In this document: positions 1 to 64,000 of the stretch, piece after piece
Position numbering within the stretch: the first letter of the stretch is position 1
How the letters are laid out: every line of letters begins with the position of its first letter
Source: Gemmatimonadota bacterium
GTDB taxonomy: Bacteria; Gemmatimonadota; Gemmatimonadetes; Longimicrobiales; Gaopeijiaceae
NCBI GenBank assembly: GCA_022825135.1
Contig: JAJDYN010000012.1
Coordinates: forward strand, 1 to 64,000
Length of the DNA stretch: 64,000 nt
Direction of reading: 5' to 3'
Notes under the pieces: generated by a model
What the model was told of the DNA's origin: nothing
What the model saw: only the letters and a program-made list of their open reading frames with translations
Database searches by the model: none
Made by a program: the position numbers and the translations under genes

Positions 1-161
1 CCGCAGTGCCGGGACCGCCGAGGCTCTCCGGCGCGCGCGGTGCGCACGCCGCTTCTCTCCCCCGTTGGAGGGTGGAGGAGGAATCAATTCAGACACCATC
101 AACCCCAACAACTAACCGTCCGTGAAAGCGGGGCAGGTCCAAGTCTCTCGAGCGCCACCTA

Positions 162-1868
162 TTGGGACGCGAGACTATTCAACGGTCCGATGTCGAACGC
201 ATGACGCACCTCTTGGCCGAGGGTCGGGCCTTCACATGCAAGCTGCATGGTTCGATCAGCTCGGTCGAGACCATGGTGTTTACCGAAAAGGACTATGAGG
301 ATGTTCGAACCGATGTTCCGTTCCTGAATGCGCTTCACTCGCTCTTCGAGGGTTCAGTGGTTTTGTTTTTGGGCTATGGCCTTCAGGACCGCCACGTGAT
401 TTCAGCCCTGCAACAGGGGTCGGCAACGCATCCGCGATTCGGGCCTAGCCCACACTTCATCGTCGCGCCTCAAGGCATGTCTGACCCTCCTTCGCACGTA
501 AGACGGATTAGCTACGTCGTCGACCCACAGGACCACCGAAGCGCACTGCAGACACTTGAAGCCGTTGGAGACATGCGGGGTCGGTCAGGTGCGACCGTGT
601 CGGTTCCTTCGCATGACGTTAATACGGAACGGCACGCCGAAAGCTCCTGCTTCATCGGAGACTTGCTGCCTTGGGGTAAGTACACCACGTCGCAGACACT
701 GATCGGGACAGGAGAGCAAGGAACGCGGGAGTTCATTGTCGGCGAAGGGTATGTCGATGGTGAAATAGTTCTTCACGACTACTCGGCGTTGCACGACATC
801 GTCGTTGGCCTAGTCTGCTTCGATGTGGTTCGCCTATCGATCGCCCACCTTGGAAGGCTGCATGGCCTGCTGGGCTCCCCTTGGTTTTGGGCGTTCGTCG
901 AAGCCGGCGCGATACGTCTGGTGAACCCACCGCCGGACCCTGTTGTGATCTTTCCGGAACCGGGCGTACTGGTAGGCGACATCAAGGGAATCACGTCGGT
1001 CTCCAGACCGAACTCACGAGGATCCTTGGAGGAGATAACGATCGGCGCCAGAATTCGGCAGCACCTCAAGCCCGTTCCGGGCAGGGAGAATGAAGCAGAA
1101 AAACTGATGGACGCGCTTGAGTCGTCCACGGTCGATCTAGCAGATGCGCTGACGTCAGAGCAAGTCGGGGAGAGGACTCGTAGCGCTATGGCGCACCCTT
1201 CGATTCGCGAACTCTTGGGCATTAGCGAGGGAATGCCACAGGGTGCCGTTCCGCGGTGGCTCGCGTTTCCAGTGTTGCGCTTGGCGGCAGTGGTCCTCAA
1301 AGGAGTCATTTGTCAAGAAACCGGGGCCAACGCTACGCGGCTGGTGTTGGGGAGCGAACGACTGGCGAGCGTAGCCTTCCCCGCTTCTCTCGGCCGAGAG
1401 TGGGTGGACGATGCGGCGAGTTACGCATTGGCCGGGCGGTTTAATTCGGATCTGGGCGCATTGATCGAACAACAGCCCGACCTTCTCGGCGGCGTGTTGC
1501 AGTTTCGGGAATCAGCGGGCGGCGAGGGATTTCGCCGCGAGGTGGCGGAACGCCTGGCGACCAACGAAGGGGGCCAAGTCGTAGCAGCGGTGAATGGCGG
1601 GCTGCGTGAAGCGCTCCCGCTGTCCGTACTGCAGCAAGCCCGAGATCAGCTCTCCGGGCTGTTCATGCCGCAAGCTGTGGGCTCGCGTCTTCGACCCGCC
1701 GTGTGGGGTGACCTTCGGAACGCGGACAAACGCGTTGCCCGCTGGCGAAAACGCAGTAAGACCCTGTTCGATAGCATTTGCACGGACAACAGACTGAATC
1801 CATACGACAAATGCCCCTGCGGGTCGGAGGAGAAGATCAAGTTTTGCTGCCGGGCGGCGCTGCGCTGA
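162..1868 (+). CDS. SIR2-like domain (C-terminal part) protein with C-terminal SEC-C zinc motif; N-terminus missing
   Basis: The N-terminal ~120 residues match the second half of SIR2-like (SIR2_2-type) domains of defence proteins: a KLHGSIS motif, then TEKDY, then a VLFLGYGLQD strand-turn. The Rossmann first half (GAGxS, TTNYD) is absent. The frame is closed by TGA at 123-125 and the first usable start is TTG at 162. The last ~23 residues carry CPCGSEEKIKFCC, a SEC-C zinc knuckle. The ~400 residues between them are not recognised. SIR2 domains in antiviral systems commonly hydrolyse NAD+, but without the N-terminal half this copy is probably truncated or frameshifted. It lies at the edge of an island with a type I RM operon. 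Confidence 0.6.
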   Translation: MGRETIQRSDVERMTHLLAEGRAFTCKLHGSISSVETMVFTEKDYEDVRTDVPFLNALHSLFEGSVVLFLGYGLQDRHVISALQQGSATHPRFGPSPHFIVAPQGMSDPPSHVRRISYVVDPQDHRSALQTLEAVGDMRGRSGATVSVPSHDVNTERHAESSCFIGDLLPWGKYTTSQTLIGTGEQGTREFIVGEGYVDGEIVLHDYSALHDIVVGLVCFDVVRLSIAHLGRLHGLLGSPWFWAFVEAGAIRLVNPPPDPVVIFPEPGVLVGDIKGITSVSRPNSRGSLEEITIGARIRQHLKPVPGRENEAEKLMDALESSTVDLADALTSEQVGERTRSAMAHPSIRELLGISEGMPQGAVPRWLAFPVLRLAAVVLKGVICQETGANATRLVLGSERLASVAFPASLGREWVDDAASYALAGRFNSDLGALIEQQPDLLGGVLQFRESAGGEGFRREVAERLATNEGGQVVAAVNGGLREALPLSVLQQARDQLSGLFMPQAVGSRLRPAVWGDLRNADKRVARWRKRSKTLFDSICTDNRLNPYDKCPCGSEEKIKFCCRAALR

Positions 1869-2127
1869 CCCAACCGTCAGGCCATCTAGGAGTCTACCGT
1901 GATACCCTTGTGCCGCTACAGCTCCCTGTGGGTGTACGCTCAGTCCGGCTCGGGCCGGGAAACCTTCGATGGCGGCAAGGCCGAGAACAGCAGTTGCGAC
2001 ATCATCTTCGGGGACATCGGGTGGACAGATCGGCGGAGAAGGGCGGGGAGCTCGGCCCACGCCCGAAAACGCCAGAATTGAGACGTTCGTGCACGGCCTC
2101 GGATCTGGATGACCTTGGAGGCGAACG

Positions 2128-2325
2128 ATGAAATACCGGGTAGTGCTTAAGGAGTCTGGAGAGGGATTCTCCGTCTGGGTTCCGGGCCTTCCGGGTTGTG
2201 TGTCTCAGGGGACGACGGAGGAGGAAGCCTTGGCGAACATTGCGGACGCCGTCCGTGAGTACATGGAAGTGGCCGTCGAGGATGCGCCTGGCGTGGTAAT
2301 CCGTGAGATCGAGGTCGCCGTATAG
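2128..2325 (+). CDS. HicB-family antitoxin-like protein, orphan
   Basis: This 65-residue protein has the HicB partial RNase-H fold pattern: a first strand (MKYRVVLK), then VWVPGLPGCVSQG, then an EEALANIADAVREYM helix. It ends without the C-terminal DNA-binding domain that long HicBs have. A good Shine-Dalgarno (GGAGG, 7 nt before ATG) supports the start. HicB normally neutralises the HicA mRNA interferase, but no HicA-like ORF is visible on either side, so this is a solo antitoxin-like gene. It lies between the SIR2 remnant and hsdM. Confidence 0.75.
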   Translation: MKYRVVLKESGEGFSVWVPGLPGCVSQGTTEEEALANIADAVREYMEVAVEDAPGVVIREIEVAV

Positions 2326-2655
2326 GCCGCGGTAGGACCGTGCAGGAGTGGAGAAGTCGACGTCCCTGACCAGACGCTCCTGCGTCCAGCTGCGGAGCTT
2401 CCGGGCCTCGCGATGCCGTCGTCCGAAGATCGAGGGGGAGACCATTGATGAGCCTATACGGTTCTGTGGATCATGAATCAGCGTTGACGACGATAAGCCG
2501 TATGCGTTGAGTACCTTGCGTGCCCAAGAAGGGGTGATAAGATGGGTCTGTCCATCAGCACGGCAAGCAGGTGCCGCGAGACGAGGCCGAGAACGCTTGG
2601 GAGGCAAGGACATCGGCACAGATCACAGATTCCGACAACTCGCAAACACGCAGAC
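2326..2655. other. Gap before hsdM, no gene seen
   Basis: This 330-base stretch has no ORF with coding character on either strand. A TTGACG at 2484-2489 could be a -35 box for the hsd operon, but there is no convincing -10 at the right spacing. An in-frame ATG at 2542 would extend HsdM by 38 residues with no family similarity and no better ribosome-binding site, so the ATG at 2656 is preferred. Confidence 0.4.
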
Positions 2656-4803
2656 ATGACCACCACGCCCAACCTCAACTGGATTGCCAACTACATCTGG
2701 GGCATCGCAGACGACGTGCTCCGCGACGTCTACGTACGCGGCAAGTACCGGGACGTCATCCTCCCGATGACCGTGCTCCGGCGCCTCGACGCTGTGCTCG
2801 AACCCACCAAGCAGGCCGTCCTCGACACGAAGGCCTGGCTCGACAAGCATGGCATCGTCGAACAGAAGAGGTCGCTACGAGACGCGGCCGGCCAGGCCTT
2901 CTACAACACCTCGAAGTTCACCCTGAAGGATCTCCGTGCCCGAGCCAGCCGGCAGCAACTCAAGGCCGACTTCGAGGACTACCTCGACGGCTTCTCGCCA
3001 AGTGTCAAGGACATCCTTGAGAACTTCGAGTTCCGCAACCAGATCCGGCGATTGACCAAGGGAGACAACGTTCTGTTGGGCTCGCTAATCGATAGGCTCA
3101 CCCGGGAGGACATCAACCTGAGCCCGGATCCGGTGATGAACACCGACGGCACGGTCCGGCACCCTGGGCTCGACAACCACGGCATGGGCACGGTATTCGA
3201 AGAGCTGATCCGTCGCTTCAACGAAGAGAACAACGAGGAGGCGGGCGAGCATTTCACCCCGCGCGACGCCGTCCAGCTGATGGCGAAGCTGGTCTTCCTG
3301 CCCGTAGCCGACCAGATCGAGTCCGGTACTTACCTGCTCTACGATGGCGCCTGCGGGACCGGCGGCATGCTTACCGTGGCCGAGGACGTGTTGCAGCAGA
3401 TCGCGAGGGAGCGGGGCAAGCAGGTGTCCACCCACCTCTTCGGCCAGGAGATCAATGCCGAGACCTACGCGATCTGCAAGGCCGATCTCCTGCTGAAGGG
3501 GGAAGGGGAAGCTGCCGACAACATCGTGGGCGGCCCGGAGCACTCCACTCTTTCCAACGACGCCTTCCCGACGCGCGAGTTTGATTTCATGCTCTCCAAT
3601 CCGCCGTACGGGAAGAGCTGGAAGACCGACCGTGATCGCATGGGTGGCAAGAAGGAGATGCGCGATCACCGGTTCGTGATCGAGCACGCGGGCGATCCCG
3701 AGTACTCTCTGGTTACCCGAGTAACCGATGGCCAGATGCTCTTCCTGGCTAACAAGCTCTCCAAGATGAAGCAGGAGACCAGGCTCGGAAGTCGCATCGC
3801 CGAGATCCACAACGGCAGTTCGCTCTTCACCGGCTCAGCCGGACAGGGCGAGAGCAACATCCGCCGATGGATCATTGAGAACGACTGGCTGGAGGCGATC
3901 GTTGCCCTGCCGCTCAATATGTTCTACAACACCGGCATCGCCACCTACGTCTGGGTCCTCACGAACCGGAAGGCCGAGCACCGGAAGGGCAAGGTGCAGC
4001 TGATCGACGCGACGAAGTGGTTCCGGCCGCTCAGGAAGAACCTGGGGAAGAAAAACTGCGAGCTCGGGGCGAAGGACATCGGGAGGATCTGCCGGACCTT
4101 CCTCGACTTCGAGGAAACTGAGGAGAGCAAGATCTTCGACAACGAGGCGTTCGGGTACTGGAGGGTGACGGTGGAGCGGCCGCTCAGGCTGAAGGTGGAC
4201 TTGTCGCCCAAGCGGTGTGATGCCTTCTTCGAGACGTGCTTTGAGGCCCAGGAGGGGCCGTTGGGGAATGTCGTTGACCGAGTGGCGGAAGCGCTTGGTC
4301 CCGGGCCCCATCTTGATTTCAATGTCTTTCTGGAGGTGGTCAAGGCTGACATGCTCAGTCACCGTTTGAAGCTCACGGCCAAGCGGAAGAAACTCCTCCG
4401 CATGGGGCTCGCGGATCGCGATGAGAGAGCACAGCCGGTGGTCAAGAAGGTCCATCGGCGAGGCGCAGCCGCCGATCCGATTCGAGGCCTCTACGCAGTT
4501 GGCGATGGCTCCCGGAATCGTGTTGTGGAGTACGAACCCGATTCTGAACTGCGGGACACCGAGCAGGTTCCCTTACAGGATCAGGACGGGATCGAGGGGT
4601 TCCTGCGGCGCGAGGTATTGCCGTACACTGACGATGCTTGGTACGTCGCGAAGACCGTGAAGATCGGCTACGAAATCAGCTTCAACCGGTACTTCTATAA
4701 GCCCGAGCCGATGCGGACGCTGGAAGAGATTCGGGCGGATATTCTGGAGGTCGAAAGGGAGTCGGAGGGGTTGCTTGTGGGCATCATAGGTGGACGAAAT
4801 TGA
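2656..4803 (+). CDS. hsdM: Type I restriction-modification system DNA methyltransferase subunit (HsdM)
   Basis: This N6-adenine methyltransferase uses S-adenosylmethionine and pairs with HsdS. The N-terminal helical HsdM_N domain is followed by SAM motif I (DGACGTGGML, about residue 230) and catalytic motif IV (NPPYGKSW, about residue 315). The GQEINAETYAICKADLLLKG stretch is typical of HsdM. At 715 residues it is longer than the classical ~500-residue enzymes because of a C-terminal extension that occurs in many large N-6 DNA methylases. It is the first gene of hsdM-hsdS-hsdR. The start is the ATG at MTTTPNLNWI; an upstream in-frame start at 2542 is less likely. Confidence 0.95.
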   Translation: MTTTPNLNWIANYIWGIADDVLRDVYVRGKYRDVILPMTVLRRLDAVLEPTKQAVLDTKAWLDKHGIVEQKRSLRDAAGQAFYNTSKFTLKDLRARASRQQLKADFEDYLDGFSPSVKDILENFEFRNQIRRLTKGDNVLLGSLIDRLTREDINLSPDPVMNTDGTVRHPGLDNHGMGTVFEELIRRFNEENNEEAGEHFTPRDAVQLMAKLVFLPVADQIESGTYLLYDGACGTGGMLTVAEDVLQQIARERGKQVSTHLFGQEINAETYAICKADLLLKGEGEAADNIVGGPEHSTLSNDAFPTREFDFMLSNPPYGKSWKTDRDRMGGKKEMRDHRFVIEHAGDPEYSLVTRVTDGQMLFLANKLSKMKQETRLGSRIAEIHNGSSLFTGSAGQGESNIRRWIIENDWLEAIVALPLNMFYNTGIATYVWVLTNRKAEHRKGKVQLIDATKWFRPLRKNLGKKNCELGAKDIGRICRTFLDFEETEESKIFDNEAFGYWRVTVERPLRLKVDLSPKRCDAFFETCFEAQEGPLGNVVDRVAEALGPGPHLDFNVFLEVVKADMLSHRLKLTAKRKKLLRMGLADRDERAQPVVKKVHRRGAAADPIRGLYAVGDGSRNRVVEYEPDSELRDTEQVPLQDQDGIEGFLRREVLPYTDDAWYVAKTVKIGYEISFNRYFYKPEPMRTLEEIRADILEVERESEGLLVGIIGGRN

Positions 4804-4833
4804 TTCTCCTTGGACCAACGGGGCCCTGCTGAG

Positions 4834-6252
4834 ATGGCAGATTCGCACGTACCGTGGCTGGGCACCGTGCCCAAACATTGGCGCTTGGTTCGGAGCAAGT
4901 GGCTGTTCACCAAGATGGATCGTCCCGTGAGGTCGAGTGACGAGGTCGTGACCTGCTTTCGCGACGGAACCGTTACTCTTCGCAAGAATCGGCGAGAATT
5001 GGGCTACACGGAGTCCTTGAAGGAGATCGGCTATCAGGGAATCCGCCGTGGTGACTTGGTGATCCACGCGATGGATGCCTTTGCCGGTGCGTGTGGGGTG
5101 TCCGACTCCGATGGGAAGAGTACGCCCGTCTATTCGGTGTGCGCGCCGAAGGACGAGGTGGCCAACTCTCGCTACTACGCGCATTGCGTTCGCGAGATGG
5201 CAAGGAGCCAGTGGATAGTGGCTCTCTCGAGAGGCGTCAGAGAGCGGTCGACCGACTTTCGCTTTGCCACCTTCCGAAACCAACTGGTTCCGGTGCCCCC
5301 CAGTCTGGAACAACGCGCCATCGTCCGCTTCCTTGACTACGCCGATCGGCGCATCCAGCGCTACATCCGCACCAAGGAACGGCTGATCGAGCTGCTGGAG
5401 GAGCAGAGGCGGGCCATCATCCACCAAGCCGTGACGGGCCAGATCGATATCCGAACCGGCCAGCCTTATCCGGCCTACAAGGACTCCGGGGTGAAGTGGT
5501 TGAGGGAGGTGCCGGAGCATTGGAAGATACGAAAGCTCGGGCAGATTGGGTGCTTTTCCAAGGGAAGTGGGGGCAGCAAGGCGGACGAAAGCAAAACGGG
5601 TCTTCAGTGCGTCCGCTATGGAGACCTATACACCCACCACAGCTTCTTCATAGCTGAGAGTAGGGGACGTATCAAGCCAGAAGTGGCTGAGGTGTCGTAC
5701 ACCCCCATTCGGTACGGAGATGTTCTGTTCGCCGGGTCAGGTGAAACCTTGGACGAAATCGGAAAGTCGGCCGTTAATCTTGTGACGAGTTCCGCCTATT
5801 GCGGCGGTGACGTGATCATTTTCCGACCCTCGGTTAAGGTCGACCCTAGGTTCATTGGCTACGCGACCGACTGTCCCTATGCCGTGCACCAGAAAGCCTG
5901 CTTTGGACGGGGGATCACGGTGATGCATATTTACGCGAATGAATTGAAGTACTTGACCATCGTGCTTCCTAACTTGGTCGAACAAGCGGCCATCGGACTC
6001 TTCTTGGACAGAGCCATCGCGACGATAGATCGCGCAATCGCTCGGACGTCAACTGAGATCGAGTTGATCGGGGAGTATCGCACCCGCCTGATCGCGGACG
6101 TCGTCACCGGCAAACTCGACGTCCGTGAGGCGGCCGCTTCACTCCCAAATGTCGATCCCTTCGCAACCGACGAAACCCGCGACAAGGTTGAGCCGAGCAT
6201 CGACGACCATTGGGAAGCACCGCAACCCGTCGCCCACCGCTCGCGCCCATGA
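4834..6252 (+). CDS. hsdS: Type I restriction-modification system specificity subunit (HsdS)
   Basis: HsdS selects the bipartite DNA target for the methylase and endonuclease. Two target-recognition domains are visible. Each begins with the signature of a tryptophan next to a VP-HW turn (VPWLGTVPKHW near the N-terminus, VKWLREVPEHW mid-protein). Each is followed by a conserved helical spacer (FLDYADRRIQRYI and FLDRAIATIDRAIA) and a VTGxxDxR turn. This is the normal two-half layout and there is no sign of truncation. An in-frame TTG at 4810, 7 nt after the hsdM stop, is an alternative start. The stop overlaps the hsdR ATG by 4 nt. Confidence 0.93.
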   Translation: MADSHVPWLGTVPKHWRLVRSKWLFTKMDRPVRSSDEVVTCFRDGTVTLRKNRRELGYTESLKEIGYQGIRRGDLVIHAMDAFAGACGVSDSDGKSTPVYSVCAPKDEVANSRYYAHCVREMARSQWIVALSRGVRERSTDFRFATFRNQLVPVPPSLEQRAIVRFLDYADRRIQRYIRTKERLIELLEEQRRAIIHQAVTGQIDIRTGQPYPAYKDSGVKWLREVPEHWKIRKLGQIGCFSKGSGGSKADESKTGLQCVRYGDLYTHHSFFIAESRGRIKPEVAEVSYTPIRYGDVLFAGSGETLDEIGKSAVNLVTSSAYCGGDVIIFRPSVKVDPRFIGYATDCPYAVHQKACFGRGITVMHIYANELKYLTIVLPNLVEQAAIGLFLDRAIATIDRAIARTSTEIELIGEYRTRLIADVVTGKLDVREAAASLPNVDPFATDETRDKVEPSIDDHWEAPQPVAHRSRP

Positions 6253-9200
6253 CCAGCGACCTCACCGAACGCGGCCTCGAACGTCTCATCTGCAAGGCCC
6301 TCACCGGCGACCCCTGCGATCCACCATCCGGCCGCACCGTCGGCGAACCGCCGCTCGGGTACGGCGTCGGCTGGTCCCCTGGCAACCACCACGACTACAA
6401 CCGCGAGTACTGCGTCGACCTGATCCAGCTCAACACCTTCCTCCAAGTCACCCAGCCCAGCACAGCCCCCGCACTCCGCCTCGACGAGGACTGCCCGACC
6501 CGCCGCAAGTTCCTTGCCCGCCTCCAGGGCGAGATCGCCAAGCGCGGCACCGTCGACGTTCTCCGCAACGGCATCAAACACCAAGCCCACGAACTCGACC
6601 TCTTCTACGGCACGCCCTCGGCCCAGAACGAGACGGCCCAGCAGCGCTTCCGCCAGAACCAGTTCAGTGTCACCCGTCAGCTCCGCTACAGCAGGGATGA
6701 CGCTCAGCGCTCGCTGGACATCGCGCTCTTCATCAACGGGCTCCCCGTCTTCACCTTCGAGCTCAAGAACAGCCTGACGAAGCAGACCTTCAACGACGCC
6801 ATCCTGCAGTACAAGCGGGACCGCAACCCGCGCGAGCCGCTCTTCCAGTTTGGGCGCTGCGTGGCGCACTTCGCGGTCGACGAGAACGAGATCCACTTCT
6901 GCACCCATCTCCGGGGGAAGGCGTCGTGGTTCCTGCCCTTCAACCGGGGCTGGCAGCACGGGGCCGGCAATCCGCCCAACCCGAACGGTCTCCGGTCGGA
7001 GTATCTGTGGCGCGAAGTCCTCACCCGGGAGAGCGTGACCAATATCCTGGAGAACTACGCGCAGGTGTTGGCGTCTAAGAACGCGAAGACCGGCAAGAAA
7101 AAGAGGGTCCAGATCTGGCCGCGGTATCAGCAGCTGGACGTAGTGCGCCGGCTCTTGGAGGATGCTCGCAGTCACGGGGCGGGGAAGCGGTATCTGATCC
7201 AGCACTCGGCCGGGAGCGGCAAGAGCTTCTCGATCGCGTGGCTAGCGCACCAGCTCATCCCGCTTGAGAAGGACGGTAAGACCGTCTTCGACTCGATCAT
7301 CGTCGTCACCGACCGCCGCATCTTGGACAAGCAGATCCGCGACACGATCCGGCAGTACGCTCAGGTGGGGTCGACGGTCGGGCACGCCGAGCGATCGGGC
7401 GACCTGCGGCGGTTCATCACGCAGAGCAAGAAGATCATCATTTCGACGATCCAGAAGTTTCCCTTCATCCTCGACGAGATCGGCAACGAGCAGCGGGGAC
7501 GGACCTTCGCGATCATCATCGACGAGGCGCATTCGAGCCAGGGCGGGAAGGGCAGTGCGGCTGTGGCGAGCGCGTTGGGCGAGGCGGGTGAAGTGGTGGA
7601 GGAGGAGACCTACGAGGACCAGATCAACCGCCTGATGGAGTCGCGCAAGCTGCTACCCAACGCCAGCTACTACGCCTTCACGGCCACGCCGAAGAACAAG
7701 ACGCTGGAGATCTTCGGCGATCCGAATCCGCAGAGCGACGGCACGGTCCGGCATCTTCCGTTCCACAACTACAGCATGAAGCAGGCGATCCAGGAGGGGT
7801 TCATCCTGGACGTGCTCAAGCACTACACGCCGGTCAACAGCTACTACAAGCTCGCCAAGACGGTGGAGGGCGACCCTGAGTTCGACGTCTTGAAGGCCCG
7901 CAAGAAGCTCCGGCGCTACGTCGAGGGGCACAAGCACGCGATCCGGCTGAAAGCCGAGATCATGGTCGACCATTTCCACGACCAAGTCATCGCCCAGCGC
8001 AAGATCGACGGCACGGCGCGGGCGATGGTGGTCACCAACGGGATCAGGCGCGCGATCCAGTACCACCACGCCATCCGCGACTACCTGAAGGAACGCAAGA
8101 GCCCCTACCAGGCGATCGTCGCGTTTTCGGGGGAGAAGGATTACGGCGGGGAAATGGTTACCGAGGCCAGCGTAAACGGCTTTCGGTCGGCCGAGATCGC
8201 CGAGAAATTCCAGCAGGATCCTTACCGCTTCCTCGTCTGTTCCGACAAGTTCCAGACTGGCTACGACGAGCCCCTCCTGCACACCTTGTACGTCGACAAG
8301 CCTCTTTCAGGGGTCAAGGCGGTCCAGGCTCTGTCGCGGCTCAACCGGGCGCACCCGAAGAAGCACGATGTCTTCGTGCTGGACTTCCTGAACGACACGG
8401 ACACCATCACCGAGGCGTTCTCGAGCTATTACCGCACCACGATCTTGGCCGACGAGACCGACCCCAACAAGCTCCACGACCTCCAGGCCGACCTGGACGG
8501 CGCGCACGTGTATTCGCCCGAGCAGGTCAGTAAGTTCGTCAAGCGATACTTGGCCGGCGTGGAGCGCGACCGGCTTGACCCCATTCTCGACCGGTGCGTG
8601 GCCGTCTACATTAAGGAGTTGGACGAAGACAAACAGGTTGCGTTCAAGAGCGGAGCCAAGGCATTCGTGCGCACCTACGCGTTCCTCTCCTCGATCCTCC
8701 CCTACAACAACCAGGGCTGGGAGGAGCGCTCGATCTTCCTGAACTTCCTGATCCCGAAGCTGCCATCGCCGATAGAGGATGATCTGTCGAAGGGCATCCT
8801 TGCGACGATCGACATGGACAGCTATCGGGTCGAGAAGCGCGCGATGCAGAAGATCATCCTGGCGGACGAGGACACGGAGATCGGTCCCGTCCCGACCGGC
8901 CAGCCCGGAGGCATGCGCGAGATCGAGATCGACCGCCTGTCGATGATCATCGCGGACTTCAACAACCAGTTCGGAGGAATCGATTGGCAGGATGCCGACC
9001 GGGTTCACAAGATGATCACGGAGACGATCCCCGCCATGGTGGCGGAGGACACTGCGTTCAAGAATGCACGGAAGAACTCGGACCGCGAAAACGCCCGCAT
9101 CGAGCACGACAGGGCGCTAGGCCGGGTGATGATGGGCATCATGAAGGACGACACGGAGCTGTTCCGCCAGTTCATGGATAACCCGGATTTCAAGCGGTGG

Positions 9201-9266
9201 CTGGGGGGTGTGGTGTTTGAGGTGGCGTATGAGGGGGTGGGGTCACGACACAGCCAGCGCGGATAA
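6249..9266 (+). CDS. hsdR: Type I restriction endonuclease subunit R (HsdR)
   Basis: This is the ATP-dependent translocase and nuclease of the type I complex, 1005 residues, which is normal for the family. The N-terminal PD-(D/E)xK nuclease shows D...FELKN (Glu and Lys near residues 171-173). Superfamily 2 helicase motifs follow: Walker A SAGSGKS near residue 320 and DEAH near residue 425, then a FTATPKNK motif III and QTGYDEP further on. The ATG is fused to the hsdS stop (ATGA), which indicates translational coupling; an upstream in-frame TTG at 6210 is less likely. The gene looks intact. Confidence 0.95.
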   Translation: MTSDLTERGLERLICKALTGDPCDPPSGRTVGEPPLGYGVGWSPGNHHDYNREYCVDLIQLNTFLQVTQPSTAPALRLDEDCPTRRKFLARLQGEIAKRGTVDVLRNGIKHQAHELDLFYGTPSAQNETAQQRFRQNQFSVTRQLRYSRDDAQRSLDIALFINGLPVFTFELKNSLTKQTFNDAILQYKRDRNPREPLFQFGRCVAHFAVDENEIHFCTHLRGKASWFLPFNRGWQHGAGNPPNPNGLRSEYLWREVLTRESVTNILENYAQVLASKNAKTGKKKRVQIWPRYQQLDVVRRLLEDARSHGAGKRYLIQHSAGSGKSFSIAWLAHQLIPLEKDGKTVFDSIIVVTDRRILDKQIRDTIRQYAQVGSTVGHAERSGDLRRFITQSKKIIISTIQKFPFILDEIGNEQRGRTFAIIIDEAHSSQGGKGSAAVASALGEAGEVVEEETYEDQINRLMESRKLLPNASYYAFTATPKNKTLEIFGDPNPQSDGTVRHLPFHNYSMKQAIQEGFILDVLKHYTPVNSYYKLAKTVEGDPEFDVLKARKKLRRYVEGHKHAIRLKAEIMVDHFHDQVIAQRKIDGTARAMVVTNGIRRAIQYHHAIRDYLKERKSPYQAIVAFSGEKDYGGEMVTEASVNGFRSAEIAEKFQQDPYRFLVCSDKFQTGYDEPLLHTLYVDKPLSGVKAVQALSRLNRAHPKKHDVFVLDFLNDTDTITEAFSSYYRTTILADETDPNKLHDLQADLDGAHVYSPEQVSKFVKRYLAGVERDRLDPILDRCVAVYIKELDEDKQVAFKSGAKAFVRTYAFLSSILPYNNQGWEERSIFLNFLIPKLPSPIEDDLSKGILATIDMDSYRVEKRAMQKIILADEDTEIGPVPTGQPGGMREIEIDRLSMIIADFNNQFGGIDWQDADRVHKMITETIPAMVAEDTAFKNARKNSDRENARIEHDRALGRVMMGIMKDDTELFRQFMDNPDFKRWLGGVVFEVAYEGVGSRHSQRG

Positions 9267-9357
9267 GATTACCAGCGCTAGGTCAGCATGTTAGCAACCG
9301 CCCTCTCGACCAGATGGAGATTTCTTTCTTGAGAAGATACACACATGGAGCATTGAA

Positions 9358-10602
9358 TTGAGACCCAAGGCAATTGCCGTTCGGAAGCTTGCAAGAGACG
9401 CTGGCGTAGATGTCGATACGGTCCTTCTCGCAACTTGGGATTTCGTGCATGTCGATGACCGCGCACTCCAGGTACTTGACAGCAACGATAAGATCCCGCC
9501 TACTCTCGTTAATCGGGTGCGCAAGTCACTCGGCGTCGCTACGCGGCGTGAACTACAAAGCGTCAAGTATTGGCACATGCTTTTCGGATTAAGTAGAAAT
9601 GAGTTTGAAAGGCTGCTTTCGGGTGAGGGCTACCCCATAGGCCCAAAGCAACATAAGCTGCCACCCGGAGCAAGCAAGTTCCTTGTGACTCTGGCTCGTA
9701 AACGAAACATCGACCCGCTAACCGGAGCGATCAGTCCGCCTCCCTCTCCAAGACCGGAGTCTTCTCAAATCCGTAATGAAGAGATCCCTCCTCCTCCTCC
9801 TTCATTCGAGCACCTCGGAAGACATCGCGATCTTCGATGGCTTACGGTTGACGAAGTGCTCAGGATCCACGACGCTCTTGTCGATGATTTTGCTCGAACG
9901 CACGATCCGATTGAACCTCCAGGAACAAGGAACGACCACCTTATCGAATCTGCAGTATTCCGACCACAGACTGGTCTGGACGGAATCTTGAAATATCCCA
10001 CTGTCGAGACCTCGGCTGCCGCACTACTATGTGCATTGATTCAGGACCATCCGTTTCACAATGGAAATAAACGCACTGCTTTGGTATCCACATTGGTATT
10101 CCTTGACGAAAACGGCCTCGTGCTCACCTGTAGCGAAGACGAACTGTTCCGTTTCGTCCTCTTGGTAGCAAAACACAAGGTCACAAGACATCGTCGTCAT
10201 TATTATGCGGACTATGAGACTATGGCCGTCGCGGAACAAATCTACAAATGGTCTCGTGTCGTCACCAAAGCAGAACGCCCGACGACATTCTTGAAACTGC
10301 GTGCAATTCTGGAAGGATACGGATGTGCGATTAATATCAGGAGTGGTCGAGCGTTCATTGTCCGTGAAGCGCCACAACGTCCGCGGAAATTCTTTTTCTG
10401 GCGACGGTTGCGTACTCACGTATACTACCGTAATGACGGGACAGATGTACCTCCAGAGACTGTGAAGAAGATACGCAAAGATCTACAATTGGATCATGAA
10501 CATGGGTACGACGAAAGTGATTTCTATAACAAAAAGCCGTTGCGAATTGATGGGTTTATCGCAAAATATAGGAAGACGTTGGTGCGGCTGGCGAAGCTGT
10601 AG
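9358..10602 (+). CDS. Fic/Doc-family protein with N- and C-terminal extra domains
   Basis: The central domain carries the Fic/Doc motif HPFHNGNKR (about residues 231-239), the catalytic loop used for AMP or phosphate transfer to protein targets. The spacing of upstream helices resembles death-on-curing toxins. The N-terminal ~70 residues (VRKLARDAGVDVDTVL...) resemble the small helical IF2-N-type module. The C-terminal ~100 residues are basic and not recognised; they might be a small RNA-binding fold. The start is TTG with GGAG 8 nt upstream. The gene follows hsdR by 91 nt in an AT-richer stretch, suggesting a separately acquired RM-associated accessory. No canonical inhibitory S/TxxxEG helix was identified. 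Confidence 0.75.
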   Translation: MRPKAIAVRKLARDAGVDVDTVLLATWDFVHVDDRALQVLDSNDKIPPTLVNRVRKSLGVATRRELQSVKYWHMLFGLSRNEFERLLSGEGYPIGPKQHKLPPGASKFLVTLARKRNIDPLTGAISPPPSPRPESSQIRNEEIPPPPPSFEHLGRHRDLRWLTVDEVLRIHDALVDDFARTHDPIEPPGTRNDHLIESAVFRPQTGLDGILKYPTVETSAAALLCALIQDHPFHNGNKRTALVSTLVFLDENGLVLTCSEDELFRFVLLVAKHKVTRHRRHYYADYETMAVAEQIYKWSRVVTKAERPTTFLKLRAILEGYGCAINIRSGRAFIVREAPQRPRKFFFWRRLRTHVYYRNDGTDVPPETVKKIRKDLQLDHEHGYDESDFYNKKPLRIDGFIAKYRKTLVRLAKL

Positions 10603-10714
10603 GACGTCAGGATGCACTGACACAACTTGCCCTTCTGGCTACCGACATCCGTGAACCTTAGAGGTGCAGTGCGCGTGGCGCAATTTCCCACTTCACCCCA
10701 AATGGAATCAAGCA

Positions 10715-10721
10715 ACCTGTT
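10715..10721. repeat. Target-site duplication, left of decayed IS481 copy
   Basis: The sequence ACCTGTT lies directly before the left inverted repeat of the decayed element and is repeated exactly after its right end (11773-11779). This marks a single insertion event. Confidence 0.7.
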
Positions 10722-11772
10722 TGTCGTAGAACAGTAATCACCTGACAGGTTGGCCCGAGAGGGACGGTGGCCAGACCGGCCTCACGCGAGGTTGATTGAG
10801 AAGAGGTTCAAGTCAACTCAACAACCACGGAGGAGAACCAGAATGACCACCGCCCTGGCAGAGGAAGATAGCGCGCAAGAAGCTGTCCGTGCTATAGCTG
10901 GCCCAGGAACTCGGCGACGTCTCGAAGGCGTGCCGGATCGTGGGCTACAGCCGACAGCACTTCTACGAGGTCCGCCGCAACTTCCAAATCCACGGCGTCG
11001 AGGAGCTCCTCGACGGGTTGCCCGGCACGAAGAGGGCTGCATCCAAACCGGGTTGCACCACCGATCGAGAAGGCCATCCTGGCCCACGCGCTCAAGCATC
11101 CGACCCACGGCGCCCAGTGGGTGGCCGACGAGCCGATGCTCAGAGGACTCCAGGTCAGTTCGGGCGGGGTGCAGGGGTGTGGATCCGCGACGGCATCAAG
11201 GGCGTCGGCAGGACCTACATTCCGACCGTGCTCGACTGCTTCAGGCACCACGTCTGGGCCCGGCTCCACACGAGCAAGATGCCGGTCACGACCGTCCAAA
11301 CCCTGACCAACCACGGTGCTGCCCTCCTTCGAAAAGCACGGCGTCCATGTCCGGACCATCCTGAGTGACGACGGGCGGGAGTACTGCGGCTGGCCGGACA
11401 AGCACCGCTACGAGCACTTCCTGCAGCTTGGAGGACATCGAGCACCGAACCACCAAGATGGGACGCCCCAGTCGAACGGCTGCATCAAGCGGTACCACCG
11501 CACCCTTCTCGAAGAACATCTCCGGATCAAGGGGCGGACGACTTAGGTACGAGACCGTCGAGGAGATGCAGAAGGAGCTGGACGCCTAATCTTGAGACCT
11601 ACAAACCAGCCGCGACCACACCGCCGCCGCAGATCCTCGCCCTACGCCGTCTTCAAGCCCGAGATCGCCCGGAAGCGCACCCGCAGACCCTCGGCCAAGA
11701 AGGAGGTGAAGAAGGCAGCTAAGGACGTGACCTCGGTGAAGCCGGGTGTCAGGTGATTACCGCACTTGTAAG
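10722..11772 (+). mobile_element. Decayed IS481-family insertion sequence (copy 1)
   Basis: The element is about 1.05 kb and homologous to the intact copy at 14150-15383, in the opposite orientation. Both ends are recognisable: a left end TGTCGTAGAACA followed by the 14-base core GTAATCACCTGACA, and the complement of the core at 11747-11760 near the right end. It is shorter than the intact copy because about 160 bp inside the transposase gene is deleted. It is flanked by its own 7-bp direct repeats, so it inserted independently and then decayed in place. Confidence 0.85.
10843..11722 (+). pseudogene. IS481-family transposase pseudogene
   Basis: Aligned with the intact transposase of copy 2, the reading frame breaks within the first ~10 codons by an inserted base. 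It resumes in another frame (SRQHFYEVRRNFQIHGVEEL) and loses ~53 codons between GLK and GVGKVYIQTVLDC, including the region of the first catalytic Asp. Further frame changes follow, including a stop in the GRTT region. The DNA remains highly similar to the intact copy, so the decay is fairly recent. It cannot encode an active transposase. Confidence 0.9.
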
Positions 11773-11779
11773 ACCTGTT
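11773..11779. repeat. Target-site duplication, right of decayed IS481 copy
   Basis: This ACCTGTT exactly matches the left-flank copy at 10715-10721. Confidence 0.7.
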
Positions 11780-11829
11780 CTTCGCGCGCCCAGCGGTTAA
11801 TTGTAGTCCCTCGACTCACTCTACACTTC

Positions 11830-12405
11830 CTATACTGTCGACGTGTCACCGTTCGGTTTTTCGTCCTTCCTTCCGGTTGCCTTCTCGCGGTCCTTCTTTG
11901 ACAGTGCCGGATCATGGCGAGCAAGGATGTCCGCTACCCGTCCCGCATGTCTCGCGCGCAGCTCTGGCCAAGATACATCATTACCGCCCATGTCCCCATC
12001 CAGCATCTTTGTTATAGGATCTTGGACTTCAAACGTTTCTCGTTGGAGTTCATCCGCACAGGGCCCAAGTGGCAGGACGCGGATCTGTCTCATCTCTGCG
12101 ATCGCTGCCCGATAGGCAAGCGCAATACGATTAAACTCCGTTAGTAGGCTTTCTGGCTCGTCACTGGCTTTCGCCCTTTCCAAAACGTCTTCCACGCCCT
12201 CGAAAAAACGGCCCCGCGCTGCCAATACCCGTTCCAAGCCCACTCTACGGTAAACTTCAGATCGGCGTTCGGCTCTCCAAAACTTCTGCATTTGACGCAC
12301 GGCAACCAAAGAACATATCGCCGCTATCGCCGCCGCTCCGGTTGCTATCATTTCTGACATCTGCGTGATCCACGCTGACGAGCACTCGTTCACGGCCATT
12401 CCCAT
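11830..12405 (-). CDS. Single-pass membrane-anchored protein of the ATPase/STAS cassette
   Basis: This 191-residue protein has one N-terminal transmembrane helix (about residues 17-37, MIATGAAAIAAICSLVAV), then a charged helical cytoplasmic part (QKFWRAERRSEVYRR..., VEDVLERAKASDEPESLL) and a basic tail. No enzymatic motif was seen. Its ATG abuts the stop of the STAS-like gene (TGAATG), so it is translationally coupled and the last gene of a three-gene minus-strand operon. The layout would suit a membrane partner or effector, but that is inference. The region is clearly less GC-rich than the core genome. Confidence 0.7.
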   Translation of the reverse strand: MGMAVNECSSAWITQMSEMIATGAAAIAAICSLVAVRQMQKFWRAERRSEVYRRVGLERVLAARGRFFEGVEDVLERAKASDEPESLLTEFNRIALAYRAAIAEMRQIRVLPLGPCADELQRETFEVQDPITKMLDGDMGGNDVSWPELRARHAGRVADILARHDPALSKKDREKATGRKDEKPNGDTSTV

Positions 12406-12735
12406 TCACCACAGCGGATTATCTGTGCTAAGAGCTTCTCGAACGCCGTCCGCTATCACGGCCTTCGCGTCCCAGCCCTGAAATGAGTACAACTTCATGA
12501 ATCCTTCTTCCCCGTGCTTTCGGATAGAATCACCGAACATCGCCAAGAAAAAGGAGGGTGTTACAGAATATGTTCCTTTGGGGATATTGATCACGACGGG
12601 CTGTTTCCGAGCATCTGCTTGATCAAGCTTTTCCGCAACCCGACAACTCTTGCCACGGTCGCGGCCCACAAATACACGCGATCGTTTGCTCTGGTATTTA
12701 CCGAGATTAATTATGAGTGGTGCTTCTTGAGACAC
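12406..12735 (-). CDS. STAS-like (DUF4325-type) protein
   Basis: This 109-residue protein matches the pattern of STAS-like DUF4325 domains: a hydrophobic strand (PVVINIPKG), a SVTPSFF turn with the conserved Ser-Phe at about residues 61-62, and a following amphipathic helix (LAMFGDSIRKHG). STAS domains act as non-catalytic partners of GHKL kinases, as in anti-anti-sigma factors. The GTG start lies 29 nt inside the 3' end of the upstream ATPase gene and the stop touches the next ATG, so the three genes are co-expressed. The DUF4325 assignment is by pattern only. Confidence 0.7.
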   Translation of the reverse strand: MSQEAPLIINLGKYQSKRSRVFVGRDRGKSCRVAEKLDQADARKQPVVINIPKGTYSVTPSFFLAMFGDSIRKHGEEGFMKLYSFQGWDAKAVIADGVREALSTDNPLW

Positions 12736-13972
12736 GGCGAAGATGCTCCTCTTCTAAAGAAAAACGCAACGAAAGCAGTGTTCCCGGGAACCTCCTAGTA
12801 AGATGTCTAACATGCTGTGTATCTGGCGGATAGGTGAGATCGTTTGCTGGATTGAATGCCAAGACTCTGCGTGATCCCGAAGAAGATCGCTTCATCTTGT
12901 ATGTGCCGTCAAACAGAATCTGGGTATGCCCTGACAACAGACACATGGTACCGCTGTCTGCGCTCAAATATTGGAATGTTTCGATCATATCTGCGGTACC
13001 TTGACCTCTATCCCCGATGGTGTCACTACTGGTGTTTTGACACGACACTCGGCCTTGGAGAGCATGTACAGTCCACAGATCATCGCGATAAAATCGTTTT
13101 TGTCTGTGGAATCTCCGGCGTCGGGAGCACTGGTTTATGCAATTGACGATGTGTCTTCTTAACTTGGAATCGCCTGGGAGACTCCGAAGGCTGTCCGCAA
13201 GTGACTGACCGAAACAAAAAATGGTCATCCGACAGTCGCCTCGTCGAGCCTCACGCTGGTAACGGAGATACGCGGCGATCCACCAATCGCTGCGATTGCT
13301 ATGCTGTTCGGCGTTATCGATTACCTCGCCCACGAGCTTAGCAAAATGCTCGCGACCACGGGACGTCAATGCGTGGCCGAACTGCTTTAGGCAACGATCT
13401 ATGTATTGAACTAATGCGGTAGTGCCGACGTCGGCGTTGGCGGTGTGTGGAGACGGGTCAGCACGCTTCTTGCCATGAAACAAATCGAACACCATGAAAT
13501 TGGGACGCGCATCGGACAGTCCTAGCACATGCGGCATGCCGACCGATACTACGATGTCTGTTTGAGTTGGATCTCGAGGAACATAACCTGACAAGCTTTG
13601 GCCGTGTTTTTCGGATGCATGCTTGGCGAGGACGGATGCGACGGCCTCGGCGGCGAGTCCAACAGTTGCGCAATCTCGTTGGTTGACGATGACGCGAGAC
13701 ACTCCAGGATTAAGGGTATGTCCTACCAATTGTGACAAAGCATCAAGCGTGGGTTGAGGATTGTCTATGAACGAAAACGCCGTCGGAAAGACTATTTCCG
13801 GTTGTTTCTTTGCAGACCGGAATTGGATGTTGGTGCCGCCTGCGTAATACCCGAGAACGTCGGTGTGGGCGGACGCGATGAGAGAGACGGACTCCGTTGC
13901 GCGGATGCGCTGAAGTCGATGACGCTCGCGTTTGGCGTGAAGGCGTTTCTGCGCGGCGGAGTCTCGTGGCAC
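12707..13972 (-). CDS. GHKL-type (HATPase) ATP-binding protein
   Basis: This 421-residue protein has a histidine-kinase-like ATPase core. The N-box LVGEVIDNAEQHS is at about residues 213-225 with Glu217 and Asn220. A glycine-containing DRGQGTADMI segment near residue 321 fits the G2 lid, and PGTLLSLRF near residue 396 fits the final GT-strand. There is no phospho-accepting His region or transmembrane segment, so it is not a classic sensor kinase. The N-terminal ~190 residues are unassigned. It heads a coupled operon with a STAS-like and a membrane protein, recalling anti-sigma/partner-switch ATPases, but no sigma factor is nearby. The GTG start is the first in the frame and is uncertain. Confidence 0.75.
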   Translation of the reverse strand: MPRDSAAQKRLHAKRERHRLQRIRATESVSLIASAHTDVLGYYAGGTNIQFRSAKKQPEIVFPTAFSFIDNPQPTLDALSQLVGHTLNPGVSRVIVNQRDCATVGLAAEAVASVLAKHASEKHGQSLSGYVPRDPTQTDIVVSVGMPHVLGLSDARPNFMVFDLFHGKKRADPSPHTANADVGTTALVQYIDRCLKQFGHALTSRGREHFAKLVGEVIDNAEQHSNRSDWWIAAYLRYQREARRGDCRMTIFCFGQSLADSLRSLPGDSKLRRHIVNCINQCSRRRRFHRQKRFYRDDLWTVHALQGRVSCQNTSSDTIGDRGQGTADMIETFQYLSADSGTMCLLSGHTQILFDGTYKMKRSSSGSRRVLAFNPANDLTYPPDTQHVRHLTRRFPGTLLSLRFSLEEEHLRRVSRSTTHN

Positions 13973-14143
13973 CTGTCGAGAAGTCAGCGTTACCTCCGAA
14001 TGCGGAACATGATCTTGGACACGATGCGATGTGAGTGTTTGTGGGTCGGTCGCGACGACTCAGGAACACGTTGGAGGGGCAGGATGGTTGTGTCAAGGAA
14101 CAGCGCTGGGATGCGTGACGCTGTTGAAGACGGTTAATGCAGA

Positions 14144-14149
14144 TTAACG
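14144..14149. repeat. Target-site duplication, left of intact IS481 copy
   Basis: TTAACG precedes the TGT end of the intact element and recurs at its other end. Counting bases shared with the element ends, the direct repeat is 8 bp (14143-14150 and 15383-15390, ATTAACGT). Confidence 0.75.
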
Positions 14150-15383
14150 TGTACAAGTACAGTAATCACCTGACACCCGGCCTCACCGAGGTCAGGTCCT
14201 ACGCTGCTTTCTTCACCTCCTTCCCGGCTGAGGGTTTGCGGGTTCGCTTTCGGGGGATCCCGGACTTGAAGACGTCGTAGGGCGTCCGTCCCTCCATGCC
14301 GCGGCCGCGGTGCGGTCGGCGCCGGTTGTAGGTCTCAAGATACACGTCCAGGTCCTTCTGCATCTCCTCGACGGTCTCGTACCAGGTCGTCCGTCCCTTG
14401 ATCCGGAGATGTTCTTCGAGGAGCGTGCGGTGGAATCGCTCGATGAAGCCGTTGGACTGGGGCCTCCCGACCTTCGTGGTGCGGTGCTCGATGTCCTCCA
14501 GTTGCAGGAAGAGCTCGTAGGGGTGCTTGTCCGGCCGGCCGCAGTACTCGCGCCCGTTGTCGCTCAGGATCGTCCGGATCTTCACGCCGTGCTTCTCGAA
14601 GAAGGGGAGCACATGGTTGTTGAGGATCTGGACGGCGGTCACCGGCATCTTCGAGGTGTAGAGCCGAGCCCAGACGTGGCGGCTGAAGCAGTCGAGCACG
14701 GTCTGGATGTAGACCTTGCCGACGCCCTTGAGCGTGCCCGCGAAGAAGGTGTCCACGGCCACAAGCTCCCCCGTGGCATGGACTTCGATGTGGCGCTCGC
14801 GGAACTCCGGATCGAAGCGCTCGAGCGCCTGGATCTGCTCCTCGGTGAGCTTGATCTTGCGCTTGCGGACCGTCTCCTCCAGCCGCAGCAGCCGCTCGTG
14901 GCGGGTCTTGAGGCCGTTGCGGATCCACACGCCCCGCACCCCGCCCGAACTGACCTGGAGCCCTCTGAGCATCAGTTCGTCGGCCACTCGCTGAGCGCCG
15001 TGGGTCGGGTGCTTGAGTGCGTGGGCCAGGATCGCCTTCTCGATCGGCGGTGCGACGCGGTTCGGGTGCGGCCCCTTCGCGCCGGGCATCCGGTCGAGCA
15101 GCCCCTCGGCGCCGTACACCTGGAAGTTGCGACGGATCTCGTAGAAGTGCTGGCGGCTGTAGCCCAAAATCCGACACGCCTTCGAGACGTTGCCGAGTTC
15201 CTGGGCCAGTTGTAGCAAGGACAGCTTCCTGCGCGCTATCTTCTTTGCCTGGACGGTGGTCATTCTGGTTCTCCTCCGTGTTAGTTGATTGGATTGGACA
15301 CCTTCTCAACTAACCTCGGTGAAGCCGGTCTGGCCACCGTCCTTCTTCAGGCCAACCTGTCAGGTGATTACCGTTCTACAACA
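14150..15383 (-). mobile_element. Intact IS481-family insertion sequence (copy 2)
   Basis: The element is 1234 bp and has imperfect 26-bp terminal inverted repeats. Each begins with TGT, has 12 variable bases, and ends with an identical 14-base core GTAATCACCTGACA. The single transposase ORF is intact, and perfect direct repeats flank the element. It appears potentially active. It points opposite to copy 1, so the two copies bracket the ATPase/STAS cassette. Confidence 0.92.
14199..15263 (-). CDS. IS481-family transposase
   Basis: This 354-residue DDE transposase has an N-terminal helix-turn-helix (LLQLAQELGNVSKACRILGY, then SRQHFYEIRR) that binds the IS ends. The rve integrase core follows: first Asp in VAVDTFFAG, second Asp in TILSDNGREYCG, and the Glu in the FHRTLLEEHLRIKG region. 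A C-terminal TYNRRRPHRGRGMEGRTPYDVF is characteristic of the family. A strong AGGAG lies upstream of the ATG. The gene is complete, unlike the copy in the decayed element. Confidence 0.95.
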   Translation of the reverse strand: MTTVQAKKIARRKLSLLQLAQELGNVSKACRILGYSRQHFYEIRRNFQVYGAEGLLDRMPGAKGPHPNRVAPPIEKAILAHALKHPTHGAQRVADELMLRGLQVSSGGVRGVWIRNGLKTRHERLLRLEETVRKRKIKLTEEQIQALERFDPEFRERHIEVHATGELVAVDTFFAGTLKGVGKVYIQTVLDCFSRHVWARLYTSKMPVTAVQILNNHVLPFFEKHGVKIRTILSDNGREYCGRPDKHPYELFLQLEDIEHRTTKVGRPQSNGFIERFHRTLLEEHLRIKGRTTWYETVEEMQKDLDVYLETYNRRRPHRGRGMEGRTPYDVFKSGIPRKRTRKPSAGKEVKKAA

Positions 15384-15389
15384 TTAACG
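15384..15389. repeat. Target-site duplication, right of intact IS481 copy
   Basis: This TTAACG matches 14144-14149 and supports recent insertion. Confidence 0.75.
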
Positions 15390-15422
15390 TAATCTAGCGA
15401 AGTCGAGGGCTAGACGGGTGCC

Positions 15423-15450
15423 TGTACAAGTACAGCAATCACCGGACACC
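15423..15450 (+). mobile_element. Solo terminal fragment of a third IS481-type element
   Basis: The sequence beginning TGTACAAGTACAGCAATCAC and continuing CGGACACC matches the 3' end of the intact element (TGTACAAGTACAGTAATCAC...), with two substitutions in the first 26 bases. Nothing of the transposase follows, so only an end survives, directly next to the broken vapC. Confidence 0.6.
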
Positions 15451-15764
15451 CTCCCTCACCGGGTCCACGATCCTCAGGAACCGAAACCGGTGGAAGCGGT
15501 GTCCCGCGTGCAGATCCGGCTGACGCCGTGCTCGCGCATCAGCACCACAGTGCGCAGATGGTGCATCTGGCTTCCGCGGATGTCGGGCAGAGCCGCCACG
15601 ATCTGCGCGGGGATGGCCGCGTGACGGCGCGTCCCGACCAGCATATCGAACCTCGGAAGGGTCCACCAGCGCAAGCGACGAAACGCCGAGCTCCACGTCC
15701 GGCGCAGGTGGTCTCGATCGGCACGAACAGCGGTTTGCCGCGCTTCCCCTCTGGTATCCTGCAA
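15449..15764 (-). pseudogene. VapC-family PIN-domain toxin, frameshifted remnant
   Basis: The frame reads FDMLVGTRRHAAI...LPDIRG, then VVLMREHGVSRICTRDT. It continues, after a one-base loss, as FHRFRFLRIVDPVREG in the next frame. This is the C-terminal half of a VapC-type PIN ribonuclease. A single A is missing from what would be a GAC codon near 15497, which breaks the frame at the last conserved Asp. The usual MHDLHT acidic position reads MHHLRT, so a catalytic Asp is also lost. No start region or vapB partner can be recognised upstream. Two independent lesions indicate a dead gene. Confidence 0.75.
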
Positions 15765-16010
15765 GGTGGGTCACCCCGCCCATATCGACTTCCAGATCTA
15801 GGTCCCGGAGCGTGTGGAAGTCGCCGTTGGCGCTGTCCGGACGGTTCTAAGGCTGGCGTGGCGGATGCTCAGCAGCATGTTGCCTGAGACGGGGAGCCGC
15901 CACCAGGTCGTAGCCGACTCGGCGGACTGATGCCTTCCCGCCCTCTCGCCGTTGCCTTAAGAACCGAGTGCGCGCAGACTTGGGGTCGACCACGGGCGGG
16001 GAGGGAGGAA

Positions 16011-16964
16011 ATGACACTCGGGATTCGACCTTTCAAGCACGGGCTCCATGATGTCGGGGCACGCTGCTACGCGTGGATCCAGCCCGACGGAGGCTGGGGC
16101 TGGAGCAATGCGGGGCTCGTCGTCGATGGGGACGAGAGCCTCCTGGTGGACACGCTGTTCGACCTCAAGCTTACGCGCGCGATGCTTGACGGCATGCGCT
16201 GTGCGGAATCCGTGGCCGCGCGCAGGTTCGACAAGCTCGTCAACACCCACGCCGACCCCGACCACTGCAACGGCAACGAACTGGTGCCGGAGGCGGAGAT
16301 CATCGCCTCCAGGGCTGCGGCCCTGCACATGGCCGCCGAGGGTCCGGACCGACTCGTCGCGCTCATGCGTCAGGCCCCCGCCATGGGGGAGACGGGCCGG
16401 TTCCTCCTCGAAGCCTTCAGCGCCTTCGACTTCGAGGGAATCACCTGGACCCTCCCGACGACGACGTTCGAGGGAGAGTACGAGACGCATGTGGGCGACA
16501 AGCGCGTCGTCCTGAAACAGGTGGGGCCCTGCCACACCGCCGGCGACATCCTGGTCCAGGTGCCCGGCGACAAGCTGATCTTCACCGGGGACATCGTGTT
16601 CGTCGGGGGCCACCCGATCATGTGGACGGGACCGGCGGCGAACTGGATCGCGGCCTGCGACCATATCCTCGAGCTGCCCGTCGAGGTCGTCGTCCCGGGC
16701 CACGGCCCCATCACCGACAAGCGCGGCGTCCAGGCCGTGCGCGACTACCTGGTGTACGTGCGCGACGAGGCCAGGGCCCGTTTCGAAGCGGGTCTGAGCG
16801 TCTACGACGCCGCGATGGACATCTCGCTCGCCGACTTCGACTCGTGGGGCGAAGCCGAGCGGATCGTCGTCAACGTCGCGACGCTGTATCGGGAGTTCGG
16901 CTCGACCGAACAACCCGGTGATCCGATCGAACTGATGGCGAGGATCCGAAGGGAGCGAGCCTGA
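16011..16964 (+). CDS. MBL-fold metallo-hydrolase
   Basis: This 317-residue metallo-beta-lactamase-fold protein has the main metal motif as HADPDH at about residues 80-85, rather than the usual HxHxDH. The middle His is replaced by Asp, a variant that occurs in some MBL subfamilies. Other metal positions look present: GPCHTAGDI, FTGDIVF and a late VPGHGPI. The start is an ATG preceded by GGAGGAA; upstream in-frame codons lack family similarity. The substrate is unknown. It stands alone between the defence island and a minus-strand gene. Confidence 0.88.
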   Translation: MTLGIRPFKHGLHDVGARCYAWIQPDGGWGWSNAGLVVDGDESLLVDTLFDLKLTRAMLDGMRCAESVAARRFDKLVNTHADPDHCNGNELVPEAEIIASRAAALHMAAEGPDRLVALMRQAPAMGETGRFLLEAFSAFDFEGITWTLPTTTFEGEYETHVGDKRVVLKQVGPCHTAGDILVQVPGDKLIFTGDIVFVGGHPIMWTGPAANWIAACDHILELPVEVVVPGHGPITDKRGVQAVRDYLVYVRDEARARFEAGLSVYDAAMDISLADFDSWGEAERIVVNVATLYREFGSTEQPGDPIELMARIRRERA

Positions 16965-16977
16965 CGCGGGCCGGTGC

Positions 16978-17553
16978 TCACCCGTACATCCGCCGGAGCT
17001 GCCGGTTGACGGCGTCCACGCTGAACTCGTCCGGATCGAAATCTTCGCCCATCCACTCCGAGATATGGGCGTAATCGCTGTCCTTCGGATCCTGCAGGGC
17101 CGAAAGCATGTGGTAATAGCCCCCCACGCCGCCACTGTCTTCCGGTGGACACCGGCGTTTCCCCGAAATGCACGCGGGAAGGCGCTGCCGGGGATTCCGC
17201 GGCAGGATCTTCTGCAGCGTGATCCTGTGCTTCCAGTTGTCGCCGAAGTCATACGTGTAGTCGATCCAGTCCTTTGCCCGCGTCAGGAGCTGGCCGACGC
17301 GGAACTCCCCGGCGTCCAGGTCCCTGGGCATCCCGGGCGGGGTCCACTCGTCGTCCCAGGGGCTGGGGATGCTGAAGCGACGCTTCTGCTTGACGAAGAC
17401 ATGCAGGTGGCAGTCTTCCCAGCCCATGACCACCTGTACCACGTCGTGCAGGTCGGCGAGCGTCATGGTCGGGTCCATGAGGAAACGGCGCCAGATCTGC
17501 GGTTTCGCCCACTTGAGGGCGATTCTGAGTTGATAGGTGGATCTTGGTGTCAT
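16978..17553 (-). CDS. Plasmid pRiA4b ORF-3-like family protein
   Basis: This 191-residue protein fits the PRiA4_ORF3-like family: YQLRIALKWAKPQIWRR near the N-terminus, then LADLHDVVQVVMGWEDCHLHVF, then DWIDYTYDFGDNWKHRITLQKI, and a C-terminal GGYYHMLSALQDPKDSDY. The family is common on plasmids and chromosomes and its function is not established. It is convergent with the MBL hydrolase with a 13-nt gap. A near-perfect 25-bp palindrome lies 69-93 bp upstream of its start. Confidence 0.88.
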   Translation of the reverse strand: MTPRSTYQLRIALKWAKPQIWRRFLMDPTMTLADLHDVVQVVMGWEDCHLHVFVKQKRRFSIPSPWDDEWTPPGMPRDLDAGEFRVGQLLTRAKDWIDYTYDFGDNWKHRITLQKILPRNPRQRLPACISGKRRCPPEDSGGVGGYYHMLSALQDPKDSDYAHISEWMGEDFDPDEFSVDAVNRQLRRMYG

Positions 17554-17621
17554 GGCCTGTGGCTCCCTGGTCTGGTGAGCTGTGGCATCAGGCCCGCCGG
17601 TGCGGCCTTGCCTGGCGGAGC

Positions 17622-17646
17622 AAACCCTTACGTTACGTCAGGGTTT
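17622..17646. promoter_or_regulatory. 25-bp near-perfect palindrome, candidate operator
   Basis: The site consists of half-sites AAACCCTTACGT and ACGTCAGGGTTT around a central T, with one mismatch in 12 pairs. The ACGT-N-ACGT centre resembles operators of some MerR-family regulators. It lies 69-93 bp upstream of the pRiA4b ORF-3-like gene and downstream of the rpn remnant. No MerR-type gene is in the window. As RNA it could also fold as a hairpin, but it has no T-tract. Confidence 0.5.
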
Positions 17647-17727
17647 CGGGGCGCCAGCATGGTCTGCTGCGGGATCGGTTTGCCGCAGGGTAGGAGATGA
17701 GCCGACCCACCAAGCCGGCCCGAAGTG

Positions 17728-18344
17728 TCAGACCTCCCGCACCCGGGCGATGAAGTCCTCGCTGGAACTGCACTCCAGAATTGCGATTGCCACGTGGTCG
17801 ACGTGCTCGGGATCCGAGAGGCCCGCGAGCAGACGTGACAACTCGTCCGCAGTCTCGGAGCCGAACTTCCGGGATACCATCTGACGCAGCATCAGCGCCC
17901 GTCCCTGCTCGATGCCCTCGACGCGCCCCCGGCTGACCAGTTCCTCCATCCCGCGCTCGAATGCCGTCATGACCCTTCCCATGGTCATCGCCTCCTCCAG
18001 TTGCTCGCCAGAGAACCCTCTCGAAACTAACATCGCCCGAACGCAGCCGCCCATGAACCGGTCGAAGTTCTCGTCCCGGCATGCTTCTGTCGCACGCCTC
18101 AGCGCTCCAAGCTGTGGCCGCATTTCCTCCAGAGTCCGTTCACGGGCGAGGGCCAGCGCCATCGAAGGCAAATCGGATGGCGAGGGGGCCGCCGATGCTT
18201 CGGCCGATCGCTTGGAGACCAGTCGGTACACTCCCGGCGAGGAACGTCCGAACAGCTCGGCCAGCCGCACCGGAGCCTTCCAGGGTCTGCCCCCATGGTG
18301 CAGAACGAGCGACACAACATCTTCTTGAATGCGGCGTCGTGCAC
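17728..18344 (-). pseudogene. Rpn/PD-(D/E)xK recombination-promoting nuclease, internally deleted
   Basis: The Rpn-family start signature VHDAAFKKML is at 18344 downwards. It is followed almost at once, in another frame, by SLVLHHGGRPWKAP, which in intact proteins lies ~90-110 residues later at the end of the nuclease domain. The catalytic core is therefore missing. The remaining ~195-residue C-terminal part (LALARERTLEEMRPQLGALR, FERGMEELVSRGRVEGIEQG) is typical of these proteins and is still open in frame 17728-18315. It is probably non-functional as a nuclease. Confidence 0.7.
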
Positions 18345-18516
18345 GGGTACCCCGGATCCTTGGAAGCAGATGGCCTCACCGGTGCCGAAGTAATCTCGAC
18401 GGAATCCGGGGCGCTTCCATGGCGGCATCGGCCTGGCCTTGGCGAGTGGGGGTTGCGGCGATCGGTCGGGCGCGGCGACGCGGCACGGTAAGCGCGCGGG
18501 CGATTCGCAGCCTTGG

Positions 18517-19347
18517 CTAGGGAAGCCACCGAAGTGTCGCGGTGAGGGAGTGGAAGCGGAGGTCGGCGATGGTCGGGTTGATGGTGAGCAGCAGGAGTCG
18601 GCGGCTGCCATCCTCATTGTAGCGGACCACCTCGATGTCGCCGATAGCCGTGCCGATGCGTCCGGCGTCCGTGTAGCGGTATCCGAACTCCAGCAGCGCG
18701 TCGTGGCCCAGGGGGACGGTCAGGCCAGCAGCGAGCGCCCACGCGAAACTGTGGCCCGTGCTCGAAGGAAGAGCCGTGTAGGGCACCTCGCCGTTGGGGC
18801 CCCCGCGGAGGTGGCCGGAGGGATTGACGGGGTTGGGGAACCGCTGGATGTAGTCGGTGAGGTGGTAACGGTTCGCGCCCAGTCCCGCGCCCACCCAGGA
18901 CCGCACCGCGCCGAGCGCCCCGAACTCGTAGAACCCCGACAGCAGTAGTCGGCGGGCCTTCACGCGTGCCTCGGTCGGCTGGACCGGACCGCCCGGCGCG
19001 TAGTTCGAATGCCCTTCGTACGTGAATCGGCCCGTGATTCCCAGATCCACCTGAGCGCGAAACGCCCCGAACCGGTAGCCCGCCGCGAGGCCGTATTCCA
19101 GTCCGACCCCGACCGTACCCGCGTCGAACTGGTCGGCGCCGTAGAGAGCCGCTTCGCCCGCGTCGGCACCGTCGACGAAGCGGACGTCGGCCGGGAGGAC
19201 GGCGGCGATGCCGACGGTGAGCGAGATCCGGCTGTTACCGTTGGGTGCCTGGGCTGCGATTGAGGGTGGCGCGGCGGAGAGGCAGCCCAGCCCGAGGAGG
19301 AGACCGCGCAGGGCCGCGATGCGGTGGCGGTTGTCGATGTGGGTCAT
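18517..19347 (-). CDS. Outer-membrane beta-barrel protein
   Basis: This ~276-residue protein has an N-terminal signal peptide (ALRGLLLGLGCLSAAPPSIAAQA). Alternating amphipathic strands with aromatic girdles follow (VGLEYGLAAGYRFG, FRAQVDLGITGRFTYEG, LLEFGYRYTDAGRIG), and the terminal strand is SLTATLRWLP. This fits a small OmpA/OmpW-like barrel in the outer membrane. The role is unknown. ATGs occur at 19356 and 19347; the second is used here because the signal peptide follows it more closely. Confidence 0.8.
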   Translation of the reverse strand: MTHIDNRHRIAALRGLLLGLGCLSAAPPSIAAQAPNGNSRISLTVGIAAVLPADVRFVDGADAGEAALYGADQFDAGTVGVGLEYGLAAGYRFGAFRAQVDLGITGRFTYEGHSNYAPGGPVQPTEARVKARRLLLSGFYEFGALGAVRSWVGAGLGANRYHLTDYIQRFPNPVNPSGHLRGGPNGEVPYTALPSSTGHSFAWALAAGLTVPLGHDALLEFGYRYTDAGRIGTAIGDIEVVRYNEDGSRRLLLLTINPTIADLRFHSLTATLRWLP

Positions 19348-19534
19348 GGTGGCCACTTGAAGCGGGAGGCGCCGGGAAGGGGCCAGGGAAGGGACGACGA
19401 TTCACGGCGGAGTTCAAGGGCCGCGGGGCGCTGGGCCCCTCCCCGCGCCCTCGCTCCCTTGCACCCCCCGCTGCCCCACCCGCAACCTCCACCCGGCCCT
19501 GCGACCCCCCATCCCTCACCCCCGGGAGACCCCC

Positions 19535-20218
19535 ATGCGACAGACCTCTCCATTCTCGGAACGAACCGAGCTTGCGGTGATCGCCGTCATTCTCGTGGAT
19601 CTGGTGCTCCAGATTGCGGAGACGGCGGACGGCATGGCCGGTGCGGGGACGTTCTTCTTCTGGGCCGGTGTGGGCGTCTGGTCGGTCTACACGGTCGAGT
19701 GGTGCGTTCGCATCCGGCGGGCGGAGGACTGGAAGAAATACGCGTTCAGCTTCATGGGGATCGTGGACTTCATGGCCGTCCTGCCGCTGTGGGCGTTCAC
19801 GGGATTCGATCTGAAGGCGCTTCGTGCCTTTCGCCTGTTTCGCATCTTCGTCGTGACAGCCAAGCTGGCCACCCACACCCAAGCCGTGGTCAAGCTCGCG
19901 AGGGCGTTCCGGCACGCCCTGGACGAGGCCGGTGCGCTGTTCGCAGGCACGTCCATCGTCGTGTTCACGGCCGGGTTCGGCATGTACCACCTCGAGCACG
20001 AGGTGCAGCCGGAGGTCTTCAGCTCGGTGTACGATGGCCTGTGGTGGGCGGTGGTCACGCTTACCACCGTGGGCTACGGCGACATCCAGCCCGTAACGGC
20101 CGGCGGGCGGGTCCTGGCCACGGTGGCGATGTTCGCCGGGATCGGGGTGATCGGCTCGGCGTGCGGGATCATGGCGGACGCGCTGCGGGAGGCCAGCGCC
20201 GGCGAGCAGGCGGCGTAG
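19535..20218 (+). CDS. Voltage-gated-type potassium channel / ion transporter
   Basis: This 227-residue integral membrane protein has S1-S4-like segments (ELAVIAVILVDLVLQIAE, WAGVGVWSVYTVEWCVRI, GIVDFMAVLPLWAF, FRLFRIFVVTAKL). These precede a pore region with the K+ selectivity filter TTVGYGD (about residues 177-183) and a last helix VATVAMFAGIGVIGSACG. Arg/Lys residues in the fourth segment suggest voltage sensing. It lacks a cytoplasmic RCK domain. It is a single gene with its own promoter region. Confidence 0.9.
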   Translation: MRQTSPFSERTELAVIAVILVDLVLQIAETADGMAGAGTFFFWAGVGVWSVYTVEWCVRIRRAEDWKKYAFSFMGIVDFMAVLPLWAFTGFDLKALRAFRLFRIFVVTAKLATHTQAVVKLARAFRHALDEAGALFAGTSIVVFTAGFGMYHLEHEVQPEVFSSVYDGLWWAVVTLTTVGYGDIQPVTAGGRVLATVAMFAGIGVIGSACGIMADALREASAGEQAA

Positions 20219-20365
20219 GCGGCGGGCGGGCACGGGCGCGCCGCGGACCTGGAACCCGGTGCAGCGCGGCAAGGAGGCGGGCGATCCGTGGCCGGAAACG
20301 CAACTGGAAGAACCCCGCCAGTGGGGGAGATTGACCTCCGATCCGGCCTACGGGTATCGTAGAGA

Positions 20366-20593
20366 ATGAACCACCTGGATCGCATCACCCTCGAGCCGGA
20401 GAAGCGGGGCGGTAAGCCGTGCATTCGCGGGCTCAGGATCACGGTGTACGACGTCCTTGAGTACTTGGCGTCCGGGATGACGGAAGGGGAAATCCTGGAG
20501 GACTTCCCGGACTTGGAGCGCGAAGACATCCGCGCGGCACTGACGTTCGCGGCGGAGCGGGAGCGAAGGCTCGTTTCGCTTCCGCCCGGGTGA
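20366..20593 (+). CDS. DUF433 domain protein (VapB45-type antitoxin)
   Basis: This 75-residue protein has the DUF433 pattern: ITLEPEKRGGKPCIRGLRITVYDVLEYLASGMTEGEI split over two helices, then FPDLEREDIRAALTFA. The fold is a winged-helix-like DNA binder, usually paired with a DUF5615 PIN-like protein as a type II toxin-antitoxin pair. The next gene starts with a GTG overlapping this stop (GTGA) and is such a partner, although broken. Confidence 0.88.
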   Translation: MNHLDRITLEPEKRGGKPCIRGLRITVYDVLEYLASGMTEGEILEDFPDLEREDIRAALTFAAERERRLVSLPPG

Positions 20594-20775
20594 AGCTCCT
20601 CTTCGACGAAAACCTGTCCCCGCATCTCGTCGCCGGGCTATCGGACGTGTTCCCGAAGTCCGTCCACGTTCGAGACGCCGGATTGTCTCGAGCAACCGAC
20701 GCCGCGATCTGGGATTATGCCCGCAGTCTTGCCTTCGGAGCCGACCAGGTGGCAGCGTTCCTGGCGCTTTCCTAG
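20590..20775 (+). pseudogene. DUF5615 PIN-like toxin, truncated
   Basis: The N-terminus MKLLFDENLSPHLV...FPKSVHVRDAGL...AIWDYARSLAF is a clear DUF5615 (VapC45-type) start, with the first catalytic Asp in FDEN. Intact members continue with a strand ending in a second Asp (KDxDF) and run to ~110-120 residues. Here the sequence diverges after YARSLAF and stops at residue 61, so half of the nuclease is gone. The antitoxin-like DUF433 gene remains. Confidence 0.75.
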
Positions 20776-20914
20776 CGACATCCCCACCGAGTTCTGGGCG
20801 ATGCTGGGCGACCGCGACCAAGCCGCCACGCGAGCTGAGGGTGCCGGACGACGCTACGAGCGGATGAAGTCTACCAGTGCACCCGGCTCGGCTTCGAGGC
20901 TCGCGCCCGGCGGG

Positions 20915-21163
20915 TTATCGGTCTTGTGCAGCTGCGTTGAGATGGAGCTGAATCAGCGTATTGATCGACTGCTGGAGCTGGTCATTGCCCTTCTCCACGT
21001 TCCCCAGCCGCTCATCGAACCTGGCAAACTGCACTTCGAGATCCCCTACGTGGTCACCCAGGGCATCGGTGCGCGACGTGAGCCAGATGCCTACGGCGAA
21101 GATAAGGCCGATCACCGTGAGAAACTCGCCCCTGCCCCTTAGCCAGCCCGCGATTTCACCCAT
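20915..21163 (-). CDS. Small membrane protein with coiled-coil tail
   Basis: This 82-residue protein has an amphipathic N-terminus, one transmembrane helix (FLTVIGLIFAVGIWLTS) and a heptad-rich C-terminal half (DLEVQFARFDERLGNVEKGNDQLQQSINTLIQLHL) likely to form a coiled coil. A strong GGAGGTGA lies just upstream of the ATG. The family was not identified. Confidence 0.65.
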   Translation of the reverse strand: MGEIAGWLRGRGEFLTVIGLIFAVGIWLTSRTDALGDHVGDLEVQFARFDERLGNVEKGNDQLQQSINTLIQLHLNAAAQDR

Positions 21164-21342
21164 GTCACCTCCGCCTTACCGCTCTCAACCGCTCATTTAC
21201 CCTTTGACAAATCACAAGGTTCACGCGCTCACGCGCTCCCGCGGTCGGCGGACCGCCACGAGATAGCCAGGTCGGCCCCAGTAACATTAATGCCGATAAC
21301 AGGATGGTGCACGACGATGGGCGAGCGAATGGCTGAATGGGA

Positions 21343-21513
21343 CTACATCCCCCACCGCCACCACTCACCGACCATCGTTCGGAGCATCTTGTTGATGTCT
21401 TCGACGCTGAACACCGTGCAGCCGCAGAGCTTCATCGAGGGCGAGACGTGAAAGCGATGCCAAATCGAGGGCTTGGCTCGGGCGAGTCTCTGGCCCAAGG
21501 CCTGAATTAGCAC
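21343..21513 (-). CDS. Short hypothetical ORF, possible gene fragment
   Basis: A 56-codon frame starts with GTG (AAGG upstream) and reads ...LARAKPSIWHRFHVSPSMK, then LCGCTVFSVEDINKML and TMVGEWWRWGM. Third positions are strongly G/C, as in neighbouring genes, which supports coding. No family was recognised, and it might be the tail of a lost gene. The rest of the 21,164-21,594 interval shows nothing recognisable. Confidence 0.35.
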   Translation of the reverse strand: MLIQALGQRLARAKPSIWHRFHVSPSMKLCGCTVFSVEDINKMLRTMVGEWWRWGM

Positions 21514-21594
21514 CTACCTTGCGTGATATGGCAAAATGCTACCGGCGTGCGCGTAGAGCCTTCAGCCGTTCTTAGGTCATTGTTCGAGGTAGGC

Positions 21595-23055
21595 ATGGAT
21601 TCCCGCACAGACGACGACCGGCCGCCGCTGCACCGCGCTGCGGCAGAGGGAGACAGCGAAGCCTTGGCGGCGCTGCTAAAGGAAGGCTCCAGCGCGGATG
21701 CGCGCGACGAAGACGACGTGACACCACTACACCTTGCTGCGAGCCCGGACATCGTTGAGGCTCTGCTGAATGCCGGTGCGGACGTAGACGCGCGGGCATC
21801 GAACGGTCGGACGCCGCTTCATTACGCAATGCTGGAAGGAAATGGTGAGGTTCTGGACGCCTTGCTGGAAGCGGGCGCGGATGTGAACGCGCGTGCCAAT
21901 GAGCGGGAACAGAGGCCCCTTCATCTGGCTGCAGGCACCCCGGACGAGGCGATCACGGCGACTTTGCTCAGGGCGGGAGCCGACGCAGAGGCTCGGGACC
22001 GAGATGGCTTCACGCCCCTGCACCTGGCGGCCAGCCCCGACGTAATCCCTGCCTTGTTGGAAGCTGGCGTGAGCGTCAACGTCCGCACCAAAGACGGCTT
22101 GACGCCGTTGCACGTCACGACCAACCCTGACGTCGTGACGGCCCTCGTGCGGGAGGGGGCGGCGGTCAATGCTCGCATGAGGGATGGCAAGACGCCGCTT
22201 CTTCGGGCGGTCACCCGAGGGAAAGGGGAAATCGTCAATGCCTTGGTCGAGGCCGGAGCGGACGTCACCGCCGCGAGAAAGGACGGTGCTACGGGCCTTC
22301 ATCTGGCGGCGAAGGACGGACAGACCGAGCTTCTCACGCTCCTGCTGGAGGCGGGTGCCGACGCGAATGCCCGTGACAGGATCGGTTGGACGCCCCTGCA
22401 CTACGCCACGGGCTTGGAAGACCAGGACGGCATGATGGCCTTGCTTGACGCCGGAGCGGACGTGAATGCCGGCCGCGACACTCCGCTTCATCTGGCAGCG
22501 TCCATCGGTTCGTCGGAGGACGTGGAGGTATTGCTGGCGGCAGGCGCGGACGTAGACGCCTGGGGTGAAAACGGCGCGACCCCCCTGCACAGGGCGGCAG
22601 CCGAGGGAGACCCTGGCGTCGTGTGTCTGCTTCTGAAGGCGGGCGCGGACGCGAACGCCGAAGACTGGGACGAGAGATCACCATGGGACATCGCCGACGA
22701 GCGTGGCGAGACCGACGATGACTTTCTCCTTTCCGACGGCTATTGGCAGCTGCACAACGCGAGCTTGTCGGGTGGCCGCTTGGACGAGGGCGAAGAGCTG
22801 CTCCCTGACCTGGAGAAAGCGGCTGTGCCCGCGCCCGCCACACCGCCGCCGGAGCGCGCCGAGCGCCGCCGGAGTCGGCTCCAGGCTCGCGTGTCTATGC
22901 GCGCCCCTGCCACGCCCCCGCCAGAGCGCCGACCAGACAAGGAAAAGCCGCGCAGCGGGGGCTGGGGATGGCTGTTGACCGTTGTGGGCGCGATCGTGTC
23001 GCTGTTTCTGGTACTCTTGAGCTGGACGATAGAAGCGAGTGACTCCCGTCGCTGA
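21595..23055 (+). CDS. Ankyrin-repeat protein with C-terminal membrane anchor
   Basis: This 486-residue protein has about 12 consecutive ankyrin repeats (TPLHLAA...ALLxAGADVNAR pattern) filling residues ~10-400. A proline- and arginine-rich linker with two near-identical TPPPER boxes follows, then a single C-terminal transmembrane helix (GWLLTVVGAIVSLFLVLLSW). There is no N-terminal signal peptide, so a tail-anchored cytoplasmic orientation is plausible. Ankyrin arrays mediate protein binding. The ATG at 21595 (MDSRTDDD) is preferred to 21523 because it directly precedes repeat 1. Confidence 0.88.
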   Translation: MDSRTDDDRPPLHRAAAEGDSEALAALLKEGSSADARDEDDVTPLHLAASPDIVEALLNAGADVDARASNGRTPLHYAMLEGNGEVLDALLEAGADVNARANEREQRPLHLAAGTPDEAITATLLRAGADAEARDRDGFTPLHLAASPDVIPALLEAGVSVNVRTKDGLTPLHVTTNPDVVTALVREGAAVNARMRDGKTPLLRAVTRGKGEIVNALVEAGADVTAARKDGATGLHLAAKDGQTELLTLLLEAGADANARDRIGWTPLHYATGLEDQDGMMALLDAGADVNAGRDTPLHLAASIGSSEDVEVLLAAGADVDAWGENGATPLHRAAAEGDPGVVCLLLKAGADANAEDWDERSPWDIADERGETDDDFLLSDGYWQLHNASLSGGRLDEGEELLPDLEKAAVPAPATPPPERAERRRSRLQARVSMRAPATPPPERRPDKEKPRSGGWGWLLTVVGAIVSLFLVLLSWTIEASDSRR

Positions 23056-23087
23056 CGGGACGAAGTTCAAGCGCGTTCAACGCAGGT

Positions 23088-23348
23088 TTACCAGCGCTCT
23101 TCCGGTTCGTCCCAGGTCTCGGCCCAGAACTCGTCCTCCTCGGCCCGAACCTGCTCCAGGTCCAGCGGCTCGACATCCTCCGCGTCTACGCGACCGCGCG
23201 TCTCGATTTGACGGACGATCTCATCCGTCACCCCGCTCCGCGTCTCGCGACGCAGCCGGTGTCGGAACCTCCAGCCGGCCACTGCGACGAGCACCGCGAG
23301 CGCCATGAACAGATATCCGGTCACCGCTCGTCGAGTCTCCTGAATCAA
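23088..23348 (-). CDS. Small membrane protein, unknown
   Basis: This 86-residue protein has one N-terminal transmembrane helix (GYLFMALAVLVAVAGW), a basic stretch (RFRHRLRRETR) and a very acidic, Trp-containing tail (DEFWAETWDEPEERW). The charge asymmetry and length are consistent with a real small membrane protein. It converges on the ankyrin gene and is not recognised. Confidence 0.5.
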   Translation of the reverse strand: MIQETRRAVTGYLFMALAVLVAVAGWRFRHRLRRETRSGVTDEIVRQIETRGRVDAEDVEPLDLEQVRAEEDEFWAETWDEPEERW

Positions 23349-23408
23349 AAGCTGCGGGTGGCCCAGCAGGACGGGCCTTGGATCAGGATGACCCTGGTCG
23401 CGACCGCC

Positions 23409-24638
23409 TTACCCCACCCGCGAAGGCCCTCCCACCAACTCGTACACCACGACGTTCTCCACGTCCATTTCGTCCCTGAGCACGCCAAGAACCAGCCCTC
23501 CCGTCACATCGAGGATTCGGAACCTGGGCGGAGTCCCGACCTGTCCCAGCCACTCCCCGACCGGGGAAATGACGGTGTACGGCGACCCCTCTTCCGGGTA
23601 GGCCGGCCGGTAGGAGGGCAGCCATACATTTCCGTCGGCGTCGGCGAAGGGAGAACCGAAGAGCGGCAGCGGCTGGCCGATCATGGCGCGATACCGGGAC
23701 ATATCTTCCTGAACTATCTCCTCCAGCCGATCTTCGGATACTCCGTAGTTCAACCAGCCGATCATTCGCTCATATGCCTCGACGGGCTCCAGGAGTTCCT
23801 CGGTCAGCAGGGTAGGTTCGGGCCGCCAGCGCACGATCTGTCTTACCGTGCCGTCCGGCAGACGCCAGGTGATCTCCGGCCTGTCGGACCTCGTTTGGAC
23901 GAACCGTCCGGTGGCAACCGTGACGTCGCCAACGGCCCGGATGATCGGGTTCGTCAGCCCCGACCGCTCTCGCGGCCAGTGGTCGTACGACGCGACCGTG
24001 TCCAGGGCTCCGGTTTCAGTCTCGAACCGGTACATGTGCCCGGCGAGCCACTCCTCTTCCATATCGAACCAGGTACGGTGGGGTGTTCGGTGCATGAGCA
24101 GCAGCTCGCCGGATGAGCCGATTCCTGCCACACCGAGGTAGCCTAGCCGAGGGAGGCGCGCGATGCGCGCGACCGAATCGCCGACGAAGAGCGTGAGGCG
24201 AGATAGACGACGATCAGGGACGAGGATGCTGTCCTGACCCAGGACGAACATGGAGTAGGGGTAGATGACTTCGCCCGGTCCCTCTCCCCGGCTGGCGAGG
24301 ACCTCGTGTGTCGCCCCGTCCGGACTCAAGACGACCACGTCGCTGTTCCACTGGTCAGCAACGACCGCGCCTCCATCCGGGAAGAGCCGACCGACGTTGA
24401 TCCCCTGGAACTCGTAGTCTCCCGGGTTCGCCCCGTGGCGGTACACCGGCTCCTCGGCAAGGACGAAGTGCGGATCGACCTCGGGCACGCTTGCATACTC
24501 TACGATCCGCACGTCGGCGCTGTCCTTGATCTGCATCTGGACATCGGCGGTGCGTTCGTTGTCTCCGCCGCAGGCCGTCGCAGTGCCGACGACCGACACC
24601 GCGAACGGCACGAGGCATCCCCAAGGAACGTTTCTCAT
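23409..24638 (-). CDS. Six-bladed beta-propeller lipoprotein
   Basis: This 409-residue protein has a lipobox at its N-terminus (VVGTATACGGD, Cys ~23). The propeller-type sequence that follows has NHL/6-bladed features (GVGRLFPDGGAVVADQWNSDVVVLSPDG-type strands, LASRGEGPGE) found in many secreted 6-bladed beta-propeller proteins. It is likely anchored to a periplasmic or outer membrane surface. The ATG has GGAGG at suitable distance. The role is unknown. Confidence 0.78.
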   Translation of the reverse strand: MRNVPWGCLVPFAVSVVGTATACGGDNERTADVQMQIKDSADVRIVEYASVPEVDPHFVLAEEPVYRHGANPGDYEFQGINVGRLFPDGGAVVADQWNSDVVVLSPDGATHEVLASRGEGPGEVIYPYSMFVLGQDSILVPDRRLSRLTLFVGDSVARIARLPRLGYLGVAGIGSSGELLLMHRTPHRTWFDMEEEWLAGHMYRFETETGALDTVASYDHWPRERSGLTNPIIRAVGDVTVATGRFVQTRSDRPEITWRLPDGTVRQIVRWRPEPTLLTEELLEPVEAYERMIGWLNYGVSEDRLEEIVQEDMSRYRAMIGQPLPLFGSPFADADGNVWLPSYRPAYPEEGSPYTVISPVGEWLGQVGTPPRFRILDVTGGLVLGVLRDEMDVENVVVYELVGGPSRVG

Positions 24639-24754
24639 GATACGCCTCCCTGTGACGGAGTTGATTGGGGTTGGACCGTTCCAACACTCCAAGACCGGGC
24701 AATTCGGATGACCATCGATTACGAGCGGCACCCGGCATCGCGTCGGATCGGTAT

Positions 24755-25102
24755 TCAGCTGTCCGCAATGACCTCGTGCAGGGGCTGGTAGATCCCCAGC
24801 TTACCTCCGCCCGGCAAGGTCACGGTCGTCAGTCGGCCCCACCCCTGGTCCTCGACCGGGGTGCAGCGGACGTCCGCGGCGGACAGGTGTTCGACCAGCG
24901 CGTCGACATCTTCGCACATGAGGTACAGCTCATGGACGTCGTTCTTCTCCGAGGGATGCATCGCCACTTCCGACGGAGGCAGGGCAAAGACCAGCCAACC
25001 GTCCCCGAGATCGATGTTCGGCAGGGCGAGCACGTCGCGGAAAAAGCTCCGGTCGGCGCCTGGATCCGTACTGTAGATGATGATATGCGCGCCGGTGATC
25101 AT
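24755..25102 (-). CDS. VOC-family (glyoxalase/bleomycin-resistance-type) protein
   Basis: This 115-residue protein has the paired beta-alpha-beta-beta-beta VOC fold: GAHIIIYSTDPGADRSFFRDVL opening, LYLMCEDVDALVEHL mid-protein, and a closing TTVTLPGGGKLGIYQP strand. The family includes glyoxalases, dioxygenases and resistance proteins. The substrate cannot be inferred. It has a plausible RBS (GGCGAGGAG region) upstream. Confidence 0.85.
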   Translation of the reverse strand: MITGAHIIIYSTDPGADRSFFRDVLALPNIDLGDGWLVFALPPSEVAMHPSEKNDVHELYLMCEDVDALVEHLSAADVRCTPVEDQGWGRLTTVTLPGGGKLGIYQPLHEVIADS

Positions 25103-25303
25103 GGTCGTTCTCCTCGCCTCCTCGCTCCACTGAAGTGATTCCTGCCTGCCGGAGCTGCAAGCGCCGCAGCTCCCGGCCGAAGGTTCGCCGGCCGAGGGAC
25201 GACGGACAAGCCGGATCCGGCTGCGGGGAATCGGTTGCTCCCCTAGCTTGGCTCAGGATGCCACCCGTCGAACGCGCAATGGACAGCTGCAAAGGAAGTG
25301 CGT

Positions 25304-26587
25304 ATGTCGAACATCGATCCCGCGAACAACCACTGGGGGCCGACCCTCTCGCGCGGCGAATCGCGCACCCGCCTCACTTGCCGCGGGGATCGGGTCCTCT
25401 CCCGCCCCGCGTCCGGCGCGCCCTTCCTGACGTCTCTGGCTCTAGCCTTTACCGCCGCCTGCACCGCGCCGGCGAACGATGCCGCGGGCACCGGCGAGGC
25501 CGGCAGCGACCCCGCCGCCACCACCCAGCCCATCGAAGCCGACCACTTCGTCCCCTCGACCCCCGAGAACGTGGCCTGGGGCTGGTTCCCCATCGACAAG
25601 GAGCCGGTGCTCCGCATGCAGTCCGGGGAGACCGTTCGCGTGAACACGCTGACCTCCGCGGGGGCGGGCCAGGATGAACATCCGGTCGAATTCCTCACCG
25701 GGCTGGGCATCGCGCGGGAGGAGATCCACCAGGATGTGCTCGACTTCTGGGCCTCGCGCGACGGGCGGCTTCGGGACCGGCAGGGCAGCCACATCATCAC
25801 CGGCCCCATCCACGTCGAAGGTGCCGAGCCCGGCGATGTGCTGGCGATCGAGATCCTCTCCGTCGAGACGCGTGCGAACTGGGGCATCAACAGCACGGGC
25901 GCGCGCAGCGGCGTGTTCTCGACGTCGTATCCCGGCTTCCGCGAGGGCGATCCGGCGCTGGACATCCCGCCGGAGAGCGGCCGCCACGTGATTCACACGG
26001 GCATGGCGGACGGCGTGGAGGTCGCGTTCCTCGCCGACGACATCCACGTGCCGCTCGAGCCGTTCATGGGCATCCTGGCCGTGGCGCCCGATCCCGTGAT
26101 GGGCCAGCCCGGCGTGACCGCGCCCGGCGTCCAGGGGTCGACACCGCCCGGCGCGTTCGGCGGCAACCTGGACGTGAAGCACCTGAAGGCCGGCACGACC
26201 GTCTATCTGCCCGTGTTCCACCCCGGGGGCCTCTTCTACGTGGGCGACCCGCACGGCGCGCAGGGCGACGGGGAGGTGAGCGGGACGGCCATCGAGCAGT
26301 CGCTCACGGGCACCTTCCGCCTCTCCGTGCGCAAGGACCGGTCCATCGCGGCGCCGATGGCCGAGAACGACGAGCACTACATCCTGATGGGCATCGACAT
26401 CGACCTGGACCGGGCCACGCGACACGCCGTCCGGGCCGTCGTCGACTTCCTCGTAGAGGAGAAGGGGCTCACGCCGGCGAAGGCGCTCTCGCTGGCGAGC
26501 ATCGCGGTGGACTTCCGCATCAACGAGGTGGTGGACATCACGCAGGTCGTCTCGGGGTTCATCCCCAAGAGCGTTTTTCTGCGATAG
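25304..26587 (+). CDS. Acetamidase/formamidase-family protein, secreted or lipid-anchored
   Basis: The ~390-residue body matches the FmdA/AmdA family, which hydrolyses formamide or acetamide to ammonia and acid. Examples are HIITGPIHVEGAEPGDVLAIEI, GVTAPGVQGSTPPGAFGGN, LPVFHPGGLFYVGDPHGAQGDGEV split over strands, and C-terminal DFRINEVVD. Unusually, an N-terminal stretch (FLTSLALAFTAACTAPAND) looks like a lipoprotein signal, so the enzyme may be exported. The true start is uncertain because this signal lies ~45 residues in. Confidence 0.85.
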   Translation: MSNIDPANNHWGPTLSRGESRTRLTCRGDRVLSRPASGAPFLTSLALAFTAACTAPANDAAGTGEAGSDPAATTQPIEADHFVPSTPENVAWGWFPIDKEPVLRMQSGETVRVNTLTSAGAGQDEHPVEFLTGLGIAREEIHQDVLDFWASRDGRLRDRQGSHIITGPIHVEGAEPGDVLAIEILSVETRANWGINSTGARSGVFSTSYPGFREGDPALDIPPESGRHVIHTGMADGVEVAFLADDIHVPLEPFMGILAVAPDPVMGQPGVTAPGVQGSTPPGAFGGNLDVKHLKAGTTVYLPVFHPGGLFYVGDPHGAQGDGEVSGTAIEQSLTGTFRLSVRKDRSIAAPMAENDEHYILMGIDIDLDRATRHAVRAVVDFLVEEKGLTPAKALSLASIAVDFRINEVVDITQVVSGFIPKSVFLR

Positions 26588-26591
26588 GGGG

Positions 26592-27062
26592 TTACGTCGT
26601 TCTGGCCGATGCCTTCGGGGTCGAGCCGCCGTTCCATACCGCCCCGTCCTCGACGACCAGCTGCCGGTCCAAGTGCTTCAGGGCTTTTTCCACTTGGCGA
26701 ATGTGCGACCGATGTCCCGGGTTCATGAGCTTGCGGATCGCGCCCTCGCTCACACCCATGCGCGCGGCCAGTCCCACCTTCGAGAGTTCCTGCTCACGCA
26801 TCGCCGTGTAGAGCGCGAGCTTCGCCGCGACCACGAGCGGAACCGCAACCGATGCCTGTTCAGACAGCAGAGGCCCCGGGAAAGGGATGTCCTCGCGGGC
26901 ACGCACGTAGGCCCCAAGCGCGACAGCCAGAGCGTCTTCGGCCATGGCCAGCGCTTCAGACCGATCGTCGCCGCAGGTCAGGGCTTCGGGCACGTCCGGA
27001 AACGAGACAGAGAAGCCGCCGTCCTCCTCCGGGGCCAACACACATGGATACGCGTAGCGCAT
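26592..27062 (-). CDS. hicB: HicB-type antitoxin with HTH domain
   Basis: This 156-residue protein has an N-terminal HicB fold (YPCVLAPEEDGGFSVSFPDVPEALTCGD) and a C-terminal helix-turn-helix (SKVGLAARMGVSEGAIRKLMNPGH) used for autoregulation. It follows hicA with a 1-nt stop/start overlap (TGATG). The pair forms an intact type II toxin-antitoxin operon; HicB binds and blocks HicA and represses the promoter. Confidence 0.9.
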   Translation of the reverse strand: MRYAYPCVLAPEEDGGFSVSFPDVPEALTCGDDRSEALAMAEDALAVALGAYVRAREDIPFPGPLLSEQASVAVPLVVAAKLALYTAMREQELSKVGLAARMGVSEGAIRKLMNPGHRSHIRQVEKALKHLDRQLVVEDGAVWNGGSTPKASARTT

Positions 27063-27268
27063 CAGAAGTCCTCCTCGCGGATGTCCAGTTGCTTCAGCAT
27101 TGCACGAAGGGTTCCGCGCTTCAGTGCGCCGCGCTTCACGACCGTGCGACGGGGTCCGAGGTAGAGCAGCCCGTGGGTACCCTTGCCGCGGCTGGGGTCG
27201 AAGCGTACCTCCATGTCAACACGTCTGGCGTATCGTCTGGTCCGCCTCACGAACTGAGCCCCGGTCAC
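27062..27268 (-). CDS. hicA: HicA-type mRNA interferase toxin
   Basis: This 68-residue protein has the double-stranded-RNA-binding-like HicA fold. The conserved catalytic His is in GKGTHGLLYLG. The TVVKRGALKRGTLRAMLKQLDI tail is characteristic. Intact HicA cleaves mRNA and causes growth arrest. It lies upstream of and overlaps hicB. Confidence 0.88.
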   Translation of the reverse strand: MTGAQFVRRTRRYARRVDMEVRFDPSRGKGTHGLLYLGPRRTVVKRGALKRGTLRAMLKQLDIREEDF

Positions 27269-27454
27269 TGGTCAATATCGTACCCAAAGGTACGAAAGTC
27301 GAGAGCAATTCTGACCGCCACGAGCGCCTCCACTCAACCCAGCGTCTTGCCGAGGACACCTGCCAGTGGAAAGCTGATGTCGGGCGTGGGGCGATGAAAT
27401 GGCAGAATGGGATGCGCCGGACGACAAGGATGGCCACGAGCACGGAGGGGAAGT

Positions 27455-28429
27455 ATGTCTGGAGCGACTCGGGCATCTGGTGGCTGCGTGATGAGGATTG
27501 GCGGACCGATGGCGACGGCGATACTCGGGATCGCCACGGTTTCAGCTGCCCTGATCTTCTGTACCTCGCCTGACCTCGCCGCCGCCCAATCCACCCCCAG
27601 GGTTCTCCTCATCGGCATCGACGGAGTCCGGCCGGACGTGCTCGCCGAGGTTCCCACACCCAACATCGACGCGCTGGCGGCGGGCGGGTGGTACACGGCG
27701 GAAGCCCGCACGACCACGCCGTCGGTCAGCGGTCCGTCGTGGTCCTCCATGCTCACCGGTGTGTGGCCCGAGAAGCACGGGGTCACCAACAACGACTTCA
27801 CCGGCCGCGACTACGATCGCTGGCCGAGCTTCCTGACGCGCATTGAAGCTGAACGTCCCGCCCTGGCCACCTTCGCCGCGCTGGACTGGTTGCCCCTGGC
27901 GGAACTCGACGGCGGTGGCCCGGTGCTTCCGGCGTCGATCGACACGCGCGTTGTGCTCAACGGCTACGACCTCGGCTGGGCCGAAGCGGATGCCGAACTC
28001 ACCGCGCAGGCCGTGTCGCATCTGGAGGGGGCCGATCCCGACGCCATGTTCGTCTACCTCGGCAACCCCGACGAGACCAGCCACGAGCACGGCTCCATCG
28101 GCATGGAGTACCGGGACGCGATCGCGCTCGCGGACAGGCACGTGGGCATGCTGACCGACGCCGTGCGGGCCCGGTCCGGCTACGACAGCGAGGACTGGCT
28201 CGTGCTCATCAGCACCGACCATGGCAGGCGCGCGGACGGCGGGCACGGCGGGGATTCTCCCGAGGAGATGACGATCTTCATCCTGGCGAGCGGCCCCGCT
28301 ACTTCAGACTGGCCGCCACCCGGTCCCGCCTTCATCGTGGACGTGGCCGCCACCGCGCTGGACCACCTGGGTATCGCGATCGACCCCGGGTGGGAGCTGG
28401 ATGGAAGGCCGCTGGGGAGGCCGCGGTAG
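27455..28429 (+). CDS. Alkaline-phosphatase-superfamily (nucleotide pyrophosphatase/phosphodiesterase-type) protein
   Basis: This ~324-residue protein has an N-terminal signal (MATAILGIATVSAALIF..AAAQS). The core fits the type I phosphodiesterase/nucleotide pyrophosphatase fold: VLLIGIDGVRPD (first metal Asp), a nucleophile Ser/Thr in TTTPSVSGPSWSSMLTGVWP, the EKHGVTNN box, GNPDETSHEHG and a late ISTDHG. It is likely periplasmic. The start at 27455 has GGAGGGG upstream; the ATG at 27491 is an alternative. Confidence 0.85.
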   Translation: MSGATRASGGCVMRIGGPMATAILGIATVSAALIFCTSPDLAAAQSTPRVLLIGIDGVRPDVLAEVPTPNIDALAAGGWYTAEARTTTPSVSGPSWSSMLTGVWPEKHGVTNNDFTGRDYDRWPSFLTRIEAERPALATFAALDWLPLAELDGGGPVLPASIDTRVVLNGYDLGWAEADAELTAQAVSHLEGADPDAMFVYLGNPDETSHEHGSIGMEYRDAIALADRHVGMLTDAVRARSGYDSEDWLVLISTDHGRRADGGHGGDSPEEMTIFILASGPATSDWPPPGPAFIVDVAATALDHLGIAIDPGWELDGRPLGRPR

Positions 28430-28488
28430 TCGCTGTGTGCCGACCTGGCCGGAGTGTCACGGGACGGCGGACCGTGCCCCGCTGAAGA

Positions 28489-28713
28489 TCAGTCCCAGGA
28501 CGCGGCAGGCACCTCCACCAGACTGACCGACGTCTGCGGCTCTGGAATGGGATCCCCGTGTTCTCGCATCGCGTCCAGGTGGAATGCGACCGCTTCGCGG
28601 ATCAGCTTCTCGGTTTCCCCCTGAGAGTTCCCGGCCGCAACGCACCCGGGCAGGTCCGGAACGTAGGCTGAGTAGCCGTTGAGGGTTCGCTCAATGACGA
28701 TTGCGTATGTCAA
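28489..28713 (-). CDS. HicB-family antitoxin-like protein
   Basis: This 74-residue protein has the HicB fold (MTYAIVIERTLNGYSAYVPDLPGCVAAG, then EKLIREAVAFHLDAM). It lacks a DNA-binding C-terminus. A hicA remnant precedes it and overlaps its start by 23 nt, so this is the surviving half of a broken hicAB locus. Confidence 0.82.
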   Translation of the reverse strand: MTYAIVIERTLNGYSAYVPDLPGCVAAGNSQGETEKLIREAVAFHLDAMREHGDPIPEPQTSVSLVEVPAASWD

Positions 28714-28786
28714 GGTGCTTCTCCTTGTCGAGTCCGGCCTGTCGAAGAATACTCTTCCAGGTTCCAGGGGCCAAGTCCTTGCTCAT
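28691..28786 (-). pseudogene. hicA remnant (C-terminal tail only)
   Basis: The frame ends DLAPGTWKSILRQAGLDKEK, the typical C-terminal signature of HicA toxins (xDLxxGTLRSILRQAGL). Upstream in this frame the catalytic His region (GSHxxF) and N-terminal strands cannot be found. The ~25 recognisable residues therefore mark a truncated toxin in the correct position and order upstream of hicB. Confidence 0.65.
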
Positions 28787-29053
28787 TCTGCCTGCAGGAC
28801 GGCGAGCGTAGCGTGCTCTCCCAGGGCGGACGCACGCGCTGGTCGCGAGCGCCGCCAGATGCACAGCTGAGCGGCCATGGTATCTCACCCGAAGCCAAAC
28901 GCTTAACCCATGGGATGACGATGCATCGCGCACGCGGTGACGATGCATCTCGTGCACAAAGTCGCAGGTCGTGAAGACCGGCTGCCCGGGGACCGGAAAC
29001 CTTCGGCCTGGCGGAACGTAAGCGAACGCGGGCACGCGAGACCGGCAACCAAT

Positions 29054-31099
29054 ATGAGGAGGATAGTCGTCGTGACTATATGGTTTATAGTCGGACCACC
29101 AATTGCATCGCAGTTGAGGCATCTGGCGTCCGGAAGCCTGGCCCTGGCCGGGGTCCTCGCCCCGATCCTCGCGGTCCCCTCCGCCGGCCTCGCCGCCCAG
29201 CAAGTCCGCGTCAACCTTCGCCCCACCGTCACATGGACCGAGTGGGACGAGACCCTCGGCCTGGGCGACGCGCGGTCGCTGGGAATCTCCGCTGGACTGG
29301 GATTCGGGGAGTACGTGGACCTGGCGGGCTACTTCAGGAAGAGCGACGACCGCTCGACCCACCTCTCCGGTCTGCCGTTCGCCGCCGGCGTTGGCACGCC
29401 GCTGGCCGATCAGCATCTGCAAATCGCCTCATACGGCGCGGAACTGGCCATCGGGCTGGCAAGGGGCTCCTTCGTTCCGGTGGTCGTGGGCGGGGCGGGC
29501 ATCCTCAGGCTCCGGCCGGAGTTCGGAGACGAGATCCAGCGCGTACAGTTGAAGTACGGGGTAGGGTTCCGCACCCGGGTGTTGGGCGCGTTCGACGGGG
29601 AAGTGGTCGTGGAGCGCAGCCGGTACTATCTGGATCCACTGGACCTGGCCGTGCCCGTGTCGGTGGGAGATCCGGCGCTCCCCGAGGACCCCGGCGCGGG
29701 CACCCTGCGCCGAAATCTGTCGCTGCGCGTGGGCCTCGGTATGGAGCTGGGCGGACGGGACGACTACGGGCGCTGGCAGCGGGACGACGATCCTCGATAT
29801 CGGCGTTCGCCCTCAAGTGCAGCATTGACGCTCGAGCCCTTCGGCGGCGGGCAGGCCTTCGACGAAAGCTTCGGCATCGACGATCAGGGTATCGCGGGCT
29901 TCCGAGCGGGATTCGATGTGGGCCGCTCCCTCGGGCTGCGGGGGTTCTACTGGCGCGGCGTCGAGGACGGGTACAGCTCCTGGGAGGAGGACGCCATCAG
30001 GGGGTATGGGGGGGAGGCGCTCTTCAACCTGGGCGGCTTCGGGCCGTTCTCGCCCCACCTGCTCGCCGGCGCCGGCAGGATGGAGTTCGGTCCGGACCTT
30101 GTCCGGGGCCGGGAGGCCATCCCCGCCGATCGCACGGCGCTGATCCTGGGTGGAGGCATCGAGCTCGGACTGGGCCGCCATCTGCGCCTTACCGCCGCCG
30201 CCCGCGACCACATCATGTCGGGACCGGACCTCGATGCCGCTGCCGTGGACTTCGAAGATGTCCGGGATCCGCGGCACCTCGTCCACAACTGGCAGATGTC
30301 CGCCGGCCTGAAGATCCTCCTGGGAAGCGACCGCGGGCGCCGCCGTCCCGACTTCAGCCGGGGCGACCTCGCGGAGATGGAGGACCGCCTCGCCGACCGG
30401 GTGGACGCGCGCCTGGATGAAATGGAGAGGAGGCTGGAGGAGACCGCTCGCGAGGAAGCCGCCACTCCGGTCGAGGCCCGGCCGCAGGAGGTGCCTGTGG
30501 CGCCGGTCGAGCCCGGGTTCGCGCCCGCGCCAGCCGAACCCCGCCCCGCGCCGGCACCGGTCGAAGTGGAACCCGTCCCCACGTTTACCGGCCCCGAGCC
30601 TGCCGCCATCGAGCCCGACTTCGATCTCCCGGAACAGGTCTACGATGGCAGCCGCCTCGATCCCGCCCTCGGCTTCCCGGCCCACGAACTGCGCCCCTAC
30701 ACGGGCGTCCTGGGCGGACCTCACACTCAGTGGATCTTCGGCGTTGCCGCGGACTGGGGTCCGAGCGATCGCCTCACGGCGTTCAATTTTGTCCAGGAAG
30801 CGTCCCTCTCGCTGGGACAGGGGAAACCCAGCTGGCTGGTGGCCGCCAACCTGCAGTACCGGCCGCCCTGGCTCTACCAGCGCGACAGTTGGTGGATCAG
30901 CCCCGTCACCTCGTTCGGTCTCGGGGTGCTGAACCAGGACGGCTCGGAGCTCGTGCTGAACGCCTCCTGGGGCGTGAACGTCCAGCTCTCACACGTGCGC
31001 GGCGTCTCGGGCGAGCCCCTCAACCTCTACATCGCCCATCAGGGCATCGATCTGTTCAGAAAGGAACGCCTGATCCTGGGGATGAGCGTGGAGAGATAG
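29054..31099 (+). CDS. Outer-membrane beta-barrel protein with Pro/Glu-rich linker and second barrel-like region
   Basis: This ~681-residue protein has an N-terminal signal (LASGSLALAGVLAPILA..AGLAAQQ) and a long region of amphipathic strands (~residues 50-440). An EMEDRLADRVDARLDEMERRLEE-type coiled coil follows, then a strongly Pro/Glu/Ala-rich linker (~500-545). A C-terminal ~180-residue strand-rich domain is last. The Pro-rich linker recalls OmpA-type proteins, but no OmpA peptidoglycan-binding motif was seen in the C-terminal part. It is probably an outer-membrane structural protein. The start is chosen at the signal peptide (MRRIVVV). Confidence 0.75.
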   Translation: MRRIVVVTIWFIVGPPIASQLRHLASGSLALAGVLAPILAVPSAGLAAQQVRVNLRPTVTWTEWDETLGLGDARSLGISAGLGFGEYVDLAGYFRKSDDRSTHLSGLPFAAGVGTPLADQHLQIASYGAELAIGLARGSFVPVVVGGAGILRLRPEFGDEIQRVQLKYGVGFRTRVLGAFDGEVVVERSRYYLDPLDLAVPVSVGDPALPEDPGAGTLRRNLSLRVGLGMELGGRDDYGRWQRDDDPRYRRSPSSAALTLEPFGGGQAFDESFGIDDQGIAGFRAGFDVGRSLGLRGFYWRGVEDGYSSWEEDAIRGYGGEALFNLGGFGPFSPHLLAGAGRMEFGPDLVRGREAIPADRTALILGGGIELGLGRHLRLTAAARDHIMSGPDLDAAAVDFEDVRDPRHLVHNWQMSAGLKILLGSDRGRRRPDFSRGDLAEMEDRLADRVDARLDEMERRLEETAREEAATPVEARPQEVPVAPVEPGFAPAPAEPRPAPAPVEVEPVPTFTGPEPAAIEPDFDLPEQVYDGSRLDPALGFPAHELRPYTGVLGGPHTQWIFGVAADWGPSDRLTAFNFVQEASLSLGQGKPSWLVAANLQYRPPWLYQRDSWWISPVTSFGLGVLNQDGSELVLNASWGVNVQLSHVRGVSGEPLNLYIAHQGIDLFRKERLILGMSVER

Positions 31100-31170
31100 C
31101 GTCAGCCGCCGGTCCCATCCGGTCACGCGTCGGGGCTGGCGTTGGATCCTCGCCGCTCGCGGTCTCTCGG

Positions 31171-31698
31171 CTACTGGTTCCGGTTCCCGAGTGCCTCGAC
31201 ATCCAGGGTTTCCATCTCCCCGTAGACGCCCTCGAGGCGGGCGAGAAGTCCGGCGTCAAGGCCCTGGGGATAGCGGGCCAGGAGGTTGAGGCGTTCGCGG
31301 GTGGCCGAGTCGGCGGCGCCGGCCTCTGTGACCAGGGAAAGCGGGTCGGGTGGCTTGGGGGGTCCCCAGGAGAAGACGAACGTCCAGAAGCTGTAATCGA
31401 AGCCGCCCGCGTTCTCGAATTCAGCGGTGTGGATGCCGGCCAAGGGGATCCGCGCCAGCCTCCCGGCCATTGCGTATTGCGGCGTCCGGTCCACCAGGAC
31501 TATCAGCGCGTCGTCGTCCAGAGCCAGGATCTCTGCCCGGAGGGTTTCGCTTCCCAGGTCGAGCACCGCCGCGATGCCCGCCGGTCGGGTAGCGGGCGCA
31601 AACTCGTTGACGTCGGGCCCATAGTAGGGGATGCAGGCCGACATCAGCGCGGACATGAGGCCGACGAAGGCGAGTTGGCTGGTTGGACGCAGCATCGT
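31171..31698 (-). CDS. Hypothetical lipoprotein
   Basis: This ~175-residue protein has a lipobox FVGLMSALMSAC near residue 22 and no recognised domain. Strand-rich LRAEILALDDDALIVLVDRTPQYAMAGRLARIPL could form a small beta domain (an SH3-like barrel is possible). The start is placed at MLRPTSQ, which has GGGAG at the better distance. Its upstream in-frame ATG overlaps the stop of the preceding lipoprotein gene, so the two are likely co-translated. Confidence 0.6.
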   Translation of the reverse strand, partial: TMLRPTSQLAFVGLMSALMSACIPYYGPDVNEFAPATRPAGIAAVLDLGSETLRAEILALDDDALIVLVDRTPQYAMAGRLARIPLAGIHTAEFENAGGFDYSFWTFVFSWGPPKPPDPLSLVTEAGAADSATRERLNLLARYPQGLDAGLLARLEGVYGEMETLDVEALGNRNQ

Positions 31699-31712
31699 CA
31701 TCTCCCGGGTTG

Positions 31713-32102
31713 TCATCTCGAAGACAGGGCTGCGGCAATCCCCACCGCAATGGAAACCAGGGTGGGCACAAAGCTGTATGCGAACGTTCGATCCGGATCG
31801 ATTTCGGTATCGAAGCTCTCGATGGCGATTACGCTGTCGCGCGCCACCCCGGAGACGGCGCCGACCGGGCTGAGGCGAATGTCATAGCGATCTCCCTCGC
31901 CGGTCACCTGCTCCTGTTCGATCGTGACGCCATCCGGGAACAGGACCGTGGACCCATCTGCCAGGTGGGCCTTCACGGATGACCGGATCACACGCGGGGC
32001 ATCGTCCAGTTCGAGCGCCTCATGCCTGAGGGCCGTGACGCTCATGCACGAGACACCGGCTCCCATCAGCAGCACGACGCTGACGGCGGCGACGCTTCTC
32101 AT
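31713..32102 (-). CDS. Hypothetical lipoprotein, paired with the following lipoprotein
   Basis: This ~129-residue protein has a lipobox VVLLMGAGVSC. A central strand-rich region resembles the next gene (VKAHLADGSTVLFPDGVTI), and a C-terminal hydrophobic helix follows (FAYSFVPTLVSIAVGIAAAL). The RBS GGAGGGA and ATG at 32102 are good. Upstream codons in frame lack a signal. Confidence 0.62.
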   Translation of the reverse strand: MRSVAAVSVVLLMGAGVSCMSVTALRHEALELDDAPRVIRSSVKAHLADGSTVLFPDGVTIEQEQVTGEGDRYDIRLSPVGAVSGVARDSVIAIESFDTEIDPDRTFAYSFVPTLVSIAVGIAAALSSR

Positions 32103-32323
32103 CGACGTTCCCTCCTTCTCAAGGCAACGGACGCGAGGGTCGACCTTTCGATCAACGCGAGACCGACCTCGCAAGGTACGTTAGCTACTGACTCCGGGAC
32201 CGCCCACCGGGTTGCCCCGCTTCCGGCCCTCGTTGCCCCTGGATCAAGCGTTTGGACCCCCGTTAACTACCATGGCGAGGCGACCGGTCGACGCAGGTTG
32301 CGCCAGGCAGGTCACTTAACCCG

Positions 32324-33346
32324 TCAGGAATCCTCCCGCGAGCCGTCGAGCCATTCCGCCCAGGCTTCGGGGTCGGCGCCGAAATCCTCGCCGCTCACGG
32401 CCTTCAGGAGGTCGATCGCGGGTTGGCGCGTGATCTCGTGTCGGGCGCCGACGTGGGCGAGCAGCAGGTCCGGCGCTTCCCGGATCAGCTGTTTCGCCAG
32501 CGCCAGCTCGATCCCGGTGGCAGTCAATGCCCTCACGACCTCCTGGAACGCGAACGGATTGGTGCCGTCGAGCACCGCCGCAATCGATTCCCGCGCCGCG
32601 TCCCAACGGACGGTGCGGCCGCTCTCCATCTGCACAAGACTCCGGAGAACGGAGGTCGCTGCTCCCGAGACCTGTCCGTGGGGATCGACGGTTGCCGCGA
32701 CCAGGTCGTGCCAGGCGGTTTCGTCCTCGCCGAAGTTGAGGAGGACGGTCGCCGCGATCGCACGCGACCTCCAGGAGGCGTCATTGGCGAGTATCTTGCG
32801 GGCGAGGAGCCGATCCTGCTCGCCATCCAGGGCCGCGATCAGCTCCCAGACGGGCTCGATGGCCGCCAGGTCGGCGTCGAAGAGCTCCGCAAACTTCCGC
32901 GCGGTCTCGGGATCCTGTCGGAGATCAAACAGCTCGCGTGCCATGCCCAGAGCCCTAAGGTCCTCGTCGGCTACGGACCTCAGCGCCTGCCAGGCCTGCG
33001 GCAGCGCGATGGTCTCCCTTCCTGCGGTGCGGTACCGGACGCGGGCCCTGTCTTCGATGCCGATGATGACCGTGTATCGTTCGGACCCGGATGTAGTCGA
33101 CGCCAGATAGCCGAAGACGCCGGCGTCGGCGAAGCCCAACTCACCCTTCATGGTGGCCGCGCATGCGTGCAGCGGTTGGTCCGGCGCGGTCTGCTGGATC
33201 GCCTCGAGCAGCGCCGACGCCTTCCAACGCTTGAGCCCGATGAATTCGATGGGTCCCTCCGGCCCCTGGAGGACCTGCCCGACGCCGGATGACGCCGTGA
33301 GGGCAACAAGCATCACCACGGTGGGGATGGATCGCAGGATCGACAC
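32324..33346 (-). CDS. Secreted helical-repeat (HEAT-like) protein
   Basis: This 340-residue protein starts at GTG with an ideal AAGGAGGTG at correct spacing. An N-terminal signal (VVMLVALTASSGVGQ) is followed by a small mixed domain (FIGLKRWKASALLEAIQQ, YTVIIGIEDRARVRY). The C-terminal ~200 residues are Ala/Leu-rich helical pairs (LARKILANDASWRSRAIAAT, VVRALTATGIELALAKQL) resembling HEAT-type repeats. It is probably periplasmic and a protein-interaction module. A long upstream in-frame extension lacks coding character and is not used. Confidence 0.68.
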   Translation of the reverse strand: MSILRSIPTVVMLVALTASSGVGQVLQGPEGPIEFIGLKRWKASALLEAIQQTAPDQPLHACAATMKGELGFADAGVFGYLASTTSGSERYTVIIGIEDRARVRYRTAGRETIALPQAWQALRSVADEDLRALGMARELFDLRQDPETARKFAELFDADLAAIEPVWELIAALDGEQDRLLARKILANDASWRSRAIAATVLLNFGEDETAWHDLVAATVDPHGQVSGAATSVLRSLVQMESGRTVRWDAARESIAAVLDGTNPFAFQEVVRALTATGIELALAKQLIREAPDLLLAHVGARHEITRQPAIDLLKAVSGEDFGADPEAWAEWLDGSREDS

Positions 33347-33502
33347 GGTTGCACCTCCTTGGTGAAGTGCTGGTGAGTAGCCGCCCAAACCCTGCGTCCC
33401 GGTACGGTCGCCGCCCGCTCGATGCCGAACGCCTCCACCGAGCCCTGCGATGCCGCTTCCGCTCCTACCACGCACCTGGTGGCTGGAGTTCCGGGTCCGC
33501 GG

Positions 33503-33730
33503 GCCGAAGGTGAGCCGAGGATGCGGAGCACCGCAGCCTCCACCTTGGGTTCGAACGCGGGTTGCCCTGCCGCGGGCCTGAAGGCGACCGGGGGTGGGAT
33601 TCGCAACCGAGGGGCCGCGCAGCGGCGCCGAAGGTGAGGCGAGGGCGAAGCCCGCAGCCCTCCACCCTGGGTTCGAATAAACACCTCCTCCGGCGCGAGC
33701 GCCGCTCGCGAGCGGAGGGGGTGGGATTCG
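33503..33730. repeat. Imperfect ~125-bp tandem duplication ending in the tRNA-Ser 3' end
   Basis: A 51-53-base block starting GCCGAAGGTGAG occurs at 33503-33555 and again at 33627-33677. Each copy has a GCGGAGCACCGC or GGGCGAAGCCC hairpin and ends TGGGTTCGAA. At the same ~125-base offset, 33590-33603 repeats exactly the 14 bases of the tRNA-Ser 3' end at 33717-33730 (GGGGGTGGGATTCG in + orientation). The layout is a tandem duplication of the tRNA 3' end and its flank, as left by att-site recombination or slippage. A fainter third unit may lie just before 33503. The remainder of 33,347-33,712 shows no gene. Confidence 0.6.
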
Positions 33731-33796
33731 AACCCACGGGGGTAAAGACCCGCCGGTTTTCAAGACCGGTGCAATTAGCCGCTCTGCCACCCCTCC
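33713..33796 (-). tRNA. tRNA-Ser (anticodon UGA)
   Basis: Read on the minus strand from GGAGGGG at 33796, a cloverleaf is visible: 7-bp acceptor (GGAGGGG/CCCCTCC, discriminator G), D-arm with GGCTAATTG, anticodon stem CCGGT/ACCGG with loop CTTGAAA (anticodon TGA), a long variable arm (typical class II), and T-arm GTGGG-TTCGAAT-CCCAC. CCA is not encoded. It decodes UCA codons. Confidence 0.95.
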
Positions 33797-34061
33797 ATCT
33801 CCGCAAGATAGAAACCCCCGCGACCCGCTTCAACGCCGGATGATGCCCGCGTGTCCTTGCCAAGTGAAAACGTGGGCGAGGCGGGGCGTGTGCGCGGGCG
33901 GAGTGACGTGGGGTGCCAGTTGGAACCGGTGCCGACGGAGTGGGAGACGCGCACGCCTCGCCGCCTTGCCGCGCCCCCACCCGAAGCTTCGATTCAAAGT
34001 GCCGACCGTACATCCCGAACATATGCGGAACATCTCCGAAACCCGGCGGGAGGGCCGACTC

Positions 34062-35096
34062 ATGAAATCCCTGTGCAGTGCAATGGTAGCCGTGTCCCTG
34101 ATGTTGCTGGCGGCCCCCGTCAGCGGGTTCGCGCAAGAGAACGACCCGACCCTGGAGGAGTGGGTGGTGCCGTGGGAGCAGAGCCGGCCCCGCGATCCCT
34201 ACGTGGCCCCCGACGGCCGCGTCTGGTTCGCCGGCCAGCGCTCCCACTACGCCGCGGTCCTCGACCCCGAGACCGGCGAGATGGAGAAGTTCGACCTGCC
34301 CGACGGCGCCGGCCCGCACACGGTGGTCGTGGCAGACGACGGCATGGTGTGGTACACCGGCAACCTGGTGGGCAACCTGGGGCGCCTCGACCCGGAGACC
34401 GGGGACATCGAGATCTTCCCCATGCCCGACGAGCGCGCCCGCGACCCGCACACCTTCGCCTTCGACGCCGCCGGCGACCTCTGGTTCACCGTCCAGGGCG
34501 GCAACTTCGTGGGCAAGTTCTGGAAGGAGAGCGGGGAGGTGCGGCTGGTCGAGATGCCCAACAACCCCGGCGCGCGCGGCGGATCGACCCGGCCCTACGG
34601 GCTCAAGATGGACTCGCAGGACCGGCCCTGGGCGAGCCTCTTCGGCACCAACATGCTGGTCATGGTCGACCCCGAGAGCTTCGAGCCCACCTACTTCGAG
34701 CTTCCGGAGGGCGCGCGCCCCCGGCGGCTGGTGATCGACTCCAACGACATCGCGTGGTACGTGGACTACGCGCGCGGCTTCCTGGGCCGGGTGGACCCCG
34801 CCACCGGCGAGGTGACCGAGTGGGCCAACCCGAGCGGCGGCGATGCGCGCCCCTACGGCGTCGCCATCGACGACGACGACCGCGTCTGGTTCGTCGAAAC
34901 AGGGGTCCAGCCCAACATGTTCGTCGGCTTCGACACCCGCACCGAGGAGTACATCAGCTCGGTGGCGGTCGAGAGCGGGGGCGGGACCATCCGCCACATG
35001 TACTACGACCCGAACACCAACGTGGTCTGGTTCGGCGCGGATACGAACACCATCGGCCGGGCGGTGCTGCCGCCTTCGCGGCCGGTCAGCTTCTAG
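34062..35096 (+). CDS. Virginiamycin B lyase-like (Vgb/streptogramin lyase) beta-propeller, secreted
   Basis: This 344-residue protein has a signal peptide (MVAVSLMLLAAPVSGFAQ). At least six propeller repeats follow with the pattern DxxGxVWFxxxxxxxxxxLDPxTGExxxFDLP. This is the Vgb/NHL-like family, where true lyases linearise streptogramin B, but many members in soil and marine bacteria have unknown roles. The catalytic His pair of Vgb was not checked residue by residue. The start has a GGGAGG RBS; longer in-frame starts upstream lack a signal. Confidence 0.82.
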   Translation: MKSLCSAMVAVSLMLLAAPVSGFAQENDPTLEEWVVPWEQSRPRDPYVAPDGRVWFAGQRSHYAAVLDPETGEMEKFDLPDGAGPHTVVVADDGMVWYTGNLVGNLGRLDPETGDIEIFPMPDERARDPHTFAFDAAGDLWFTVQGGNFVGKFWKESGEVRLVEMPNNPGARGGSTRPYGLKMDSQDRPWASLFGTNMLVMVDPESFEPTYFELPEGARPRRLVIDSNDIAWYVDYARGFLGRVDPATGEVTEWANPSGGDARPYGVAIDDDDRVWFVETGVQPNMFVGFDTRTEEYISSVAVESGGGTIRHMYYDPNTNVVWFGADTNTIGRAVLPPSRPVSF

Positions 35097-35143
35097 GCGT
35101 CCGCGGGCTGGACGGCGAACGCAACGGCCGGGTCGGTCAGAGG

Positions 35144-35160
35144 GACCGGCCCGGCCGGTC
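35144..35160 (+). terminator. GC-rich perfect hairpin, possible terminator
   Basis: GACCGGCC and its complement flank a single central C, a potential strong stem ~48 bases downstream of the Vgb-like stop and 22 bases before the next ATG. No T-run follows, so factor-independent termination is doubtful. Confidence 0.35.
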
Positions 35161-35182
35161 GCGTTTCCGGTGTTTGCGTAAA

Positions 35183-35785
35183 ATGCGTACTCTGCGCATT
35201 CCGAACCGCTGGCTCATCGCCGGCGTGGTTGCCGGGATGGCGATGGTCGGCGCGGGCGGTTCTCCCGCAGCCGACTCCCGCGTCCCAGCCCCCCACGCGG
35301 ACGGCCCGCCCCTCGGGCGCACCGGCGGGTTCGGCGAGCTCACCTGCATCGAGTGCCATCTGGACCTCGAGCTGAACGCATTGGGCGGGGCGCTCCTGAT
35401 CGACGGCATCCCCGCCTCGTTCACCCCCGGCGCGCCCTACGTGATTACGGTCGTGGTCGAAGGGGAGGGAATGGGGAGCGCCGGATTCCAGGCGGCCGCA
35501 CGTTTCCGGGAGGGAGAGCGGGCCGGGGAGATGGCGGGCAGCCTCGCCCCGCTCGATGGCCGCACCGTCGTCCGCAGCGAGGACGGAGTCGACTACATCA
35601 ACCACACGGTCGCGGGGAGCGAACTCGGTCCGGGAGACGTCGCCAGCTGGAGCTTCGAGTGGGTGGCGCCCGGGGACTCGGCCCCCGTCGTCTTCCACGT
35701 CACCGGCAACTCCGCGAACGGCGACAACTCGCCGCTCGGGGACCTCATCTATACGACGGAAGTGATTGTGCCGCCGGGCGCGTAG
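35183..35785 (+). CDS. Secreted protein with CXXCH motif (possible c-type haem) and Reeler-like strands
   Basis: This 200-residue protein has an N-terminal signal (LIAGVVAGMAMVGAGG) and a CIECH motif near residue 55 that could attach c-type haem or bind metal. A beta-sandwich-type region of ~130 residues follows (PYVITVVVEGEGMGSAGFQAAARF, SWSFEWVAPGDSAPVVFHVTGNSANGDNSP split over strands). The latter resembles Reeler or 'choice-of-anchor V'-like domains. It may be co-transcribed with the Vgb-like gene, although a hairpin separates them. No typical SD is seen. Confidence 0.7.
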   Translation: MRTLRIPNRWLIAGVVAGMAMVGAGGSPAADSRVPAPHADGPPLGRTGGFGELTCIECHLDLELNALGGALLIDGIPASFTPGAPYVITVVVEGEGMGSAGFQAAARFREGERAGEMAGSLAPLDGRTVVRSEDGVDYINHTVAGSELGPGDVASWSFEWVAPGDSAPVVFHVTGNSANGDNSPLGDLIYTTEVIVPPGA

Positions 35786-35902
35786 GCCGAACCCTTCCCG
35801 GACCCGCCGCCGCCCGCATTCGCACGCGCCTCGGCACGGAGCTGGAACGGTCCGCGGAAGTCGCCTCCCGTACGCCCGCCCGCCTGCGTTCGCGGACGCC
35901 CC

Positions 35903-37402
<1,500 letters not shown>

Positions 37403-37487
37403 GTGCCGCCTCCGGGCGCCTGCACCTCGTGGACGCATCGCCGTTCGAGTGCCGGGCGTGGTTCGTCCACGGGCTGCTGTTCCCTTG

Positions 37488-39772
<2,285 letters not shown>

Positions 39773-39776
<4 letters not shown>

Positions 39777-40477
39777 GCCACCCTCTCGTGCGCCAGATGG
39801 GCGACCAGCGACTCGAACATGCCCAGACCGTCGGTGGAGCCCAGGACGCCTTCCGCGGCCCGCTCGGGATGAGGCATGAGCCCGAGCACGTTGCCGGCGG
39901 GGTTCACGATCCCCGCGATGTCGTTGGCGGAGCCGTTTGGGTTGCCGCCTTCGCCGCGTGCTCCCTCGCGCGTGGTGTAGCGGAAGACGACGCGCCCGTC
40001 GGCCTCGAGGCGTTCGAGGGTGCCCGGGTCGGCGATGTAGTTGCCCTCGGCGTGGGCGATCGGAATGCGCAGGACCTGGCCGGGCCGGTACGCGCGGGTG
40101 AAGGCGGTGTCCGTGGTCTCGACGCGCACGTGCACGTCGTGGCTCCGGAACTTGAGCGACTCGTTGCGCCTGAGGGCGCCCGGGAGCAGCCCGGCCTCGC
40201 ACAGGATCTGGAAGCCGTTGCAGATGCCGAGCACGATCCCGCCGCGCCCGGCATGGCGCTTCACCGCCTCCACGATGGGGCTGAAGCGCGCGATGGCGCC
40301 CGCGCGCAGGTAGTCGCCGTAGGAGAAGCCGCCCGGAAGCACCACCAGGTCGGGGTCGCCCAGCTCGTGCTCGCGGTGCCAGATGAAGCGCGTGTCGACG
40401 CCCATGACCTTGCGCAGCACCTGAAGGCAGTCGTAGTCGCAGTTGGACCCGGGGAAGGTCACCACCACCGCTCTCAC
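39773..40477 (-). CDS. purQ: Phosphoribosylformylglycinamidine synthase glutaminase subunit PurQ
   Basis: This class I glutamine amidotransferase of 234 residues supplies ammonia to PurL. The opening [13 protein letters not shown], the nucleophile Cys in GICNGFQIL and the LMPHPER box (catalytic His) are all present. It overlaps purS upstream and purL downstream by 4 nt each, consistent with one co-translated complex. Confidence 0.97.
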
Positions 40478-40752
40478 GTCGCTGCCTCCGCCTGTGCGGC
40501 ATCGCGCCCGACCTCGATGGCGAAGTCCTCGGTCACGGGGTTCGCGAGCAGCTTCTCACACATCCGGGTGGCCCGGGCGGCGGCCTCGTCCGGCGAGTCG
40601 GCTTCGAGCTCGATCACGAGCAGTTTGCCGGCGCGGACCTCCCCGACGCCGGCGAAGCCCAGGGAGTCCAGGGCGTGCTGGATGGCCTTTCCCTGCGGGT
40701 CCAGCAGTCCGCGGCGGGGGGTCACGCGGATCTCGACGGCGTAGGCGCTCAA
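40474..40752 (-). CDS. purS: Phosphoribosylformylglycinamidine synthase subunit PurS
   Basis: This 92-residue small bridging subunit has the pattern [28 protein letters not shown]...[12 protein letters not shown]...[12 protein letters not shown]. It links PurQ and PurL. It overlaps pssA and purQ by 4 nt on each side. Confidence 0.94.
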
Positions 40753-41678
40753 GTTGTGTCCTCCGTGGCGTTGTCGTCCGGCGGGGTGGTCCGCCGGCGC
40801 CGGACGAGTGGATTGCGCCTGCGGGCGCGGTAGCGGGGGCCAAGGCCGCCGTAATCGAGCGGCCGGGCTTCTTCGTCGTCCCCGGGCTCATCGTCATCCT
40901 CGTCCTCATCCACCTCGAGGAGAGGGTCGCGCTCCGGAAGCCGGTCCAGGAAGCCGATCGCCACCGACTTCAGAAGACCCCAGACGGCGTACGCGAACAG
41001 CACCGGAAAGAAGTAGTAGCGGGGGGCGGCGATCGCGGTGACGATGGCGGCCACGGCGATCGCGCTGTTGATGCGGGTTCTGGGGGTGCGCAGTCCCACG
41101 CGGGGCATGCGGGCGTAAGGGACATGGCTCAGCATCAGCGCGGAGAGCAGCACCATGAGGATGCCCATGATCTGGGTCCACGGGAGGGTGCTCAGATATG
41201 CCTCGAAGAATGCCGTCTGGGTGAAGGGGTAGGAAGTCGCGAGCATCATGCCCGCAGCGGGCGACGGCAGCCCGTGGAAGGAGCGTTTCGCCTCTCCCCC
41301 CTGCTCCACGTTGAAGCGCGCCAGGCGGACCACGACCGCGGTCACGAAGAGGTAGGAGAGCAGCCAGCTCCAGGAGCCGTCGGCCCAGTAGAGCTGGTAC
41401 ATCACCATCGCCGGGGCCACGCCGAAGCTGACCGCGTCGGCCAGCGAGTCGAGCTCTGCGCCGAAGCGCGAGCCCGTGCGCGTGAAGCGCGCCAGGCCGC
41501 CGTCGAAGGTGTCGAGGATGCCCGCGAACACGATGAACCAGGCGGCCCACTCGTACGCCCCCCGCGACGCCATCACCATGGCGAAAACGCCGAAGAAGAC
41601 GTTGCCCAGGGTGAAGGTGGAGGGGATGATGATGACGCCCCTCTGGAGCCGCCTGCGGCGCGCGCGCTTGCGGATCAT
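40749..41678 (-). CDS. pssA: CDP-diacylglycerol--serine O-phosphatidyltransferase
   Basis: This enzyme makes phosphatidylserine from CDP-DAG and serine. The CDP-alcohol phosphotransferase motif DGGLARFTRTGSRFGAELD with two further Asp is near the N-terminus, followed by several membrane helices (SWSWLLSYLFVTAVVV, GILMVLLSALMLSHV, YYFFPVLFAYAVWGLL). The C-terminal ~60 residues are highly acidic, then basic. The ATG at 41678 (MIRKRARRRR) is preferred; GTG at 41702 is possible. It sits inside the pur run and overlaps purS by 4 nt. Confidence 0.93.
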   Translation of the reverse strand: MIRKRARRRRLQRGVIIIPSTFTLGNVFFGVFAMVMASRGAYEWAAWFIVFAGILDTFDGGLARFTRTGSRFGAELDSLADAVSFGVAPAMVMYQLYWADGSWSWLLSYLFVTAVVVRLARFNVEQGGEAKRSFHGLPSPAAGMMLATSYPFTQTAFFEAYLSTLPWTQIMGILMVLLSALMLSHVPYARMPRVGLRTPRTRINSAIAVAAIVTAIAAPRYYFFPVLFAYAVWGLLKSVAIGFLDRLPERDPLLEVDEDEDDDEPGDDEEARPLDYGGLGPRYRARRRNPLVRRRRTTPPDDNATEDTT

Positions 41679-41759
41679 GGGGTCCCCGGAGGACCAGGGC
41701 ACGGGGTGTGCGCCGCCCGGGAGGGCATCCGGCCTCGTGCTGCGGTTGCGATCACGGCG

Positions 41760-42731
41760 TCATCCGAAGGTGGGGCCCCTGTACTCGGCCAGAGGCACGC
41801 CCACCAGGCGCTGGAAGATGTCCAGGTAGCGGGCCGTCGACTCCTCCACGATGCGGTCGGGGAGGTCGGGCGGGGGCGGCATCTTGTTCCAGGTCGTCTC
41901 GTGAGCCAGGTAGTCGCGCACGGGCTGCTTGTCGAGGGAGGGCTGCCCGCGGCCGGTCGCGTAGTGCTCGGCGGGCCAGAAGCGCGAGGAGTCGGGGGTC
42001 AGCACCTCGTCGATGAGGAGCAGCCGGCCGCCTGAGTCCATCCCGAACTCGAACTTCGTGTCCGCGAGGATGATCCCCCGCTGGCGCGCGGTCTCGGATC
42101 CGGCGCTGTAGATGCCGAGCGAGAGGTCGCGCAGGGTCTCCGCCATGGACGCGCCCAGCAGCTCCACCACCTGGTCGTAGGTGATGTTCTCGTCGTGGCC
42201 CTCGTGCGCCTTGGTCGAGGGGGAGAAGATGGGCGGCTCCATGCGGTCGCTCTCGACCATGCCCGGGGCGAGGGGCTCGCCGGCGAGGGTGCCGCTCCGG
42301 CGGTACTCCCGCCAGGCCGACCCGGTGATGTAGCCGCGCACGATGCACTCGACCAGGATCGGCCGGGTGCGGCGCACCAGCATCGCCCGGCGCGCCCAGC
42401 TGTCGACGCTGTGCGCCAGTTCGGGGACCCGGTCGATGATCTCGTCCCGCCGGACGGCGAGCAGGTGGTGGTCGATGCCCCCCCTGGCGCCCGGGACCGG
42501 CGAGCGGGCCGAGAAGCGCGCCAGCCACCACGCGGTCAGCTGCGTGAGCACTTCGCCCTTGTGGGGCACGGGCTGGGGCAGGACCACGTCGAACGCGCTC
42601 ACGCGGTCGCTCGCCACCATGAACAGGGTGTCGGGGCCCGCCTCGTAGACGTCCCGCACCTTGCCGCGGTGGAGAAGGGGGAGGGGAAGGGAGGAATCCA
42701 CGATCGTCGTCACGTTGTCGTCGAGCTCCAT
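41760..42731 (-). CDS. purC: Phosphoribosylaminoimidazole-succinocarboxamide synthase
   Basis: This is the ATP-dependent SAICAR synthetase step of purine synthesis. Signatures are LLHRGKVRDVYEAG, MVASDRVSAFDVVL, ECIVRGYITGSAWREY, and LADTKFEFG followed by LLIDEVLTPDSSRFWP. The 323-residue length fits the longer form. It lies between purB and pssA. Confidence 0.96.
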   Translation of the reverse strand: MELDDNVTTIVDSSLPLPLLHRGKVRDVYEAGPDTLFMVASDRVSAFDVVLPQPVPHKGEVLTQLTAWWLARFSARSPVPGARGGIDHHLLAVRRDEIIDRVPELAHSVDSWARRAMLVRRTRPILVECIVRGYITGSAWREYRRSGTLAGEPLAPGMVESDRMEPPIFSPSTKAHEGHDENITYDQVVELLGASMAETLRDLSLGIYSAGSETARQRGIILADTKFEFGMDSGGRLLLIDEVLTPDSSRFWPAEHYATGRGQPSLDKQPVRDYLAHETTWNKMPPPPDLPDRIVEESTARYLDIFQRLVGVPLAEYRGPTFG

Positions 42732-42776
42732 GGCTGGGGGGTCAGGTTCTCTTCGGGCTCCATGGCCGCGGTGGGG

Positions 42777-44294
42777 TCAGACACGAATGTCGGGGGTGCC
42801 GAGCCGGGCGCGGGCTGCGGGGCCGAGGCGGTCGATGACCGGCTGCGCGAAATCGTCGAGGAAGCGCTCGACCTGTTCGGGGGCGCGTCCGATGAAGCGC
42901 TCGCCCCGGAGGAGGTCGGCCAGCTCGGGCGCGCCCAGGCCGAACGCGTCGTCGCCGGCGATGCGGGCGATCAGATCGGGGTCTCCGCCTTCCTCGCGCG
43001 CCTTCCGGGTGGCCGCGTGGGCGTGACGGCGGATGCGCTCGTGCAGCGCCTGCCGGTCGCCGCCGCCCCGGGTCGCGCGCATGAGGATGGTCTCGGTGGC
43101 CATGAAGGGGAGTTGCTCGTCGAGCGAGCGGCGGATCACCGCTTCGTTGACCACCAGCCCGGAGGAGACGTTCTCGGCCAGAACCAGTATGCCGTCGAGG
43201 GTGAGGAAGGCGTCGGGGATGCTGACGCGCCGGTTCGCGGAGTCGTCGAGGCTCCGTTCCAGCCACTGGGTGGCGGCCGTGAAGGCGCCATCCTGATACA
43301 ACGTGATGACGTGGCGGGAAAGGGCGCAAATCCGCTCGGCGCGCATCGGGTTGCGCTTGTAGGGCATGGCCGAAGAGCCGATCTGGGTGTCCTCGAAGGG
43401 CTCCTCGACTTCTCCCAGGTGCGAAAGCAGGCGCAGATCGTGGCCCATCTTGGACGTGGACGCGGCGGTGCCCGCGAGCGTCGCCAGGAGCGCGGCGTCC
43501 ACCTTGCGCGGGTAGGTCTGACCGCTCACCGGGTAGCGGTGCTCGAAGCGCATGCGCCGGGCCACGGCGTCGTCCAGAGCGTCCACCTTTGCGGAATCGC
43601 CGTCGAAGAGGTCGAGGAAGGAGGCCTGGCTGCCGGTGGTGCCGCGCACGCCCCTGAACCGGAGCGAGCCGAGGCGAAACTCGATCTCCTCGATGTCGAG
43701 GAGGAGATCCTGCATCCAGAGCGTCGCCCGCTTGCCCACTGTGGTGGGCTGGGCGGGCTGGAAATGGGTGTAGGCCAGGGTGGGGAGCGACCGGTGGCGG
43801 CGCGCGAAGCCCGCCAGTGCCTCCACGCAGCGCACCAGTCGGTCGCGGATCAGGGTGAGGGCTTCGCGATGCAGGATCAGGTCGGCGTTGTCGCCCACGA
43901 AGGCGCTGGTGGCGCCCAGGTGGATGATGCCCCGAGCGGCGGGCGCCACCTCTCCGAAGAGGTGCACATGCGCCATCACGTCGTGACGGAACCGGCGCTC
44001 CAGCTCCGCGGCCCGGTCGAGATCCAGGTCGTCGACGCCGGCCCGCATCTGGCGGAGCGCGTCCCCGGAAATGTCCAACCCGAGCTCTCGCTGCGATCCG
44101 GCGAGCGCGATCCAGAGCCGGCGCCAGGTCGTGAACTTGCGCTCCTGCGAGAAGATGTGCTGCATCTCGCGCGAGGCGTAGCGTCCCGAGAGGGGATGCA
44201 CGTAGCCGCCCGAAGCGGACTTTCCTGTGCTGGATGCCCCGGCCGCAGCCGCGCGGCCCGGGTCGCTGGCAGCCCGCGGACTGCTAGAGGTCAC
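42777..44294 (-). CDS. purB: Adenylosuccinate lyase
   Basis: This enzyme of 505 residues cleaves SAICAR and adenylosuccinate. Fumarase-superfamily signatures include FGEVAPAARGIIHLGATSAF, AYTHFQPAQPTTVGKR and GSSAMPYKRNPMRAE. It opens with an Ala/Ser-rich leader of ~28 residues before YVHPLSGRYAS, so the GTG at 44294 could be upstream of the true start. It overlaps the end of the transaldolase-like gene by 11 nt. Confidence 0.95.
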   Translation of the reverse strand: MTSSSPRAASDPGRAAAAGASSTGKSASGGYVHPLSGRYASREMQHIFSQERKFTTWRRLWIALAGSQRELGLDISGDALRQMRAGVDDLDLDRAAELERRFRHDVMAHVHLFGEVAPAARGIIHLGATSAFVGDNADLILHREALTLIRDRLVRCVEALAGFARRHRSLPTLAYTHFQPAQPTTVGKRATLWMQDLLLDIEEIEFRLGSLRFRGVRGTTGSQASFLDLFDGDSAKVDALDDAVARRMRFEHRYPVSGQTYPRKVDAALLATLAGTAASTSKMGHDLRLLSHLGEVEEPFEDTQIGSSAMPYKRNPMRAERICALSRHVITLYQDGAFTAATQWLERSLDDSANRRVSIPDAFLTLDGILVLAENVSSGLVVNEAVIRRSLDEQLPFMATETILMRATRGGGDRQALHERIRRHAHAATRKAREEGGDPDLIARIAGDDAFGLGAPELADLLRGERFIGRAPEQVERFLDDFAQPVIDRLGPAARARLGTPDIRV

Positions 44295-44940
44295 GTCCCA
44301 GTTTCTCCCAGTCGGCCAGGAAGGCGGCGAGCCCGAGGTCGGTCAGCGGGTGGCGGATCAGCTTGTGCAGCACGCCCGGCGGCAGGGTGGCCACGTCGGC
44401 GCCCACCTCCAGCGACTCAACGACGTGCCGCGGATGCCTGAGGGAGGCGGCCAGGATCTCCGTCCGCATGCCGTAGTTGTCATAGATGACGCGGATCTGG
44501 CGGATCAGCTCCATGCCGTCGTGCGAGATGTCGTCCAGCCGTCCGATGAAGGGCGAGATGTACGCGGCGCCCGCCTTGGCGGCGAGCAGCGCCTGCGGGG
44601 CCGAAAAGCAGAGGGTCACGTTGACCGGGATGTCGCGCGAGCTGAGTTCGCGGCACGCCACCAGGCCGTCCTCGGTGAGGGGCACCTTGACTGCGATGTT
44701 GGGGTGGATGGCGGCCAGCCGGGTGCCCTCGTCGATCATGGTTGCGGTGTCCACTCCGACGACCTCCGCGCTCACCGGGCCGTCGATGGACTCGCAGATC
44801 TCGAGGAAGATCTCCATCGGGTCGCGGTCGCCGGCTACCCTGGCCAGCAGGGAGGGGTTGGTGGTTACGCCATCGATGAGGCCGGCGGCGGCGGCACGGC
44901 GGATCTCACCCAGGTCGGCGGTGTCGAGGAAGATCTTCAT
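44284..44940 (-). CDS. fsa: Transaldolase / fructose-6-phosphate aldolase-like (TalC/Fsa family)
   Basis: This 218-residue Schiff-base aldolase has MKIFLDTADLGEIR, GVTTNPSLLA, the Schiff-base Lys in PNIAVKVPLT, and ISPFIGRLDD. The short length assigns it to the TalC/Fsa group rather than classical TalB. It acts in the pentose-phosphate path or on fructose-6-phosphate; which one cannot be told from sequence alone. The start overlaps the truA stop by 4 nt. Confidence 0.9.
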   Translation of the reverse strand: MKIFLDTADLGEIRRAAAAGLIDGVTTNPSLLARVAGDRDPMEIFLEICESIDGPVSAEVVGVDTATMIDEGTRLAAIHPNIAVKVPLTEDGLVACRELSSRDIPVNVTLCFSAPQALLAAKAGAAYISPFIGRLDDISHDGMELIRQIRVIYDNYGMRTEILAASLRHPRHVVESLEVGADVATLPPGVLHKLIRHPLTDLGLAAFLADWEKLGRDL

Positions 44941-45896
44941 GGGGGGTTGGCGCTCCCTGCGAGTGGGTGGTCGGTGTCGGAATCTAATGCGGCGGGGTCG
45001 GCAAACGGGACGCTTCGGGCGGATTCGGGAGGGGCGTCGGCCACCGTCGCGGCGTTGCCTGAAGCTGACCCAGAGTCGTCCGGGATTGCCGTGTCGTGCG
45101 CGATTGCGTGCGCGGGATACCTCACTCGCCGCAGGAAGAGGCCGGAGGCGGGGGCGGGCGGCGACGTGACCGGACCGTCCCTGTTGCCGTCGAGCATCGC
45201 GCGCATGTCGTCGAGCGGCCGGCGTCCGCGGGCGATGTCGACCATCGTGCCCACCAGGTAGCGGACCATGTGGTGCAGGAACCGGTTGGCGAGGATGGTG
45301 AACTCCAGGCCCAGGTCCCACGCAGCCCAGCGTGCCTCCGTGACGGTACAGCGGTCTCCCCGATGTTCCTGGCCGGCGCGGGCGAAGGCGGCGAACGACT
45401 TCTCGCCCGGCAGGAGCGCGGCCGCAGCGTGCAGGGCCTCGACATCCAGGTCCGCCGTGGTCGAGGGGGTGTCACCGGTCAGGTGCGCGAGCGGCCAGCA
45501 CCACGCCCGGTGGAATGGCGAGCGGGCCGCCGCGGTCAGGCCCAGCCGGTACCCGTACTCGCGCCCCGTGGCGTCGTAGCGCGGGTGGAAGCCGGGCGGA
45601 GCGGCCTGGGCCTCCGCCACCCAGATGTCACCGGGCAGCCTGGCGTTGAGTGCACGCTGAAGGGTGGCGGCAGACCAGCGCCGCGGCACGGCGAGAGCGA
45701 CCACCTGGCCGGTGGCATGTACCCCCCGGTCGGTTCTTCCCGCGGCCGTCACCGTGCGATGTGCGCCGGTGAGTCGCTCGAGGGTGTTTTGCAGCTCACC
45801 CTGCACCGTGCGCACCTCCGGCTGCATCTGCCAGCCGAAGAAACGGGTCCCGTCGTAATGCAGCGTAAGTCGGAAGCGGCGTTGTCCCGGGGCCAT
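44937..45896 (-). CDS. truA: tRNA pseudouridine(38-40) synthase TruA
   Basis: This enzyme makes Psi at positions 38-40 of tRNA. The catalytic Asp is in GRTDRGVHATGQV. The opening LHYDGTRFFGWQMQP, RRYDATGREYGYRL and RFLHHMVRYLVGT are also diagnostic. The 319 residues include a long acidic, low-complexity C-terminal tail of ~50 residues beyond the normal end. It is the promoter-proximal gene of the minus-strand run and is divergent from trpD. Confidence 0.95.
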   Translation of the reverse strand: MAPGQRRFRLTLHYDGTRFFGWQMQPEVRTVQGELQNTLERLTGAHRTVTAAGRTDRGVHATGQVVALAVPRRWSAATLQRALNARLPGDIWVAEAQAAPPGFHPRYDATGREYGYRLGLTAAARSPFHRAWCWPLAHLTGDTPSTTADLDVEALHAAAALLPGEKSFAAFARAGQEHRGDRCTVTEARWAAWDLGLEFTILANRFLHHMVRYLVGTMVDIARGRRPLDDMRAMLDGNRDGPVTSPPAPASGLFLRRVRYPAHAIAHDTAIPDDSGSASGNAATVADAPPESARSVPFADPAALDSDTDHPLAGSANPP

Positions 45897-46047
45897 GACG
45901 CCGGGAAACTATGATTCCCGCAGCGACAACTCAATAGAGCCCGTCCTCATCACGAGGGCCCGGTCCCGCGCGTTGACCGTCCGCCGCCCTTCCGGTACCA
46001 TCGCCCGAGCGTTCCCGCCGCTTCCCCGTGCCGCACTGGAACCCGTC

Positions 46048-47094
46048 ATGTCGCCCGAAACGAGACTTGAACTGGCCCCCCTTGTCGCCCGCGTGTCCGA
46101 CGGCGTGGACCTGACCGCGTCCGAGGCGGAGGGCGCCTTCGCGACCATCATGTCCGGCGAGGCGACGCCCGTGACGATGGCCGCCTTCCTGATCGCGCTC
46201 CGCACCAAGGGGGTGGTTCCGTCGGAGATTGCCGGGGGCGTGCGGGCGCTGCGCCGGGCGATGCGCCCGGTGGCCTCGGAGCGAACCCACGAGCTGGTCG
46301 ATACCTGCGGCACCGGGGGCGGCAGCGTGCGCACCTTCAACGTGTCCACCGCGGCCGCCCTGACCGCGGCGGCAGCGGGCGTGCGGGTCGCCAAGCACGG
46401 CAACCGTTCGTTCACATCGCGGAGCGGGAGCGCCGACGTCCTGGAAGCTCTCGGGGTCCGCATCGACCTGACGCCGGAGGAGATGGGCCGGATTCTGGCG
46501 GAAACCGGGATCGTCTTCATGTTCGCGCCCCTCCTGCACCCCGCCATGCGCCATGTCGGTCCGGTGCGGGCCGAGTTGGCCGTCCCCACGATAATGAATC
46601 TGCTCGGACCCCTCACCAACCCGGCCGGGGTGACTCGCCAGCTGGTCGGCGTTTCCGATCCCTCCTGGCTTGAGCTGATCGCGCCCGCACTGCTTGAATT
46701 GGGCCACCGGCGCGCTCTGGTCGTGCATGGCGAGCCCGGGATGGACGAACTGAGCCCGGCGGGGACCACCACGGTGTCCGATCTTCGCGGCGGGAGCATC
46801 ACGACCTACCCTGTGACCCCCGCCGACCTGGGACTGGAGCGGGGGAGCCTGGAGGCGCTTGCCGGTGGAACCCCCCGTGAGAACGCCACCGTGATCGTGG
46901 ATGTGCTGGAGGGCCGCCGCCGGGATTCGGCGCGTTCCTTCGTCCTCGCCAACGCCGCCGCTGCCGTCTACGTGGCGAATCTGGCCGACTCCCTTCCGGA
47001 GGGAGTTGCCATGGCGGCCGAAGCCATCGACCGCGGGCTCGCGATCCGCAAGCTTGCGGAACTCCGTGAGGCCAGCCGCGCGGGCGGCGAATAA
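46048..47094 (+). CDS. trpD: Anthranilate phosphoribosyltransferase
   Basis: This enzyme adds phosphoribose from PRPP to anthranilate in tryptophan synthesis. Signatures are DTCGTGGGSVRTFNVST, KHGNRSFTSRSGSADVLEALG and FMFAPLLHPAMRHVGPVR. The 348-residue length is normal. Other trp genes lie ~1.1 kb away (trpCFBA), separated by lexA. Only a short gap separates it from divergent truA. Confidence 0.96.
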   Translation: MSPETRLELAPLVARVSDGVDLTASEAEGAFATIMSGEATPVTMAAFLIALRTKGVVPSEIAGGVRALRRAMRPVASERTHELVDTCGTGGGSVRTFNVSTAAALTAAAAGVRVAKHGNRSFTSRSGSADVLEALGVRIDLTPEEMGRILAETGIVFMFAPLLHPAMRHVGPVRAELAVPTIMNLLGPLTNPAGVTRQLVGVSDPSWLELIAPALLELGHRRALVVHGEPGMDELSPAGTTTVSDLRGGSITTYPVTPADLGLERGSLEALAGGTPRENATVIVDVLEGRRRDSARSFVLANAAAAVYVANLADSLPEGVAMAAEAIDRGLAIRKLAELREASRAGGE

Positions 47095-47176
47095 GACGGG
47101 TTGCAGGTCTCTGCGCCTTCCGCGCGAACCTGCTCGCGTCGTCCGTCCCGCTCAGGGACGACTTCCATGGTGATCC

Positions 47177-47347
47177 TCAGGCCGGCCGTGTCGCACTCCG
47201 GCGAGGCTGGGGACGGAATCGCGCAGGGCTGCGCGTCATCCGCGCCGCGCGAAAGAACGGTGCGTCTCCCGGCCCCAGGTCTTCTCCCACAAGCACGACT
47301 TCCGCGAAATCGCCCTTCAGTCTGCCGACCGCAAACGGAATCCTCAT
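47177..47347 (-). CDS. Short hypothetical ORF upstream-linked to a 13-bp palindrome
   Basis: A 56-codon frame (MRIPFAVGRLKGDFAEVVLVGEDLG...) has an excellent RBS (GGAGGGAGG, 7 nt before ATG). A perfect palindrome, ACCGAACTTCGGT (47381-47393), lies 34 bp upstream of the start. No family was recognised. It sits between trpD and lexA. The 47,095-47,443 interval otherwise shows nothing. Confidence 0.4.
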   Translation of the reverse strand: MRIPFAVGRLKGDFAEVVLVGEDLGPGDAPFFRAARMTRSPARFRPQPRRSATRPA

Positions 47348-47380
47348 TGTTGCCTCCCTCCGGCCGCGGCCGGTCTGGTG

Positions 47381-47393
47381 ACCGAACTTCGGT
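47381..47393. promoter_or_regulatory. 13-bp perfect palindrome between trpD and lexA
   Basis: ACCGAA and TTCGGT flank a central C. It lies upstream of the short ORF ending at 47177 and downstream of lexA. It may be an operator, but no experiment or family rule identifies its regulator. Confidence 0.4.
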
Positions 47394-47443
47394 CCGGCTC
47401 CCCGTGAGCAGGCCCGCCCGGTCGGTTATCTGTGAATCAAGCC

Positions 47444-48052
47444 TCAATACTTGCGGATCACGCCGACCACGACCCCCTGGATCTGCACGTCGGCCGCGTC
47501 CACGATGATCGGCTCCATCGCCTCGTTGGCCGGCTGCAGCCGGATACGGGAGCCCTGCTCGCGATAGAACTTCTTGACGGTGGCCGAGTCGCCCCCCACG
47601 AGGGCGACCACGGTCTCGCCTTCATGCGCCGCCTGGCGGGCACTGACCACGATGTAGTCGCCGTCGCGAATCTGCTCGTCGATCATGGAATCGCCCTCGA
47701 CCCGCAGGACGTAGCTCTCGGCGCCGCTCGGAACCATGTCCTGGGGCACGGACAGGGTTTCGGTGTCCTGAATGGCTTCGATGGGCAGCCCCGCGGCGAC
47801 TGCTCCGAGCAGCGGCAGCGCGAAGACGCCGGCGCTCGTCTCCCGGCGCACCAATTCGATGGAGCGACTTTGGTTGTAGGCCTTCCGGATGTAACCCTTG
47901 CGCTCCAGATTGCTCAGGTGCTCGTGGACCGTGGCCAGGGAAGCGTATCCGAAGGCATGCGCGATTTCCTCGAAGTTGGGCGCGTATCCCCACTCTTCCA
48001 GGTAGCCTTCGATGAAGTCCAGGATCTGTTTCTGTCGCTTGGTCAGGGGCAT
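47444..48052 (-). CDS. lexA: LexA repressor
   Basis: This is the SOS regulator and self-cleaving serine peptidase, 202 residues. An N-terminal winged helix (LTKRQKQILDFIEGYLEEWGYAPNFEEIA split, then TVHEHLSNLERKGYI) is followed by the peptidase part. The Ala-Gly cleavage site is AAGLP (residues 87-88), the catalytic Ser is in EGDSMID (122), and the Lys is in ATVKKFY (160). The start is the ATG at MPLTKRQ. It is divergent from trpC, with palindromic and repeated sites between them. Confidence 0.96.
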   Translation of the reverse strand: MPLTKRQKQILDFIEGYLEEWGYAPNFEEIAHAFGYASLATVHEHLSNLERKGYIRKAYNQSRSIELVRRETSAGVFALPLLGAVAAGLPIEAIQDTETLSVPQDMVPSGAESYVLRVEGDSMIDEQIRDGDYIVVSARQAAHEGETVVALVGGDSATVKKFYREQGSRIRLQPANEAMEPIIVDAADVQIQGVVVGVIRKY

Positions 48053-48099
48053 CGAATGCACGCTCCGCAAGAGTGGTGACCGAACAGGACCCGAACAAC

Positions 48100-48113
48100 A
48101 TACCCGAAGGTAT
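48100..48113. promoter_or_regulatory. Candidate LexA operator / palindrome with CCGAA repeats
   Basis: ATACC and GGTAT flank CGAA as a perfect inverted repeat ~48 bp upstream of the lexA ATG, in the lexA-trpC divergent region. Five CCGAA motifs lie at 10-18 base spacing through 48080-48137 (CCGAACAGG, CCGAACAAC, CCGAAGG, CCGAAG, CCGAAAA). LexA commonly autoregulates from such a position. The site type in this phylum was not verified here. Confidence 0.45.
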
Positions 48114-48188
48114 CCCGAAGCGCAAGATGCATCCCGAAAAACAAGGAACCGCGTCCGCCCTCGGCGGGCGATATCCTTTCCCGCGCAC

Positions 48189-49121
48189 ATGAGCATCCTC
48201 GACCGCATCGTCCGCACCAAGCGCGCTGAAGTCCGGGCTCTGAGGCCTGCGCGAGCCGAGTTGGCGCGCGCCGCCCGTTCGGCGCCTCCCGCCCGCGACC
48301 TCCGCTCTGCGCTGAGAGGACCGCCGGGAGATGTGGCGATCATCGCGGAGGTCAAGCGGCGTTCTCCGGGGGCGGGATCCATTCGCGAGGACCTTGATCC
48401 CCCGGATCTGGCGGCGGATTATGCGGCCTCGGGCGCATCGGCCATCAGCGTGCTGACGGATCGGACGTACTTCGGGGGCGGTCTGGACGATCTGCGACGG
48501 GTGCGCGCGAGGGTGCGGCGTCCCGTTCTGCGCAAGGATTTTCTGATCGACCCGGTTCAGCTCGACGAGTCGCGCGCGGCGGGCGCGGACGCGGTGCTGC
48601 TCATCGTGCGCATCCTGGAGGGCTCGCTCCTGGGAGAGCTTCTGAGGGGCGCGCGGGCGCACGGGATGGCCGCGCTTGTGGAGGTTCACGATGCCGCTGA
48701 GCTGGAGCGGGCGCTCGCAGCCGGCGCCGACGTGGTGGGCATCAACAACCGCGACCTGAGCACCTTCCGCTCAAGCGTGGCGGTCACGCTGGAGTTGGTC
48801 CGGCGCATCCCGTCCGACGTGGTGGTGATCTCGGAGAGCGGGCTGACCACCCGGGAGGATCTGGCCACCGTGGGTGCCGCGGGCGCGGATGCCGTCCTGA
48901 TGGGTGAGGCGCTCCTGCGGAGTCCGCGCCCCGGCGACGCGGTGGCAGCCCTGACGGGCGTCCCGCGCGGCTCGCGCGCCGCCACCGGACCGGAGCCGCG
49001 ACCAACGACCCCCCCACCCAGCTCATTCCCCGCCGCCACCCGACCCGCAACCGCCCCCGGCCCCGAACCGGCCCCCGCCCCCGAACCGCCCACCACCCAT
49101 CGGACCGGTCCTCTTGCCTGA
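48189..49121 (+). CDS. trpC: Indole-3-glycerol phosphate synthase with Pro-rich C-terminal tail
   Basis: This enzyme makes indole-glycerol-phosphate. Its (beta/alpha)8 signatures are IIAEVKRRSPG, LRKDFLIDPVQLDESRAAGADAVLLI split, VGINNRDLSTF and ISESGLTTREDL. The catalytic part ends near residue 260. A further ~50 residues are Pro/Ala/Thr-rich (PRPTTPPPSSFPAATRPATA) and overlap the trpF start by 8 nt. It is the first gene of trpCFBA. Confidence 0.95.
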   Translation: MSILDRIVRTKRAEVRALRPARAELARAARSAPPARDLRSALRGPPGDVAIIAEVKRRSPGAGSIREDLDPPDLAADYAASGASAISVLTDRTYFGGGLDDLRRVRARVRRPVLRKDFLIDPVQLDESRAAGADAVLLIVRILEGSLLGELLRGARAHGMAALVEVHDAAELERALAAGADVVGINNRDLSTFRSSVAVTLELVRRIPSDVVVISESGLTTREDLATVGAAGADAVLMGEALLRSPRPGDAVAALTGVPRGSRAATGPEPRPTTPPPSSFPAATRPATAPGPEPAPAPEPPTTHRTGPLA

Positions 49122-49760
49122 GGTGAAGATCTGCGGGATCACCCGCCCGGCGGATGGCCTCCTCGCCGCGCAGGCGGGCGCGACCTGGGTGGGCACCGTG
49201 CTCACCCAGGGGTTCTCGCGAAGCGTGGACATCCCCACCGCGCGGGCGGTGGCGGAGGCCGCCGGCATCCCGCTGGTGATCCTCCTGGTCGACCCGACTC
49301 TCGACCAGGCGGTGGCGGCGGCGCGCGACACCGGGGCGTCCGTGGTGCAGCTGCACGGCCGCGAGGATCCCGACACCGTCGCCCGCCTGCGCGCGGCCGG
49401 CCCGTGGACGGTGTGGAAGGCCGCGCCCGTGCGCGACGCGGCGGACGCGGAGACCGCGCTCGACCGGTACGGAGGCGTCGCCGACGGCCTCCTCTTCGAC
49501 GGATGGCACGAGAAGCTGCCCGGCGGCACCGGCACCCGCTTCCCATGGAGGAGCCTGGCCGGAATCCGCGACCGCTTCGCCCCGGGGCAACGCTTCGTGG
49601 CCGCCGGCGGCCTCAACCCCGGCAACGTGGCGGAGGCCGTCTCGATCCTGCGCCCGCACGTGGTCGACGCCAGCTCCGGGGTGGAGCGCCGGGTGGGCGT
49701 GAAGGATCCCGCGAAGGTGCGCGGCTTCGTGCGCGCCGCGCAGAGCAACGGAAGTGACTC

Positions 49761-49764
<4 letters not shown>
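49114..49764 (+). CDS. trpF: Phosphoribosylanthranilate isomerase
   Basis: This TIM barrel of 216 residues does the Amadori rearrangement in tryptophan synthesis. The opening [29 protein letters not shown] and the late [12 protein letters not shown] are typical. A TTG at 49114 overlapping the trpC stop or the GTG at 49123 could be the start; both precede the conserved KICGI. Its stop overlaps the trpB GTG. Confidence 0.94.
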
Positions 49765-50955
<1,191 letters not shown>

Positions 50956-50963
<8 letters not shown>

Positions 50964-51795
50964 TCGGGGCCCTGCCCGGACAGGCATGTCCCTCGCACGG
51001 TGCTTCGAGCGCTGCAAGACCGAGCGCCGCGCCGCGCTCATCCCGTTCCTGACGTGCGGCTATCCGGATGCGCCGCAGTCCCTGGAGCTGCTGCGGGGGA
51101 CGGCGGATGCCGGCGCGGACATCATCGAGCTGGGCATCCCCTTCAGTGATCCTCTCGCGGACGGACCCACCATCCAGCGCTCCTCGTTCCGGGCGCTCGA
51201 GGGCGGCATGACCACCGAGGGCACGCTGGAGGTGCTGCGGGCGTTCCGCGCCGGACACGACACCCCGGTCGTCCTTTTCGGCTACCTGAACCCCGTCCTG
51301 CGCTACGGGGTGGATGAGTTCGCGCGCGCGGCCGTCGACGCCGGCGCCCAGGGGCTGCTCCTGACCGACGTGCCCGCAGGGGCGGACCGCGCGCTGGAGG
51401 AGCGGCTGGCGGCGCACGGCCTCGACCTGATCCGCCTGATCGCCCCGACCACGTCCCCCGAGCGGATCTCCGTAATCGCACGCGCGGGCGCGGGGTTCTT
51501 GTACTACATCTCGCGCACGGGGATTACCGGGGCACGGGCGCAGTTGCGGCGGGCGCTGGGGAAGGAAGTCGAGGCCGTCAAACAGCGGTCCGGGGGCATC
51601 CCGGTCGTGGTGGGGTTCGGCATCTCCACCCCCGAACAGGCGGCCGACGTGGCCGCGGTGGCGGACGGCGTGGTGGTGGGGAGCGCCCTCATCGACCGCT
51701 GCGAGCAGGCGGGAGCCGAGGGGGTGCGCGAGTTCGTCGCGGCCCTCAGGGGGGCGATGGAGCGGGACGGTCCGGATCCACCCGCAGCCTCTTAG
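50956..51795 (+). CDS. trpA: Tryptophan synthase alpha subunit
   Basis: This subunit releases indole from indole-glycerol-phosphate. Signatures are [43 protein letters not shown] and [11 protein letters not shown]. An ATG overlapping the trpB stop is used; ATG at 50986 is an alternative start. Its last 50 bases overlap the convergent RqcH-like gene. Confidence 0.96.
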
Positions 51796-53380
51796 CCACC
51801 TCCGCATCCGGGCTCACGAACACCGTCTTCTCGCGCTCCAGGGTGACGGTGCCGGGCCGGGCGCCCCTCGGCTTGCGCACGTACTTGCGGCGGGTCCAGT
51901 CCACCGGGACGGTGCCGGAGGTGCGGCCCTTCGAGTTGACCGCGGCCAGGATGGCGGCTTCCTCCAGGTCGCGGGGCGCGGGGCTGCCCTCGCCGCGCCA
52001 GCGCAGGATCACGTGGGCGCCGGAGGCGTGGCGGGCGTGCAGCCAGATGTCGTCGGGGTCGGAGTGGTGGAAGGTCAGTTCGTGGTTGCTCGCCGCCCCG
52101 CGGCCCACCCTGATCTCGGTTCCCGCTGAACTGCGAAAGCGGTGGTAGGGGAGGCGGGCGGGAGCGTTCCGCGATCCCGGCCCCGGAGCGGGCCGTCCCA
52201 GCCGCCGCTCCAGTTCCCCGGCATCCATCGATCCCTCTGCCACGTCCTCGGAAACCGCGTACCAGGCGGCCAGCCGGGCGTCCGCTTCCGCGATCTCGGC
52301 CGGGAGCGTGGCGGCGGCCCGCTCCACGCGCGCGGCGCGGGCATAGTAGCGGGCCGCGTTCTCGTGCGGCGCCAGCGTGGGATCGAGCGAAACGCGGACG
52401 GTGCCGCCTTCGAAGTCGTCGAGCGACACCCGGGCCGCGCCGCGCGGGATCAGCTTCATCCTCGCGAGGAGCAGATCCCCGATTCCCCGCATCCGGACCG
52501 GATCGTCGAGCCGGGCGAGCTGTTCCTGCAGGCGCACCAGCCGGCCCTCTGCGGCGCCGATGCGCTTTTCCAGGGCCGACATCACCTCGGACGGCACCAG
52601 GCTCGCACGCGCAAGCGTCCCCGACCCGTCGGCCAGCGCGGCGAGCAGGGTCGCGCGCGCGCTGCCCTCCATCCCCGGAAGGGGATAGGGATAGGGCTGG
52701 GGCCCCTTGCCGGAGGACAGCAGCTGTGGATCCGCATCCTTCAGATCGCGCCATTCGCGCCAGCGCTTCCAGCCGGCCTCCGCCTCCTCATCCAGAAATG
52801 CCCGCGCGTTCATGCGCGAGGTGTAGGCGACGTTCCGGACCAGGGCGGCAACCCGCTGCCGCGGCGCCACGTCCTGGAACAGCTCGCGCCACGTCGCGAG
52901 GCCGATCGGGCGGCTGGCCCCCCGGCGCTTCGACGGGCGCGGCAGCTCGTAGACCGCGCCCGGCAGCAGGTTGCGCTCGCCGGAGCGGCGTGGTCTGAGC
53001 ACGCTCCGGATGCGGTCATCGGCGCCCTCGGTGAGGATTGCGTTCCAGCGGCCCGGCGAGAACTCCAGCACGAGTCGTGTGCGCCGCGTCCGGCCCCGCA
53101 GGCGGGTGATCTCCACCAGGATGGCGCGCTCATCCGCGGGTGCGGAGACCTCGCGCACGATCCCCGCCAGCGGGACGGCGCCCGCGGGAGGCGTCGCCTC
53201 GTCGACGACGGCGAGCCCCGTGGAGGCCGGGTGCATGGCGAACACGACCGTCCGTCCCCGCAGAAAGAGCGCAACCCGGCCCGCGCCGCGATCCAGGTGG
53301 AGGGCGCGCGTCCGCCCCGCGCGCAACTCCCGCCCGAGCGCGCGGGCCGTGGCCGCCACCAGCAGGCTGTCCCATTGCAT
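51746..53380 (-). CDS. NFACT-family protein (RqcH-like ribosome quality control factor)
   Basis: This 544-residue protein has an N-terminal NFACT-N region (MQWDSLLVAATARALGREL, LALFLRGRTVVFAMHP), a helical middle (SEVMSALEKRIGAAEGRLVRLQEQLARL) and a C-terminal NFACT-R domain (ELTFHHSDPDDIWLHARHASGAHV). Known homologues recruit tRNA-Ala to stalled 50S subunits for C-terminal tailing. The identity is clear at family level. Its 3' end runs 50 bases into trpA on the other strand. Confidence 0.85.
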   Translation of the reverse strand: MQWDSLLVAATARALGRELRAGRTRALHLDRGAGRVALFLRGRTVVFAMHPASTGLAVVDEATPPAGAVPLAGIVREVSAPADERAILVEITRLRGRTRRTRLVLEFSPGRWNAILTEGADDRIRSVLRPRRSGERNLLPGAVYELPRPSKRRGASRPIGLATWRELFQDVAPRQRVAALVRNVAYTSRMNARAFLDEEAEAGWKRWREWRDLKDADPQLLSSGKGPQPYPYPLPGMEGSARATLLAALADGSGTLARASLVPSEVMSALEKRIGAAEGRLVRLQEQLARLDDPVRMRGIGDLLLARMKLIPRGAARVSLDDFEGGTVRVSLDPTLAPHENAARYYARAARVERAAATLPAEIAEADARLAAWYAVSEDVAEGSMDAGELERRLGRPAPGPGSRNAPARLPYHRFRSSAGTEIRVGRGAASNHELTFHHSDPDDIWLHARHASGAHVILRWRGEGSPAPRDLEEAAILAAVNSKGRTSGTVPVDWTRRKYVRKPRGARPGTVTLEREKTVFVSPDAEVAKRLRVDPDRPAPSPP

Positions 53381-53499
53381 GACGGCAAAGCTATCGGCAA
53401 CCGCGAGTGAGCGCCCCATCGGCGGAGAAGTGTCCGGGTCGGGAGGAGCGCTCGCCGGGGTTGATTCCTCCCGGCCCGGGGCGCTATCTACTCCCCTGT

Positions 53500-54093
53500 A
53501 TGACTGCTCCCGGCAACCATCCTCTCGTCGTCCGCGCCGCCGACGGGCTTCTCCCCTCCTGGGCGCAGGCGAGCGACTCCCGGCGCCGGCACATGACCCG
53601 GGTTTCGAACCTTATGCGCGAATGGGCAGTAGTACGCGCAGAATGCGAAGACGAAATCGTGCGATGGGCGGCGCTGGGGCATCTCCACGATGTCCTGCGG
53701 GACGGCGATCCCGCGGAGTTGAGGACGATGGTGGACGATGAGTTCGCCCAACTCCCCGGGAAACTGCTGCACGGCCCCGCCGCCGCCGGCCGGCTCGCCC
53801 GCGAGGGCGTCGGCGACGACGGCTTGTTGCGCGCAGTGGCCTTCCACACCCTCGGTCATCCCGGCCTGGACAGCGCGGGCGTGGCGCTCTACGCGGCGGA
53901 TTTCCTCGAGCCCGGCCGCGCGGTGCGGGCGGAATGGCGGGCGTCGCTCCGGGGGCGCATGCCGGATGAAATGGACGACGTCGCCCTCGCGGTTGCGAGT
54001 GCGCGCACGGAGCACCTGCGGGGGATCGGCGGGTCGGTCCGGCCCGAAACCGCCGCCTTTCTGGAGCTGCTGAAGATGAGAGCCCATGCGTAG
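53500..54093 (+). CDS. HD-domain phosphohydrolase, YqeK-like
   Basis: This 197-residue HD protein has RRRHMTRV, LGHLHDVLRDGD, KLLHGPAAAGRLA, and AFHTLGHPGLDSAG followed by YAADFLEPGR. The last two boxes match YqeK-type symmetrical Ap4A hydrolases. The usual partner rsfS is not seen next to it. The next gene starts 8 nt before its stop. Confidence 0.8.
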   Translation: MTAPGNHPLVVRAADGLLPSWAQASDSRRRHMTRVSNLMREWAVVRAECEDEIVRWAALGHLHDVLRDGDPAELRTMVDDEFAQLPGKLLHGPAAAGRLAREGVGDDGLLRAVAFHTLGHPGLDSAGVALYAADFLEPGRAVRAEWRASLRGRMPDEMDDVALAVASARTEHLRGIGGSVRPETAAFLELLKMRAHA

Positions 54094-54634
54094 GCTGCTC
54101 CGCGGACTCGCCCTCGTGGCCGTGCTCGGCGGACTGGCCGTGCTGGCGGGCTCCGCGGCGCTCCAGTGGTGGGAGCCTCCCGAGACGACCCCCGTTACCG
54201 CGGACGTGATCGCCAACCCGCGCGAACGGGTGCGCGTGGAGGTCCTGAACGCGGGTGGAGTCGCCGGGATGGCGCGGGAGGCTACCGAGGTCCTGCGCGA
54301 CGCCGGGTTCGATGTGGTCGAGTTCGGCAACGCCGACGCGTTCGACCGCGACAGCTCCCTGGTGCTGGCCCGGCTGGGGCGCGTCGACCTGGCGTCGATG
54401 GTGGCGGACGCCCTGGCGATCCCCACCTACCAGGACGAGCCCGACTCGACCGCGTACGTCGACGTCACGGTGCTGCTCGGGAGCATCTGGGATCCCTCCA
54501 TCCTGATCGCGCGCGAGGCGGCACGCACGCAGGAAACGGTGGCGGCCCCTCCGCCCGAGCCGGGCTGGCGCGGGATCCTCTCGCGTCTCAGGGAGTGGGC
54601 GGACGGTCGGAACCAGACGGGGAACCAGCGATGA
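54086..54634 (+). CDS. LytR C-terminal-domain protein
   Basis: This 182-residue protein has an N-terminal membrane anchor (LLRGLALVAVLGGLAVLAGSAAL). A LytR_C domain follows (RVEVLNAGGVAGMAREATEVLRDAGFDVVEFGNAD), known as a C-terminal module of cell-wall LCP proteins and as a stand-alone domain. It is coupled to lepB downstream by a 4-nt overlap and to the yqeK-like gene upstream by 8 nt. Confidence 0.85.
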   Translation: MRRLLRGLALVAVLGGLAVLAGSAALQWWEPPETTPVTADVIANPRERVRVEVLNAGGVAGMAREATEVLRDAGFDVVEFGNADAFDRDSSLVLARLGRVDLASMVADALAIPTYQDEPDSTAYVDVTVLLGSIWDPSILIAREAARTQETVAAPPPEPGWRGILSRLREWADGRNQTGNQR

Positions 54635-55365
54635 GCAAGAAGAAGCGCAAGACGAGCCGCGCGGCGCGGGCGAAGGCCGACAGATCCGAAGGAACCCTGG
54701 GCGAATGGCTGCGCGTCCTCGTCATCTGGGGGGGGCTCTTCCTGTTGATCCGGTTCTTCGTCCTGCAGACGTTCGTCATCATCTCGGGTTCGATGATGAA
54801 CACGCTCCTGCTGGGCGACTTCCTGGTGGTGAACCGGGCCGCGATCGGTTCGCCCATCCCCGGCACCTCGCTTCGCATCCCGGGCTACTCGAGCCCGGAA
54901 CGCTACGACATCCTCGTGTTCGATCCGCCGCACGAGGAGAACATGATGCTGGTGAAGCGCCTGATCGGCCTGCCCGGAGATACGCTGGAGATGCGCGGAA
55001 AGACCCTCTACATCAACGGCTCGGTCGCGGATGAGCCGTACGCGCAATACAGCCCGGCGAGCCCGGACCACTCCGACATCCGCATGACCTGGCAGACGCC
55101 GTTCCTGGTGCCCGGCGAGGACGCGGACTCCTATCGTCCCAGCCGCGACCACTGGGGTCCCATCATCATCCCGCCCGACAACTACTTCATGCTGGGCGAC
55201 AATCGCGACGAGAGTCAGGATTCGCGCTACTGGGGGTTGCTGGAAGGCTGGCGGCTGGAGGGCCGCGCCATGTTCATCTACTACTCGTACGAACGCGGCG
55301 CGATGACGCCGTTCCCGTGGATCCGCCGCATCCGCTGGGACCGCATCGGGGACCGCATCCGCTGA
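54631..55365 (+). CDS. lepB: Signal peptidase I
   Basis: This 244-residue membrane serine protease removes signal peptides. After a basic N-terminus (MSKKKRKTSRAARAK) there is one transmembrane helix (VLVIWGGLFLLIRFFV). The catalytic Ser is in SGSMMNTL (Ser54), the general-base Lys is in LVKRLIGLPGD (about residue 108), and PPDNYFMLGDNRDESQDSR is box E-like. The usual SMxPTL is SMMNTL here. ATG overlaps the LytR_C gene's stop. Confidence 0.93.
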   Translation: MSKKKRKTSRAARAKADRSEGTLGEWLRVLVIWGGLFLLIRFFVLQTFVIISGSMMNTLLLGDFLVVNRAAIGSPIPGTSLRIPGYSSPERYDILVFDPPHEENMMLVKRLIGLPGDTLEMRGKTLYINGSVADEPYAQYSPASPDHSDIRMTWQTPFLVPGEDADSYRPSRDHWGPIIIPPDNYFMLGDNRDESQDSRYWGLLEGWRLEGRAMFIYYSYERGAMTPFPWIRRIRWDRIGDRIR

Positions 55366-55381
55366 CGCGGGCCGGCAGCCC

Positions 55382-56464
55382 CTACCCGGTGAGCACCGCC
55401 AGCCGGCTCGCCCGCAACTGACCGCACGCCGCATCGATGTCGCGCCCGCGGGGCTCGCGCACCATCACCGCCACTCCGCTCTCCTCGAGCTTCCTGCGGA
55501 ACGCCTGCACCCTGCCGGGCGCGCTCGGACGCCACTCGGGCTGGTAGGGAATCGGGTTGAAGGGGATCAGGTTCACGAAGGCGCGCGTGTCGCGCGCGAA
55601 ACCGGCCAGGGCGGGGATGAGCGCGAGATCGTCGTTCAGGCCCCGGATCATCGTGTACTCGAGCGTGATGCGGCGGCCGCGCACCCGGCGGAATCGTTCG
55701 AGGGCGGCCTTGACCTCAGCCAGCGGATAGCGCTTTTCCAGCGGGATCAGCTCGCGGCGCAATCCGGACTCGGGAGCGTGCAGCGAGAGTGCGAGTCCGA
55801 ACTGCTCCGGGCGTTCGGCCAGGGAGCGGATGCCGGGCACCACGCCCACCGTCGACACCGTGATCCGGCGCGCCCCGACGCGGTAGCCGCCATTGAGGAT
55901 GGTGAGCGACGGCAGGACCGCACGCGGGTTGGCAAGCGGCTCGCCCATCCCCATGAACACGATGTTGGAGATCTCGCCCATGTCGCGGCGGCGCGCCCAG
56001 CGCCGGGAGGCCCGGAACTGGGCCACGATTTCGCCCGCGGTCAACTGGCGCCGGAAGCCCGACCAGCCGGTCGCGCAGAAGGTGCACCCCAGCGGGCAGC
56101 CCGCCTGCGACGAGATGCACAGGGTGAGGCGGGAGCGGGTGGGGATCAGCACGGATTCCACCAGCTCGCCGTCCCACAGGCGCCACAGGTGCTTCACGGT
56201 CCCGTCACGCGAGACGGACACGCTGGCGGTGGCGGGCTCCTCCAGGCGAAAGGCCGCGCCGAGGACGTCGCGTTCGCCCAGCGGCAGGTCGTTCATCTCC
56301 CCGAAGCCGCGGGCATCGTTGTGGAACACCCAGCGTTCCACCTGGCCGGCACGGAACTCCGGCTGTCCGCGCTCGTGGAAGTGACGGCGCAGAACCTCGC
56401 GCAATTCCGCCGGGACCAGGCCCAGCAGATCGGGGCGCCCGTCGCCGTTGCCTTTTCGCGCCAT
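55382..56464 (-). CDS. rlmN: 23S rRNA (adenine-2503-C2)-methyltransferase RlmN
   Basis: This radical SAM enzyme methylates A2503 and A37 in some tRNAs. The 4Fe-4S motif is GCPLGCTFCATGWSGF. GMGEPLANP, ISTVGVVPGI-like ITVSTVGVVPGI and the second catalytic Cys in DIDAACGQLR are present. The 360 residues match the family. The ATG at 56464 is used; an upstream in-frame extension lacks similarity. It converges on lepB. Confidence 0.95.
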   Translation of the reverse strand: MARKGNGDGRPDLLGLVPAELREVLRRHFHERGQPEFRAGQVERWVFHNDARGFGEMNDLPLGERDVLGAAFRLEEPATASVSVSRDGTVKHLWRLWDGELVESVLIPTRSRLTLCISSQAGCPLGCTFCATGWSGFRRQLTAGEIVAQFRASRRWARRRDMGEISNIVFMGMGEPLANPRAVLPSLTILNGGYRVGARRITVSTVGVVPGIRSLAERPEQFGLALSLHAPESGLRRELIPLEKRYPLAEVKAALERFRRVRGRRITLEYTMIRGLNDDLALIPALAGFARDTRAFVNLIPFNPIPYQPEWRPSAPGRVQAFRRKLEESGVAVMVREPRGRDIDAACGQLRASRLAVLTG

Positions 56465-56685
56465 GGCCGTCCCGGGTGGAGTTACCGCATGCTCGTTCTC
56501 GCGCGCCGTCCGGAAACAGGCGAAGTCTCGTTGCTTGAGCCGGGGGCGCACGCTGACTAACTTAGCGCGATTTCGCAGGAGAGGGGGTTTTGCCTCCTCT
56601 TCCATCCCCGCTCGCGAGATTCCCGGGCGGGCACTCCCCGCATGTCCGATTCGTCGGCTTGTCCCCGCTCTCATCCCGGGCTCAC

Positions 56686-58458
56686 ATGACTGATCCGAAA
56701 CTCGAGCGCACTTCCCGGCGGTCGCGCATGGCGGGAAGCCTCCGCGAGCAGGACGCGGGCCGCACGCAGCAACTCGCCGGCTGGGTTCATCGGCGCCGTG
56801 ACCTGGGCGGCATGGTGTTCATCGATCTGCGCGACCGCTCGGGGATCGTGCAGGTTTCCTTCGGCCCCGACTGGACGGAGGCGGAGTCGTTCCGAGCCGC
56901 CGGCAGGCTCGGCGCCGAAGACGTGATCGCGGTGCGCGGCGAGGTCGTCCGGCGGCCCGCGGACGCTCGAAATCCCGAAATGGCGACCGGAGCGGTGGAA
57001 CTGCAGGCCACGAGCTTCGAACTGCTCGGGGACGCGGACACGCCCGCCATCCCGGTGCATCAGAACCCCGGAGAGGAGCCTCCCGCGGAGGAACTGAGGC
57101 TGCTGCACCGACACCTGGACCTGAGGCGCGCGCCCATGCAGGCCGCGCTCAAGCTTCGTCACCGGCTGGTGCTCGAGACCCGCAACTACCTCGACCGGCT
57201 GGGCTTCCTCGAGATCGAGACCCCGATCCTCACGAAGCCGATGCCCGAGGGAGCGCGCGACTTCCTGGTGCCCAGCCGGGTCCACCCGGGAGAGTTCTAC
57301 GCGCTGCCGCAGAGCCCGCAGATCTACAAGCAGATCCTCATGACGGCGGGCTTCGACCGCTACTTCCAGATCGCGCGCTGTTTCCGCGACGAGGATCAGC
57401 GCACGGACCGGCAGCCGGAGTTCACGCAGATCGACGTCGAGGCCTCGTTCATCGCGCCGGAGGATCTTCTGGGGTGGATCGAGGGGCTCATGGTCCGCCT
57501 TTCCGAGGTGGCGGGGATGGGCACGCCCGCGCCGTTCCAGCGACTGGCGTACCGCGATGCCCTGGAGTGCTACGGAAGCGACCGTCCCGACCTCCGCTTC
57601 GGGCTCGAGATCGAGGACTGGTCGAAGGCCTTCTCGGATGTGGACTTCCGCATCACGCGCGCGGCGCTGGACGCGGGCGGACGCGTGCGCGGGCTTTGCG
57701 TTCGGGGAGGCGCATCGCTTTCGCGCAAGCAGGTGGGGGTGATCGAGTCGGCCGCGCGGAAGGCAGGCGCGCCCGGGCTGCTCTGGGTCAAGCGCACCGA
57801 GGACGGCGGCTCGGGCCCGCTCGCCCGCTTCCTGGGCGAGGGGCACTACGACGCGCTGGGCCTTCGGGCCGGCGATCTGGCCCTGGCCGCGGCCGGGCCG
57901 GACGCCGTTACCTCCCCGGCGCTCGCGGCGGCGAGGCTGCGCGCGGCGGAAGTGGCCGCCATGCCCCGCGACCGGGAACACGCGTGGGCGTGGGTCCTCG
58001 ACTTCCCGCTCTTCGATCCGCTTCCCGACGGGGCGGGCATCACCTTCAACCACCATCCCTTCGTGATGCCGGCGGAAGAGGACCTGCCTCGCCTGGAGTC
58101 GGATCCGCTGTCGTGCGGGGCACGCGCGTACGACCTGGTGTATAACGGTTCCGAACTCGGGTCGGGCAGCCTGCGCATTCACGACGCGGGATTGCAGGAG
58201 CGCGTGCTGCGGGTACTGGGGCTGGGCGACCAGCAGATCGAGGAGCGCTTCGGGTTCCTCCTCAGGGCGCTGCGCTCGGGTGCTCCTCCGCACGGCGGCA
58301 TCGCCCTGGGGATGGACCGCATCGTGCAGCATTTCGCCGGAGCCGCAAGCCTGAGAGACGTGATCGCGTTCCCGAAGACCACCGCGGCGAGGGCGCTCTT
58401 CGAGGCCGCGCCCGGACGTCCGGGGAGGGCGGAGCTGGAGGCGCTGAAGCTGGCATGA
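56686..58458 (+). CDS. aspS: Aspartyl-tRNA synthetase
   Basis: This class II synthetase of ~590 residues has an OB-fold anticodon domain (VHRRRDLGGMVFIDLRDRSGI) and motif 2 (FQIARCFRDEDQRTDRQPEF split). It also has a bacterial GAD insert and motif 3 (GIALGMDRIVQHFAG). A bacterial-type AspRS with non-discriminating potential cannot be excluded. The ATG at 56686 (MTDPKLERT) or 56728 could be the start. It is first in aspS-phoH-pgpH-like-ybeY. Confidence 0.96.
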   Translation: MTDPKLERTSRRSRMAGSLREQDAGRTQQLAGWVHRRRDLGGMVFIDLRDRSGIVQVSFGPDWTEAESFRAAGRLGAEDVIAVRGEVVRRPADARNPEMATGAVELQATSFELLGDADTPAIPVHQNPGEEPPAEELRLLHRHLDLRRAPMQAALKLRHRLVLETRNYLDRLGFLEIETPILTKPMPEGARDFLVPSRVHPGEFYALPQSPQIYKQILMTAGFDRYFQIARCFRDEDQRTDRQPEFTQIDVEASFIAPEDLLGWIEGLMVRLSEVAGMGTPAPFQRLAYRDALECYGSDRPDLRFGLEIEDWSKAFSDVDFRITRAALDAGGRVRGLCVRGGASLSRKQVGVIESAARKAGAPGLLWVKRTEDGGSGPLARFLGEGHYDALGLRAGDLALAAAGPDAVTSPALAAARLRAAEVAAMPRDREHAWAWVLDFPLFDPLPDGAGITFNHHPFVMPAEEDLPRLESDPLSCGARAYDLVYNGSELGSGSLRIHDAGLQERVLRVLGLGDQQIEERFGFLLRALRSGAPPHGGIALGMDRIVQHFAGAASLRDVIAFPKTTAARALFEAAPGRPGRAELEALKLA

Positions 58459-59432
58459 CGCAGACAATGGTGGAGCACCGCCTCGACACGGAAGGAGCAG
58501 ATCCGCTCCTGCTGGCCGGGGTCAACGACGCAAACATGCAGGGTCTGGCGAGCCTCTTCGGCATCCGGGTGATCCTGCGCGGCGACCGGCTGCTGCTCTC
58601 GGGCGCGCTCGAGGGCGTGGAGCGGGCCGTCCCCGTGGTGCGCCACATGATCGAGCTGGCGCGCATGAGGGTCGGGTTCGACGCCTCCGACATCGCGCGC
58701 TTCGCCGAGGAGCGAGCGACCGGCAGCCTCCCCGCGTCCGCGGAGGCGGGCGAGTCGTCCCGCATAGCGCTGCCCGGGTCGCGCCGGGTGATCAGCCCGC
58801 GCTCCGAGGGCCAGCGGCGCTACGTCGAAGCCATCGACAGCTTCGAGATCGTCATTTCGATCGGTCCGGCCGGCACCGGCAAGACCTATCTGGCCGTGGC
58901 CAAGGCGGTTGAGGCCCTCTACCGCAAGCGGGTGCGGCGCATCGTGCTGGCCCGGCCCGCGGTGGAGGCGGGCGAGAACCTGGGCTTTCTCCCCGGCGAC
59001 CTGCAGGAGAAGGTCGACCCCTACCTGCGGCCGCTCTACGATGCGCTGGAGGACATGATGCCGCCCGAGCGCGTGCGCCGCGCACTGGACGATCGCACCA
59101 TCGAAATCGCGCCCCTCGCCTACATGCGCGGCCGCACCCTTTCGGACGCTTTCGTCATCCTGGACGAGGCCCAGAACGCCACCCGCGCCCAGATGAAGAT
59201 GTTCCTGACCCGGCTGGGCCTGAACTCGCGCGTGGTCATCACCGGCGACAAGACCCAGATCGACCTCCCCAACCGGGCCGATTCGGGTCTGCTTCAGGTT
59301 GAGAACATCCTCCGTAACGTGAAGGGCATCGCGCTCGTCTATCTGGATGCGGTGGACGTCATCCGCCATCGCCTGGTGAAGCACATCATCCGCGCGTACG
59401 AGAAGGACACTGCGGAAGGGGAATCCGGGTGA
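58455..59432 (+). CDS. PhoH-family ATPase
   Basis: This 325-residue protein has Walker A IGPAGTGKTYLAVA and Walker B-like DAFVILDEAQNATRAQMKMFLTRLG, then GDKTQIDLP, characteristic of PhoH. Often found upstream of ybeY and the 7TM-HD gene, as here, in a conserved RNA-processing neighbourhood. The start overlaps the aspS stop by 4 nt. Confidence 0.92.
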   Translation: MTQTMVEHRLDTEGADPLLLAGVNDANMQGLASLFGIRVILRGDRLLLSGALEGVERAVPVVRHMIELARMRVGFDASDIARFAEERATGSLPASAEAGESSRIALPGSRRVISPRSEGQRRYVEAIDSFEIVISIGPAGTGKTYLAVAKAVEALYRKRVRRIVLARPAVEAGENLGFLPGDLQEKVDPYLRPLYDALEDMMPPERVRRALDDRTIEIAPLAYMRGRTLSDAFVILDEAQNATRAQMKMFLTRLGLNSRVVITGDKTQIDLPNRADSGLLQVENILRNVKGIALVYLDAVDVIRHRLVKHIIRAYEKDTAEGESG

Positions 59433-61717
59433 CGCTCTGGCGCATGCTGTCGAGCCCGCCCGGGCGCCTCTGGCCCGAGGCGGTCGTGCACCACGGCGCG
59501 CGCGTCGTGATGCTCGCCGGACTCGCCCTCGTGGTGACTGTGGGGTTTCCCCCCAACCCGCGGGTCGCCGACGTGAGCGGGTACGAGGCCGGGGTGGTCG
59601 CGACCGAGGACCTGATTGCCGAGGTCGAGTTCGCGGTGCCCAAGTCCGTGACCGAACTGGAGCGCGACCGGGCGGCCGCGGTAGCCGCGGTGCCGATGAT
59701 CTACCGCCACCGCCCGGAGGCGGGCGACTCCACCGCCGAAGCCCTCGACCGCTTCTTCGCCACGGTCGAAGAGACCCTGGAGGGGGACTCTGTCGCGCTC
59801 GACTCCGTGCTGGCGGCCGAGAACATCGCAGCGACGCCCGCGCTGGTGGAGACGCTGCGGGATGCGGCCGTCCGCGAAGCGGTCCACGTGGCCGCACTGC
59901 TGGCCGCGCGCGAGCTCATCCCGGCCGGCGTGGTCGACGCGACGACACGGGATTTCCTGGGCGACCGCATCACGGTGCTCGACGAGGGCGGCGAACGTTT
60001 CGTGCCGGCCGGGGAGCTGCTTACCGCCACCGACCTGTACAACCGCTCCGCCGAGCTGCTGCCCCCCGACGCTTCTCCTGAGGCGACCGAGATCCTGCGT
60101 CTGCTCCTCATCCGCTTCCGCGAGTTCAGCTACGTGCCCAACCAGGAGGCCACGGCGGCCCGGCGCACGGCCGCCCGCCAGTCCGTCGCCACCACGCGCG
60201 GCAACGTGCTCACCGGAGAGGCCATCCTGCGCGCCAACCAGCAGGTCACCGCAGAAGACCTGGTCCGCCTGCGCGCCTACGAGGAGCAGCTGCGCACGCT
60301 CGGGCTGCTCGGCGCCACCGCCACCGGGTTCCTGCCGTCCCTCGGCGCGTACCTCCTCCAGGTGCTGCTGCTCGGGATGCTCTGGATCGTGCTGTGGGCC
60401 TATCGCGGCGAGGTGTACTCCAACTTCCGCTGGATGACGCTCCTGGCCCTGCTGCTGGCGACCTACTTCGCCTCCGCGATCGTCATTTCGCGGGTTGCCA
60501 TCTTCCCGCCCGAGCTGCTCCCCATAGCCTTCGTGACGCTCTCGGTGGCGGTGGTGTGGGACGGCCGCCTCGCGCTCATGCTCGCGCTTGTGCTGGCCGT
60601 CGTCACCGCGTCGCTCACACCCTTCCAGGGCGCGGACGTGATGGTGACCACCATGGTCGGCGGCGGCGCGGCGGCGCTCGGCGTCGGGGTGGTGCGACGG
60701 CGCTCGCAGAGCTGGACCTTCATCGCCATCATTGCCGCATCCTACGCTCTCGTCACGCTCTCTCTGTGGCTCAGCCGGATGCAGCCCTCCGCGGGGGTGC
60801 TCTCCTCCATCGGCTGGACCACCGGAAACGCCATCGTGAGCGCGGGCCTGGCGCTCCTCTTCGTACCCGCCTTCGAGTGGTTCACGGGCATCACCACCGA
60901 TCAGACCCTGCTTGAGTTCGCGGACCCCAACCACACACTGCTCAAACGCCTGTCGATGGAGGCGCCGGGTACCTACGCCCACACCATCAACGTGGCCAAC
61001 CTGGCGGAAGCGGCGGGAACCGCCATCGGCGCCAACGGGCTCCTGTGCCGGGTGGGGACTTACTATCACGATGTCGGCAAGGTGCTCGAACCGCAGTACT
61101 TCATCGAGAATCAGCACGGAGGCGTCAACCCGCACGACCGCCTGGAGCCGGCGATCTCGGCGGCCATCCTGCGGCGCCACGTGACCGAGGGACTCCGGCT
61201 CGCCCGTCAGGAAAAGCTGCCCGCGGCCATCTCCGCCTTCATCGCCGAACACCATGGCACCCAGCGCATCGGCTACTTCTACGGCAAGGCGCTCGATCAG
61301 GCGGGCGAAGAGAATGTCGACCCAACCGAGTTCCACTATGCGGGACCGAAGCCACAGTCCAGGGAGACGGCGGTGGTGCTCCTGGCAGATCCCGTGGAGT
61401 CGGCCGCGCGCACCCTGCGCGATCCAACCCCGGAACGCATAAGAGCCATGATCGACGCGATCGTGGACAGCCGGGTGGCCGATGGCCAGCTGGACGAGAC
61501 TCCGCTCACCTTCGCGCAGGTCTCGCTCGTGAAGGAGCAGTTCGCGACCGTGCTCGAAGCGATGTACCACCGCCGCATCGACTATCCCGAAACCGAGCAT
61601 ATCAGCAAGGCTCGCGACAGCGGGGGCGGCGATGAGGACGGAACCGCCTCGGCCGGCGACGGCGGGAACCGGACCGCGTCCGGCGCGGACCCGGCCGCCC
61701 ACTCCTCCACCGCCTGA
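59429..61717 (+). CDS. 7TM-HD family phosphodiesterase (PgpH-like)
   Basis: This 762-residue membrane protein has an N-terminal extracytoplasmic region and ~7 membrane helices around residues 290-470 (YLLQVLLLGMLWIVLWAY, TLLALLLATYFASAIVIS, and others). A C-terminal HD domain follows with LSMEAPGTYAHTINVANLAE, TYYHDVGK and IAEHHGT. PgpH homologues hydrolyse c-di-AMP. The start overlaps the phoH-family stop. It lies before ybeY. Confidence 0.9.
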   Translation: MTLWRMLSSPPGRLWPEAVVHHGARVVMLAGLALVVTVGFPPNPRVADVSGYEAGVVATEDLIAEVEFAVPKSVTELERDRAAAVAAVPMIYRHRPEAGDSTAEALDRFFATVEETLEGDSVALDSVLAAENIAATPALVETLRDAAVREAVHVAALLAARELIPAGVVDATTRDFLGDRITVLDEGGERFVPAGELLTATDLYNRSAELLPPDASPEATEILRLLLIRFREFSYVPNQEATAARRTAARQSVATTRGNVLTGEAILRANQQVTAEDLVRLRAYEEQLRTLGLLGATATGFLPSLGAYLLQVLLLGMLWIVLWAYRGEVYSNFRWMTLLALLLATYFASAIVISRVAIFPPELLPIAFVTLSVAVVWDGRLALMLALVLAVVTASLTPFQGADVMVTTMVGGGAAALGVGVVRRRSQSWTFIAIIAASYALVTLSLWLSRMQPSAGVLSSIGWTTGNAIVSAGLALLFVPAFEWFTGITTDQTLLEFADPNHTLLKRLSMEAPGTYAHTINVANLAEAAGTAIGANGLLCRVGTYYHDVGKVLEPQYFIENQHGGVNPHDRLEPAISAAILRRHVTEGLRLARQEKLPAAISAFIAEHHGTQRIGYFYGKALDQAGEENVDPTEFHYAGPKPQSRETAVVLLADPVESAARTLRDPTPERIRAMIDAIVDSRVADGQLDETPLTFAQVSLVKEQFATVLEAMYHRRIDYPETEHISKARDSGGGDEDGTASAGDGGNRTASGADPAAHSSTA

Positions 61718-61732
61718 CCGGCCCCCGGAACC

Positions 61733-62230
61733 GTGACCGGGCCCGAGGTGCTGCTCGACGTCGACTCCCCGGTCGCGGCCGAATCCGGGACGTTGGCCCG
61801 GACCCGCGCGAGCCTGGCACGTGCGGTGCGCACGACGCTGGCGGACGAGGGAACGAGCAACGGCGAGGTGTCGCTCACCCTCGTCGGAGACGACCGCATC
61901 CGTGCCCTGAATCGCGACTACCTCGGCCGCGACCGGGTGACAGACATAATCTCCTTCGCCCTCCAGGGTCCGGGCGAGCCGCTGCTGGCCGACATCTACA
62001 TCGGATACCGGCAGGCCCTGCGCCAGGCGGCCGAACTGGGATTGTCCGCCCACGAGGAGCTGGTGCGGCTCGCGATCCACGGCACCCTCCACGCGCTGGG
62101 GTACGACCATCCCGCGGAGGACCGCTTCTCGAGCGCGTTCTTCCGCCGCCAGGAAGCGCTGGTGAAGCGCGTGCTTGCCGCCGCCGACGGGTCCCGCGAG
62201 AATTCTCGCGCCTCGTCGAACCCGCCCTAG
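61733..62230 (+). CDS. ybeY: Endoribonuclease YbeY
   Basis: This 165-residue zinc-dependent ribonuclease matures 16S rRNA. The metal motif is HGTLHALGYDHPAED. The opening EVSLTLVGDDRIRALNRDYLGRDRVTDIISF (read as two strands) is typical. GTG start. It follows the PgpH-like gene by 15 nt. Confidence 0.93.
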   Translation: MTGPEVLLDVDSPVAAESGTLARTRASLARAVRTTLADEGTSNGEVSLTLVGDDRIRALNRDYLGRDRVTDIISFALQGPGEPLLADIYIGYRQALRQAAELGLSAHEELVRLAIHGTLHALGYDHPAEDRFSSAFFRRQEALVKRVLAAADGSRENSRASSNPP

Positions 62231-62247
62231 CTTCCGGACCATTCGCC

Positions 62248-63603
62248 GTGTCGTCGCAAGAGTCCCTCGCGCTCCGCAAGGAGGTTCTGCTGGCCGCGAT
62301 CGCCCAGGGGAACATCGCGGAGGCGAACCATATCCTGGCGAAGCTCCATCCCTCGGATGTGGCGGACGTCCTGGAGTCGCTCTCGGACGCCGACCGCCTT
62401 GTGGTCCTGCGTGCTCTCCCCGCGGAACTGGCCTCCGAGACCCTTTCCGAGATGGAGGAGGACGAGCACGCGGCGGATCTGCTCGCGGCCATGACGCCCC
62501 ACCGCGGCGCGAAACTCCTGAGCGAGCTGGCCGACGACGACGCCACCGACCTGGTGGCCGACCTGCAGCCCGAGGAGCGGGCGCGCATCCTCGCGGAAAT
62601 GTCCGTCGAGGACGCGGGAGAGATCCGCGAACTGCTCGCCTATGCGGAGGAGAGCGCGGGCGGCATCATGACCGCGGCGCTGGTCTCGGTCCCCGAAACC
62701 CTCACCGCGGGGCAGGCGATCGAGGAGGTCCGCCGGCAGGGCAGGGAGGTGGAGGACTTCTACACCGTGTGGGTTGTCGACGGCAGCGGGCGGCTGGTGG
62801 GAACGGTCCCTCTGGACGATCTGATCCTGGCTGAGCCGGGGGACCCGGTGTCGACGCTGGTAGCGCCCGTGGCGGCGGCGGTGAGCCCGGACGAGGACCA
62901 GGAGGAAGTTGGCCGCCTGATGGCTCGCTACAACCTGCCCACCGTGCCGGTGGTCGATCCCGGCGGAAGGCTGCTGGGCCGCATCACCTTCGACGACGTG
63001 CTCGAGGTCATGGAAGCCGAGCAGACCGAGGACATCCTGCGCTTCGGCGGCGTCCCGGACGACGAGTCTCTGGGCGCGAGCTGGGTGGCGGCGGTGCGAA
63101 CCCGCCTTCCCTGGCTGATGCTGAACCTGCTGACCGCGACCGCGGCGGCGCTGGTGGTCTATTTCTACGCCGATACCGTCCAGAGTGCGGTCATTCTCGC
63201 GGTCGTCATGCCGGTGATCGCCGGGATGGGCGGCAACGCCGGGTCCCAGGCCCTGGCGGTGACGGTGCGGCGGCTGGCGTTGCGCGACGATGTGGGCGCC
63301 GATCCGCGGGCGGTGGTGGGCAAGGAAGTCCTGGTGGGGCTGGTGAACGGGGCCGTGCTGGGAGGCATCGTGGCCGGGGCGAGCCTGCTGGTCCCGGGCG
63401 GCGATCCGCGCCTCGGCCTGGTCGTGCTGATCTCGATGTGGGGCACGATGCTGATGGCGGGGTTCGGAGGGGCGTTCATCCCGATGCTGCTCCACCGCCT
63501 GGGACTCGATCCGGCGGTGGCGTCCTCGGTCTTTCTGCACACCGCAACCGATCTTCTGGGCTTCGTGCTCCTGCTGGGCCTCGCCACCGCCCTCCTGATG
63601 TAG
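62248..63603 (+). CDS. mgtE: Magnesium transporter MgtE
   Basis: This 451-residue Mg2+ channel has an N-terminal helical MgtE_N domain (LHPSDVADVLESL, ELADDDATDLVADL), two CBS domains (residues ~130-255, including GGIMTAALVSV) and five membrane helices at the C-terminus (LPWLMLNLLTATAAALVVYF, AVVMPVIAGMGGNAGSQALA). The GGNAGSQ is the family's conserved signature. GTG start after ybeY by 17 nt. Confidence 0.94.
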   Translation: MSSQESLALRKEVLLAAIAQGNIAEANHILAKLHPSDVADVLESLSDADRLVVLRALPAELASETLSEMEEDEHAADLLAAMTPHRGAKLLSELADDDATDLVADLQPEERARILAEMSVEDAGEIRELLAYAEESAGGIMTAALVSVPETLTAGQAIEEVRRQGREVEDFYTVWVVDGSGRLVGTVPLDDLILAEPGDPVSTLVAPVAAAVSPDEDQEEVGRLMARYNLPTVPVVDPGGRLLGRITFDDVLEVMEAEQTEDILRFGGVPDDESLGASWVAAVRTRLPWLMLNLLTATAAALVVYFYADTVQSAVILAVVMPVIAGMGGNAGSQALAVTVRRLALRDDVGADPRAVVGKEVLVGLVNGAVLGGIVAGASLLVPGGDPRLGLVVLISMWGTMLMAGFGGAFIPMLLHRLGLDPAVASSVFLHTATDLLGFVLLLGLATALLM

Positions 63604-63609
63604 CGGATA

Positions 63610-64000
63610 TTGGACATCCCGACCGAGATCCTGATCGACGGACACTCGCTCACACTTGAAGCGGTGGAGGAAGTGGCGCGCGCGGCCCCCGGCAGGCACC
63701 GCCTTTCACTGGACGCCGCGGCCGCCCGGCGCATGCGGGCCTCCCGGGCGACGATCGAGCGGCTGATCCGCTCGGGCGAGCCGGTCTACGGCATGACGAC
63801 CGGATTCGGGCGGCTGGCCGAGGTGGTGATTGCCCCGGAGGACCGGCGCGCCCTGCAGCACAATCTCATTCGCAGCCATGCCTCGGGCGTCGGCGGGCCC
63901 CTCGCCCGCGAATGCGTGCGCGCAATCATGCTGTTGCGCGCGAACGCCCTGGCCCGCGGACACTCGGGGTGCCGCACCACGCTCGTGGAGCGCGTGTTGG
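63610..64000 (+). CDS. hutH: Histidine ammonia-lyase-type protein, cut by the window end
   Basis: The first ~130 residues match the aromatic amino acid lyase (HAL/PAL) N-terminus: PVYGMTTGFGRLAEVVI, LQHNLIRSHASGVGGPL and IMLLRANALARGHSGC. The MIO-forming Ala-Ser-Gly lies beyond the window, so HAL versus other lyases is not settled. TTG at 63610 is the only visible start. It is the last gene of this strand's run, 7 nt after mgtE. Confidence 0.82.
   Translation, partial: MDIPTEILIDGHSLTLEAVEEVARAAPGRHRLSLDAAAARRMRASRATIERLIRSGEPVYGMTTGFGRLAEVVIAPEDRRALQHNLIRSHASGVGGPLARECVRAIMLLRANALARGHSGCRTTLVERVL

Follow-up and report, generated by a model that had tools for sequence, protein, structure and literature searches.

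A mobile three-gene GHKL/STAS cassette as a candidate phage-defence switch with a membrane effector

What could a kinase-like protein, a STAS-like protein and a membrane protein be doing side by side in a bacterial defence island? The question is raised by three genes in the window, the 64,000-nt stretch of Gemmatimonadota DNA analysed here. The initial annotation placed all three on the minus strand at 11830–13972 and suggested a partner switch, sensing stress or phage, whose output is the membrane protein.

The operon and its relatives

The genes are packed with overlap or zero spacing, as that annotation described. ORF1 (12707–13972) encodes 421 aa from a GTG start and combines an N-terminal helix with a STAS domain and a GHKL fold. 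ORF2 (12406–12735), also with a GTG start, encodes a 109-aa STAS-like (DUF4325-like) protein; the two coding regions overlap by 29 nt. The ATG of ORF3 (11830–12405, 191 aa), a candidate effector with one N-terminal transmembrane segment, begins at the base directly after the ORF2 stop. Predicted RNA folding at the ORF1–ORF2 overlap did not rise above that of shuffled sequences.

The cassette looks like an acquired piece because of its low G+C content and its position between two inverted insertion sequence copies. Its G+C is 53.1%, whereas 464 overlapping windows of equal size on its right-hand side average 69.0% and never fall below 63.3%; the Fic gene on the left is likewise poor in G+C (50.4%). 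An insertion sequence (14152–15383, minus strand) with an rve transposase ORF at 14199–15263 forms the right flank, and a degenerate inverted copy of it (10722–11770, plus strand) forms the left. The two are 83–97% complementary in pieces and bracket the cassette in the fashion of a composite transposon; this rve-type element is multi-copy within the genus. Defence-type surroundings were recovered on the plus strand, namely SIR2 (162–1868), the type I restriction subunit HsdR (6210–9266) and, by Pfam, Fic (9358–10602), with HsdM-like (2542–4803) and HsdS-like (4810–6252) genes recognized by eye only. Elsewhere in the window, 21523–23055 encodes a 510-aa protein that by eye is ankyrin-repeat-like with a C-terminal hydrophobic segment.

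Homologues keep the same gene order elsewhere, so the cassette is not a chance arrangement. ORF1 was found in 4 of the 59 genomes searched and, within a phylum sample of 395 genomes, in 7, its own genome included each time. Plasmid matches amounted to seven records of five distinct loci, and three scans of IMG/VR gave 4, 11 and 12 loci. Removal of repeats left 32 loci: seven chromosomal (the window, L009, L008, L018, L020, L003 and L004), five on plasmids and 20 on IMG/VR contigs. The entries dropped were L032, L033, L036 and a second listing of L024, which repeat earlier loci, and L047, L049 and L050, which share their ORF coordinates and nearly their scores with L046. The initial annotation had proposed a search for co-occurrence, and the genes do co-occur: ORF2 comes next after ORF1 in all 32 loci and ORF3 follows in 30. 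ORF1–ORF2 spacing lies between −89 and +12 nt in 31 loci. The exception is L008, a Gemmatimonadaceae MAG (genome G119) placed in the window's own class, where a 508-nt gap holds a truncated duplicate of the C-terminal part of ORF1 (L008/L019, at G119:C12:62418-62834).

Identity to the window proteins is 22–39% for ORF1, 18–43% for ORF2 and 13–33% for ORF3, the least conserved of the three. A profile search over 22 viral rows, three of them copies of loci used for building the profiles, recovered ORF2 in 22 and ORF3 in 18; in L037, L038, L039 and L041 the assignment of ORF3 relies on position and a hydrophobic segment only. The three genes give concordant distance matrices, with Mantel r of 0.80–0.90 and none of 2000 permutations as high (27 loci, leaving out L003, L004, L020, L030 and L041). 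The three genes travel together, and shared descent of whole loci suffices for this agreement. The carriers, which span at least three named phyla, include prophages, plasmids (one, from Providencia, of 6.8 kb) and chromosomes. L009 comes from the window's own genus; named hosts farther afield are Spirosoma (Bacteroidota) and Vibrio, Salinivibrio, Providencia, Pantoea and E. coli (Pseudomonadota).

A kinase-like protein and its STAS-like partner

Pfam and NCBIfam gave no convincing family for ORF1, and PHROGs placed it in phrog_3364 (E 7.4e-12), a family of unknown function. Its structural model is more telling, with a helix at residues 5–35, a STAS domain at ∼52–153 and, at ∼158–409, a GHKL fold like that of SpoIIAB and RsbW, its best structural matches. 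The Bergerat fold of the GHKL superfamily is present, and the order STAS then GHKL is supported by both model and alignment, in the first gene of the operon. The N-terminus is basic in 28 of 29 ORF1s. The initial annotation had recognized a GHKL N-box without a dimerization helix, and both halves of that description hold: the box reads E216-x3-N220-x3-H224, and the model has no such helix. An ordinary histidine kinase was rejected on this ground and because the best matches are anti-sigma kinases. Of the two residues named for mutation, Asn220 is right; 'Glu217' is actually Glu216. That description also missed the protein's own N-terminal STAS domain and its degenerate G1 motif.

Across the 32 ORF1s the N-box has its Glu in 31 and its Asn in all, and N220, H224, G255, G323 and G325 are invariant. 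The G2-like motif is G323/G325. The G1 box of GHKL proteins is D-x-G-x-G, and its Asp binds adenine. In the window the corresponding motif is F252-C253-F254-G255, with the Asp replaced. In a register taken from a weak alignment, the Asp position holds N in 25 ORF1s, S in five, C in one and D in one; the first Gly is kept in all 32 and the second is T, S or P in all 32. The replaced Asp in 31 of 32 ORF1s counts against an ordinary ATP kinase, and it is the main doubt about the switch mechanism proposed below. Three options may be considered: Asn in place of Asp may suffice for ATP, ORF1 may use another nucleotide, or it may be a nucleotide-binding switch without kinase activity. A protein encoded in the window's own genome (contig C33, L021:1435-2715; 426 aa) carries STAS, GHKL and DUF4325 in one chain. 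This fusion shares the three domain types with the cassette but has a canonical D-x-G-x-G, unlike ORF1.

ORF2 was correctly described as DUF4325/STAS-like. The window protein matches PF14213 (DUF4325) with E 3.8e-4 and 20.6 bits, below the cutoff of 23, and its Spirosoma plasmid homologue reaches 23.1 bits. The structural comparison suggested by the initial annotation gave a GHKL fold for ORF1 and, with a weak match, a STAS-like fold for ORF2, RsbV, RsbS and SpoIIAA being among its best rows. PHROGs assigned ORF2 to phrog_37359 (E 1e-6), again of unknown function. G24, G28 and S61 are invariant in all 32 proteins. In the window model Ser61 is the second residue of the helix at 60–82, a position read directly from that model.

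The cassette resembles the SpoIIAB–SpoIIAA and RsbW–RsbV switches in these structural matches but differs in the extra STAS domain and N-terminal helix of ORF1. Unlike the sigma-factor partner switches, it has no sigma factor among its genes; Pfam and NCBIfam gave none of the three window proteins a match to a sigma-factor family. Among described systems CapKS and VapKSC come nearest, likened here by their published description. According to passages of PMC13373217 (2026), CapK (HTH-STAS-GHKL) phosphorylates CapS (STAS-wHTH) at a serine of the second STAS helix upon ssDNA, phosphomimetic VapS no longer holds its PIN toxin, and the VapKSC operon protects against phage Bas42. CapK–CapS shares with the cassette a STAS-GHKL plus STAS pair and the conserved Ser on the partner's second helix; CapK, however, has an N-terminal HTH, and CapS represses transcription through a C-terminal winged HTH, whereas ORF2 has no DNA-binding domain. 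VapKSC, in the same passages, is likewise a three-gene operon in which a STAS-GHKL protein comes first, then a STAS protein that carries an invariant Ser, and an effector last, and some members lie near immune genes. These passages also name an aromatic STAS residue related to ssDNA (CapK W68, VapK F54). ORF1 has F66 near the start of its STAS domain, Phe in 27 of 30 proteins with data (Leu in L041; His and Cys in two loci with a TPR-like third gene). F66 precedes the N-box Asn by 154 residues in the window and by 152–173 overall; for CapK the text of PMC13373217 gives 150, from W68 to N218, and a figure legend names Asn145 instead.

We lean, with the G1 doubt in mind, towards the cassette being a mobile phage-defence switch in which phosphorylation sets a membrane effector free. 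ORF1 would be the sensor, with its STAS domain and SpoIIAB/RsbW-like kinase fold, and ORF2 the STAS-like partner that keeps ORF3 inactive. By analogy with CapK, single-stranded DNA from infection or DNA damage would trigger ORF1, which would then phosphorylate ORF2 on a serine, Ser61 being the likeliest. Phosphorylated ORF2 would let go, and ORF3 would act on the membrane and stop growth of the infected cell. A partner switch of this kind, as the initial annotation had it, fits the modelled folds and the operon, conservation, invariant residues, co-inheritance and prophage-hotspot positions established here; the output role of the membrane protein is putative.

The third slot

Pfam and NCBIfam gave no convincing family for ORF3, and PHROGs gave no match. 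The single transmembrane segment noted initially corresponds to one 19-residue window with a Kyte–Doolittle mean of at least 1.4, starting at residue 18. At least one hydrophobic segment is present in 30 of 32 loci. In L003 and L004, from genomes of the window's order, the slot instead holds a TPR-like protein of ∼500 aa, recognized by eye (L006:9494-11005 and L007:6270-7820); in L007 a subtilase-like gene (5087–6205, by eye) follows it. ORF3 is taken as the effector because of its position and of a general view given in passages of PMC9122126, that known anti-phage systems with a transmembrane protein are believed to use it as their effector.

An unlikely alternative reverses the flow: ORF3 would be a sensor or membrane anchor reporting an envelope event, such as phage adsorption or DNA entry, with the output of ORF1–ORF2 elsewhere. 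The low conservation of ORF3 favours this, as do the two hydrophobic segments in 15 of 30 ORF3s (threshold 1.4), often separated by a long stretch that could be periplasmic. Replacement by a TPR-like protein, however, fits an exchangeable effector slot like that of VapKSC, and in the loci inspected no further gene recurred constantly as a possible output.

Returning to a releasable membrane effector, the third gene is also what separates the cassette from its closest counterpart. The initial annotation knew of no described system with this three-part architecture; VapKSC does have the same kinase–STAS–effector operon, but its third gene, in the passages of PMC13373217, is a PIN nuclease and here it is a membrane protein. 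No PIN nuclease was found in 13 ORF3s scanned with Pfam (1 + 3 + 9). The degenerate G1 motif of ORF1 may be a further difference, and the evidence comes from experiments for VapKSC and from sequences and models for the cassette. By analogy the cassette probably works like VapKSC, but it is not VapKSC because the PIN toxin is absent. Among the literature matches listed, no description of a membrane-protein version of the kinase–STAS operon was found; the words 'transmembrane' and 'P2-like' are absent from the main text of PMC13373217, and its searched passages hold no membrane member. In passages of related papers, DefensePredictor names HATPase among its not-yet-validated predictions (PMC13092281), a GHKL domain occurs in a Shedu protein of different architecture (PMC12137116), and those of PMC7159879 hold no GHKL. 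PADLOC gave the cassette proteins only two weak, unrelated matches, and PDB sequence searches nothing taken as a relative.

Prophage hotspots and possible roles

The evidence for carriage by prophages comes from IMG/VR contigs and E. coli chromosomes, since INPHARED gave no tblastn match to ORF1 of L018, L031, L024 or L046. The L046 cassette matched 33 of 5426 E. coli genomes, 32 of which carry the cassette: 31 match over at least 80% and AMSCJX04 over 39%. TOE17 was rejected as a carrier: its match is confined to 122 bases from the beginning of the query, an IS1 lies alongside, and the cassette itself is missing. Pantoea cassette DNA had no match in these genomes; with two queries in all, the count of 32 is a lower bound. 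The E. coli matches listed are annotated only as hypothetical proteins. Five regions picked non-randomly to span the identity range (H9Ecoli, SE11, AMSCJX04, 23CRST027 and S1-CAM-02-A) all place the cassette between the portal and replication endonuclease genes of a P2-like prophage, a hotspot of anti-phage systems according to passages of PMC9122126 and PMC9519451. In L044 the cassette shares its prophage interval with an adjacent 1121-aa KAP-family NTPase (L044:1899-5264). L042 and L043 have a cI repressor on one side and an integrase on the other, an arrangement that passages of PMC9122126 describe as a Vibrionaceae hotspot, and L018 has BrxC/D and a helicase in its vicinity.

Passages of PMC9122126 also report a P2-hotspot system of three genes without a clear domain that protects against P1, named Rst_3HP in passages of PMC9090908. 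It shares with the cassette the hotspot and three genes without clear predicted domains. PADLOC-DB 2.0.0, whose inclusion of 3HP is deduced from PADLOC results listing 3HP in passages of PMC10855318, gave no 3HP match for the window trio, two E. coli cassettes, Pantoea ORF1 and ORF3 or L024 ORF1. Identity with Rst_3HP finds no support in this comparison but may nonetheless hold.

The same positions bear on a rather improbable reading as a module that maintains a prophage or plasmid or serves in stress, a toxin–antitoxin-like addiction without selected phage defence. The cassette does occur on plasmids, including the small Providencia one, and partition genes share the P2 hotspot (ParM in 23CRST027), in about a fourth of P2-like phages according to passages of PMC9122126. 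It nonetheless turns up repeatedly in defence hotspots of two published kinds and near BrxC/D, a KAP NTPase and, in the window, a restriction system; addiction and defence can moreover coexist. Very improbable is a CapK–CapS-like transcriptional regulator of adjoining defence genes: a STAS-GHKL and STAS pair does lie near restriction or defence genes, as for CapKS in passages of PMC13373217, but ORF2 is 103–141 aa long in all 32 loci and its window model has STAS-like elements only and no winged helix, the window cassette is on the strand opposite the restriction genes with an insertion sequence between, and in three of the five opened E. coli regions the cassette is the sole annotated cargo between portal and endonuclease.

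The favoured switch also admits a more far-reaching version, which we put forward tentatively and consider doubtful: a new, widely mobile defence class that joins a GHKL/STAS phospho-switch and a membrane effector to an altered-nucleotide sensor and an exchangeable effector slot. The Asp-to-Asn/Ser sensor may then read a nucleotide other than ATP, for example a guanine nucleotide, plus nucleic acid, and the slot would hold a membrane protein, a TPR-like protein or, in VapKSC, a PIN nuclease.

The presence of the cassette in E. coli P2-like prophages makes it directly testable in laboratory strains. If the proposed switch is true, it would add a membrane effector to the repressors and RNA-cutting toxins that follow the logic of CapKS and VapKSC, and would suggest partner-switch signalling as a general control module of phage defence.
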